Source: Candidatus Coatesiibacteriota bacterium (GTDB lineage Bacteria > RBG-13-66-14 > B26-G2 > WVWN01 > G020348885). Taken from it: a stretch of DNA of 44,667 nucleotides. The number at the start of each line of letters is the position of its first letter. Within the stretch, counting starts at the first letter, position 1. Under the pieces are notes generated by a model. The model was given only the letters and a program-made list of their open reading frames with translations. It had not been told where the DNA came from and ran no database searches. Positions 1 through 44,667 of the stretch are shown piece by piece. The position numbers were made by a program, and so were the translations under genes. The DNA is taken from contig CP070755.1 of the NCBI GenBank assembly GCA_020348885.1, positions 2,360,352 through 2,405,018 on the forward strand. Direction: 5' to 3'.

Positions 1-218
1 AGTATATATTGACCGCGGGCCAAAGGCGGGGGTTCAAAGCTAAGCCTACGGGGCTTGGCTGGGCAAGGCGCGCGTTATCGCCGATTAACGTTGTTTCGAA
101 TCGCGAAAACCGGTGTTGTAACGAAAAAAAGGCCGCTCGATTTGACTTCTGTCGGCTTATGTGCTATCAAATGGCGCGAGGACGATTCTAAAAACGTTCT
201 TCTCCCCAAACCTGGACG

Positions 219-244
219 GCGGCCCGGGAGGGCCGCTGTTCTTT
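219..244 (+). terminator. Rho-independent terminator of something left of the window
   Basis: A perfect 7-bp GC stem (GCGGCCC at 219-225, GGGCCGC at 230-236) with a GGGA loop is followed by TGTTCTTT. It would end a transcript entering from the left edge. Bases 1-218 show no convincing gene; they are probably the 3' end or downstream region of a gene outside the window. Confidence 0.6.
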
Positions 245-327
245 AAATTGCGGCGGCTCGCGCCGGATTAACAACATAACTCTTATATAATCACATATAT
301 ATGCGAACGGGATTCTCCGGTTTTTAC

Positions 328-356
328 TGGACATCAGATCCGTTTTGATGTATAAT
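328..356 (+). promoter_or_regulatory. Sigma-70-type promoter for gyrB
   Basis: TGGACA (328-333) and TATAAT (351-356) are separated by exactly 17 bp. This matches the consensus in 11 of 12 positions. Transcription would start near 363, giving a leader of about 50 nt before the gyrB ATG at 415. Confidence 0.75.
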
Positions 357-375
357 ATAGTGAATATAGGATTAG

Positions 376-2466
<2,091 letters not shown>

Positions 2467-2528
2467 CGCTGGAACCACGCCGATAAACATTGAAAAATCG
2501 AAGTTTAACGCCGATTTACGAACGCCGT

Positions 2529-2552
2529 CGCTATAATATAGCGCCGGTTTTT
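2529..2552 (+). terminator. Possible weak terminator after gyrB
   Basis: CGCTAT-AAT-ATAGCG (2529-2543) is a perfect 6-bp inverted repeat followed by CCGG and five T residues. The stem is AT-rich with a 3-nt loop, so it is a weak candidate. The same bases contain TATAAT, but no good -35 box was seen. Confidence 0.35.
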
Positions 2553-2598
2553 CGTATCTGGTGGCTGTCGCGAGACCACCGAACCCGATGACAACCAC

Positions 2599-2624
2599 AA
2601 AAAAAGCCCCTCTCGCGAGGGGCT
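2599..2624 (-). terminator. Rho-independent terminator of the cold-shock gene
   Basis: Perfect 8-bp stem AGCCCCTC / GAGGGGCT (2605-2612 and 2617-2624) with a 4-nt loop. Read on the minus strand, it is followed by seven T residues, 18 bp after the cold-shock stop codon. It may also slow read-through from gyrB, although the T tract on the plus strand is short. Confidence 0.85.
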
Positions 2625-2642
2625 TTCGGGTTTAACGAGGTT

Positions 2643-2882
2643 CTACTCGGTTTCTTCTTCGGGTTCTTCGGCTTCGGTTGCTCCGCCTCTTTTGACGTTG
2701 ACCGCTTGAGGTCCCTTTTCGCCCTCGGCGATTTCGAACTCCACCAGTTCACCTTCCGCGAGGGTTTTGAAACCCTCGCCTTCTATGGCGGTGTGATGGA
2801 CGAATACGTCGTCGGCGCCTTCTACCTCAATAAAACCGTACCCCTTCGAGTCGTTAAACCATTTGACTCTTCCCTGTACCAT
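2643..2882 (-). CDS. Cold-shock domain protein (CspA family)
   Basis: This is a small single-stranded nucleic-acid-binding protein that acts as an RNA chaperone. Residues 1-66 form one OB-fold cold-shock domain with both RNP motifs visible: KGYGFI (RNP1) and DVFVHHTAI (RNP2, with the VFVHH core). A tail rich in Glu (about residues 68-79) follows, which is unusual for minimal Csp proteins of about 67 aa. The gene is a single transcription unit with a strong terminator immediately downstream. The best upstream promoter lies about 240 bp before the ATG, implying a long 5' leader as in several cold-inducible csp genes. No strong Shine-Dalgarno is visible. Confidence 0.92.
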
Positions 2883-3129
2883 AAAGCTATACCGCCCGCC
2901 GCTCGGCGAATCGTGCGAACATTTCGGCCGATACCATTGGATGCGGTCAAAGACGCTAACAGATAAGCCGATACTACATACTGTACCCCGAACTCACGGC
3001 GGCCGCGCCGCTTGCGGTCAACGTACCTGATTAACGAACGTCGGGGACGTAACAACCGGCTTAACGCGTCTTCCGGGCGGTTACTTTCACCTCCAACAAA
3101 ACTCCGGTACCCGACCGCTTATTGCGGAT

Positions 3130-3158
3130 ATTGTATCAATCTTTAATCCGGAAATCAA
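3130..3158 (-). promoter_or_regulatory. Promoter for the cold-shock gene, far upstream
   Basis: On the minus strand TTGATT (3153-3158) and TACAAT (3130-3135) are separated by 17 bp. Transcription would start near 3123, leaving a leader of about 240 nt before the Csp start at 2882. The rest of the 2883-3448 interval (about 290 bp towards the kinase gene) holds no gene that I can support. Confidence 0.6.
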
Positions 3159-3448
3159 GTTATATTTAAGGTTTAAAACGTAGGCTGTCCAATGGACGTT
3201 AAAGAGTTGGAAAAGGGTTAAAAAGAAACGACCGAAGAAGCCGAGGGTTGCGGGCTACCGGTTTGATAAACAACGGTACTTAGGCGGCTCTTTCGCCGAC
3301 GTTATCGTACTACCACCGTTCCCAATACACCGTCGCGCCGTTATACCTTGTTCTATTCCTCGGTTCCGATTGCGTGGGTACTTTAACCGGGGGAAACCAC
3401 GTCGTTAACCTGCACGTTTCGTATTTCTATCTTCGCGATATCCCTTCA

Positions 3449-4387
3449 TTAATCGACGATTCTTTCATAGGAATCGATGATTCTTTCCCAGGCGGGCGAC
3501 GTCGACGTTTCTACGAGGCCGGCCAATTCCTTAAGCCTGAAGTCGACCCCCGGCTCGTAATCGTTTTCAATTGCCCACAGAATACGGCCTATCGTGTGGC
3601 ATTCATGATAGAAGTGGAGCCTTTCAAGTAGAGACCGGCGATTACCGTCGTAATAGTATTCAAGGAAGATATCCATGAAATCCACGCCGAAGTCGTCGTA
3701 GAGGTACATCAGATCCTCGATGCCGTCGCCTATAATCATGTCCGAAAAATCGATGATGCCGGTTATCTCCCTTCGTTCGGGGTCGAACAGAATATGCTCG
3801 GCGGATAAGTCGTCGTGCATGAGTACCGGCGAGAAATCGGGTTCGGTGTTCTCGTCGAATATCTTTTCTATATAATCGCGAACCCTTTGATCGACCAAAG
3901 GGTAAATAAGTTCGCGGCTTTTCTCCAGGTGGCGGCGGTTTTCTTTTCCGTAGTCGCGTTCCTCGATTTCTGCCTGCCGGGCTTTCTCGATATTAAACGA
4001 ATGCAACTGCTGGAGAAATTGACTAATGGTCTCGGCGAAGCGACGTTGGTCATTCGGCGCCGAGTCGAAGAAACGTTCAGCCGATATAGGAATTCCCGGT
4101 ATCTTGGGGTAACAAATAAAAGTATAGCCCTCATCACCGTACCGACCGGAGCGCGATATGTCCGGGATGGGGATATCGATCGGTTTGACAAAATGGGGGA
4201 GGAGGTTCGCTTCGCGAGACAGGAACTCCGAGCCTTCGGGGTTGAGGGCGAAAAGAATCATCAACTCGTCGTTGACGGCGTATGCGCGCGCGAAATCGCC
4301 TTCACCGATAAACTCGATGGTCTCGACTTCCAGTTCGGGATAGGCGCGGGCAAGGTCTTGTTTCGCTTTATCCAGATTCGCGTTCAC
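3449..4387 (-). CDS. APH-family (aminoglycoside phosphotransferase-like) kinase
   Basis: 312 aa with the choline/aminoglycoside kinase fold, resembling the APH(2'')-like branch (GYTFICYPKIPGIPI near residues 88-101). The catalytic loop is HDDLSAEHIL (191-200), with Asp193 as the likely base and His198 at the position often occupied by Asn. The Mg-binding motif is IIDFSD (Asp213). At the N-lobe position where relatives have Phe-Pro-Lys this protein reads Phe-Ala-Leu (about residues 46-48), so the nucleotide-binding Lys may be missing. The start is GTG. The C-terminus repeats ERIID-ERIVD, encoded by an imperfect 21-bp tandem repeat at about 3452-3492. The gene is AT-richer than its neighbours and lies 52 bp downstream of a methyltransferase. 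Substrate unknown; no resistance claim is justified. Confidence 0.75.
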   Translation of the reverse strand: MNANLDKAKQDLARAYPELEVETIEFIGEGDFARAYAVNDELMILFALNPEGSEFLSREANLLPHFVKPIDIPIPDISRSGRYGDEGYTFICYPKIPGIPISAERFFDSAPNDQRRFAETISQFLQQLHSFNIEKARQAEIEERDYGKENRRHLEKSRELIYPLVDQRVRDYIEKIFDENTEPDFSPVLMHDDLSAEHILFDPERREITGIIDFSDMIIGDGIEDLMYLYDDFGVDFMDIFLEYYYDGNRRSLLERLHFYHECHTIGRILWAIENDYEPGVDFRLKELAGLVETSTSPAWERIIDSYERIVD

Positions 4388-4439
4388 TTGTATGAGCCTA
4401 ACGCCGAGGGATAGAGACCTTTATACGTTTTACGTTTCT

Positions 4440-5135
4440 TCAAGGTATGTCCTTTAACGTTGGCGTGTTATGGGTGCGGGCGCATAACATGCAATAGTGA
4501 TCTTCGTCCTTGGCTATCTTATGTCGAGACCACCCGGTATCTACCAGAAGGTTTTCTATTGCCTCTGAACTAATGTGAATCCAGGGGAACCATTCACCGT
4601 AGACATCATCGTACTTGTAACGCAGCTTCGTTTCTAAGACACCCGGGGGACCTGTGGCCTTTTCCGGTTCGACCTCCCAGGAATCGAAGATCAATATACC
4701 GTTGTCGGTGCAACAAGTGTGGCACTTCTTTAGTAGTGCTCTAACCCCCGATAGGTTTCCGCCTATCCCGATGGTCCGATTGAGGAGTAAAAGGGTATCG
4801 AATTTACCGAATTTTTCCATGTTATCGTAAGATTCCTCATAAACATTAGGAATGCCTTGCTCTTTGCACAATACAACCACCTCGGCGTCAATATCGAATC
4901 CTGTGACATCATGACCCTTTTGTGTCAGAAACTTCATGATCCGACCGGTTCCGCATCCTATATCCACTATTCTACCCTTAACATATTCGAGCATCTCGGC
5001 TTCACAAGGTTCGGGTCTGTCAGTTAAATAGAATTCCAGGTCAAGCGGGTACTCCTTTGATTGGGTGCATACGTAAAAATCCCCCTTCGATTCTTTACGG
5101 TACAAATCACGCAAAGCTTGACCGAACAAACTCAT
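4440..5135 (-). CDS. Class I SAM-dependent methyltransferase
   Basis: 231 aa. SAM-binding motif I is VDIGCGTGR (57-65), followed by FDID at the end of strand 2, with a later acidic strand FDTLLLLN. This is the Rossmann-type class I methyltransferase fold; the substrate cannot be read from the sequence. The ATG at 5135 has a good AAGGA ribosome site, and that site overlaps the stop codon of the short HIT-like frame just upstream (5147-5260), so translation may be coupled. Base composition is visibly AT-richer than the flanking hypothetical gene and formate ligase. Together with the APH-like gene downstream it looks like an acquired pair. Confidence 0.8.
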   Translation of the reverse strand: MSLFGQALRDLYRKESKGDFYVCTQSKEYPLDLEFYLTDRPEPCEAEMLEYVKGRIVDIGCGTGRIMKFLTQKGHDVTGFDIDAEVVVLCKEQGIPNVYEESYDNMEKFGKFDTLLLLNRTIGIGGNLSGVRALLKKCHTCCTDNGILIFDSWEVEPEKATGPPGVLETKLRYKYDDVYGEWFPWIHISSEAIENLLVDTGWSRHKIAKDEDHYCMLCARTHNTPTLKDIP

Positions 5136-5146
5136 CTTTGCCTTCC

Positions 5147-5260
5147 TTATACCAAGGGGCCGATACAGTACTCTACCACCCAGTGGATCGTTTCGTAAAT
5201 CCTACCTCCGGGCAGGTCACGCTTTCCGTTCGTCAAATCGCAACCCAGGCAATTGCCCAC
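5147..5260 (-). pseudogene. Truncated N-terminus of a HIT-family protein
   Basis: A 37-codon frame starts at GTG 5260, eight bases behind a strong GAGGAGG ribosome site. It encodes C-x2-CD...NG...LPGGRIYETIHWVVEYCIGPL, then stops. From memory, this is the start of bacterial HIT-like (Ap4A-hydrolase-type) proteins, which continue with a glycine, a hydrophobic strand and the HxHxH active site. All of that is missing. The frame ends 11 bp before the methyltransferase start, which suggests the methyltransferase and kinase genes replaced the rest of the gene. Alternatively it is now a leader peptide for the methyltransferase. Confidence 0.55.
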
Positions 5261-5289
5261 GTTTAAACCTCCTCATAACCGACTCGGCC

Positions 5290-6282
5290 TTAGGTGTTCG
5301 CGGACGCCCCGCCCTCCTCTTTCTCGAGGAATTCCCTCCAACCCGAGCGCGTTTCGCCGCTACCCCACTGTACGGCTTTGAGTTGCCCCGCGCGTAGCAA
5401 CGAAGCCAGGAAAGACGCGAGAAACACCTTAACGTCGTCCGTCTTACCCAGGAGTCCGTAGATCTTCGCCCCGATTTCGCCGCCGGGTTTCGTTTTCCCC
5501 GTTACCCAACCCTCTATCGGCGCGAGATACTTCTCGATGGTATCCGCCCGCTCCAGGCCGTCGGTTCCGCGGAGGGGCATCTCGGCGCGCCACTCGCCGG
5601 CGCCTATAGAGGAGAGGATTATGTCGTAACGGCGGAACACCTTGTGGTGGCAGGGATTAAGCCTACCGTCGCCTTCCCCGGCGAGGGCGTTGAGAATCCT
5701 CGCTTCCGGGTCGAGTTTACGTATCTCGGTCTCGAGGGCTTCCGCCGCGGCCTTATGGGCCTTCATCTGGGCGGATTCGGCGTTAGGGTAGCCGGAGAGC
5801 CAGAACTCCAAACAACGCGCGAACCGCTCAGCGTAGAGTTCTTTCAACGGGTCTCGCTCGCCCAGCATGTCCTGTACGCGGCGTTGGGTTTCGCCGTCGG
5901 CGTCGAGTTCCTTAAGGAGTACCTCGTAACTCGCCCGTACCGGCCTGGGAAGCCACATCCGCAGGGCGAGGTAATAGGCCCACACTCTTCGCCACCGCTC
6001 CTCGTCGATCGACGCCATGTGGCCGATGGGAATCGTGGCCGGTTTCTTTTTCCCGATCGCCTCGCACAGCGCCAGGATGCTACGTTCGAGGTTCCAGTTG
6101 CATAATTCGAGCGCTGCGATCTGCTCGATTAGTTCTTTACCCGCTTCGTTTATCGAATCGGCTTTCTCCCACAGGGGCTTCAGCCTGGCGTACTCTTCCG
6201 CAGCTTCCTCGTCGCTTAACGCCGCCCAGCGGTGTCCGGCGAATATTTCCTCTTCCCACCTCTCGCGTGCGGGAGTTTCCAT
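5290..6282 (-). CDS. Hypothetical protein, unrecognised
   Basis: 330 aa from ATG 6282, which has a GGAGG ribosome site 7 bases upstream; a GTG at 6297 is in frame but would lie before that site. The protein is soluble, with no signal peptide or membrane segment. It is mostly predicted helical and rich in Glu, Ala, Arg and Trp (for example ALCEAIGKKK, RRVWAYYLALRMWLPRP). A Cys-His-His cluster (NPCHHKVFRRYD) lies in the C-terminal half. I do not recognise a family. It stands between the HIT remnant and the nitroreductase on the same strand, with about 145 bp separating it from the latter. GC-rich like the local chromosome. Confidence 0.65.
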   Translation of the reverse strand: METPARERWEEEIFAGHRWAALSDEEAAEEYARLKPLWEKADSINEAGKELIEQIAALELCNWNLERSILALCEAIGKKKPATIPIGHMASIDEERWRRVWAYYLALRMWLPRPVRASYEVLLKELDADGETQRRVQDMLGERDPLKELYAERFARCLEFWLSGYPNAESAQMKAHKAAAEALETEIRKLDPEARILNALAGEGDGRLNPCHHKVFRRYDIILSSIGAGEWRAEMPLRGTDGLERADTIEKYLAPIEGWVTGKTKPGGEIGAKIYGLLGKTDDVKVFLASFLASLLRAGQLKAVQWGSGETRSGWREFLEKEEGGASANT

Positions 6283-6426
6283 AATGGCCTCCTCCACTCC
6301 AAGGTTAAACCCGGCCGCGGTACGTTTCGGCTGGCATCGAATCCGGGACCGGCGGTTTTAAAAGTATATTTTTATCTTAGTTGGTTCGTAAATAACGGCA
6401 CTGGGAGTTAAATATTACGTAACGTT

Positions 6427-6912
6427 TTACCACCGCCCCCAATGCACTTTCGCCTTTTCGTACTGGGTGCGCGGCTCCTTCTCCTCGGCCGGGTAGCCGA
6501 CGGGGACCAGGCAGAACGCTCGGTACTTCTCAGGTACGCCCAACAACTCCCGGACGGGGGCGTCGTGCTCATCGCGCAGGCCGACCCAGACGGCGCCCAG
6601 GCCAAGGTTCGCCGCCGCCAGTAGCAGGTTCTCGGTCGCCGCGGCGCAGTCCTGCTCCATCCAACGGTTGCCCCGGTCGCCCAGCACGGCGATGACGACC
6701 GGCGCGTCCGCCGCCATACGGGCACCCTGTTTTAGGCGTGACAGGGCGCGCCTAGTCTCGGCGTCTCGCACGACGATGAACTCCCACGGCCGGGCGTTCC
6801 TGGCGGACGGCGCCGCCATCGCCGCCTTGAGCATCTCGGTTATCAACTCGTCCGATACCGGGTCGGGTCCGTACTTTCGGATGCTGCGGCGTTTGTATAT
6901 GAAGTCGAGCAT
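6427..6912 (-). CDS. Nitroreductase-family flavoprotein
   Basis: 161 aa, short for the family (about 170-220), with an N-terminal RRSIRKY (8-14) for FMN phosphate binding, PSARNARPWEFIVV after it, and AAATENLLLAAANLGLGAVWVGL in the dimer core. These are typical of FMN-dependent NAD(P)H nitroreductases, homodimers that reduce nitro compounds, quinones or flavins. The physiological substrate is unknown. A GGGAGAG ribosome site precedes the ATG. It lies 16 bp downstream of formate-THF ligase on the same strand, so the two are probably co-transcribed. Confidence 0.88.
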   Translation of the reverse strand: MLDFIYKRRSIRKYGPDPVSDELITEMLKAAMAAPSARNARPWEFIVVRDAETRRALSRLKQGARMAADAPVVIAVLGDRGNRWMEQDCAAATENLLLAAANLGLGAVWVGLRDEHDAPVRELLGVPEKYRAFCLVPVGYPAEEKEPRTQYEKAKVHWGRW

Positions 6913-6928
6913 AAGCGTCTCTCCCGGG

Positions 6929-8599
6929 TTAAGTTAACCCTACTATCTTCCCCTCGTCGTCAATATCCAGTTTTTTAGCCGCCGGTTCGGCGGGAAGCCC
7001 GGGCATACGTATGATGTCGCCGGTCAGCGGCACCAGGAACCCGGCCCCCGAGTTGATAATTATATCCCGGACCGTAACGAGGAAATCTTTAGGCCGGCCC
7101 AACAGCTTCGGGTCATCGGAGAGCGACTTCTGGGTCTTGGCGATACAGACCGGCAGGTTCTCGTAGCCGAGTTTCTTTATCATCCGGAGGTCCCGTTTCG
7201 CGTCGCGGGTATAGTCAACCGCCTCGGCGCCGTATATCTTGTTCGCCACGGCGAATATCTTGTCCTCGACTTGGTCGTTCCAGTCGTACATGGGGTTGAA
7301 CGGCCGGTTAACCTGGCAACCGACGTCCCGGACCGTCTCGGCGAACTCGACGGCACCGTCGCCGCCGCGGGCCCAGCCGTCGCAGACGGCGAAGGGGCTG
7401 CCCCTGTCCTCGCAGAAGCGGCGTACAACGTCTATCTCGTCGTCGGTATCGGCGGAGAACTTGTTCAGCGCCACCACCGGCGATTCCTTGAAGGTACCGA
7501 TACTCTCCAGGTGCTTCGCCAGGTTCGGCAGGCCACGCTCGACGGCGGCGGGGTCGGGGTCGGTCAATTCGTCGAGGTTTTTACCACCGTGCATCTTGAG
7601 CGCCCGGATCGTCGCGACCAGTACGACGGCGCAAGGGTCGAGGCCCGCCGAGACGCACTTGATGTCGAAGAACTTTTCGGCTCCGAGGTCGAACCCGAAA
7701 CCGGCCTCGGTGACGCACCAATCCGCCAGCGCCAGGGCCGTCTTGGTCGCTATGACCGAGTTGGTCCCCTGGGCGATGTTCGCGAAGGGCCCCCCGTGGA
7801 CCAGCGCCGGCGTCCCCTCGATGGTCTGCACCAGGTTGGGCTTTATCGCGTCGGCGAGTATCACCGTCATCGCGCCGGCGGCGCCCAGGTCCCTGGCGTA
7901 AACCGGCTCCCGGTCGTAGGTGAACCCAACCAGTATATTGCCGACCCGTTTCTTGAGGTCGTGGAGGCCTTCGGCCAGGCAGAGTATCGCCATGACCTCG
8001 GACGCGGCGGTGATGTCGAAGAACGACTCGTGGGGGACGCCGTCTGTAGGCTTTCCGAGGCCGACGACGATGGCGCGCAGCTCTCGGTCGTTGACGTCGA
8101 GGACCCGGCCCCACTTGACGCGCCGGGGATCGATTAGGGGCTCCTGCCGCCGATAGATGTGGTTGTCCGCCATCGCCGCCAGGAGGTTGTGGGCGGCGCC
8201 CACCGCGTGGATGTCGCCGGTGAAGTGGAGGTTGATATCCTCCATCGGGAGGACCTGGCTGTATCCGCCGCCGGTGGCGCCGCCCTTCATCCCGAGGGCG
8301 GGGCCGAGGCTCGGTTCCCGGAGGGCCAGGCACGTCTTCTCGCCCAACTTGGCGAGGCCCATCGCGAGGCCGATGGACGTAGTCGTCTTACCTTCGCCTG
8401 CGGGCGTGGGCGTCATCGCCGAGACGAGGATTAATCCGCCGCTCAGTTCACCTTTGCGCTTTTCCAGCACGTCCAGGTGGACTTTGGCTTTGTATTTTCC
8501 GTAAAGGTCAATGTCGTCCTCGGTCAGGCCGAGGTCGGCGGCCACGTCGACTATGGGCCGCATCTTTGCCTTCCGCGCTATCTCGAGGTCGGTGGGCAT
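6929..8599 (-). CDS. fhs: Formate-tetrahydrofolate ligase
   Basis: It makes 10-formyl-THF from formate, THF and ATP, the entry step of the methyl branch of the Wood-Ljungdahl pathway and a source of one-carbon units. 556 aa, the full family length. The P-loop is TPAGEGKTTT (65-74), followed by REPSLGPALGMKGGATGGG and FTGDIHAVGAAHNLL, all hallmarks of FTHFS. AAAGGAG lies 6 bases before the ATG. Followed by a nitroreductase gene 16 bp downstream. No other Wood-Ljungdahl gene is in the window, so it could serve acetogenesis, formate use, or purine and Met-tRNA formylation. Confidence 0.97.
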   Translation of the reverse strand: MPTDLEIARKAKMRPIVDVAADLGLTEDDIDLYGKYKAKVHLDVLEKRKGELSGGLILVSAMTPTPAGEGKTTTSIGLAMGLAKLGEKTCLALREPSLGPALGMKGGATGGGYSQVLPMEDINLHFTGDIHAVGAAHNLLAAMADNHIYRRQEPLIDPRRVKWGRVLDVNDRELRAIVVGLGKPTDGVPHESFFDITAASEVMAILCLAEGLHDLKKRVGNILVGFTYDREPVYARDLGAAGAMTVILADAIKPNLVQTIEGTPALVHGGPFANIAQGTNSVIATKTALALADWCVTEAGFGFDLGAEKFFDIKCVSAGLDPCAVVLVATIRALKMHGGKNLDELTDPDPAAVERGLPNLAKHLESIGTFKESPVVALNKFSADTDDEIDVVRRFCEDRGSPFAVCDGWARGGDGAVEFAETVRDVGCQVNRPFNPMYDWNDQVEDKIFAVANKIYGAEAVDYTRDAKRDLRMIKKLGYENLPVCIAKTQKSLSDDPKLLGRPKDFLVTVRDIIINSGAGFLVPLTGDIIRMPGLPAEPAAKKLDIDDEGKIVGLT

Positions 8600-8685
8600 T
8601 GTTGGCTCCTTTGGGGGTAGTTTAGCGCGAAACTATATAGGAGGCAACAAAATACGTGGTTTTGTGTATAGTATATTGGTTGATA

Positions 8686-8714
8686 TTGACATCCATTCTA
8701 AATGGCTATATAAT
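8686..8714 (+). promoter_or_regulatory. Perfect consensus promoter with a palindrome in the spacer
   Basis: TTGACA (8686-8691), a 17-bp spacer and TATAAT (8709-8714): a full 12/12 match. Inside the spacer CCATT-CTA-AATGG (8693-8705) is an inverted repeat that could be an operator. CCATTCTAA recurs at about 8778, in the leader near the ribosome site. Start would be near 8721, about 79 bp before the gene at 8800. Confidence 0.85.
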
Positions 8715-8799
8715 AATGCACAGACCACTGGAACTACACACGTACGGTTTAGGATTATCGTAATAAGTCGTAAATTCCATTCTAATAACCGGAGGGGAA

Positions 8800-11004
8800 A
8801 TGAATAGTAAAACTATAATTACCTTTCTGTTAGTTCTCCTCGTAATGATAGTAACCCATGTCCTCGGTTCCGAAGGATCTTTCGACCAGTCATCATGGTA
8901 CGGTGGGCCGGGGTTCCCGGGACCGGTTACGGAATGGGGGGACGAATTTTATATATCTGACGATGTTACTTGGCGATCGACTTTTTATCTATACTTGGGC
9001 CCGCCGTTTAAATTCAACGTAGATGATGAGTTAACAGATAGTGGGACGGTAGCCAATTGTGGCGATATCGACGGTGATTCGGATATTGACATAGTAGGTA
9101 ATGATGGTATAGAGGTTATTTGGTGGGAGAACGTCTACGGAGACGGTATGACTTGGGATGAGCACGTTTTGGATAGTTATTTCCCGATGGGAATAGATTA
9201 TATACCCTTTGACGTTGACGTGGACGACGATATCGATATCGTGTCATATCAATCGTACTACGACGACTATATCGATATCGTTTGGTGGGAAAATTTACTT
9301 GGGGATGGGTCTTCATGGAGCAAGCATCTTATATCCGATGATTACGACCGGTTGTATCCTATGTGGGTTGACGACTTGGACGGCGACGATGACGGTGACG
9401 TATTAATGGGTTATACTTTAGGAGGTGACCCCGTCGGTATAATTAGGTGGTGGGAAAACGTCGATGGGGAAGGTTATATATGGGAAGAACATATAATAGA
9501 TAATGCCGATTATTCTATAAGTTGCATTCGCACCGCGGATATTAACGACGACGGAGATACGGACGTTATAGGGGCTCTTTTTACCGACGATGAAATAGTT
9601 TGGTGGGATAACGTTAGCGGTACGGGCGACGAGTGGGTAAGGAATACGGTGATCGAATGCGATGCCGCACGTTCCGTATATGCGTCCGACGTAAACGGCG
9701 ATGGAAAAACAGATATCGTAAGTTCTTCTTCTGGGGGGAGTGATGAGGTTATATGGTCGGAGAACGTAACGGGTTTGGGGGATTCATGGATACACCATTT
9801 AATAGGTGACGATATAAACGATCCGATATGGCTTTGCGTTTTTGATATCGACGGGGACGATGATACGGATGTGGCTGTAGGTTGTAATAGTTGGTTACCT
9901 AATTTCGCTTGGTACGAAAACTTAAACGGATTCGGTACGTCTTGGGAAAGTCACATATTCGATGATGCATCAAGGGTACAGTCCGTTTGGTTCGGAGATT
10001 TCGACGGTGACGACCGAGGGAATATTCTAACCGCTGAACGTATTGTATGGGATGATTACGACCAATACTTAGTAGCGTGGTGGGAGGTATTGGGGCCGAC
10101 GCCCCCCGAAGGCACTTTAACGTCGTCGATATTGGACGTGGGGGAAGACCCTCCGGAATGGACCGAATTGAGTTGGTCGTCGGAAACGCCTCCAAGGACT
10201 TCGATAACGTTTTGGATACGCAGTTCGACGGATTATACCGATATGGGCGAATGGTCCGGCGAGATTACCGAGCCCTGCGAACTTTCCGGGTACTTCGACG
10301 ACGAGGATAGGTATATCCAGTATAGGGTAAAACTCGAAACGGAATACGAGGGCGTTACGCCGGTCCTTGAGGGGGTCGGCTTTAAAGGTTATTTCACGGA
10401 TATCAAACTGGACTCGTTTTATTGTAAGGGGGTATCAAATAACGCTATATCGGTATCGTGGTCCGTTGAGACTACCGAAGACAAATCTATTGCCGGTTTC
10501 AACCTTTACCGCCGCAAGGCAATCGCCGCCGAAACCCGAAAGGTAACAACGAGGGGCGGTTCGGCAAATAAAGTAAGTGACGGTTGGACGAAGCTTAACG
10601 ATGTTTTAATAACTGGCGAAAACCCTTACTCTTATATAGACGCTGGCGTTGAACCGGGCGTTACCTACGAATACAAGCTGGAAACTGTCGTCGACGGGCG
10701 CCCTGAGGTCGTCGGGACGACAACGGGGACGGCAGGCGCTCAACCCGCGGCCTTCGCCCTCTACCAGTCCCGGCCAAACCCGGCCCGCGGCGAAGCCGTT
10801 ATCTCCTTCGAACTCCCGGAAGATACCGACGTTACGCTCGCGGTTTACGACCTGAGCGGAAGAAAGGTAGCTACTCTGGCCGACGGTTTGTTGCCCGCCG
10901 GCGAACACGAAAGGTCGGTTTCGGCGTTGGCGCCGGGAGTGTACGTGTATCGGCTCGACGCCGGCGATTGGAACGGTGTAAGGAAGATGGTCGTTATAGA
11001 ATAG
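8800..11004 (+). CDS. Secreted VCBS/FG-GAP-like propeller protein with C-terminal sorting domain
   Basis: 734 aa with a Sec signal peptide (about 1-24). Residues of roughly 50-430 hold about seven repeats of the form DxDGDxDxD...VWWENxxGxG..W..H, matching calcium-binding VCBS/FG-GAP beta-propeller blades. Next come a beta module (about 435-535), a fibronectin-III-like segment (VSWSVETTEDKSIAGFNLYRR, about 540-635) and a final domain (652-734) of the type IX/FlgD-like sorting class (PNPARGEAVISFELPEDTDVTLAVYDLSG, ending GVYVYRL...). It is probably exported and displayed or released at the cell surface; ligand unknown. A GGAGGGG ribosome site and the perfect promoter suggest high expression. 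The first 1800 bp are clearly AT-richer than the last 300 bp, which code for the sorting domain. A terminator follows. Confidence 0.85.
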   Translation: MNSKTIITFLLVLLVMIVTHVLGSEGSFDQSSWYGGPGFPGPVTEWGDEFYISDDVTWRSTFYLYLGPPFKFNVDDELTDSGTVANCGDIDGDSDIDIVGNDGIEVIWWENVYGDGMTWDEHVLDSYFPMGIDYIPFDVDVDDDIDIVSYQSYYDDYIDIVWWENLLGDGSSWSKHLISDDYDRLYPMWVDDLDGDDDGDVLMGYTLGGDPVGIIRWWENVDGEGYIWEEHIIDNADYSISCIRTADINDDGDTDVIGALFTDDEIVWWDNVSGTGDEWVRNTVIECDAARSVYASDVNGDGKTDIVSSSSGGSDEVIWSENVTGLGDSWIHHLIGDDINDPIWLCVFDIDGDDDTDVAVGCNSWLPNFAWYENLNGFGTSWESHIFDDASRVQSVWFGDFDGDDRGNILTAERIVWDDYDQYLVAWWEVLGPTPPEGTLTSSILDVGEDPPEWTELSWSSETPPRTSITFWIRSSTDYTDMGEWSGEITEPCELSGYFDDEDRYIQYRVKLETEYEGVTPVLEGVGFKGYFTDIKLDSFYCKGVSNNAISVSWSVETTEDKSIAGFNLYRRKAIAAETRKVTTRGGSANKVSDGWTKLNDVLITGENPYSYIDAGVEPGVTYEYKLETVVDGRPEVVGTTTGTAGAQPAAFALYQSRPNPARGEAVISFELPEDTDVTLAVYDLSGRKVATLADGLLPAGEHERSVSALAPGVYVYRLDAGDWNGVRKMVVIE

Positions 11005-11037
11005 ATTATAACCGGAATCTACGGTGATATTCATACA

Positions 11038-11064
11038 AGGAGCGGCCGAGAGCTGCTCCTTTTT
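11038..11064 (+). terminator. Rho-independent terminator after the secreted protein gene
   Basis: AGGAGC (11038-11043) pairs with GCTCCT (11055-11060), with partial inner pairing, followed by TTTTT. It lies 34 bp after the stop codon at 11004. Confidence 0.75.
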
Positions 11065-11105
11065 ACTCCGGCCCGTTTCTCCGGCTGATAAAACCGTATT
11101 TCTAT

Positions 11106-11133
11106 TTGCGTTTTTCGGGAATAATGCTATATT
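11106..11133 (+). promoter_or_regulatory. Probable enolase promoter
   Basis: TTGCGT (11106-11111), a 16-bp spacer and TATATT (11128-11133) lie 24 bp before the enolase ATG and just after the terminator of the preceding gene. Confidence 0.45.
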
Positions 11134-11135
11134 AA

Positions 11136-12443
<1,308 letters not shown>

Positions 12444-12464
12444 TTTTACGCAGCGGTACGAAAC

Positions 12465-12779
12465 GTGGCGGGGTCTTCGAGAATTCGGGTCGTTATAAGG
12501 CTTGCCCTTCTAGGGGGCGTAATCATCGTCGTATTGTATCTGTTCGTCTTCAGCAGGTACGGGTTCATGCGCTTGAAGGAACTCGAAGCCGAGAACGCCG
12601 GGTTGGAGAACCGAATAACCGCCGTCGAAGCCGAGAACGCCGAACTTCGATACGAAATCGAGCGCATGGAAAGCGACATGGAAGCGATAGAACGGCTCGC
12701 GCGGACGGACCTGGGGCTGATTAAGGAGGGCGACGAAGTTTACAGGTTCGTCGAAGGCGACGACGCGAACGCCGATTAA
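12465..12779 (+). CDS. FtsB/DivIC-like septum formation protein
   Basis: 104 aa from GTG. A short cytoplasmic N-terminus, one membrane segment (about 9-29), then a heptad-rich coiled coil (LKELEAENAGLENRITAVEAENAELRYEIERME) and ERLARTDLGLIKEGDEVYRF, the conserved end of the DivIC/FtsB family (ARxxLGLVKPGEExY). Such proteins bridge the divisome with FtsL and FtsQ/DivIB. Location next to eno supports the call. FtsB and DivIC cannot be told apart from sequence alone. No clear ribosome site is visible before the GTG. Confidence 0.85.
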   Translation: MAGSSRIRVVIRLALLGGVIIVVLYLFVFSRYGFMRLKELEAENAGLENRITAVEAENAELRYEIERMESDMEAIERLARTDLGLIKEGDEVYRFVEGDDANAD

Positions 12780-12917
12780 TGCGGAAAACGCGCCGATGAA
12801 CGCGAATTAAAGCGACCTAAAGTAGTCCGGGCGGAGTTAGAGTACCTCCGCCCGTTCGTATTAACGCCGCCGTTCCCCTCCCGTATAATATCCTATGTAG
12901 ATATCCCCGCTTTGGGC

Positions 12918-12946
12918 TTGACATAGGTATAGCAATATGCTATATA
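12918..12946 (+). promoter_or_regulatory. Strong promoter for the small DUF2292-like gene
   Basis: TTGACA (12918-12923), a 17-bp spacer and TATATA (12941-12946). Start near 12953, about 38 bp before the small gene at 12991. The preceding 12780-12917 has no gene. Confidence 0.7.
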
Positions 12947-12990
12947 TGTTGAGTAGTTTTCCATATTGAGTTGACCCGCGGAGATGGCCG

Positions 12991-13125
12991 ATGGAAGAGT
13001 TGATTAGATACTTCGCGAAACTTACAAAAGAGAAATTCTATGGGTCGGTCGAGGTTAAGTTCGAGGCCGGGCGTATTACAATTATCAGGGTCAACAGGAC
13101 AATCAAGCTCGAGGATTTAAGATGA
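12991..13125 (+). CDS. Small DUF2292-like protein (44 aa)
   Basis: A 44-codon gene beginning MEELIRYFAKLTKEKFYGSV and ending in a basic strand (RITIIRVNRTIKLEDLR). The pattern of a short helix, YGSV-x-V, an EAGRI turn and a final strand with IxRVxxTIKL matches the small bacterial family DUF2292, as I remember it (GSVxIxVQDGxVVQIExxEKIR). Function unknown. GGAG lies 7 bases before the ATG, and a near-consensus promoter lies 45 bp upstream, so this is a real gene despite its size. Its last 9 bp overlap the end of the convergent radical SAM gene. Confidence 0.65.
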   Translation: MEELIRYFAKLTKEKFYGSVEVKFEAGRITIIRVNRTIKLEDLR

Positions 13126-14580
13126 TCGCTCGGATTTTCGCTTCCTACCCGCCAACCCTTTCAGCCCGAGTTTTAGAAACCTACTCAATTCGCGGTATCT
13201 CAGTAAGAGTTTCAATTTGAATATAAGGAAACTCAACGAGAAAACCCGCGACAGGATGTATCGGAGCCGCAAGCGTCTGAGTTCGCGGACGCCCAGTTGC
13301 GGTTGGAGTAGTATCGGCACGTTGTCGGCCGGCCGGAACAGCCGCAAATTATCCCGATTCTCGTACGGCGCGGACCACCGGAAACCAGCCGGGAGTAGGT
13401 CGTTCTCCCGGGCGTATTCTTCCACCCGGGTCCCCGGGTATATCCTTATCGCCGGGCCGTACCCCACCAGGGTTATGCGTTTCCTGTTCCTTCTAATAAA
13501 CCTGAGTGTATCCTTCCCCGCGGCGTAAGTTTCGCCTATGTGCCCGACGGTGAAGAAGACCTTCGTACGAATGCCTAGGTCCTCGGCCCATCTCAGGAGT
13601 TCCTCTGCGTCGTCCAACGTTATGCCTTTTCCCATCTCGGCAAGTACCGACTGGTCTCCCGACTCTACGCCTAAATCTATATAGTAGCAGCCCGCCTCCC
13701 GCATGCGCTCGAGAAGCGATCTATCGACGGTTCCGACGCGGACCTCGCACTCCCAGGGTATTGCCAGACCCCGTCGCTCCAACTCGTCGCAGAACCCCAG
13801 GAAGTGCTTTTTGTTGAGGGTGAAAGTGCTATCGAAAATCTTTAACCCTTCTATACTATACTTCTCGACCAGCCCTTCGACCTCGTCGACAACCCTCGCC
13901 AGCGAACGGGTCGCGTACGATCTACCGTACATCTTCGAAGCAGAACAGAAGGAGCAAGCTACCGGGCAGCCCCGGGCCGTGACAACGGACGTCGCCGGAA
14001 GCCCCAAGTATTCCAGCTCCATCGCATAGCGGTCCATTGGAACCAGGTCCCGGGCCGGTTCCGGCAGGGCGTCCAGGTCGTCGTTGAAGGGGCGCCACCC
14101 TGTCGAAACGACGCGCCCGTCGGAGCGATAAGCGATTCCTTTTATTTCCGCAAGCTTTTCCGCGTTCCCGCCGGCTTCTTTCCAACGCGCCAGTTCAAGC
14201 GACGTAAACTCGCCTTCGCCATGTACAATTATGTCGACGTCTTCGATGTTATTTAGAGTGTCGTCGGCGGTGAAGGACGCGTGGGGCCCGCCGTATACGA
14301 CGGTGGTCGGCGGGTACGCTTCTTTAACTTGTGCAGCCCGGTCGAAGGCTTCGAAGCGGGAGTGGCTCGTTCCGCCTATCAGGGTGAGGGCCGGTTCCAA
14401 CTCCTCGGCCAGAGCGCCGACGTCTACGTCCTCGACCTGTTCGTCTACGAAGCGGACCGGGTATCCTGCCTCGCGTAGAACTGCCGCGATCCAGAGCGTA
14501 CCGAGCGGCGGCATAAGGTCGAAGATTTTCGACTCGGCCACTTCTGGGTATACGGCAAGGATGTTAGGTTTCGGCGCCAT
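13117..14580 (-). CDS. B12-binding-type radical SAM protein
   Basis: 487 aa. The N-terminal half (1-150) has the cobalamin-binding Rossmann pattern (PPLGTLWIAAVLREAGYPV, GGPHASFTAD, GEGE). The radical SAM core carries the 4Fe-4S motif CPVACSFC (Cys205, Cys209, Cys212). The DxHxxG B12-ligand motif is not visible, as in many members. The C-terminal tail (about 425-487) is very basic and hydrophobic, possibly membrane-associated. Family members perform methylations, ring rearrangements and lipid modifications; the substrate is unknown. Its ATG lies inside the end of the upstream methyltransferase gene (17-bp overlap), so the two are translationally coupled and probably act in one pathway. Confidence 0.85.
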   Translation of the reverse strand: MAPKPNILAVYPEVAESKIFDLMPPLGTLWIAAVLREAGYPVRFVDEQVEDVDVGALAEELEPALTLIGGTSHSRFEAFDRAAQVKEAYPPTTVVYGGPHASFTADDTLNNIEDVDIIVHGEGEFTSLELARWKEAGGNAEKLAEIKGIAYRSDGRVVSTGWRPFNDDLDALPEPARDLVPMDRYAMELEYLGLPATSVVTARGCPVACSFCSASKMYGRSYATRSLARVVDEVEGLVEKYSIEGLKIFDSTFTLNKKHFLGFCDELERRGLAIPWECEVRVGTVDRSLLERMREAGCYYIDLGVESGDQSVLAEMGKGITLDDAEELLRWAEDLGIRTKVFFTVGHIGETYAAGKDTLRFIRRNRKRITLVGYGPAIRIYPGTRVEEYARENDLLPAGFRWSAPYENRDNLRLFRPADNVPILLQPQLGVRELRRLRLRYILSRVFSLSFLIFKLKLLLRYRELSRFLKLGLKGLAGRKRKSERSS

Positions 14581-15235
14581 CTTCGTCGGTAAGTTTCACG
14601 AAGTTCATAGTGAACGCGAGCCACGTACCGAAGGCCCGGTCTAATCGAAACCCGGCGCTTTCGGCCAGTCCCATAACCGTCCGGCGGGTCAAGTAGTCCG
14701 GGTCGAGAATCATCTCGGTGACCGAGAGTACGCCGCCGGGCTTTAGCGAGCGGTGGATTTCGGCCAAAGCCGCCGCCCGGCCGGGAACCTCGCCCAGGAC
14801 AGTGACGAGAAGCGCCCGGTCGAACTCGTCAGTATAGCCGACGAGCGAACCGTCGCCCAGACCCCCTTCCAGCGTAACGACGTTCGCGAGCCGTTCCGAA
14901 TCCGTTTTCGCCGCGACCTTCGCCAGCATCTTCGATTGGACATCCAGAGCGACGACGGTTCCGTCGGCCCCGACGGCCCGGGCCGCCGGTATCGTCAGGC
15001 GACCCGGGCCGCATCCTGCGTCGAGTACCTTCATGCCCTGTTCGATACCCGCCCGTTCGATGACGAGATCGGCCCCGGCGAAGAGACGAGTATAAGGGTT
15101 GTACAGTATCCAGGAGAAGCTCGCCGGGCAGGGTTTGCCGCGCTTCCCGACGGCGTACCGCAATGTCAGGCCGGCGGTTATCAAAACCCCCAGGAACGCA
15201 AACCCAAGGAAAAGGCCCGTATCAAAGTTCGACAT
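14564..15235 (-). CDS. Membrane-anchored class I methyltransferase
   Basis: 223 aa. One N-terminal membrane segment (about 5-27), then a class I SAM fold with VLDAGCGPGRLTIPAA (motif I), VVALDVQ at strand 2, and LKPGGVLSVTEMI after motif III. Resembles UbiE/MenG-type and lipid methyltransferases, but the substrate is unknown. It overlaps the downstream radical SAM gene by 17 bp. Together they suggest modification of a membrane-embedded lipid or quinone (inference). Confidence 0.8.
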   Translation of the reverse strand: MSNFDTGLFLGFAFLGVLITAGLTLRYAVGKRGKPCPASFSWILYNPYTRLFAGADLVIERAGIEQGMKVLDAGCGPGRLTIPAARAVGADGTVVALDVQSKMLAKVAAKTDSERLANVVTLEGGLGDGSLVGYTDEFDRALLVTVLGEVPGRAAALAEIHRSLKPGGVLSVTEMILDPDYLTRRTVMGLAESAGFRLDRAFGTWLAFTMNFVKLTDEDGAET

Positions 15236-15330
15236 AAGAACCCCCGGCGGCGGCCGGGAACGACGGGATTAGTGAATGAAAGCGCGAGTAGATATCGCGC
15301 GATTAGTTCCGGCTTCGGGTGGGTTAAAAA

Positions 15331-16296
15331 TTAGTTCAGTCTTCGTAATTCCACGTCGGACGTACTTGTAAGCGCGTAGGTGATAAGCAGGTTGTCGGTA
15401 TCGGTAGGCCCGGGGCAGGACGCGCCGATGAGCGTTGGCTGGACGTAGAGGGGCGTACCGCCCCCGAACTGCCGGCCCAGAAACGTCCGGTTGGCTTTCG
15501 CCCAAACGGCGTATCTCATCAACTCGCGCCGGGCGGCCCGGCCGGCGGCTCCGGACTTCAGTTCGATAATATACAGGGTCGAACCAGATTTATAGACCAG
15601 GTCAATCCTGCTCCTTTCCGAAGGGACGCGGAGCTGGTTCCATACCACGCCGCCGTCGCCGAGGATACCGCCCAGGCGGTCGCCCCGCGCGAGGACGTAC
15701 TCGACGAAACTCTCGCCTACCTTTTCGTTCGCGGCCAATTCCTCCAGGCCCGCGCAGTCGAGAGTTTTTCCGCCGGTTATATCAACCGGGTCGGCTTCGG
15801 GGAGAATCGTTTCCTGCCACGGTAACTCGCCGACGGCCGTCAGGATTCTAGGGCGGTCGGCCGGGAGGAACGTGAAGACGCTTCGGTTGATTACGTCCTC
15901 GGGGAAGAAAGCTACATCCAGGTCCCGGGCCAGTTCGTACAACGATTCGACGGGCGCCGACGCGGGTTCGGCCCGCGGCTCGACGCGGAAGACCACCCTG
16001 AACCGTTCCCGGCCGGTCTCCTGTTCCCGCTCCCATATCGGCGGTTCGCCTTCCAGGGGAAGGTACGTAGGGTCGCCGGCCACGTCGTAGGGGCCGTATA
16101 CCCTACCTTTGACTTTCGAGAAAAGATAGGCGCGGTCGCCGGGGCGGACTCCCGCGATCTGATTAATCGCCGCCGGGTGGACGCCGTAAAGCCGCGCGAC
16201 ATGGCATTTCTCCAGATGCCGGCCGGTTATCAATATGTGGAGTTTCGATTTCAAATTCTTAGGATGTCCGTGCCTAACTACGGTTAAGAATAACAC
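15331..16296 (-). CDS. EVE/DCD-like domain fused to a PD-(D/E)XK nuclease domain
   Basis: 321 aa, no signal peptide. Residues 19-106 look like a PUA-superfamily EVE/DCD-type domain: VRPGDRAYLF (50-59), RVYGPYDVAGDP (65-76), PPIW (85-88) and RFRVVFRVEP (98-107). Residues 185-290 look like a PD-(D/E)XK nuclease core: Glu195 or Glu199 in a helix, Asp232 in RSRIDLVYKSG, then IIELKSG with Glu245 and Lys247, and a basic helix (RRELMRYAVW). EVE domains in other proteins bind modified bases, and the nuclease half resembles RecB/NucS-like cores. An inference is a nuclease guided by modified DNA or RNA, for defence or repair. The GTG start is weakly supported; a shorter start near residue 15-18 is possible. 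No methylase or helicase partner adjoins it. Confidence 0.6.
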   Translation of the reverse strand: MLFLTVVRHGHPKNLKSKLHILITGRHLEKCHVARLYGVHPAAINQIAGVRPGDRAYLFSKVKGRVYGPYDVAGDPTYLPLEGEPPIWEREQETGRERFRVVFRVEPRAEPASAPVESLYELARDLDVAFFPEDVINRSVFTFLPADRPRILTAVGELPWQETILPEADPVDITGGKTLDCAGLEELAANEKVGESFVEYVLARGDRLGGILGDGGVVWNQLRVPSERSRIDLVYKSGSTLYIIELKSGAAGRAARRELMRYAVWAKANRTFLGRQFGGGTPLYVQPTLIGASCPGPTDTDNLLITYALTSTSDVELRRLN

Positions 16297-16345
16297 CTTT
16301 AAAACAATTATACAAGTGTTGCGTATACGGTTTTTTCGACGGCGA

Positions 16346-17158
16346 TTAAGAATCCATGCTGCCGCTTCTGAACCCGTCCAGGTCCAGCGTTATGTATCGG
16401 TAACCGATTTCGCGCAATCTGTCACGTATTTTCCTCGCGTTGGCCGATTCCGTTACGACCTGGAAGTCGCCGGGTTCGACCTCGACCCGGGCTAATCCGT
16501 CAGGATATGTCCTGACCCTGACCTGTTTGACGCCGAGCGAGCGTATGAGGGCTTCGGCCTCGGAGACGCGTTCCAGCAACCCGACCGTCAGTTCCGTATC
16601 GTACGGGATCCGCGTCGCCAGGCACCCGCTCGGCGGGGCGTCCCAGCCGGGAACGCCCAACTCCCGGCCCAGACAACGTACGTCGGCCTTCGTGAACCCG
16701 ACGTCGAGTAAAGGGCTTTCGACGCTCAACTCGCGGCAGGCTCGGAGCCCCGGTCGCACCCCCGACGCCTCGTCCGCGGTGGTCCCCTCGGCCACCGCCG
16801 AGAGATTCTCCTCGGCGGCCAAGGCGACGAGCCGTTTCATGAGGCCTGACTTACAGATATAACACCGCTCTCTCGGATTGAGTCTGAAAGCAGGGTTCTC
16901 CATCTCGTCGGTCTTCACGAAGACGTGCTCTACCCCGAGGTAACGGGCGCCCGTCTCGGCAGCTTCCTCCTCGTGCGGTGGATGGAGGGGCGACCTGGCC
17001 GTTACCGCGAGTACCCTGCCGTCCACGCGTTCGGCGGCGGTCGCCAATAAAAACGAAGAGTCGGCGCCGCCCGAATACGCGACCAGAAGCGACGGATACG
17101 CCGCTAACGCCTCGGTAAGGCGTATATACTTCTTTTCCGCCTTTCGCGGGTCAGTCAT
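16346..17158 (-). CDS. larE: LarE-like sulfur transferase
   Basis: 270 aa. PP-loop ATPase motif SGGADSSFLL (29-38) and the family segment PPSGCLATRIPYD (175-187). LarE adenylates pyridinium biscarboxylic acid mononucleotide and donates sulfur to build the nickel-pincer cofactor of lactate racemase-type enzymes. Three cysteines (Cys99 and Cys102 in CYIC, and Cys179) match the subgroup proposed to use a 4Fe-4S cluster to carry sulfur, rather than the sacrificial single-Cys type. No larA, larB or larC is in the window. It sits 8 bp behind mnmA, another PP-loop sulfur-transfer enzyme, probably in one operon. Confidence 0.85.
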   Translation of the reverse strand: MTDPRKAEKKYIRLTEALAAYPSLLVAYSGGADSSFLLATAAERVDGRVLAVTARSPLHPPHEEEAAETGARYLGVEHVFVKTDEMENPAFRLNPRERCYICKSGLMKRLVALAAEENLSAVAEGTTADEASGVRPGLRACRELSVESPLLDVGFTKADVRCLGRELGVPGWDAPPSGCLATRIPYDTELTVGLLERVSEAEALIRSLGVKQVRVRTYPDGLARVEVEPGDFQVVTESANARKIRDRLREIGYRYITLDLDGFRSGSMDS

Positions 17159-17166
17159 CTCCGACC

Positions 17167-18219
17167 TTAATCATCCCATACGACCGACTCTATCACGGCG
17201 CCGCCCATCAATACGTCGCCTCGGTAGAAGACCACCGATTGGCCGGGGGCGACGGCCCTCCGCGGTTCGCCGAAGTCGACGATGAGACGGTCGCCGTCTA
17301 TTTCGACCGTGGCCGGCGCCCCCGGGTCCCGGTAGCGTACGTGCGCCGATACGCTGTCGCTGCTTCCGGGCGGCTCGGCCAGCCAATTGGCGCCGGTCGC
17401 CGTCAGGCGGGACGCGTACATGTCCCCGGCAGGCGCCACCACGAGCCTGTTCTCGGCCGGTATAATCTCCCGGACGTACATCGGCTCGCCGGTGGCGACG
17501 CCCAGGCCCCGGCGCCGCCCTATCGTATGGGAACCGAGGCCGTCGTGCTCCCCCAATATCTTTCCCTCGACGTCGGTAACGGGACCGGGCTTCGCTTTTA
17601 TCGTTTCGGCGAGGAAAACCTCGACGTCTTCGCCGACGAAGCAGACGTCCTGGCTTTCGGGCCGTATGTCGGCGTCGGGCAGGAACTCGCCTGCGACGCG
17701 CCTGACCTGACCCTTTGTATATCCGCCTACCGGGAAGTATAAACGCCCTAGCGCCGCCGCCGGCGTTCCCCACAAAAAGTAAGTCTGGTCCTTCGCCCGG
17801 TCGGCGGCCTTCGATATAACGGTCTTATCGTCGTTCAGGCGCGCGTAGTGGCCGGTGGCCAGGCCGTCGAAGCCCGTTACTCTGGCCTTTTTCAACAGTA
17901 CGTCGAATTTTATTATCGTATTACAGAGTACGCAAGGGTTGGGCGTGCGGCCGGATTCGTATTCGTCTATGAAGTCGTTTATTACCGATTCTTCGAATTC
18001 GCGGCGGAGGTCGAGTACGTAATGGTCCACGCCTATCCGCCGGGCTGTTTCGGCGGCGACCCGTAGCGCCTCCGGCGAACAACAACCCGCCCCACGCCTG
18101 GCCGTCGCGTCTAACAGGCGCATCGTTACGCCGACCACGTCGTGCCCCTCCCGCGCGAGTATGACCGCCGCCGCGGCGCTGTCCACGCCCCCCGACATCG
18201 CTACCATTATCCTGGCCAC
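17167..18219 (-). CDS. mnmA: tRNA-specific 2-thiouridylase
   Basis: Makes 2-thiouridine at wobble position 34 of Lys, Glu and Gln tRNAs using ATP and sulfur from a persulfide relay. 350 aa. PP-loop SGGVDS (9-14), NPCVLCN with catalytic Cys96, ATGHYAR, and the second catalytic Cys193 in SQDVCF, followed by the C-terminal beta-barrel segments (GRRRGLGVATGEPMYV). GTG start with AGGA just upstream. LarE follows 8 bp downstream. Confidence 0.96.
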   Translation of the reverse strand: MARIMVAMSGGVDSAAAAVILAREGHDVVGVTMRLLDATARRGAGCCSPEALRVAAETARRIGVDHYVLDLRREFEESVINDFIDEYESGRTPNPCVLCNTIIKFDVLLKKARVTGFDGLATGHYARLNDDKTVISKAADRAKDQTYFLWGTPAAALGRLYFPVGGYTKGQVRRVAGEFLPDADIRPESQDVCFVGEDVEVFLAETIKAKPGPVTDVEGKILGEHDGLGSHTIGRRRGLGVATGEPMYVREIIPAENRLVVAPAGDMYASRLTATGANWLAEPPGSSDSVSAHVRYRDPGAPATVEIDGDRLIVDFGEPRRAVAPGQSVVFYRGDVLMGGAVIESVVWDD

Positions 18220-18226
18220 GTTCCTA

Positions 18227-18255
18227 AATTAACACACCAAGTGTCGGTTCGTCAA
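18227..18255 (-). promoter_or_regulatory. Possible mnmA promoter
   Basis: On the minus strand TTGACG (18250-18255), 17 bp and TTAATT (18227-18232). The -10 is poor, and the start would be almost on the GTG, so this is a weak call. Confidence 0.25.
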
Positions 18256-18345
18256 TAAACCCGTATTCCGTAACGATAAACGCTAAATTCTTACTATATA
18301 CTATCATACGGGTTAGGTTTTACGTCGATAGAGTTCCGGCCCTCC

Positions 18346-18374
18346 TTGACGGGAAACCGTTGGGCTGGTAAACT
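18346..18374 (+). promoter_or_regulatory. Promoter for the DUF4175-like gene
   Basis: TTGACG (18346-18351), 17-bp spacer, TAAACT (18369-18374). Start near 18381, 25 bp before the ATG at 18406, which lacks a visible Shine-Dalgarno. Confidence 0.55.
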
Positions 18375-18405
18375 TTATCTTCGTCGTAGTGTCTAATAAT
18401 AAACG

Positions 18406-21400
18406 ATGGGAAGTGCCGGACTAAAACTCGTCAAACGCGTCGAACGGGCCGCGTTATATAGGATGGCGTCGGTTGCAGCCGTCGCGCTGTTGTGGTTAGT
18501 CGCGTACCTGGGCGCCGGGGCATTCGTCGCTGCGTTGGCGGCTCGCCTCGGTTTCGTGCCCATGGTCGCCGTGGCGCTTTTGTTTTACGCCGGGTTCGGC
18601 CTGTTGTTGGCCAGGTTCGGCCTGCGGCGGATCGCCCCGTTGGCCCGGGTCGCTCGCCTGTTGCGGGACGCGGAAGAGAAACGCCCGGCGTTCCGCCGCA
18701 GGTTGGCCGCCGCCGTCGACCTGGCGCGGGAACCGAGGTTTCGCGGCACGTCGCCGGAGCTGGCCGGGAGTTTCGTCGAGTCGGTGGCCGCTAAGGTGGA
18801 AGATATTCCGGCGGGGCTCCCCGCGGCGATGAAAGTCCGGGCAGGCGCCGCCTTCTCCAGCATAACAACTTTATGGGCCGTCGCCTTTCTCGCTTTCCCC
18901 GGTCTTTTCGGCGGACTCCGGACGGGCCTGGGTGAGCTCGCCGCAACGGTCGAGGGCCGCAACATCGTCGAGGTGAAGCCCGGCGACGCCTCGGTTCAAG
19001 CCGACGTACAAATAGAAATAAGCGCCCGCGTACAGTCGGAGCCGGAATTCCCTTTGAGCGTGCATCTCGATAAAAACGGCGAACTATCGGAAATCGAAAT
19101 GACGACGGACGGCGATTGGTTCCGCGCCTCTATTCACGCTGGACGCGAGGATTTCGATTATTGGATAATATCCGGGGACGAGCGAACGGACAGGTTCCAC
19201 GTGGACGTAAAACTCCCGCCGCGCATCACGGACCTCCAGGTGACGGTATATCCGCCGGCGTACAGCGGACTGCCGCCCGATAAACCGCTGGCCGGCGCAG
19301 GCGACGTATCAGCCCTCCCTGGGTCCCGGGTTCACGTGACGGCGGCGGTTTCCCCGCCCGAAACGGATGTCGTTAATCTCGAAATGAAAGGCGGCGACCC
19401 CGTTCCGGCGATCGAAGCCGACGGCCGGTTCGAGGCGTCGTTTATTGTATGCGAGAGGGCCGCGTACCGTTTGACCGCCGAATCCAAATGGGGGATAGGG
19501 GTGACGCCTTACTTCGCGATTAACCCGACGGTTGACTTAGCGCCGACCGTCGAGGTAATCGAGCCGGAAGGGGACATCGAGATAGCCGACCCCTATCCGT
19601 CGCCGGTACTTCGCTTCCGGGCGTCGGACGATTTCGGGATTTCGCGGGCCGTCGTAAAGTACTACAACGAAACGACCGGCGAACGTTACGAAAAAGAGGT
19701 ATCGTCGGCCGCGGGGGGGCGCGAACTCGAGGCGTCGGGCGACATTATCTTCCCGGGGCTTGATATCTTCCCCGGCGACGTAATCGATTTCTACGTCGAG
19801 GTTTACGACAACGATACGGTGAACGGGCCGAAGGTCGGTCGTTCGCCGGTTTATCACGTGCGGTTCCCGACGGCCGCCGAGATATTCGACGATCTGAACG
19901 CCGAGATGGCCGAGGAGCTTGCGAGTTTCGCCGACATCCAGTCCGACGTGGGCGAACTGGAGGAGAGGTTCGCCGAGATGGGCGGCGTCGGCGACGAAGC
20001 CGGGCGGCCCGACCGCGCCGCGATGCGCGAGTTGATCGAGGAACAGGAGCGAATCAAGCGGGAACTGGCCGAGGCCGCGAGGGAACTCGAAGCGGCGCTG
20101 GAGCGGGCCGACGAAGGGCTTATCAGCCCTGAATTGGCCGAGAAGATGTGGCAGGTAAGCGAGATGCTCGAGGCCGCCTTGGACGAGGAGGCGAAGGAGG
20201 CCCTCGAGAAACTCCGGGAAGCGATGCTCGAGGTTGACCCGGAGAAGATCGCCGAATTGATGGAGGGGATACAGTTCGACCAGGAGATGCTGGCCGAGCG
20301 GCTCGACCGGATGCTCGAGATACTCGAGTCGGCGCTTAGGGAACAGACTTTAAGCGAGTTGGCCCTGCGCGCCGAGGAGTTGGCCAACCGTCAGGACGAA
20401 ATACTGCGGGAATTGGAAGATGACGGGCCGTCCCTTGATTTGGCGGCCGAGGAGATGTCCCTTTCCGACGATATCCGTGAGATGGGCGATATGCTCGAGG
20501 AATCGGCGGAGTTCTTCGACGGGGCCGACCCGACGACCGCGGACGAACTACGCGAACTGGCCGAGGAGTTGGCCCGGGCCGGTACCGCGTCCACGGCGGA
20601 GACCGCGGCGCACGAAATAAACGCCGGCGACGTATCGAGTGCGAACGCCTCCGGCGAGACGGTATCCGCCGAACTCCGTGACCTGGCCGACGGGCTTGAC
20701 GCCATCCGACAGCGTTACAATATGGCGCGTAAACAGGAACTCCTACGCGAGATAGACGAGGCCGTCGAGCGGTCGATGAGGGCTTCCCGCCAGTGCGAGG
20801 AGTTGACTCGGGAAGCGGCCCGGGGCCCGACCGAGTCCTTCCCCCGTAGGCAGGAACGGCTGGCCGAAGAGATACGGGGGCTGCGGGAGGCCGCGGCCGA
20901 CATCGCCGAGCAGACGTTGTTCCTACCGGGCGAGGTCGCGGGAGCCCTCGACGAGGCCGCTAACGAGGTTTCCGCCGCCGGAGCCAACGCCGAATTGGGC
21001 AATCCGCGAGAAGCCTACGAGAACGACAGACGGGCGCTGGCCGCTCTGAACGCGGTAACGATGGCCCTTCTGAACGCGCGGGGCGCCGTCGAGAAGAGCG
21101 GCTCGTCGATGGGTCTGGCCGAGATGATGGAGCAGATGAAGGGCCTGGCCGAGGCCCAGCGGCAAATGAACGAGGAGTCCGGGGCTGCCATGACTATGCT
21201 CCCCGGTATGCAGCCATCCATGGTACAAACGCTTCTCGAAAGGCTCGCGGCCGAGCAGGCTATGATACGCCGCGAACTGGGGAAGGCGGCGAAGCGGGCC
21301 GGCGAATACGCCGAGACGATGGGGAACGCCGCGTCTCTCATCGAGGAGATGAAGGAGATAGAGGAAACCCTCCGCCGTGGCAAGCTGGACGAACGCGTTC

Positions 21401-21660
21401 TCGAGAAACAGGAGAAACTCCTGGAGCGTATGCTCGACTCGACCCGGGCGATGCGGTCCAAGGGCAAGAGTAGCAAACGGCGGTCCGAACCGGCCAAGGA
21501 ATATACGCCCTTCGGCGTCCCGAGGACCGTACCTTCCAGGTTGACGGCGCCGAAACGGACCGAGGCGCCTGGATGGTCCGGCGCCGACCCGGGGTACGTT
21601 CCGCCGGCGTACCGGGACGCGGCCGCCGAGTATTACAGGCGGCTGGCGGGCGGTGATTAG
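18406..21660 (+). CDS. DUF4175-like large membrane protein with long coiled coil
   Basis: 1084 aa. Two hydrophobic hairpins near the N-terminus (about 22-72) and a further membrane segment (about 150-175). A beta-rich extracytoplasmic part follows (about 190-490), with ITDLQVTVYPPAYSGLPPDKP typical of DUF4175 proteins. A very long Glu/Ala/Leu coiled coil comes next (about 500-980, with repeated ELAEEL-type heptads), and the tail is Pro- and Arg-rich. DUF4175 proteins occur in Bacteroidetes-like and alphaproteobacterial lineages with unknown function, often beside BatA/MoxR-type clusters; none of those genes is adjacent here. A small exported protein overlaps its stop codon, so the two probably act together. 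Confidence 0.7.
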   Translation: MGSAGLKLVKRVERAALYRMASVAAVALLWLVAYLGAGAFVAALAARLGFVPMVAVALLFYAGFGLLLARFGLRRIAPLARVARLLRDAEEKRPAFRRRLAAAVDLAREPRFRGTSPELAGSFVESVAAKVEDIPAGLPAAMKVRAGAAFSSITTLWAVAFLAFPGLFGGLRTGLGELAATVEGRNIVEVKPGDASVQADVQIEISARVQSEPEFPLSVHLDKNGELSEIEMTTDGDWFRASIHAGREDFDYWIISGDERTDRFHVDVKLPPRITDLQVTVYPPAYSGLPPDKPLAGAGDVSALPGSRVHVTAAVSPPETDVVNLEMKGGDPVPAIEADGRFEASFIVCERAAYRLTAESKWGIGVTPYFAINPTVDLAPTVEVIEPEGDIEIADPYPSPVLRFRASDDFGISRAVVKYYNETTGERYEKEVSSAAGGRELEASGDIIFPGLDIFPGDVIDFYVEVYDNDTVNGPKVGRSPVYHVRFPTAAEIFDDLNAEMAEELASFADIQSDVGELEERFAEMGGVGDEAGRPDRAAMRELIEEQERIKRELAEAARELEAALERADEGLISPELAEKMWQVSEMLEAALDEEAKEALEKLREAMLEVDPEKIAELMEGIQFDQEMLAERLDRMLEILESALREQTLSELALRAEELANRQDEILRELEDDGPSLDLAAEEMSLSDDIREMGDMLEESAEFFDGADPTTADELRELAEELARAGTASTAETAAHEINAGDVSSANASGETVSAELRDLADGLDAIRQRYNMARKQELLREIDEAVERSMRASRQCEELTREAARGPTESFPRRQERLAEEIRGLREAAADIAEQTLFLPGEVAGALDEAANEVSAAGANAELGNPREAYENDRRALAALNAVTMALLNARGAVEKSGSSMGLAEMMEQMKGLAEAQRQMNEESGAAMTMLPGMQPSMVQTLLERLAAEQAMIRRELGKAAKRAGEYAETMGNAASLIEEMKEIEETLRRGKLDERVLEKQEKLLERMLDSTRAMRSKGKSSKRRSEPAKEYTPFGVPRTVPSRLTAPKRTEAPGWSGADPGYVPPAYRDAAAEYYRRLAGGD

Positions 21661-22213
21661 CTTGGACAGGTTGACTTTAGCGATCTTGTTCGCGTCGGCG
21701 TTTCCGGCGTCCGCCGGGCTTCTCGGGCAGGCCGGTGACATCCTCGCCGACGGCGACGCCGATGGGGCCGAGGCGTTGATAGAGAGATATGTCGCGGCGG
21801 ACCCGTCCGGGTACCTGGCGAACGACGCCCTCGAAGCCCTTTATCTGATACGAGCGAAAGGAGTGGCACCGGAAGCGTCGGCGTCTTTCCTGTATGGATT
21901 GGACGCCCTCGACGGCGGCGACGAAGCGACGGCCCGGGAGCGGCTAACTAAAACGTCCGACGATGACGAACTCCCGTGGGCGGTCCGGGGTCGGGCCGCG
22001 GTACTAACAGCGCGACTTACCCACTTCGACGTTGCTGTCGATATACTTATGGAAGTTTGGGAAGAAGCGGACGACCCGGAGGTCCGCAAGGCGGCGGCCA
22101 TCGCTTTGGCTGGATTGTATCGTGAAGAGGGACGCGAGGAGGACGCCGCCGGAATAGCGGGCGAGTACGCTGACGCCTTCCCCGAAGGGCCGGAACTGTT
22201 CGGCGTTAATTAA
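21653..22213 (+). CDS. Exported alpha-helical repeat protein (TPR-like)
   Basis: 186 aa from GTG, overlapping the DUF4175-like gene by 8 bp (translational coupling). Signal peptide (about 1-22, ending ASAG). The mature part is all helical with TPR-like pairs (LIERYVAADPSGYLANDALEALYLIRA, AIALAGLYREEGREEDAAGIAGEYADAFP). It is probably a periplasmic scaffold partner of the large protein upstream. No specific family recognised. A TTG at 21662 is an alternative start. Confidence 0.65.
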   Translation: MISLDRLTLAILFASAFPASAGLLGQAGDILADGDADGAEALIERYVAADPSGYLANDALEALYLIRAKGVAPEASASFLYGLDALDGGDEATARERLTKTSDDDELPWAVRGRAAVLTARLTHFDVAVDILMEVWEEADDPEVRKAAAIALAGLYREEGREEDAAGIAGEYADAFPEGPELFGVN

Positions 22214-22247
22214 CGATTTCACAGCGGCTTTTTTTAACGATTAGCGT

Positions 22248-22282
22248 CCGCCGGCTTATGTTGACTTCGCCGGCGGGTTTTC
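22248..22282 (+). terminator. Terminator that shares bases with the next promoter
   Basis: CCGCCGGC (22248-22255) and GCCGGCGG (22269-22276) form a perfect 8-bp stem followed by GTTTTCTT. Its 13-nt loop contains TTGACT, the -35 box of the promoter for the PIN-DUF2007 gene. Confidence 0.65.
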
Positions 22283-22289
22283 TTATATT
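22261..22289 (+). promoter_or_regulatory. Promoter for the PIN-DUF2007 gene
   Basis: TTGACT (22261-22266), exactly 17 bp, TATATT (22284-22289). Start near 22296, 15 bp before the ATG at 22311. Confidence 0.65.
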
Positions 22290-22310
22290 CCCACGTAAGC
22301 GTAGAAACCT

Positions 22311-22970
22311 ATGGAACGAGGTTTAGGGACGAGACTGGTTATCGCGCCCGACGTTTTGGCGGACTTACTCGCGAATTACGACGGCGAGTGCCCGCTGATA
22401 CCCGGGACCGAGGGGCTGGACGTCAAGGTCGTGTATTCGACCGAACTCTACGACGCGGTCAAAACGTGTTTGGAGGCCGCCGGGACGCCCTTCGGCGCGG
22501 CGGCGGACGCGGGGCTGGCGCTTCAACGAGCGGGCATCCCGGCGGAACCTTCGCCGGACCGGCAGCTCTTCGACGATCCGGCGCGGGATATGCTGCTCCG
22601 GCTGGCGGTCGGCGCTGGCGCCGATTACGTGGTATCGGGCGACCCGGACCTATTGGACCTGCGCGAGTGGAAGGGCGTGAAGTTCGTCCCGACGGTGGAG
22701 GCAGCGGTCCAGGCGGTACTGGCTGTGGTGCCGACGGTCCCGGTATTCCGGGCGGCGACCGAGATGGAGGCGCGAATTGCCCGCGAGGTCCTTGACGACG
22801 CCGGTATCAGATACTTCGAGGCGTCTCGCCAGATACCCTGGTACGACGGGATTATGATAATAGGCGAAGGCTTCTACGGCGAACTGTACGTCCTGGAGAA
22901 GGACTACGAGAGGGCCGCCGATTTGTTGGAGGAATACGTCGATAATTCCGGCGAAGATACGGGCGATTAA
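22311..22970 (+). CDS. PIN-like domain fused to DUF2007 domain
   Basis: 219 aa. Residues 8-140 resemble the PIN ribonuclease fold: Asp14 after the first strand, Glu45, Asp93 in DDPARDMLLRLAV, and GADYVVSGDPDLLDL (103-117) with Asp111 and Asp113. The first motif is IAPDV rather than the usual DxN. Residues 144-215 match the DUF2007 domain (VFRAATEMEARIAREVLDDAGI, then ELYVLEKDYERAADLLEEYV), a small signal-transducer-like fold. The two domains are normally separate. There is no partner antitoxin gene next to it, so a free-standing regulated nuclease is more likely than a toxin (inference). No clear Shine-Dalgarno. Confidence 0.7.
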   Translation: MERGLGTRLVIAPDVLADLLANYDGECPLIPGTEGLDVKVVYSTELYDAVKTCLEAAGTPFGAAADAGLALQRAGIPAEPSPDRQLFDDPARDMLLRLAVGAGADYVVSGDPDLLDLREWKGVKFVPTVEAAVQAVLAVVPTVPVFRAATEMEARIAREVLDDAGIRYFEASRQIPWYDGIMIIGEGFYGELYVLEKDYERAADLLEEYVDNSGEDTGD

Positions 22971-23051
22971 CTACGTTCGCAGTAACCGGTCATGGCCGTG
23001 ATTCAATAACGTCGAAGCTTCAGGATTTGTAGAACGGCCTATACGAAAGAA

Positions 23052-23078
23052 ACGGGCATACCGTATCGGTATGCCCGT
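23052..23078 (-). terminator. Strong hairpin terminator between convergent genes
   Basis: A perfect 11-bp stem ACGGGCATACC / GGTATGCCCGT with a 5-nt loop. On the minus strand it is followed by TTCTTTCG, after the DUF4870 gene. It may also terminate the plus-strand gene ending at 22970. Confidence 0.8.
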
Positions 23079-23144
23079 CGAGTTTCCGTCCGGTTTAACG
23101 CCGGTCCCCAAACCCGGACGGCTCTTTACGTTAATCGGTACGCT

Positions 23145-23606
23145 TTAGTCCTTATCTTTCGCGAGCCACCGCTCCAGCCATTTGCCGATTATTGGGTACC
23201 TGAACATACGGCCGCGCATCGTTTGTACGGTTCCGGCTATTCCGAGTATATAGACTACGAATATGCCTGCGAAGAGTAGGAGAACCAGGAATATCATCAC
23301 TAACATGAATACGACGGCGGCGCCGCCGGCCATTTCGCCGTTCGCCCCGGCCTCGGCGACGGCGGTGAATATAAAGGCGAATACGCATATCAGGATCGTC
23401 CAGACGATGGTGAAAACGAGCGTCCATATTAAACTCGCGACGTGATAAAGCATCGCCTGCATCGCCTGGAACGCCAGCGGCTTCGACTTCTCGCGGGCGT
23501 GAATGTATATAACGATCGGCAGTATCACGCCCATCGTCGAGAATATTATCGATATGTGGCAGAGGGCCGCGAGGAGTTTATCTTCCTGTTTTTTTACCGC
23601 TTCCAT
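23145..23606 (-). CDS. DUF4870 membrane protein
   Basis: 153 aa from ATG 23606; a TTG two codons earlier (23612) is also possible. Four predicted membrane segments. EDKLLAALCHISIIFSTMGVILPIVIY and REKSKPLAFQAMQAMLYHVASLIWTLV are the typical DUF4870/Tic20-like motifs. Function unknown. It lies 50 bp behind sucD with a strong terminator after it, so it is probably the last gene of the unit. Confidence 0.8.
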   Translation of the reverse strand: MEAVKKQEDKLLAALCHISIIFSTMGVILPIVIYIHAREKSKPLAFQAMQAMLYHVASLIWTLVFTIVWTILICVFAFIFTAVAEAGANGEMAGGAAVVFMLVMIFLVLLLFAGIFVVYILGIAGTVQTMRGRMFRYPIIGKWLERWLAKDKD

Positions 23607-23662
23607 GTCCAACCGACCTTTCTTCGGTTCTGACCGTAAATCCTTAGGTTAATAAGTGTTTT

Positions 23663-24532
23663 TTACCCCAGGGCTTCCTTCATCAGTATCGGAATCTGCG
23701 AAGGCGTATCCGCGACTGCGACCCCGGCCGCCGTCAGCGCCTCCCGCTTGCTTTCAGCCGTGCCCTTGCCGCCGGAGATTATCGCGCCGGCGTGGCCCAT
23801 CCGCTTACCCGGTGGCGCCGTCCTCCCGGCGATGAAGCTAACCACCGGCTTCGACATTTTCGTTTGGACGTACTCCGCCGCCCGCTCCTCGTCATCGCCG
23901 CCTATCTCGCCTATCAACACGACGCCCGTAGTTTCCGCGTCGGCTTCGAACATCTCGAGGCAATCTATAAAACCGGTACCGACGACCGGGTCGCCGCCGA
24001 TGCCGATGCACGTGGACTGGCCCAGACCGGCCCGCGTAAGATTGTAGACTATCTCGTACGTCAGGGTTCCCGAACGGCTGACGACGCCGATAGGTCCCGG
24101 CTCGTGGATCTGGGCCGGCATAATCCCGACCTTGGATTTGCCGGGCGAGATGACGCCGGGACAGTTCGGGCCGACGAAGCGGGAACCGTTCTCAGCGGCG
24201 TATTTGTATATCTTGTTCATCTCCTGAACGGGGACGCCCTCCGTAATCACGACCAGTAAGCCGATTCCGGCGTCTATCGCTTCGTATATCGCGTCGGCGG
24301 CGAAGGCCTCCGGGACGAACATAATCGATGTGTTCGCGCCGGTGGCCTCGACTGCCTCGGCCACGAGGTTAAAGACGGGGATGCCGTCGGCGTCGGTTCC
24401 ACCCTTGCCCGGGGTCACTCCTGCCACCACGTTCGTCCCGTACTCGACCATTTTGCCGGTGTGGAACAGCCCGTCGCGGCCAGTAATGCCCTGTACGACC
24501 AGTTTAGTATTCTCGTCTATAAGTATAGACAT
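23663..24532 (-). CDS. sucD: Succinyl-CoA ligase alpha subunit
   Basis: Interconverts succinyl-CoA and succinate with NTP formation; the alpha subunit binds CoA and carries the phosphohistidine. 289 aa, full length. [14 protein letters not shown] at the CoA-binding Rossmann N-terminus, [19 protein letters not shown], and [17 protein letters not shown] with the active-site His. AAGGAG lies 5 bases before the ATG. It is separated from sucC by an unusually long 435-nt gap. Confidence 0.96.
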
Positions 24533-24967
24533 TACTTCTCCTTAGAGTTCGCGCGCCCGGCGTGAGCGCCTCCTGGTAACGCGTTCCGGTAAACCTTTTG
24601 CTGTCCTATTTATAACTTGTTACGCGTCTAATCGATTAAAAATGTCATTTCGCCGTTGTAGTTGATAATCTGACTTCGGGAAACAGGTTTAACGGTCAGG
24701 GTTTAACGACAACAACGGCGGATAACACGATATATCGCGTAACATATTTATTATCAGAACGTTACGGTCCTTAGGCGATTATTCCGCGTTTTGCACTCTT
24801 TTTCGACCATGTAATGGCTATTAGAAACGGCCTGTTAGTATATTGTGGATAACTCGTTCCGTATGTTGATTTCCTAACTCCCACCTGAAAGGTTTGTAAA
24901 CGGCTCGTTTCCGTGCTCTATACCGCTAATCGGTAATATTATCGCTAACGGTTACGATTGGAGCTGA
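24533..24967. other. Gene-free AT-rich interval between sucC and sucD
   Basis: 435 bp without a supported gene in either direction; only reading frames of under 20 codons are seen. Most of it (24600-24960) is AT-rich, unlike both flanking genes. On the minus strand TATAAA near 24610-24620 could be a -10 for sucD, but no good -35 box accompanies it. No terminator or known RNA was recognised. Confidence 0.5.
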
Positions 24968-26095
24968 TTAGTTCGACGCCGCTTCCACGGCCGCTTTTAC
25001 GGCCTCGTCCATATCGGAGCCGGCCGATATCCCCTCGCGCTCAAGTATCGCCCGGGCCTCTTCCTCGTTGGTCCCGGTCAACCGGACCACCAGCGGTACG
25101 TCCAAAGGTCGTTCCTTCAATGCGGCGACCAGACCGTTGGCCACGTCGTCGCACCTGGTTATTCCGCCGAATATATTAACCAGAACGGACTTGACGCCGG
25201 GGTAGCTGGTGATTATGTCCATGGCCGTGGTTATCTTCTCCGGGTTGGACGAGCCGCCGACGTCCAGGAAGTTGGCCGGCTCGGCGCCGTAGAGTTTTAT
25301 CAGGTCCATCGTCGTCATCGCCAAACCGGCGCCGTTGACGATGCACGCCACCGAACCGTCGAGGGGTACGAACGAGAGCCCCGCCTCCTTCGCGCGTAAC
25401 TCGGTCTCTTCAACGTCGTCGCGGCCCTCGGCCAGATCGGGGTGCTTATACAGCGCGTTATCGTCTATGTTTATCTTGGCGTCCAGGGCGATCATCCGAC
25501 CGTCGGACGTCGCGACGAACGGGTTTATCTCGGCTAGAGATGCGTCATACTCCACGAAGGCGGTGAAGAGCTTGCGTAGTATCGCTGCCATCGTCCGGGC
25601 TTCCTTCGGGTCCTCGGTCAACCTCGACGCAAGCGAGTACGCCACGTAACCCCGGAGCCCGTGGTACGGGTCGGCCCAGGCCTTATATATCGCTTCCGGC
25701 TTGGCGCGGGCGACCTCCTCTATCTCGACGCCGCCTTCGGCCGAGACCATCAGGGCCGCCGCCTTGGTAGCCCGATCCTGGACGATACCCAGGTAGAACT
25801 CCCTGTCTATCTCGGCGCCTTCCTCGACCAAGACCTTCTCGACGGTTAGCCCTTTGATATCCATCCCGAGTATCTCTGACGCCTTTTCGAACGCTTCGTC
25901 CGGGTTTTTCGCGACCTTGATGCCGCCGGCCTTCCCGCGGCCTCCGACGTGAACCTGCGCTTTTATCGCGACGGTCCCACCGAGCCGCTCTGCGATGACC
26001 TTCGCCTCCTCGGGCGTCGTCGCCACTTCGCCGCGGGGCGTCGGGACGCCGTACTTAGCGAGTATCTCTTTCGCCTGATATTCGTGTATTTTCAT
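24968..26095 (-). CDS. sucC: Succinyl-CoA ligase beta subunit
   Basis: Nucleotide-binding and specificity subunit of succinyl-CoA ligase. 375 aa, slightly short of the usual 385-400. MKIHEYQAKEILAKYGVPTPRG, QVHVGGRGKAGGIKVA (ATP-grasp lid), LAEINPFVATSDG (metal ligands), NGAGLAMTTMDLIKLYG and NIFGGITRCDDVA (phosphohistidine partner loop). GGAGAAAGGGAA before the ATG. Probably transcribed from upstream with the membrane-protein genes. Confidence 0.96.
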   Translation of the reverse strand: MKIHEYQAKEILAKYGVPTPRGEVATTPEEAKVIAERLGGTVAIKAQVHVGGRGKAGGIKVAKNPDEAFEKASEILGMDIKGLTVEKVLVEEGAEIDREFYLGIVQDRATKAAALMVSAEGGVEIEEVARAKPEAIYKAWADPYHGLRGYVAYSLASRLTEDPKEARTMAAILRKLFTAFVEYDASLAEINPFVATSDGRMIALDAKINIDDNALYKHPDLAEGRDDVEETELRAKEAGLSFVPLDGSVACIVNGAGLAMTTMDLIKLYGAEPANFLDVGGSSNPEKITTAMDIITSYPGVKSVLVNIFGGITRCDDVANGLVAALKERPLDVPLVVRLTGTNEEEARAILEREGISAGSDMDEAVKAAVEAASN

Positions 26096-26150
26096 TTCCC
26101 TTTCTCCGGATGATTCGAGCGATTATGCAATAAAATCCCGCGTGTTAGTT

Positions 26151-26462
26151 TTAATACCCGGGTGGCGCGTGGGCCATACCGTAACCGAGGACCATCAACG
26201 CCATTAACGCGTAACCGGCGATATAACCGACACAGCAAAGTAACAACAAGCCCAGCATTATCGAGCTGATAACTGTATAGGCTTTTCCGTGTTGGCGGTC
26301 CTTCTCGAGTACGGCTTTCTTCATCAATACGATACCGAAGACTAGACCCATGTAAGGCGCCGTTACGGAAATGATATAGAGATAAGTTATCGCAAGCGAC
26401 TCGAGTAAGTCGAATAGCCGCTCTTCCTTCCCCTCTAATTTAGTTATGGCCCCGTCAACCAT
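26151..26462 (-). CDS. Small membrane protein, paralogue B
   Basis: 103 aa with two to three membrane segments: YLYIISVTAPYMGLVFGIVLM (about 28-48) and a Leu-Cys-Cys-rich segment (about 65-95). Nearly identical in design to the gene just upstream (26498-26809): the same length, same YLYIISV...P..GL..GIVLM core, ...CC...YIA... segment and Ala-Pro-x-x-Tyr end. I know no family name. It is a tandem duplicate 35 bp downstream of its partner. Confidence 0.6.
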   Translation of the reverse strand: MVDGAITKLEGKEERLFDLLESLAITYLYIISVTAPYMGLVFGIVLMKKAVLEKDRQHGKAYTVISSIMLGLLLLCCVGYIAGYALMALMVLGYGMAHAPPGY

Positions 26463-26497
26463 AAGGTTCCGTTTTTACCGCTTACGTCTGCCTCTTA

Positions 26498-26809
26498 TCA
26501 GTAATACGACGGCGCCGTACCTGCCAGCGTTCCGAATACTACGATTATTACGTAAAACGCTATGTAGGCAACGCAACACAACACCCCGAGGCACAGAAAA
26601 ATTATACTGATCGTCATCATGTTCTTCCCGAGCCGGCGGTTTTTCTCGAGCTCGGCCCGGGTCATGAGTACGATGCCCAGGATTAACCCGATTAAAGGCG
26701 ATACGACCGATATTATGTACAGGTAAGCCACGAGAACCGGCTCGAGTATATCGATTACCCTGTCCTTCTTCTCTTCCCAAGAGTTTTTTACGCCGTTAGT
26801 CATCCTCAT
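26498..26809 (-). CDS. Small membrane protein, paralogue A
   Basis: 103 aa with the same architecture as paralogue B: a charged N-terminus (KNSWEEKKDRVIDILE), YLYIISVVSPLIGLILGIVLM, a basic loop (TRAELEKNRRLGKN), a second hydrophobic region with CLGVLCCVAYIAFY, and the end APSYY. Starts at ATG 26809, or more likely at the ATG two codons later (26803), which gives GGGGTGG a better spacing. Function unknown. Confidence 0.6.
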   Translation of the reverse strand: MRMTNGVKNSWEEKKDRVIDILEPVLVAYLYIISVVSPLIGLILGIVLMTRAELEKNRRLGKNMMTISIIFLCLGVLCCVAYIAFYVIIVVFGTLAGTAPSYY

Positions 26810-26850
26810 CCACCCCGATCTTTCTCATCGGTAAAGGCGGGTTAAACGAC

Positions 26851-27534
26851 TCATTCCGGTAAAACGCCGCCCGTCGCGTCCAACATCATATCGTAAGCGA
26901 ACTTGTGCAGCAAGATTAAAACCGAAAGTATAAACGTTACGATGAGAGCCGCCCACAGAAACGACCACGGTCGCCGCGCCCAACCGTACCTCTCGCCGAC
27001 CATCTCTACGACGACCAGCCCGAGGTTGAAAAATATCCCGAGAAGGCCGACGGTCGAGAAGACCGCCAGCGGCCAATAGAGCCAGCTCCAACTTTGAAGC
27101 GACAGTATTAACAAAACCGCTACGAACGCCCCCCAGATAAAGAGGTCGTACCAGCGGGCGAACGGCGGGTACTCGTCCTTCTTCTTTTCCTCGGCGAGTA
27201 TCAATTCCGGCGACAGGAGCGGAAACGCGAATATGGGAAGGACGCCCCCGGCCAGCGTTCCCGTTACCGCCCGCAGGGCGTTCGTCGTTTCCCGCAGCCC
27301 CAGGTAGCTGGTCGCCCCGTCGAAGGCCATCGGCAGGATGAACGCGGCGATAATTAGCGAGTAAGTTATCTTGGGGATGCTGTTTACGCGAAAGCCGCGA
27401 CGTACGACCAGATACGCATAGCTGGCGAATACGCCCAGGTATATCCCGCTGCACCGGGCGCACATGGGTAAATATTTGCCGCCGAACTCAAGGGTCCTCG
27501 ACGGCAACTGGTGACACACGGCGAAACCAAGCAC
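26851..27534 (-). CDS. DUF2085 membrane protein
   Basis: 227 aa from GTG; no other start is available before the upstream stop. The opening FAVCHQLPSRTLEFGGKYLPMCARCSGIYLG is the DUF2085 signature (CHxxPxR...CxRCxGIYxG), with Cys and His that may bind a metal or form a redox site. About six membrane segments follow. Function unknown. It lies 86 bp downstream of a flavoprotein gene on the same strand. Confidence 0.8.
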   Translation of the reverse strand: MLGFAVCHQLPSRTLEFGGKYLPMCARCSGIYLGVFASYAYLVVRRGFRVNSIPKITYSLIIAAFILPMAFDGATSYLGLRETTNALRAVTGTLAGGVLPIFAFPLLSPELILAEEKKKDEYPPFARWYDLFIWGAFVAVLLILSLQSWSWLYWPLAVFSTVGLLGIFFNLGLVVVEMVGERYGWARRPWSFLWAALIVTFILSVLILLHKFAYDMMLDATGGVLPE

Positions 27535-27619
27535 GTGGGTGACCGTATCGAATAACTCGCCTAAAAACCCCAGCCGTCGAACCCCCTGATATACGCTTAC
27601 TTTTTGCCCGTTCTACCTT

Positions 27620-29248
27620 TTATGAAATCGTCCCCCGATAGTCCGGCAAGAGGACGGGCGAACGACGGTCCGTCCCTATGCCGTCGGCTTCAAGGGTTTG
27701 GTTCCATTCGCGTACGTGGTTCAGCGAAAGTTCACCCACGGTGACGGACGGCGTAGCGGCCGCGGCGCCGGCCCCGGCTCGACGCCCGAACACGCACACG
27801 TCCAGAAGCGAGTTGCCCATCAGCCGGTTTTCGCCGTGGACGCCGCCGGCGACTTCACCGGCGCAGTACAGGTTCGGGAGTGTCGCGCAGGACGCGTCGG
27901 CGTTGATGAGTACGCCGCCGTTCTGGTAGTGGACGCTCGGGTAAACCAGGACCGGTTCTTTTTCTATGTAGATGCCGTGGTTCGCGTACATCCTGTACTT
28001 GCCGGCGAAATCCCTACGCACCGTTCCCTCGCCGTGAAGCATATCGACCATCGGCGTGTCCACCCAAGCGCCCAGCCGTCCCGACGGCGTCGGCACGCCC
28101 TTGCCGCGTTCGGTGCACTCGCGGATGATGGCGCTGGCTTCCACGTCGCGGGTCTCGAGCCCGTAGACGAATTGTTCGCCGTCGACGTTTAGCACGTGTG
28201 CGCCGGCGCCTCTTACTTTTTCCGTGATGAGCAGGCCGACTATCTGTTCCGGGTAAATGGCGCCCGTCGGGTGGAACTGAGTCGACCCGAGGAACGCGAG
28301 TTCGGCGCCGGCCCTGTACGCCATCACCAGCCCGTCGGCAGTTGCGCCGTAGTGGTTGGTGGTCGGGAATCCAAGAATGTGGAGACGCCCTAACCCGCCG
28401 GTGGCGAGTATAGTCGTCTTTGCCCGGACGACCATGTATATCTCGCGGTCCATATCGAACAGCACCGCGCCGGCGCATTTCCTCTCTTCGTCTAGTATCA
28501 ACTCGACCGCCGGCGCGAATTCGAGTACGTCTATATCGGGTCGGTTCTCGACCTCGTCCCGAAGGGTCCTCATTATCTCCGCGCCGGTGATATCGGCGCA
28601 GGAATGCATACGCTTCCTGCTTGTCCCCCCGCCGTGAAGCGTCCGCATGGTCCCGTCGTCGGTCTTATCAAACATTACGCCCAGATCCTCGAGCCACGCG
28701 ACGACGCCGGGCGCGTCGGTTACGAGGGCGCGGACCAACTCCCGGACGTTAGCGAAGCGGCCGCCACCGATGACGTCCAGGTAATGTATCGCCGGCGAGT
28801 CGTTCTCCTTATCGGCGGCCTGGATGCCGCCCTCGGCCATCATCGTGTTGGCGTCGCCCAGGCGGAGCTTCGTCGCGAGAAGGATCCGCCCGGCGCCCTT
28901 CTCGTGCGCCATAATCGCGGCGCTACATCCGGCCCCGCCGCCGCCTAGTATCAGAACGTCTACGTCGTAATCGATTCGCGTAAGGTCGACCTTGTCGGGG
29001 TCGAGCCGGCTCAACGACTCGAGCACGTCGGCGACCTCGTTGGGATAGATTTCGCCGGCGTTCGGTCCTACGATAATCGCCCGTTTCGCGTCGGCGCGGA
29101 AGTCGGGGTGAAACTTCCGGAGGATGTCCTGTCGCTTGTCCATAGACATCGCCGGGAAGTGCTCGCCGCGGCGGGCCGCTTCCAGACGCGCGGGTCGCGA
29201 TTCTTCGACTCGCCCGATTAGTTCCTTCAGGCTGGAATCATAACCCAT
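27620..29248 (-). CDS. Fumarate reductase/succinate dehydrogenase-type flavoprotein
   Basis: 542 aa. FAD-binding VDVLILGGGGAGCSAA near residue 95, HGGGTSRKRMHS, FHPTG, LITEKVRGAGA (active-site Arg), SVHYQNGGV (His) and GENRLMGNSLLD (Arg): the full fumarate/succinate catalytic set. An uncommon N-terminal extension of about 90 residues precedes the FAD fold. The protein stops soon after the FAD-binding cap, so the C-terminal helical domain of typical SdhA/FrdA is short or missing. No iron-sulfur or membrane subunit is adjacent. It may be a soluble fumarate reductase or an aspartate-oxidase-like enzyme. Position with sucCD on the same strand favours a role at succinate/fumarate. Confidence 0.8.
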   Translation of the reverse strand: MGYDSSLKELIGRVEESRPARLEAARRGEHFPAMSMDKRQDILRKFHPDFRADAKRAIIVGPNAGEIYPNEVADVLESLSRLDPDKVDLTRIDYDVDVLILGGGGAGCSAAIMAHEKGAGRILLATKLRLGDANTMMAEGGIQAADKENDSPAIHYLDVIGGGRFANVRELVRALVTDAPGVVAWLEDLGVMFDKTDDGTMRTLHGGGTSRKRMHSCADITGAEIMRTLRDEVENRPDIDVLEFAPAVELILDEERKCAGAVLFDMDREIYMVVRAKTTILATGGLGRLHILGFPTTNHYGATADGLVMAYRAGAELAFLGSTQFHPTGAIYPEQIVGLLITEKVRGAGAHVLNVDGEQFVYGLETRDVEASAIIRECTERGKGVPTPSGRLGAWVDTPMVDMLHGEGTVRRDFAGKYRMYANHGIYIEKEPVLVYPSVHYQNGGVLINADASCATLPNLYCAGEVAGGVHGENRLMGNSLLDVCVFGRRAGAGAAAATPSVTVGELSLNHVREWNQTLEADGIGTDRRSPVLLPDYRGTIS

Positions 29249-29346
29249 TCAGTTCTCCGGTAAACCGCTCTAACATTAAGAGCTATAGTAAAGTGTTATT
29301 CAAAACATATCGGAATGAATCGGAATCGGACTAACCGGGCGTAGCG

Positions 29347-30144
29347 CTACCTGAACCCGGCCTTCACACGCCCGAGGGACGCCGGCGCGACGCCTGTTTG
29401 GTAACCGGCGCCTATCCCGAGGAATGCCACGTATCTACCCATCAATTGGGTTCTCGTGTGGGTTCCGTTTTTCAGTGCGCCGAAGGGGAACGTCGAGTAT
29501 ATCGCTCGGTAGTCGTACGGCGGGCCGGCGTCTATCCGTACGACCCGGCCGTTGGACTGATTACCGGCCCGTTTGCTTCGCATAATAACTTCGCCGTCGG
29601 CGTCGGCGTTTATTTCGTCTATGAAGTTGTCGCAGTCCTCGGTTTTGTAACCGGGGTACGTATATCGCAAACCCTCGAGCCAGCCGATACCCTGGGCCTC
29701 GTTCATGTTCCCCTCTTCCTTCGGGCGCCCGTCGTCCGCGAATTCGGCGCCTAGGAGAGAATAGAACAGCGTATTACCGTAACGATTACCAATCTCACCG
29801 CCCTCTATGTACAGGCGTGCCCGTAATCGGTTCAGGTAACCCTCGAGCCGAGAGAGTTCCGCCTGGCTCAAGGCGCCGTCGTTGGGCCACCAGCCGCATA
29901 GAACGAAGACCGCTTCGTACGGCGACAGGTCCGTGGGCAGCACTGTACTCGTTACCACCGTGACGCCGTTGGCCTCCAGCGCGGCTCGGACGTTGACTTC
30001 ACTTCCCATCGAACCGTCGCCGTCGTCGGGATCGGTGAAAGCCTGGTTCATGTCGTGGTCCCAGACGAGTACGGTACTAGCCGCAGGGACCGTCGCGAAA
30101 CCGACTACGGTTACAGCTATCAAAATTAGTTTAACGGTTTTCAT
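29347..30144 (-). CDS. Exported protein with a glutamine-amidotransferase-like fold
   Basis: 265 aa. Signal peptide (about 1-22, ending PAAS). Then VLVWDHDMN, SPYEAVFVLCGWWPNDGALSQAELSRLEGYL and ARLYIEGGEIG, a pattern like class I glutamine-amidotransferase/ThuA-like domains of secreted proteins in FCB-type bacteria. A catalytic Cys-His-Glu triad is not evident, so it is probably non-enzymatic. The end ASLGRVKAGFR resembles a linker that elsewhere leads to a sorting domain, which is absent here. GGGTGAT before the ATG; 4 bp behind the membrane-protein gene, so one operon. Confidence 0.55.
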   Translation of the reverse strand: MKTVKLILIAVTVVGFATVPAASTVLVWDHDMNQAFTDPDDGDGSMGSEVNVRAALEANGVTVVTSTVLPTDLSPYEAVFVLCGWWPNDGALSQAELSRLEGYLNRLRARLYIEGGEIGNRYGNTLFYSLLGAEFADDGRPKEEGNMNEAQGIGWLEGLRYTYPGYKTEDCDNFIDEINADADGEVIMRSKRAGNQSNGRVVRIDAGPPYDYRAIYSTFPFGALKNGTHTRTQLMGRYVAFLGIGAGYQTGVAPASLGRVKAGFR

Positions 30145-30148
30145 ATCA

Positions 30149-30907
30149 TCACCCGATTATCGTTACGTCGGCCAACACGTCGCGCCAGAAAAGCGCCGCG
30201 CGCCAGTGGACGAAGACGCTCGTCGCAAGGAAGAACAGCCCGACGAACGCGTGCTCCAACGCCATTTTATAATCCACTTCCCGGCGTAATATCAACCGGA
30301 CCGGCGGAACGCCCAGCGCGACGCTCAGATTTACAAAACCTATTACCTTCAACACTTCCCAAAACGGCCACGCGAAGACGATGCTATAGGTTCCGCTGGT
30401 CGAACCGAGTAGCAACCGCCCGGCGTTGTATGAGACGTAGTTCGCGTTAACCGCCGCTGTCGCCAGCCCGCCGATACCGCCAGTGATGAAGCTGAGTCCA
30501 CCCGCCAAACCGCCCTCTTCCACTATTTGAAGCGCGTAACCCCGAGTTTCCCCGAAGGCGACAGTATCGTCCGCAAGCCAGGCATTAAAGTCCGCGTTAT
30601 ACGCTTCGGCGTACAAAGCGGCGGCGCCGGCCCGTTCGGAAAAAAAGGTCGCGCCGACTGTAAAGAACAAAGCCAGACACGTGAGCCACAAGAGAGACAG
30701 CCCGACGGCGGGCCGATACCGGCCACGGGCCGCCGCCCAAAGGTAGAACGGCCCAACCGCCGCAACGTTCAAGACTGGCGTAACGTACTTGTTCCCGACG
30801 GCTATTGACGCGGCACAACTAATGAACGTGGTGGCCGCCAGATAGTAGCACGCCCGGGGGAACGTAAGCTCCGCGATGAACCGTGAGACGCGTTCGCTTA
30901 CTAACAT
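30149..30907 (-). CDS. Multi-pass membrane protein, unrecognised
   Basis: 252 aa with about five or six membrane segments (for example near 22-38, 45-58, 67-88, 130-150, 170-190 and 220-238). A central hydrophilic stretch contains YNADFNAWLADD. It is loosely similar to Yip1-type polytopic proteins, but there is no diagnostic motif. Its stop is 4 bp before the start of the exported protein, which suggests a joint role at the envelope. Confidence 0.5.
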   Translation of the reverse strand: MLVSERVSRFIAELTFPRACYYLAATTFISCAASIAVGNKYVTPVLNVAAVGPFYLWAAARGRYRPAVGLSLLWLTCLALFFTVGATFFSERAGAAALYAEAYNADFNAWLADDTVAFGETRGYALQIVEEGGLAGGLSFITGGIGGLATAAVNANYVSYNAGRLLLGSTSGTYSIVFAWPFWEVLKVIGFVNLSVALGVPPVRLILRREVDYKMALEHAFVGLFFLATSVFVHWRAALFWRDVLADVTIIG

Positions 30908-31138
30908 AGCCGGTCTAAACCTCCCGGCACCGGCCGGGTAAATATACCAAAATGCGAGTAATTCCGCAAGGTCGTATTGGACGACCGTATTTCATTAATC
31001 GCTTAAGTAGAAGAGTTTATTTCTTACCCTTTAACCACCCCCCGACGCGCCCGCCACATATTTTAACTACTCTATTATCGGAACGTTTCGGGGCACTTGG
31101 ACTCGCGTTAAAAACGGGAGTTGGCGCCTATTGGAACG

Positions 31139-31906
31139 TTACGGTAAAGTTTCGACGTACCCATCGAACTCGAACACCCCGTCGTCGTCGACGACCCATC
31201 CCGTCGCCCAGTCCGACGTGATTACGCGCTGGAATACGTACCTCTCAGTGGTGTCCGGGTCTATAGCGGCCAAGAATAACGTTTTCTCGCCGGTTGGGAA
31301 TATAACGTCGCCCGGTACTAAGACCTTAATTATCTCAGCTTCGGTGGACGGCTCTTCGCGTAAGTTAACCTTGATGCCCGGCCGAACCTTCTTCGAAAGG
31401 CGACAGCCCATACTGCCGTCGGCCATGTCTATCGATACCCGCCCCCCGGTCGTCGCGACGGAAAATATACACGTCCCCGGCCCGCCCGGGAAAACCAACG
31501 CGAGCATCTCGCCTTTCGTTTCGCCGAAGCTTAACGAGGCGAGCGATTCAAACCTCGTGTAGGATACGGGTTCGCGTCCGGCGACGCTGAGCCGCGGGTC
31601 CAGTTCCGACAATATCTCCTTCGCGTCGGTTTCGGCGAGGAAATACCCGGTGTAAACGAGTTTTACCCGGTGTGTTTCCGCTTGGGGTTCCCGGGCTATG
31701 ACGACGACATCGATCAAGTCGTCCCCGACGACGAACGCACCCGGCACGTCGCCTTCTTCTACCTTCGACGTCAAGACGGGAGCGTCGGCCGCCGTCTCCG
31801 TGTCGGACGGCTCTTCGGCCGATTTTTTACCGCCGCACGAAATTATAGACGCGGCCAGTAGCCCTACGGTTGCCATCGTGTAGACGCGTTTGATTTTATC
31901 CACCAC
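31139..31906 (-). CDS. Lipoprotein with C-terminal SH3-like domain
   Basis: 255 aa. A signal peptide with a lipobox-like ISC at about residue 24 (SIISCGGKKS), then a low-complexity Glu/Thr/Asp linker and a globular region. The last 80 residues resemble a bacterial SH3 domain (IKVNLREEPSTEAEIIKVLVPGDVIF...GWVVDDDGVFEFDGYVE). It is probably an outer- or inner-membrane-anchored protein binding the cell wall. AAGGAG precedes two adjacent GTG codons; the second (31903) has the better spacing. Confidence 0.65.
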   Translation of the reverse strand: MVDKIKRVYTMATVGLLAASIISCGGKKSAEEPSDTETAADAPVLTSKVEEGDVPGAFVVGDDLIDVVVIAREPQAETHRVKLVYTGYFLAETDAKEILSELDPRLSVAGREPVSYTRFESLASLSFGETKGEMLALVFPGGPGTCIFSVATTGGRVSIDMADGSMGCRLSKKVRPGIKVNLREEPSTEAEIIKVLVPGDVIFPTGEKTLFLAAIDPDTTERYVFQRVITSDWATGWVVDDDGVFEFDGYVETLP

Positions 31907-31946
31907 GAGCTCCTTCCTCCACGGTTAATTTGAGGTAACGTCGCTT

Positions 31947-33083
31947 TCACTCTTCTCCCAACGCGCCGGCGGCCTCTTTGAGCTGCTCGATTATCGGGAT
32001 GCCTTGGGGACACTTGGGCTCGCATTCGCCGCACTCGGTGCACGCGTCGGCGCGTTTGCCCGGGAACATCTCAAGGAAGCCTATTAACTTATAGGTCTCC
32101 CGGGCGTACTTCTCGGCCTTGTATACGCGGTGGTAGTTCATCAGCTCGAAGATGAGGGGGATGTTTACGCCTTCGGGGCACGGCGTACAATAACCGCATA
32201 ACGTGCAATAAGAATCCCCAAGTTCTTTGTTGCGGGCCAGTATCCGTTCGAGCTCCGCCGACTCTTCGGGCGTAAGCGGTTTGAAGTCCCGGGCGGCGCG
32301 GAGGTTCTCCTCTACGTCGTCCATCGAGCCCATCCCCGAAAGGGCGGTTCCGACGGCAGGGTTCGACCAGACGAACGTGAGCGCGTCTGTCGCCGTAATC
32401 ATCTCGCGACCGTCGGCCCGGGCTTTCTCTAACACTTCCGAAGGCGGCGTCGCCAGCCGCCCGCCGCCGACCGGTCCCATAATCATCACGCCCATCCCCC
32501 GGTCGGCCGCGTACGCCATCGTCTCCTCGTTCGACCGGTCGAGGAGGTTGTACTGGACGAGCATCGCTTCGCCTATCCCGGCGTCGACCAGCTCCCGCAG
32601 GTTGGCCGCGTCGTCGTGAAAGGAAAAACAGACGTGCCGGATCTTGCCGGCGTCCCGAGCCCGCTCGGCGCGCGCGACTAGGTCCAGCGCTCGGACTTTG
32701 CTCTCGAAGTTCTTCTTGCTCAGGCTATGGAACAGATACGAATCTATGCTGTCGGTCCGGAGCTTTTCGAGTTGTTTATCAAGATAATCGTCGTAGTCTT
32801 CGGGTTTCTCGAGCAGCCACGTCGGGTTCTTGGTCTGAAGGATGACCTTGTCGCGATACCCATCGGCGAGGGCCCCGGCGACGGCCGTTTCGCTCTCTCC
32901 GTTGTGATACGACCAGGCCGTGTCCACGAGGTTGACGCCTTCGTCGATCGCGTGGCGGATTATCCGTACTGTCTCGTCCGTGTCCACCGATATAGTCCGT
33001 CCGGGTTTGGTCGGCAGGCGCATCGCGCCGAACCCGAGTATCGAGACTTCGAGGCCGGTCATACCGAGGGTGCGGTATTGCAT
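31947..33083 (-). CDS. Aldo/keto reductase with C-terminal ferredoxin domain
   Basis: 378 aa. AKR barrel: GFGAMRLP, NLVDTAWSYHNGESE (Asp and Tyr), LQTKNPTW (Lys) and FHSLSK (His). Residues about 290-360 hold CTLCGYCTPCP and CTECGECEPKCPQGI, which could bind two 4Fe-4S clusters. This fused type is common in anaerobes and probably couples ferredoxin-level electrons to carbonyl reduction or oxidation; substrate unknown. AAAGG lies 8 bases before the ATG. Confidence 0.92.
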   Translation of the reverse strand: MQYRTLGMTGLEVSILGFGAMRLPTKPGRTISVDTDETVRIIRHAIDEGVNLVDTAWSYHNGESETAVAGALADGYRDKVILQTKNPTWLLEKPEDYDDYLDKQLEKLRTDSIDSYLFHSLSKKNFESKVRALDLVARAERARDAGKIRHVCFSFHDDAANLRELVDAGIGEAMLVQYNLLDRSNEETMAYAADRGMGVMIMGPVGGGRLATPPSEVLEKARADGREMITATDALTFVWSNPAVGTALSGMGSMDDVEENLRAARDFKPLTPEESAELERILARNKELGDSYCTLCGYCTPCPEGVNIPLIFELMNYHRVYKAEKYARETYKLIGFLEMFPGKRADACTECGECEPKCPQGIPIIEQLKEAAGALGEE

Positions 33084-33330
33084 AGTAATAACCTTTCGGG
33101 TTTGGCCAGTTCGGTATAATGGCGCGTGTCGGCGAATATAACCAAACCCGGCCGTTTTTTCAACGGTTTTCGGGCGGTGTCGACCGAGAAGCGTCTCCGT
33201 CGACGACGAACCTTATATCTCCAGTCTACACCGGTAATCGCTGGCGTTTCGGTTAGCCGGTGCGGGCAAGGCGTTTATATTTCCCCTGGCGAATCGTTGT
33301 GTTATATTACCGTAATCGGTTAAAAACCCT

Positions 33331-34152
33331 GTGAGTTCCGTCGAGAAAATTATATGGTCGGTCGTCCTGCCTTCGGTCGTTTTTTCTACTTACGTTTTTC
33401 TAATGGCTCCGGGGAAAATCGTCCGCGACTCCCGGACGGATACCATCGCTCCAATGTGTATAAACGTAAGCCCTTCGGCCGACGAAATAAGGCTTATAAC
33501 GGTCGACGAACGGTACGCTACCGACATCGGTTACGAATCGCCTAAGGAGTATTTGTCTCCGAAGAACGTACGGCCGGCGGTCTTCGGCGGTAAACATATT
33601 TCGGCGGACTTAACGGTCCAGCGGTTATGGTGCTGGGAGGACGCGGAAGTCGTCGCTTACTTCGTGATATCTTCCGGCCGGAAGGACTCGCCCACGCCGG
33701 CCGGCGAGTATGTAATATACCAAAAGATAAAGACCGCCATATCCAGGGATTTCTACGAGGAAGGTAGGAGGCGTTGGTGGGGGATGCCGTATTACCTCGA
33801 GGCCGGGGCTTTCGGCATCCACGGCGTGCCGTCGCTGTATATGAGGTACGACGAACCTATAGAAACCCTGGGCCGACCGGCGTCCCACAGTTGTATCCGG
33901 CTCGGGCACGTTCCCCTCGAGAATTTGGGCGGAGTAAGCCCGGCCGAGTGGGTTTTCGTTTGGGCGGACTTGCGGACACCCGTACGGGTCTTCGGCGAAT
34001 GGGATTTCGAGAACGGAAAGGAGTCCGACGAACTTACGCGCCGTGGGTTCTCGGATGAGGCGGGTTTCTACCTAAAGGCGTCGGTCGTCCAAAGGAAAGG
34101 AAGGGTGAACGATCTCGAAGAAAACATAAAGGCGGCCGGTATACTACGGTAA
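33331..34152 (+). CDS. L,D-transpeptidase (YkuD family)
   Basis: 273 aa from GTG. An N-terminal membrane anchor (about 7-28), then the YkuD domain: FVISSGRKDSPTPAGEYVIY, AFGIHGVPSLYM, and GRPASHSCIRLGH with His186 and catalytic Cys188. It makes 3-3 cross-links in peptidoglycan or attaches proteins to it. The N-terminal part (about 30-105) is longer than usual and has no recognised domain. MltG follows 150 bp downstream. Confidence 0.9.
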   Translation: MSSVEKIIWSVVLPSVVFSTYVFLMAPGKIVRDSRTDTIAPMCINVSPSADEIRLITVDERYATDIGYESPKEYLSPKNVRPAVFGGKHISADLTVQRLWCWEDAEVVAYFVISSGRKDSPTPAGEYVIYQKIKTAISRDFYEEGRRRWWGMPYYLEAGAFGIHGVPSLYMRYDEPIETLGRPASHSCIRLGHVPLENLGGVSPAEWVFVWADLRTPVRVFGEWDFENGKESDELTRRGFSDEAGFYLKASVVQRKGRVNDLEENIKAAGILR

Positions 34153-34239
34153 AACGCCCGCGGCGGTTTACGGTAAAACCCGATACGGGAAATAATACAA
34201 AAAACTCTAAACGGCGACGCGGAGCCCATTTGAAATAGT

Positions 34240-34268
34240 TTGACTATCCGCCCCGCGCCCGTTATTAT
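34240..34268 (+). promoter_or_regulatory. Promoter for mltG
   Basis: TTGACT (34240-34245), 17 bp, TATTAT (34263-34268). Start near 34275, 29 bp before the mltG ATG. Confidence 0.65.
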
Positions 34269-34303
34269 ACGCGACAAACGGTTCGGGCCGCCTAGGGCTT
34301 CGT

Positions 34304-35317
34304 ATGTCTAGAGGTAAAAAATTCGCCGTAGTGATTATCGTGTCCATCGTCGCCGGGGCGGCGGGGACAGCTCTGGTTTACGCCGCGTACGACTATATGC
34401 TCAACAAGACCCCCGGCGCGGCGGTCGCGAAGACGGTGGAAATACCGCCCGGGTCCACGGCCGGTGAAATAGGTGACCTGCTCGAGGCCGAAGGTATAAT
34501 CGCAGACCGTTGGGCGTTCGTCGCATACGTACGGCTGAACAAAATCGAGGGCGAGCTAAAGGCCGGTCGCTACGAGCTTTCCAGCGAGATGACGGTCCCG
34601 GAGATAGCGGACCGCATTGCGGCGGGCGAAGTCGCCCTTACGAAGTTCACGGTACCCGAGGGATACCGGTTGACCGAGATAGCCGACGCGGCCGGGGCGG
34701 CAGGGCTCTGTTCCGCCGAGGACTTTCTCGCGGCCTGCGAAGTTGGCGACCCGAAAGGCCGAATCCCGGAAGGTATGTCCCTCGAGGGGTATCTTTTCCC
34801 CGATACTTACGTGTTCGACTCGGGGACCGGGCCGGAAGAGGTCGTCGCCGTTATGCTCGACAAGTTCTTCGACATGATAACCGACGAGGATATCGAACGC
34901 ATCGAAGCTGGCGGAAGCACTCTCCACGAGGTAGTAACCCTGGCGTCGCTCGTGGAAAGGGAAGCGTTGGTGGACGACGAGCGGCCGACGGTCGCCGCGG
35001 TTTTTACAAACCGTCTGGAGAAAGGTATGACCCTGGGGTCTTGCGCCACTGTAATATACGCTCTGGGATACGTACCGGAGCGTATAACGATACAGGATCT
35101 GAAGATAGACTCGCCTTACAACACGTATATCAACCCGGGCCTTCCGCCGGGGCCGATATGCTCGCCCGGCGAAGCGTCCTTGCGAGCGGCTATAGAACCC
35201 GCCGACGTGGATTACCTCTACTTCGTCTCCAACGGCGACGGGACTCACACCTTCACGACCACGTACGGCGAGCACGAACGACTCCGCTTGGAGATGAGAG
35301 AACGAAACGAAGAGTAG
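34304..35317 (+). CDS. mltG: Endolytic transglycosylase MltG
   Basis: 337 aa. One N-terminal membrane segment (about 8-28), then a LysM-like part (VEIPPGSTAGEIGDLLEAEGII) and the YceG catalytic domain: VPEGYRLTEIAD, LEGYLFPDTY, LASLVEREA with the catalytic Glu, NRLEKGMTLGS, SPYNTYINPGLPPGPICSPG and YLYFVSNGDGTHTFTTTYGEH. It cuts nascent glycan strands and helps set glycan length. Slightly short for the family. Confidence 0.95.
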   Translation: MSRGKKFAVVIIVSIVAGAAGTALVYAAYDYMLNKTPGAAVAKTVEIPPGSTAGEIGDLLEAEGIIADRWAFVAYVRLNKIEGELKAGRYELSSEMTVPEIADRIAAGEVALTKFTVPEGYRLTEIADAAGAAGLCSAEDFLAACEVGDPKGRIPEGMSLEGYLFPDTYVFDSGTGPEEVVAVMLDKFFDMITDEDIERIEAGGSTLHEVVTLASLVEREALVDDERPTVAAVFTNRLEKGMTLGSCATVIYALGYVPERITIQDLKIDSPYNTYINPGLPPGPICSPGEASLRAAIEPADVDYLYFVSNGDGTHTFTTTYGEHERLRLEMRERNEE

Positions 35318-35335
35318 GTTTATACGTATTAACGG

Positions 35336-35668
35336 ATGTCGGGTAAATTCGCCGAACGGATAAAGGGAATAGAGGCGGCTTTCGACGGCGGCGACGTGGT
35401 CGTTTGGCCCCTTCGCGTCGGGCCGAAGGCGATCGGCCCGGTGAACGCGGTTATAGAGGGGTACGAGTACGCGATGTTGCTTCGCTCCGCCGTTCACGGC
35501 GCCCAGGGGACGTTTGCGCTGTGGGTCGCGCCGGCGCACCGGGGCGAGGCCGAGGGACTCCTGGTGGAGCTCGCGGAACGCTACCAAGTTGAGGTGGGCG
35601 AACCCCACGCGTACACGCCCGACGACCTGGCGGCGGGAATGCACCTACGAAAGGAGAAGGACGACTAG
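35336..35668 (+). CDS. Small protein, possibly DUF4911-like
   Basis: 110 aa, no signal or membrane segment. A compact alpha/beta protein: VVVWPLRVGPKAIGPVNAVIEGYEYAMLLRSAVHGAQGTFALWVAPAHRGEAEGLLVELAERYQ. The IIEGY-type helix and later strand recall DUF4911, a small domain of unknown function, but the match is from memory. It begins 18 bp after mltG and may be co-transcribed. Confidence 0.5.
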   Translation: MSGKFAERIKGIEAAFDGGDVVVWPLRVGPKAIGPVNAVIEGYEYAMLLRSAVHGAQGTFALWVAPAHRGEAEGLLVELAERYQVEVGEPHAYTPDDLAAGMHLRKEKDD

Positions 35669-35688
35669 AAAACGTTATAGAGTAAACC

Positions 35689-35723
35689 GTTGACTTAACC
35701 TACTGTAAAAACAAGAATTGCTA
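35689..35723 (+). promoter_or_regulatory. Conserved upstream block, copy A (before signal peptidase A)
   Basis: This 35-bp block matches the block at 36647-36681 in 25 of 35 positions and begins with (T)TTGACTTAAC. In this copy the ribosome-site region is AGAA rather than GGAG, so translation of copy A may be weak. No -10 box lies at the right distance from TTGACT, so it may not be a classical promoter. Confidence 0.5.
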
Positions 35724-36533
35724 GTGGTCGAAAAGAAGAAGAACGAGAAGAAGGCCAGACGGAAGGTCATGACTAAACGGCGGAAGACGCTGAAGGGTAT
35801 CAGGAAGTTTTTGATATACGCGGCGATATTTATCGCCCTTCTTACCGGCCTTACGTTAAGGGCATTAGAAATCAGCGCTACGTTAGGGGCAATGGAAGCG
35901 GTAGTGAATATTGCCGGTTCGATGGAGGATTCTCTTTTCGTCGGCGATTATATCTTGGTGGATAACGTAAGTATATACGCCGGCGGGCCGCACCGGGGCG
36001 ATATCGCGACCTTCGATTATCCGTTTATTGAGCTGAACATCTTCCAGAGGACTTGGCGCTCCGCCAGCAAACTCTGGGGCGGCGGCGACTGGGATCCGAG
36101 ATTGCTGATCAAAAGAGTTATCGGCGAACCGGGCGATACCATCCTGATAGAAGACGGTGTACTCTACGTCAACGGCGAACCGCAGGACGAGCCGTATCTC
36201 AAGACAGACGCGGGGGCCGACTTCGGGCCGATTACCGTACCCGAGGACCACTATTTTATGGCGGGCGACGACCGGTACGAATCGGTCGACAGCCGGTACA
36301 TAGGCGCGGTACCGAGGGACGTCATCCGTGGCAAGGCGCGGGTTATATACTTCTCGCTCGCGCCGACGGCCTGTCCAAAGCACGACGCGCCGCTTATCAC
36401 GACCCCTGACGGCGAGCTCCGCTGCGCCTACGACGGCGAGATAATGCGCGAGGGTTACGATGCAGTAGATGCTTCGCCACTCCGTTTTGACAAAAGGATT
36501 CGCTGGTCCCGTATAGGCAAGGTAATATTTTAG
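35724..36533 (+). CDS. Signal peptidase I paralogue A (diverged)
   Basis: 269 aa from GTG 35724, aligned with the GTG of copy B; the upstream TTG is not favoured. A basic N-terminus and one membrane segment (about 28-48). The serine region reads VVNIAGSMEDSL (Ser66) in place of the usual IPSGSM, and about 13 extra residues lie between membrane and serine. The Lys region is normal (LLIKRVIGEPGD, Lys130). MAGDDRYES replaces MGDNRYDS, so the third box has Asp for Asn. A Cys-x2-His ... Cys extension (CPKHDAPL...LRCAYDGE) is shared with copy B. Activity is doubtful, and it may be a decaying or specialised copy. Confidence 0.75.
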   Translation: MVEKKKNEKKARRKVMTKRRKTLKGIRKFLIYAAIFIALLTGLTLRALEISATLGAMEAVVNIAGSMEDSLFVGDYILVDNVSIYAGGPHRGDIATFDYPFIELNIFQRTWRSASKLWGGGDWDPRLLIKRVIGEPGDTILIEDGVLYVNGEPQDEPYLKTDAGADFGPITVPEDHYFMAGDDRYESVDSRYIGAVPRDVIRGKARVIYFSLAPTACPKHDAPLITTPDGELRCAYDGEIMREGYDAVDASPLRFDKRIRWSRIGKVIF

Positions 36534-36646
36534 CCGGTAGTATTATATAAGTAAGCTTACCGGGATTAAAATATGTCGGAGAATATGAGGATTAGGCCGT
36601 ACAACGTTTAATAATGAAGGTGATTGAAACCGTAATCGAACAATCC

Positions 36647-36681
36647 TTTGACTTAACATACAGTAAGAACAGGAGTTAAGG
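36647..36681 (+). promoter_or_regulatory. Conserved upstream block, copy B (before signal peptidase B)
   Basis: Second copy of the 35-bp block. It includes TTGACTTAAC and an AGGAG ribosome site just before the GTG at 36682. The repeat shows that the duplication included the control region. The rest of 36534-36646 holds no gene. Confidence 0.5.
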
Positions 36682-37458
36682 GTGACCGAAAAGAAGAAAA
36701 AGAAAGACGGGAAGAAAGCCAGACCGAAGGTCCTGACCAAACGGCAGAAGACGTTGAAAAGTACCCGTACGTTTCTCATATACGCGGCGATATTCGTTGC
36801 CTTGCGGGTCTGGGTCGTCGAGGCCAACGTAATCCCGTCCGGCTCGATGAAGGATTCGCTGTTGGTGGGCGATTATCTCCTGGTGGAAAAGGTAAGCATT
36901 TACGCCGGCGGGCCCCACCGGGGCGACATAGCCACTTTCGACCACCCGTTCATCAAGCTGAACATATTTCAGCGGACCGGGCGCTTCGTAAGCAAACTCT
37001 GGGGCGGCGGAGACTGGGGCCCGAAGCTTCTCATCAAACGCGTAATCGGCGAGCCGGGCGATACTATAATGATAAAAGACGGCACGCTTTACGTAAATGG
37101 GTCGCCCTTGGACGAGCCGTATCTTAAGACAGACGCCGGGGAAGACTTCGACCCTATTACGGTGCCCGACGGCCACTACTTTATGATGGGCGACAACAGG
37201 TACGACTCGGCCGACAGCCGGTACATAGGCACGGTCCCGAGGAAGGTCATCCGGGGGAAGGCGAGGATTTGTTATTTTTCTTTCACGCCGACTACCTGCC
37301 CGAAGCACGGCGTCCCCGTGAGTTGGAAGCCCGACGGCAAACTCCGATGCGACTACGACGGCGAGATAATGCGCGAGGGTTACGACGCTGTCGAGACGTC
37401 GCCCCTCCGCTTCGACGAACGTATCAGATGGTTCAGAATCGGGATGTTGATATGGTAG
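36682..37458 (+). CDS. Signal peptidase I paralogue B
   Basis: 258 aa. One membrane segment (about 29-46), then box B ANVIPSGSMKDSL with catalytic Ser55, GDYLLVEKVS, LLIKRVIGEPGD with Lys119, and MGDNRYDSADSRYIG. This is a complete type I signal peptidase that cuts Sec and Tat leader peptides at the membrane. After the catalytic core comes TTCPKHGVPVSWKPDGKLRCDYDGE, a Cys-x2-His ... Cys motif that could bind metal and is not in the usual enzymes. A good AGGAG precedes the GTG. Confidence 0.92.
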   Translation: MTEKKKKKDGKKARPKVLTKRQKTLKSTRTFLIYAAIFVALRVWVVEANVIPSGSMKDSLLVGDYLLVEKVSIYAGGPHRGDIATFDHPFIKLNIFQRTGRFVSKLWGGGDWGPKLLIKRVIGEPGDTIMIKDGTLYVNGSPLDEPYLKTDAGEDFDPITVPDGHYFMMGDNRYDSADSRYIGTVPRKVIRGKARICYFSFTPTTCPKHGVPVSWKPDGKLRCDYDGEIMREGYDAVETSPLRFDERIRWFRIGMLIW

Positions 37459-37505
37459 TTGCGTCTTTCTGATTCGTACTTCACCCTTATCGCGTCGAGG
37501 ATGGA

Positions 37506-38948
37506 ATGAAAGTCGTAATGGCGATGCCGCCCTGGCGCCCAACCGAGGTCTTTACCGGGAACTTTGGTATGTTCGTCGGCGGCGCCTGGCACCCGCTGGG
37601 GATACTCTCGGTCGCCGCCGCCCTCCGCGACGCGGGCCACGACGTAACCGTCCTCGACGGCGCTTTCTATACCCAGGACGAGATGATCCGGGAGATAAAG
37701 GACGTGGACCCGGGTTTCGTCGGCTTTTATCTCACCACGTTCCTCTGGCGCAACGCAAACGGTATCGCCGAACAACTGAAACGCGAGATGCCGGACCTCC
37801 CCGTCGTCGTGGGCGGGCCGCTGGCGTCGGGCTGGCGCGACCGTGTCCTCCGCGAGACCGACCTGTTCGACGTGGTGACCTTCGGCGAGGGGGAGGAGAC
37901 CGCCGCGGACCTGGCCGACGCGACGGAGACTGGCCGCGACCTATCGACCGTCAGGAGTATCGCCTACCGGGAGGACGGCGAAGTAAAGAAGACGGGGGAC
38001 CGTCCGCGCATAGCCGATCTTGACTCGCTGCCATTTCCGGCGAGGGACCTATTGGGAGACACCAGGAAATACGTCCCGCCGTTGGGGACCTATAAGCGGC
38101 TACCGGCGATGTACATGTACACCAGCCGTGGCTGCAACGGCAAGTGTATCTTCTGCTGGCAGCTCAACGCCGAGGGCGACATACGGGCTCAATCGGCCGA
38201 GCGGGTACTGGCGGAGCTGGACCACATATACGAGACCTACGACCTGAAGGAGATACGCTTCTTCGACGACAACTTCACCTACGACAAGGAGCGAATACAC
38301 AAGATACTCGACGGGATAATCGAGCGTGACTACGACCTGACGTTTTACGCGTCGAGCCGCGTGGACGATGTCGACCGCGAAATATTGGAGAAAATGGGCC
38401 GGGCCGGGTTCTGGGGGATTATGTTCGGCATCGAAGCGGGAATCCAGGAGGACTTGGACGCTCTGGGGAAGGGCGTAACCGTAGAGCAGAACAGAAAAGC
38501 CGTTGAGTGGGCCCACAGGGCCGGGCTGTTGACGGTAACGCCGTTCATCTTCGGGATACCGGGGCAGACGTCGGAGAGTGCGCGGAAGGCGATTGATTTC
38601 GCCATCGAGATAGACTCGGACATCGTCAACTTCCACTCGCTGACTCCCTTCCCCGGAGCGGAGCTATACGAAAATGTCGAGAAGTACGGACGCGTGGCCA
38701 GCGAAGACGTGAGCGACTACACCTTCGAGGGTATCGCCTTCGTCCCGAAGACGATGACCCGGGAGGAGATACAGGACCTGCGGGCCGAGGCGTTCCGCCG
38801 TTTCTACAGGCGCCCGCGTTACATGTGGAAGAGGCTAAAGATGATAAGGGGCTGGACCGATATCAAGATCCTCATAGCCGGCGGGATCGCGTTTTTGATG
38901 ACGATGCTTTTCAAGAAGGAGTTCACGCCCCACGGGACGCAGGTATAG
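37506..38948 (+). CDS. B12-binding-type radical SAM protein
   Basis: 480 aa. An N-terminal cobalamin-binding-type Rossmann domain (HPLGILSVAAALRDAGHDVTVLD; VGGPLASG; FGEGEE) without the DxHxxG ligand motif. The radical SAM cluster motif is CNGKCIFC (Cys210, Cys214, Cys217). A hydrophobic segment near the C-terminus (about 451-469) suggests membrane attachment. Substrate unknown. GAGGATGG precedes the ATG. It differs clearly from the one at 13117-14580. The next gene is a cysteine hydrolase 54 bp on. Confidence 0.88.
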   Translation: MKVVMAMPPWRPTEVFTGNFGMFVGGAWHPLGILSVAAALRDAGHDVTVLDGAFYTQDEMIREIKDVDPGFVGFYLTTFLWRNANGIAEQLKREMPDLPVVVGGPLASGWRDRVLRETDLFDVVTFGEGEETAADLADATETGRDLSTVRSIAYREDGEVKKTGDRPRIADLDSLPFPARDLLGDTRKYVPPLGTYKRLPAMYMYTSRGCNGKCIFCWQLNAEGDIRAQSAERVLAELDHIYETYDLKEIRFFDDNFTYDKERIHKILDGIIERDYDLTFYASSRVDDVDREILEKMGRAGFWGIMFGIEAGIQEDLDALGKGVTVEQNRKAVEWAHRAGLLTVTPFIFGIPGQTSESARKAIDFAIEIDSDIVNFHSLTPFPGAELYENVEKYGRVASEDVSDYTFEGIAFVPKTMTREEIQDLRAEAFRRFYRRPRYMWKRLKMIRGWTDIKILIAGGIAFLMTMLFKKEFTPHGTQV

Positions 38949-39002
38949 AACCGGCGCCCCGGGTATAAACCCGGACATCCAGTAGTAGACGAAAGGTGCC
39001 GA

Positions 39003-39662
39003 ATGGAACCGTACGTGACCACCGAAAACCTCGAAGATAAAACCAAATCCTGGCTCGAGAAAATCGAGCCTTTCAACGTGCACGGGATGGAGATCAACCG
39101 AGACGCCGCCGGCCTTCTGGTCATAGACATGCAGGATTTCTTCCTCGACCCGGACTCGCCCACGTTCACCTGCGGCGGCCTCGCCGTACTGCCCAACGTC
39201 GAACGTCTCGTGGAGGCGTTCCGGCGCGCCGGGCGCCCGGTCATATTCACCCGCCACGTACACCATCCCGACGGCATCGACGCCGGCATAATGGGTTGGT
39301 GGTGGGAGGGTATGTGCCTGGAAGGGACAGAGGAGAGCGAGGTGCACGGCGACATCGCGCCCCTCGCCCACGAGAAGGTGGTCGATAAACACCGGTACTC
39401 GGCGTTCTACAACACGGACCTTGAAACCGTCCTACGGTGCCTGGGCCTAGAAGACCTGGTCGTCTCAGGCATCATGACCAATATGTGCTGCGAGTCCACG
39501 GCCCGGGACGCGTATTATCGCGACTACCGGGTATTTTTTCTGGCCGACGGCACCGGCTCGATTAACGAGGAGATGCACCTGGCGACACTTCTCAACGTAG
39601 CTTTCGGGTTCGCGTACGTGACTACGACCGACGACGTAATCGCGCAGTTGGATAACCGTTAA
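39003..39662 (+). CDS. Isochorismatase-family cysteine hydrolase
   Basis: 219 aa. The Asp-Lys-Cys triad is Asp42 (VIDMQDFF), Lys129 (VVDKHRYSAF) and Cys162 (GIMTNMCCESTARDA). Family members include nicotinamidase, N-carbamoylsarcosine amidase and isochorismatase; which applies here cannot be told. It has an extra N-terminal segment of about 33 residues. AAAGGTG precedes the ATG. Confidence 0.88.
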   Translation: MEPYVTTENLEDKTKSWLEKIEPFNVHGMEINRDAAGLLVIDMQDFFLDPDSPTFTCGGLAVLPNVERLVEAFRRAGRPVIFTRHVHHPDGIDAGIMGWWWEGMCLEGTEESEVHGDIAPLAHEKVVDKHRYSAFYNTDLETVLRCLGLEDLVVSGIMTNMCCESTARDAYYRDYRVFFLADGTGSINEEMHLATLLNVAFGFAYVTTTDDVIAQLDNR

Positions 39663-39679
39663 CTCTATGGAGCGGGTAT

Positions 39680-40609
39680 ATGACCGAGAAAGGAAAAGGC
39701 AGGTTTTCGGACGATAAGAAGTCGAACGCAAAGGAAAAGGTCGGCGAAAGGCTCGCGACAGTTCTCGACATCTTTACCGGCTTCCCGGTCATTTCGGGTT
39801 TGCTCTCCTTCGGAGGCATACTGGTCTTCTTCGGGTTCTTCGGCTACATCACATACTACGGCGAGTTCGCCGCCCTCGGCATCCACATCAGCCTACTCGA
39901 GTTCTCGCCCGAGTCGGCGGTCATTGCGACGGCGAGTTTCTTCGCGTTTATTGCGATGTCCGTGCTGTTTTTTATCGAACTGTTGCTGGTCAAACCGCTG
40001 GTGATGTTCGTCGTGTTGGTTTGTTGTTTTTTCGTATTCCTCGCCGTTCTGGCCCGGGCGTTAAGAGAGAAACTCCCGTGGCTCCATTACGCGGTGTTCG
40101 GTTTCGACTTCTTCGCGGTTATAAGCTTCTTCGTTATGTTGTTTACCGCAACCAACGTGATATTCACCCAGGCCGGCGACCCGGATTTCCTCCGGCGGTT
40201 TACGTACGACGAGACGAGTCTTCTTTACGGGTGCGGCCTCGCCGTCCTAGGGTTCTTCGCGTTGGTTGACGCTGGTTACATCGCGTTGGTTGTACAGTCG
40301 TTCCGGTCGAAACGATTGAAGAAACTCAACCGCTTCGTCGGGATTATCTATATATTCATCGCTATCTTGGCGACCGTGATTATACCGCGGATGAACGGGA
40401 TTCTCTCGGCGTACCATATGGACTATCCCGAGGTGGAACTCGACGACGAACCCGTCAGGTATCTCCTTCTCCACGAAAGCGAAGACCGGCTCTTCCTCTT
40501 CAACGAGGAGACCGAAAACGTCGAGATAAGGAAATATAAGGATATCGACTACGTCGAAATCCTAGGTAAGAAAACCATAGCCGAGTGCCTGGCCGCGGAC
40601 ACGGGATAG
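39680..40609 (+). CDS. Membrane protein with soluble C-terminus, unrecognised
   Basis: 309 aa. A very basic N-terminal 20 residues, then about five membrane segments between 35 and 240 (for example ISGLLSFGGILVFFGFFGYI, VIATASFFAFIAMSVLFFIELLL, FVGIIYIFIAILATVII). A soluble tail of about 65 residues follows (VRYLLLHESEDRLFLFNEETENVEIRKYKDIDYVEI). No family recognised. It begins 17 bp after the cysteine hydrolase and is probably co-transcribed. Confidence 0.55.
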   Translation: MTEKGKGRFSDDKKSNAKEKVGERLATVLDIFTGFPVISGLLSFGGILVFFGFFGYITYYGEFAALGIHISLLEFSPESAVIATASFFAFIAMSVLFFIELLLVKPLVMFVVLVCCFFVFLAVLARALREKLPWLHYAVFGFDFFAVISFFVMLFTATNVIFTQAGDPDFLRRFTYDETSLLYGCGLAVLGFFALVDAGYIALVVQSFRSKRLKKLNRFVGIIYIFIAILATVIIPRMNGILSAYHMDYPEVELDDEPVRYLLLHESEDRLFLFNEETENVEIRKYKDIDYVEILGKKTIAECLAADTG

Positions 40610-40651
40610 ATACGGCACCGGCGATTATTACCGTTTACGAGTACTTGGGCG

Positions 40652-40667
40652 GCGGGTCAGAACCCGC
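40652..40667 (+). terminator. GC hairpin after the membrane-protein gene
   Basis: GCGGGT-CAGA-ACCCGC, a perfect 6-bp stem with a 4-nt loop followed by TGTTTCC. It is a possible terminator with a poor T tract; similar in style to the hairpin at 42718-42737. Confidence 0.4.
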
Positions 40668-40729
40668 TGTTTCCATTCTACGGGCGGTATTCGGCCGGTC
40701 GCTCACTCGTAAAAATGCCTAATATCGTA

Positions 40730-40759
40730 TTGACTTAAAACCCGCGCGTGTGATAGTTT
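40730..40759 (+). promoter_or_regulatory. Weak promoter for the lipoprotein hydrolase
   Basis: TTGACT (40730-40735), 18-bp spacer, TAGTTT (40754-40759). The -10 is poor. The gene starts at 40780 with AAAGGGGG ahead of the ATG. Confidence 0.35.
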
Positions 40760-40779
40760 AATCGGCGAAAGGGGGTCGT

Positions 40780-41559
40780 ATGTGTAAGTTGATGATAACT
40801 GGGATTGTATTCATCGCCGGCGCTTTCGTGCTTGGTTGCGGCGCCGCCGAGGACGGCGAGGAGACAGCGTTGGAGACCCACGAACGCGGGGGGCCAGAAG
40901 AAGTAACCTTCACGACGAGCGACGGCTGGGAAATCCACGGGAGCTATTACTCCTGCCAGGCGAAAGGCCTCCCCGCGGTCATATGCGTCCACATGCTCCG
41001 CCACGACCGGACGACGTATGAGAGCCTGGCGGATATACTGGTCGGCTCGGGCCTGGACGTCCTGACGATCGACTCCCGGGGCCACGGCGAAAGCGTGACG
41101 CACAACGGCAACGAAGAGCGGTTCACGTCGTTCGACGACGCGACGTTTAATTCGTCGGTGGAAGACATCGCGGCCGCCAAGGCGTTCCTGGCCGAAAAGG
41201 GCGCCGACACGTCCCGGCTCGGGATTATCGGCGCGTCCATAGGCGCCAACTACGCTCTCATCTACGGCGCCGGCGACCCGGACGTGAAGGGCGTCGTCCT
41301 CCTCTCGCCCGGCCTCGAGTACCACGGCGTCGAAACCGAACCCGCGATGGAAGAATACGCCGGGCGCCCGGCGCTCATTGCGGCCAGCTCCGAGGACCGC
41401 TATTCGGCCGAGTCCTGCGAAACCCTCGCGGACCTGGGCGGTGACGCGGCCGAGCTCAAGACCTTCGACGGCGCCGGCCACGGGACCGATATGTTCGACG
41501 CCGAACCCGACTTCGAGGCCGAGGTCGCTGGTTGGTTTGCGGCGACCCTCAGCCCGTAG
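40780..41559 (+). CDS. Lipoprotein alpha/beta-hydrolase
   Basis: 259 aa. A signal peptide with lipobox VLGC (Cys20). The alpha/beta-hydrolase fold has GIIGASIGA (Ser153), SEDRYS (Asp206) and GAGHGTDM (His234), plus IDSRGHGES. Dienelactone hydrolase-like or related esterase family; substrate unknown. Its membrane anchoring suggests action on envelope or external esters. The next gene starts 3 bp after its stop. Confidence 0.85.
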   Translation: MCKLMITGIVFIAGAFVLGCGAAEDGEETALETHERGGPEEVTFTTSDGWEIHGSYYSCQAKGLPAVICVHMLRHDRTTYESLADILVGSGLDVLTIDSRGHGESVTHNGNEERFTSFDDATFNSSVEDIAAAKAFLAEKGADTSRLGIIGASIGANYALIYGAGDPDVKGVVLLSPGLEYHGVETEPAMEEYAGRPALIAASSEDRYSAESCETLADLGGDAAELKTFDGAGHGTDMFDAEPDFEAEVAGWFAATLSP

Positions 41560-41562
41560 GCT

Positions 41563-42696
41563 TTGATTACGTTCTTCGAAATAGCGGCCCTGGTCTGCCT
41601 GGGCTCGATAGTATATCACTACGCGGGTTACCCGATTCTGCTGTGGATATTGAACGGGCGACGTAAGGTAGCGCCGCCCGAAAGCTCGGACGGCGCGCCG
41701 TCCGTATCCGTTATCGTCCCCTGTTATAACGAAGCCGACGTCATCGTCGAGAAAGTCGCGGCGGTACGTGCCGAGGACTACGACGGGCCAATCGAGGTCA
41801 TCGTCTCGTCGGACGGCTCCGACGACGGGACCGAAACGGCCGCGGAAGAAGCCGGTGCTACGGTCGTACACAGCCCGGAACGCCGGGGGAAGGTCGCGGC
41901 GCTGAACGCGGGGGTCGAAGCCGCGACCGGCGAGATACTCGTCTTCTCCGACGCCAACGCGATGCTGGCGCCAAACGCGATGGCCCGGTTGGCCGCCTGG
42001 TTCGCCGACCCTCGGGTCGGCGCCGTCGCCGGAGAACAGGTCATCGTAAAGGGAGGCGACGGGACCGTCGGCGCCGGCGAGAGCGTCTACTGGCGATATG
42101 AAGCGTTCATCAAGGGGCTGGAGGCCGCCCGCGGCACGGCCCTCTGCGCCGACGGGTCGTTGTACGCCGTTCGAAAGGACTTGTACGAAGCGCCGCCGTC
42201 GGGCGTCCTGTTGATGGACGACTTCTACATCTCGGGCGCCGTCGTACGGGCGGGGTATAAGATAGCGTATGCGCCGGATGCGGTCGCATACGAGGGCGCG
42301 TCGGTTAGCGCCGCCGCCGAGTTCAAGCGCAAGGCCCGAATCCTGGCCGGTTCCCTCGTCTCGACGGGTTTCTTGGGCCCGAGGTTCTGGTTCCGGGTAC
42401 CGTTCAAACTCTTCTCGCATAAGGTGCTGAGGTGGTTCGGGCCGTGGCTCGGGTTGGGAGCTTTGGTCTTCTCTAGTGCGGCGGTTGTTGCGGATAGTTA
42501 CGCCGGCGGCATATTGTTCGGCTTACAATTCTTCTTTTACCTTGCGGCTCTCTTTGGCTGGGCGATGAGGGGCAAGCCCTTGCCGTTCCCCTTCAAGGCA
42601 GCTTATTATTTGACCCTGTCGAACTTGGCCGTGCTGTGGGGCTACGTTGTCCTGATAACCCAACTGAAAAGACCGGCGTGGGAGAAGTTGAGGTGA
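41563..42696 (+). CDS. Family 2 glycosyltransferase
   Basis: 377 aa from TTG. An N-terminal membrane segment (about 5-25) and several membrane segments after residue 280. The GT2 domain: VSVIVPCYNEADVIVEKV, VSSDGSDDGT, RGKVAALNAG, VFSDANAM (DxD-type metal ligand) and MDDFYISG. It resembles processive or lipid-linked polysaccharide synthases of the BcsA/NodC type, but without a QxxRW motif. It probably makes a surface polysaccharide or glycolipid. No other sugar genes are adjacent. Confidence 0.85.
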   Translation: MITFFEIAALVCLGSIVYHYAGYPILLWILNGRRKVAPPESSDGAPSVSVIVPCYNEADVIVEKVAAVRAEDYDGPIEVIVSSDGSDDGTETAAEEAGATVVHSPERRGKVAALNAGVEAATGEILVFSDANAMLAPNAMARLAAWFADPRVGAVAGEQVIVKGGDGTVGAGESVYWRYEAFIKGLEAARGTALCADGSLYAVRKDLYEAPPSGVLLMDDFYISGAVVRAGYKIAYAPDAVAYEGASVSAAAEFKRKARILAGSLVSTGFLGPRFWFRVPFKLFSHKVLRWFGPWLGLGALVFSSAAVVADSYAGGILFGLQFFFYLAALFGWAMRGKPLPFPFKAAYYLTLSNLAVLWGYVVLITQLKRPAWEKLR

Positions 42697-42717
42697 ATGT
42701 AAATAAAAAGCGGGTAG

Positions 42718-42737
42718 CGGCGGTCTCCAGACCGCCG
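42718..42737 (+). terminator. GC hairpin after the glycosyltransferase gene
   Basis: CGGCGGTCT-CC-AGACCGCCG forms a 9-bp stem with a very short loop, followed by ACGGTTATAT. It lies 21 bp after the stop codon. The T tract is weak, so it may be a terminator or a dispersed palindrome. Confidence 0.45.
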
Positions 42738-42782
42738 ACGGTTATATAAGCTAAGTCCTGACGAATATAAGGATAATTGGCT

Positions 42783-43706
42783 ATGCTTAAAGCTATAAAG
42801 GTTTCATTAACTCCGTTCTTACTTTTCGGGTTAACATCAACCACCGCAGATTCGAGCGATAACACGGAACCGATATTACCTCAGATTAAATACCCCAGCG
42901 ACAACGACCTTACCGCGACCGCCGCGGAAGAAAAGCTGGGCGGCGCGTTTATCGACGAGGACCTGGCTAGGAACGGTACGTATATACAGTTGAGGGGTTT
43001 AGATATTTTCCATAACACCGACATCTTGCCAGGGTATATCGAAACTTATTATTACCGCCCGCCGATACCCGAGAATATGTTCTATTGTTATATCTTTGTC
43101 GGTCCCGAGACGGGAGTTACGTCGTTAGAGGAACTCTACTCGAGGGCTGAACGAGCGTACAAAGAGGTTTATAAGGATATCATGTATGTAGAAGAGTTGG
43201 AGCCCGGATACGGGAAATGGGGTCCTGCGCCGTACGATATCAGCCCGGCTGACGCCGATAGAATCCACGAAATTATATATGGAATGGCCCGGGATTTATC
43301 GAAACGAGGGCGCGAACTTTACCCGATATCCCACGGCGCGGTTACCGTTTGTAAAGATTACGGTGAGATCGATTTCGGGCATGGGGTTCCTGAGTTTATA
43401 TCGGAATATTACCTTATGGAATCGGTTGCTAAAGAGGTTTTTGGTACCGACGACGTTGAACTAGGGGTTATATATTTGTTGGGTAATATGGTTACGTTCA
43501 ATAGCGATGAACACACAGTATATATAAAATATGAAGCCCACAAGAAATATTATATAGATGACGCGGTAGACCTTATTTTTCCAGGCCTACATTCCGGGAA
43601 TCTGGAACCCGGTTATTACCAAAACCCCGACGGAACACCGAAGTACTCCGAAGAAAATAGGGCTTATTGGTCGGGGATAGAAAAGGCAATCGAGGAAACG
43701 GAGTAA
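42783..43706 (+). CDS. Exported hypothetical protein
   Basis: 307 aa from ATG 42783, which has AAGGA nine bases upstream; a TTG at 42777 is in frame but too close to it. Signal peptide (about 1-22, ending TSTTADSS). The mature protein is mixed alpha/beta and rich in Tyr, Glu and Asp (YIETYYYRPPIPENMFYCYIF, YISHGAVTV-like strands). No family recognised. Its base composition is AT-richer than the surrounding genes, like the secreted protein at 8800. ApbE follows 9 bp on. Confidence 0.6.
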   Translation: MLKAIKVSLTPFLLFGLTSTTADSSDNTEPILPQIKYPSDNDLTATAAEEKLGGAFIDEDLARNGTYIQLRGLDIFHNTDILPGYIETYYYRPPIPENMFYCYIFVGPETGVTSLEELYSRAERAYKEVYKDIMYVEELEPGYGKWGPAPYDISPADADRIHEIIYGMARDLSKRGRELYPISHGAVTVCKDYGEIDFGHGVPEFISEYYLMESVAKEVFGTDDVELGVIYLLGNMVTFNSDEHTVYIKYEAHKKYYIDDAVDLIFPGLHSGNLEPGYYQNPDGTPKYSEENRAYWSGIEKAIEETE

Positions 43707-43715
43707 ATCCTAAGC

Positions 43716-44667
43716 TTGGGCCGTTTTAATATCTATCGGGGTACCTTTACGAACGTAACGGAGTATGTAGCGACTTCCGTAACGGCGGCGACCTTTTTGC
43801 TTTATTGCGCCTGCGGTGAGCGCAGCGACGAAGCCCCCACTGTATTCCGCGAAGCCAGGCCGGTAATGAGTACCGTCGCGACGGTGGAGGCCGTAGCCGC
43901 GAACGAGGACACGGCGGCTAGCGCCGTCGAGGCGGCCTTCTTGGCCCTCCTTCACGTCGACGTTATCGCGAACGTAGTCGACCCGGAGAGCGACCTCGGT
44001 CGCGTAAACAGTGCACCGGCTGGTACGCCAACGGTCGTCGACCCGGAACTGGCGGAGCTGGTTTCGTTCTCGCTGGCGATGGCCGAGGTTACCGACGGGT
44101 GTTTTAACCCGGCGGCCGGGCCGTTGGTTGAAGCGTACGGTATCAAGACACGCCCGCGCTTTCCCGACGAAGCCGAAGTCGGACGGATACTCCCTCTATG
44201 CGATTATACGAAGGTGAAAGTCCCGGAAGAACGATCTATTGTGCTGGAGGTAGAGGGGATGTCGCTGGACCTTTCGGCGGTAGCCAAGGGTTGGGCCGTC
44301 GACCGGGCGTACGAAGCGTTGCTCGACGGCGGGTGCGCGGCTGGGCTGGTGGAGGCCGGCGGCGAGGTCCGCTGCTTCGGCGGGGACGTCCGGGACGAAC
44401 CCTGGCGGGTCGGTGTCAAAAACCCGTGGGGCCCTGGTGTTTACGGCCTCATCGAGCTGGAGAAGGGGGTACTGGCCACGTCCGGCACGTACGAACAGAC
44501 CTTCGAGGTCGAAGGGGCCGTCTTCTCCCACATAATCGACCCGTTTACCGGCTTACCCGCTGAGGGCCCGTCGAGCGTGACGGTGATGGCGGGAGACTGC
44601 GCGACTGCCGACGCGTGGGCGACGGCTTTGATGACGTTGCCGCCCGAAGACGCGTATGATATAATCG
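43716..44667 (+). CDS. apbE: FAD:protein FMN transferase (ApbE), cut by the window end
   Basis: ApbE attaches FMN through a phosphoester to a Thr or Ser of NqrC/RnfG-type proteins. From TTG 43716 the frame encodes a membrane leader with LLYCACGE (possible lipoprotein), then ARPVMSTVATVEA, VDPESDLGRVNS, DGCFNPAAGPLVEAYG, DLSAVAKGWAVDRAYEALL, EAGGEVRCFG, GVLATSGTYEQ and HIIDPFTGLP: the ApbE motifs in order. There is no stop before the window edge. ATG 43866 would lose the leader. The TTG start has only a distant GGAG. It starts 9 bp after the exported protein and may share its transcript. Confidence 0.88.
   Translation, partial: MGRFNIYRGTFTNVTEYVATSVTAATFLLYCACGERSDEAPTVFREARPVMSTVATVEAVAANEDTAASAVEAAFLALLHVDVIANVVDPESDLGRVNSAPAGTPTVVDPELAELVSFSLAMAEVTDGCFNPAAGPLVEAYGIKTRPRFPDEAEVGRILPLCDYTKVKVPEERSIVLEVEGMSLDLSAVAKGWAVDRAYEALLDGGCAAGLVEAGGEVRCFGGDVRDEPWRVGVKNPWGPGVYGLIELEKGVLATSGTYEQTFEVEGAVFSHIIDPFTGLPAEGPSSVTVMAGDCATADAWATALMTLPPEDAYDII

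What the first reader, a model, noticed from the sequence alone, without database searches (positions are those of the whole stretch)
15331..16296. EVE/DCD-like reader fused to a PD-(D/E)XK nuclease
An N-terminal PUA-superfamily EVE/DCD-like domain followed by a RecB/NucS-like nuclease core (Asp232, Glu245, Lys247). EVE readers recognise modified bases in other systems, so this could be a single-gene modification-dependent nuclease. It lies beside larE and mnmA rather than a defence island.
Basis: partly seen in the sequence, partly recalled or inferred. Interest (0 to 1): 0.65.

Follow-up and report, generated by a model that had tools for sequence, protein, structure and literature searches.

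The report
EVE-like reader fused to NucS-type nuclease
In a poorly known bacterial phylum (Coatesbacteria), one gene joins a domain of the kind that recognises chemically altered DNA or RNA bases to a DNA-cutting domain, so it probably cuts nucleic acid carrying such bases; this kind of fusion is already known, but here it is inherited like an ordinary household gene and sits in no defence cluster.

Summary
The finding holds up. The ORF at 15331-16296 is on the minus strand: 321 codons from a GTG, true start probably a TTG 14 codons in. It encodes two domains. The N-terminal half has an EVE-like, PUA-superfamily fold: PH1033 at VIA Z 13.3 on the model of a homologue and 8.8 on the window's own weaker model, with THYN1, VcaM4I and YTH further down. 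The C-terminal half is a PD-(D/E)XK nuclease nearest to NucS/EndoMS (Z 12.8 and 10.4). Glu199, Asp232, Glu245, Lys247 and Tyr262 are invariant in all six family members and spaced almost exactly as in NucS. The NucS Gln is Glu here.

Five homologues occur in two other families of the same class (Coatesbacteria-type). None were found in viral, phage or plasmid collections, nor in about 380 other genomes. The gene is under purifying selection (dN/dS about 0.2). Elsewhere it lies in a household operon (GSU2086 family, gmhA, hldE kinase) or alone. The mnmA/larE linkage occurs only here. No defence neighbours were found.

Best reading: a single-chain, modified-base-dependent endonuclease of type IV kind. 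A base-damage or quality-control nuclease is the main rival. DCD- and EVE-PD(D/E)XK fusions were published in 2020, so this is a new divergent member. Substrate and activity are untested.

The parts
15331..16296 (-). EVE-like reader/PD-(D/E)XK nuclease fusion gene, 321 codons from GTG 16296; likelier start TTG 16254-16252
   Evidence: ORF; homologues start near the residue aligned to window residue 18-19; GTG overlaps AAAGG; dN/dS about 0.2 in relatives
15817..16242 (-). EVE-like (PUA-superfamily) reader domain, residues about 19-160
   Evidence: PH1033 Z 13.3 over model residues 1-144 of homologue L013; PH1033 Z 8.8 over window residues 21-160; family profile hits UPF0310/EVE chains 2p5d E 0.012 and 1wmm E 0.54; DCD Pfam model sub-threshold
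15715..15816 (-). variable linker between reader and nuclease, residues about 161-194
   Evidence: least conserved part, 23-26% identity window to relatives; lower pLDDT in model
15352..15714 (-). PD-(D/E)XK nuclease core of NucS/EndoMS type, residues about 195-315
   Evidence: 2vld Z 10.4 on window model; 5gke Z 12.8 and 2vld Z 12.5 on homologue model; NERD Pfam model sub-threshold
15700..15702 (-). Glu199, motif I glutamate, 33 residues before Asp232 as E127-D160 in NucS
   Evidence: invariant in 6; NucS residues from PMC7343888
15601..15603 (-). Asp232, catalytic
   Evidence: invariant in 6
15556..15564 (-). Glu245-Leu-Lys247, ExK motif
   Evidence: invariant in 6
15511..15525 (-). Glu258...Tyr262, counterpart of the QxxxY motif; Gln in G005, Asp in four relatives, Glu here
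   Evidence: alignment
16346..17158 (-). larE (upstream neighbour, same strand)
   Evidence: TIGR00268 268.6 bits, cut-off 150
17167..18219 (-). mnmA (next upstream gene)
   Evidence: NF001138 376.6 bits, cut-off 284
14564..15235 (-). class I methyltransferase, small-molecule type (downstream neighbour)
   Evidence: Methyltransf_31/25/11
13117..14580 (-). B12-binding radical SAM protein
   Evidence: PF04055 and PF02310

Best explanation
A single-chain, modified-base-dependent endonuclease. Shown here: the two folds, the intact and conserved catalytic residues, and selection for function. Inferred from solved relatives: the EVE-like domain flips a modified base out of the nucleic acid into its pocket, as VcaM4I does with 5mC/5hmC and YTH domains do with m6A, and so places or releases the C-terminal NucS-like nuclease to cut the DNA nearby, using metal held by Glu199, Asp232, Glu245 and Lys247. 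The most likely role is restriction of DNA carrying a base the host does not make, i.e. a type IV-like enzyme that stands alone outside any defence cluster. Which base, and whether DNA or RNA, is not known.
For: Both folds found. The nearest full analogue by architecture is VcaM4I (6yex, Z 10.5 over residues 1-147 of the homologue model), in which an EVE domain, linker and nuclease give 5mC/5hmC-dependent cutting (PMC7897488). Catalytic residues are invariant and NucS-spaced. DCD-PD(D/E)XK and EVE-PD(D/E)XK fusions are predicted restriction enzymes in prokaryotes (PMC7641849). A separate classical EVE-NucS_C fusion exists in one relative. Purifying selection. Weak: none of the six carriers has a cytosine-C5 DNA methylase hit, while five of them have N6/N4 methylases.
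Against: No defence genes were recognised nearby in the six genomes examined. Inherited vertically at nearly the rate of household neighbours. Absence of PF00145 is not significant: only 33 of 98 genomes have it, and most non-carrier same-phylum genomes lack it too. No pocket residue was mapped atom by atom and no activity is shown.
Confidence: 0.55

Rival explanations
1. A genome-maintenance nuclease: the reader flips a damaged or misplaced base (deaminated, oxidised or mismatched) in the cell's own DNA, and the nuclease cuts beside it to start repair, as NucS/EndoMS does with mismatches.
For: The nuclease half is nearest to NucS/EndoMS. Vertical inheritance, slow evolution and household operons in f2 genomes. 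No phage, plasmid or viral copies found.
Against: MutS is present in all carriers and non-carriers, so it does not replace mismatch repair. The gene is missing from the eight other genomes of the phylum searched (G006-G013), so it is not universal housekeeping. EVE/YTH domains whose ligand is known bind enzymatic modifications rather than damage.
Confidence: 0.25
2. An RNA-directed nuclease that recognises a modified base in tRNA or mRNA, with the mnmA neighbour as a hint.
For: YTH and many EVE/PUA domains bind RNA (PMC7641849). mnmA lies two genes upstream.
Against: mnmA is on another contig or far away in all five other carriers. The nuclease half is nearest to DNA endonucleases.
Confidence: 0.12
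3. A non-cutting modified-base-binding protein with a relic or regulatory nuclease fold.
For: The Gln of the QxxxY motif is Glu in the window and Asp in four relatives.
Against: All four metal-binding and catalytic positions and Tyr262 are invariant, and dN/dS is about 0.2. The distant G005 member keeps the Gln.
Confidence: 0.08

Closest known systems
DCD-PD(D/E)XK and EVE-PD(D/E)XK fusions (Bell, Wolf and Koonin 2020, PMC7641849)
   Same: EVE-like reader joined to a PD-(D/E)XK nuclease in one chain
   Different: DCD is described there as mostly archaeal and hyperthermophile and, like fast-evolving EVE, in defence contexts. This family passes neither the EVE nor the DCD Pfam cut-off, is confined (as far as searched) to one class of Coatesbacteria, and lies in household surroundings.
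VcaM4I (EVE-HNH type IV endonuclease, 6yex)
   Same: N-terminal EVE domain of about 147 residues, linker, C-terminal nuclease
   Different: VcaM4I has an HNH nuclease; here it is PD-(D/E)XK of NucS type. The 5mC/5hmC preference is unproven here.
NucS/EndoMS (2vld, 5gke)
   Same: Nuclease fold and the spacing of E, D, ExK and Tyr residues
   Different: N-terminal half is EVE-like instead of the NucS domain; Gln replaced by Glu; no PF01939 or PRK04247 match to this protein.
YTH domains (m6A readers; YTH-McrB of Thermococcus gammatolerans)
   Same: Reader half has a YTH-related fold (Z about 9-10 on the homologue model)
   Different: Lower match than EVE proteins; aromatic cage not mapped; nuclease is in the same chain.
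Unnamed EVE/DCD-PD(D/E)XK protein in G051 (L046)
   Same: Same two-domain order outside the phylum; reader halves alignable (hhalign E 5e-4 over 122 columns)
   Different: Longer (374 codons), nuclease halves not aligned by hhalign, different taxon.

Membership tests
EVE-like / PUA superfamily reader | EVE-type fold over the whole domain | tested here: met
   PH1033 Z 13.3, 127 of 143 residues, on homologue model; PH1033 Z 8.8, 124 residues, on window model
EVE (Pfam PF01878) | score over curated sequence cut-off | tested here: not met
   not listed for the protein; no PF01878 match anywhere in G000
DCD (Pfam PF10539) | score over curated sequence cut-off | tested here: not met
   12.5 bits against cut-off 27.8
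EVE/YTH reader | aromatic/hydrophobic pocket that holds a flipped modified base | not testable with these tools
   model coordinates and residue-level structural alignment are not available; pocket residues of VcaM4I known from PMC7897488
PD-(D/E)XK nuclease | core strands plus D...ExK | tested here: met
NucS/EndoMS | E127-D160-E174-K176-Q187-Y191 constellation | tested here: inconclusive
   five of six positions conserved with nearly the same spacing; Gln is Glu in window, Asp in four relatives, Gln in G005
NucS/EndoMS | NucS sequence models (PF01939, PRK04247) | tested here: not met
   no PF01939 hit at any carrier's gene; no NCBIfam hit
NucS/EndoMS | NucS N-terminal domain | tested here: not met
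   N-terminal half is EVE-like
Type IV (modification-dependent) restriction enzyme | modified-base reader and nuclease in one system | tested here: met
   domain architecture
Type IV (modification-dependent) restriction enzyme | cuts modified but not plain DNA | not testable with these tools
   needs assay
Type IV (modification-dependent) restriction enzyme | defence-island or mobile context (usual, not strictly defining) | tested here: not met
   household neighbours; no phage, plasmid or viral copies found

The most novel reading that the evidence does not exclude
A vertically inherited, lineage-specific nuclease that uses an EVE-like pocket to find a damaged or endogenous altered base in the cell's own DNA and a NucS-type core to cut beside it: a base-flipping repair or quality-control nuclease rather than a restriction enzyme.
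Probability: 0.2. Interest if true: 0.65.

Novelty: new member of a known kind. Interest (0 to 1): 0.35.

Why it matters
It adds a family that passes no Pfam or NCBIfam cut-off to the small set of natural reader-nuclease fusions, with a NucS-type cutter. It is also inherited outside defence islands, so it is a clean case for asking whether EVE-like readers guide cutting of the cell's own DNA as well as of invaders. If its base specificity were found, it could serve as a tool for detecting that base.

Tried and rejected
Link to mnmA/larE as a functional unit: rejected, mnmA is unlinked in all five other carriers. Replacement for mismatch repair: rejected, MutS present in all 14 genomes of the phylum searched. 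5mC as the target from absence of C5 methylases: suggestive in carriers (0 of 6) but not above base rate (33 of 98 overall; 2 of 8 in same-phylum non-carriers), so not used. Membership by sequence in EVE, DCD, NERD, NucS: all below cut-off (the DCD genome search rang nowhere, controls included, so it shows nothing). PADLOC hits of family members to PDC-S candidates look like partial nuclease-core matches: for the window protein residues 227-267 only. Searches of viral contigs, phages, plasmids and E. coli genomes gave nothing.

Full report
What is there. The stretch 15331-16296 is one ORF on the minus strand, 321 codons from a GTG. The window is part of a 2.6 Mb single-contig genome. Matching records of relatives are titled Candidatus Coatesbacteria or Zixiibacteriota. 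The GTG overlaps the AAAGG that would be its own ribosome site, and homologues begin near the residue aligned to window residue 18-19. The start is therefore probably TTG 16254-16252, giving about 307 residues. This is inference.

Family. A protein search of 98 genomes found five homologues: four in one family of the same order (36-41% identity in alignment A1) and one in the same class (24%). A profile search of 386 genomes added only nuclease-core matches in other proteins. A pattern-based scan of 84,980 species genomes found only the same lineage. Viral contigs, phages and plasmids gave nothing. No NCBIfam or Pfam model passes its cut-off; NERD (17.8 against 22.1 bits) and DCD (12.5 against 27.8) are the only Pfam hints for the window protein.

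Reader half. The best model is that of the homologue from G002 (pLDDT 81.7, pTM 0.84). Its residues 1-144 match PH1033 at Z 13.3 (rmsd 2.1, 127 residues), MJECL36 at 12.7, VcaM4I at 10.5 and YTH domains at about 9-10. Foldseek's top rows for this model are EVE, VcaM4I and YTH chains. The window's own model is weaker there (first 38 residues below pLDDT 50) but still matches PH1033 at Z 8.8 over residues 21-160, then human THYN1 at 7.7. By sequence alone the family profile picks up MJECL36 at E 0.012. Neither the EVE nor the DCD sequence model passes its cut-off, so 'EVE-like' is the right name.

Nuclease half. Residues about 195-315 match NucS/EndoMS best in both models: Z 10.4 (2vld) and 10.2 (5gke) for the window, 12.5 and 12.8 for the homologue. 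Glu199, Asp232, Glu245, Lys247 and Tyr262 are invariant in six sequences. Spacing 33-13-2-11-4 compares with 33-14-2-11-4 for E127-D160-E174-K176-Q187-Y191 of Pyrococcus abyssi NucS (residues from PMC7343888). The Gln is Glu here, Asp in four relatives and Gln in G005.

Surroundings. In the window the order on the minus strand is mnmA, larE, this gene, a small-molecule-type methyltransferase, and a B12 radical SAM protein. In the four f2 genomes it lies tightly between a GSU2086-family gene and a gmhA-like isomerase, followed by the hldE kinase domain gene. In G005 it lies among unrelated genes. mnmA is elsewhere in all five. No clear defence gene was found among the neighbours scanned (the methyltransferase, radical SAM and TPR matches there are generic domain matches).

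Evolution. Between the f2 genomes the protein is 70-89% identical, against 72-93% for its neighbours, so it is only slightly faster. dN/dS is 0.18-0.23. A conserved reader suggests a constant target (inference). Bell et al. contrast slow-evolving household EVE domains with fast-evolving defence ones (PMC7641849), and by that yardstick this one is in between or on the slow side.

How it most likely works. The fold, catalytic residues and selection are shown; the target, base flipping and cutting are inferred. Host-methylation evidence is weak: no C5 cytosine methylase in six carriers, but that is near base rate, while five of the six carriers have N6/N4 methylases, which mildly argues against 6mA as the target.

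Known or new. DCD-PD(D/E)XK and EVE-PD(D/E)XK fusions were reported in 2020 (PMC7641849). This is a new, divergent, lineage-restricted member of that kind. The unusual point is the household, vertically inherited setting, which keeps a genome-maintenance reading open.

Noticed in passing
L044 (G002:C91 about 2680-3600, +): A separate classical fusion of a Pfam EVE domain with a NucS_C nuclease, 307 codons, in a same-order relative that also carries the window-type fusion.
   Followed up: partly
L046 (G051:C125, match at 6071-6409, -): A 374-codon EVE/DCD-like plus PD-(D/E)XK protein outside the phylum; its reader half aligns with this family.
   Followed up: partly
G000:C1:2089759-2090313 and 2518035-2518589: Two N6_Mtase (PF02384) matches with the same span and the same frame length (657), probably a duplicated methylase.
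   Followed up: no
G000:C1:135140-135700: MutS_V match in a frame of only 404 codons where most relatives have about 870: a possible frameshift or assembly error in this genome.
   Followed up: no
L009:8887-9837 and window 16346-17158: Neighbours of the fusion in two lineages both touch nickel-pincer-nucleotide biology: LarE in the window, and a GSU2086-family gene with a very weak similarity to NPN-dependent ornithine cyclodeaminase (E 7.7e-4) in f2. May be coincidence.
   Followed up: no
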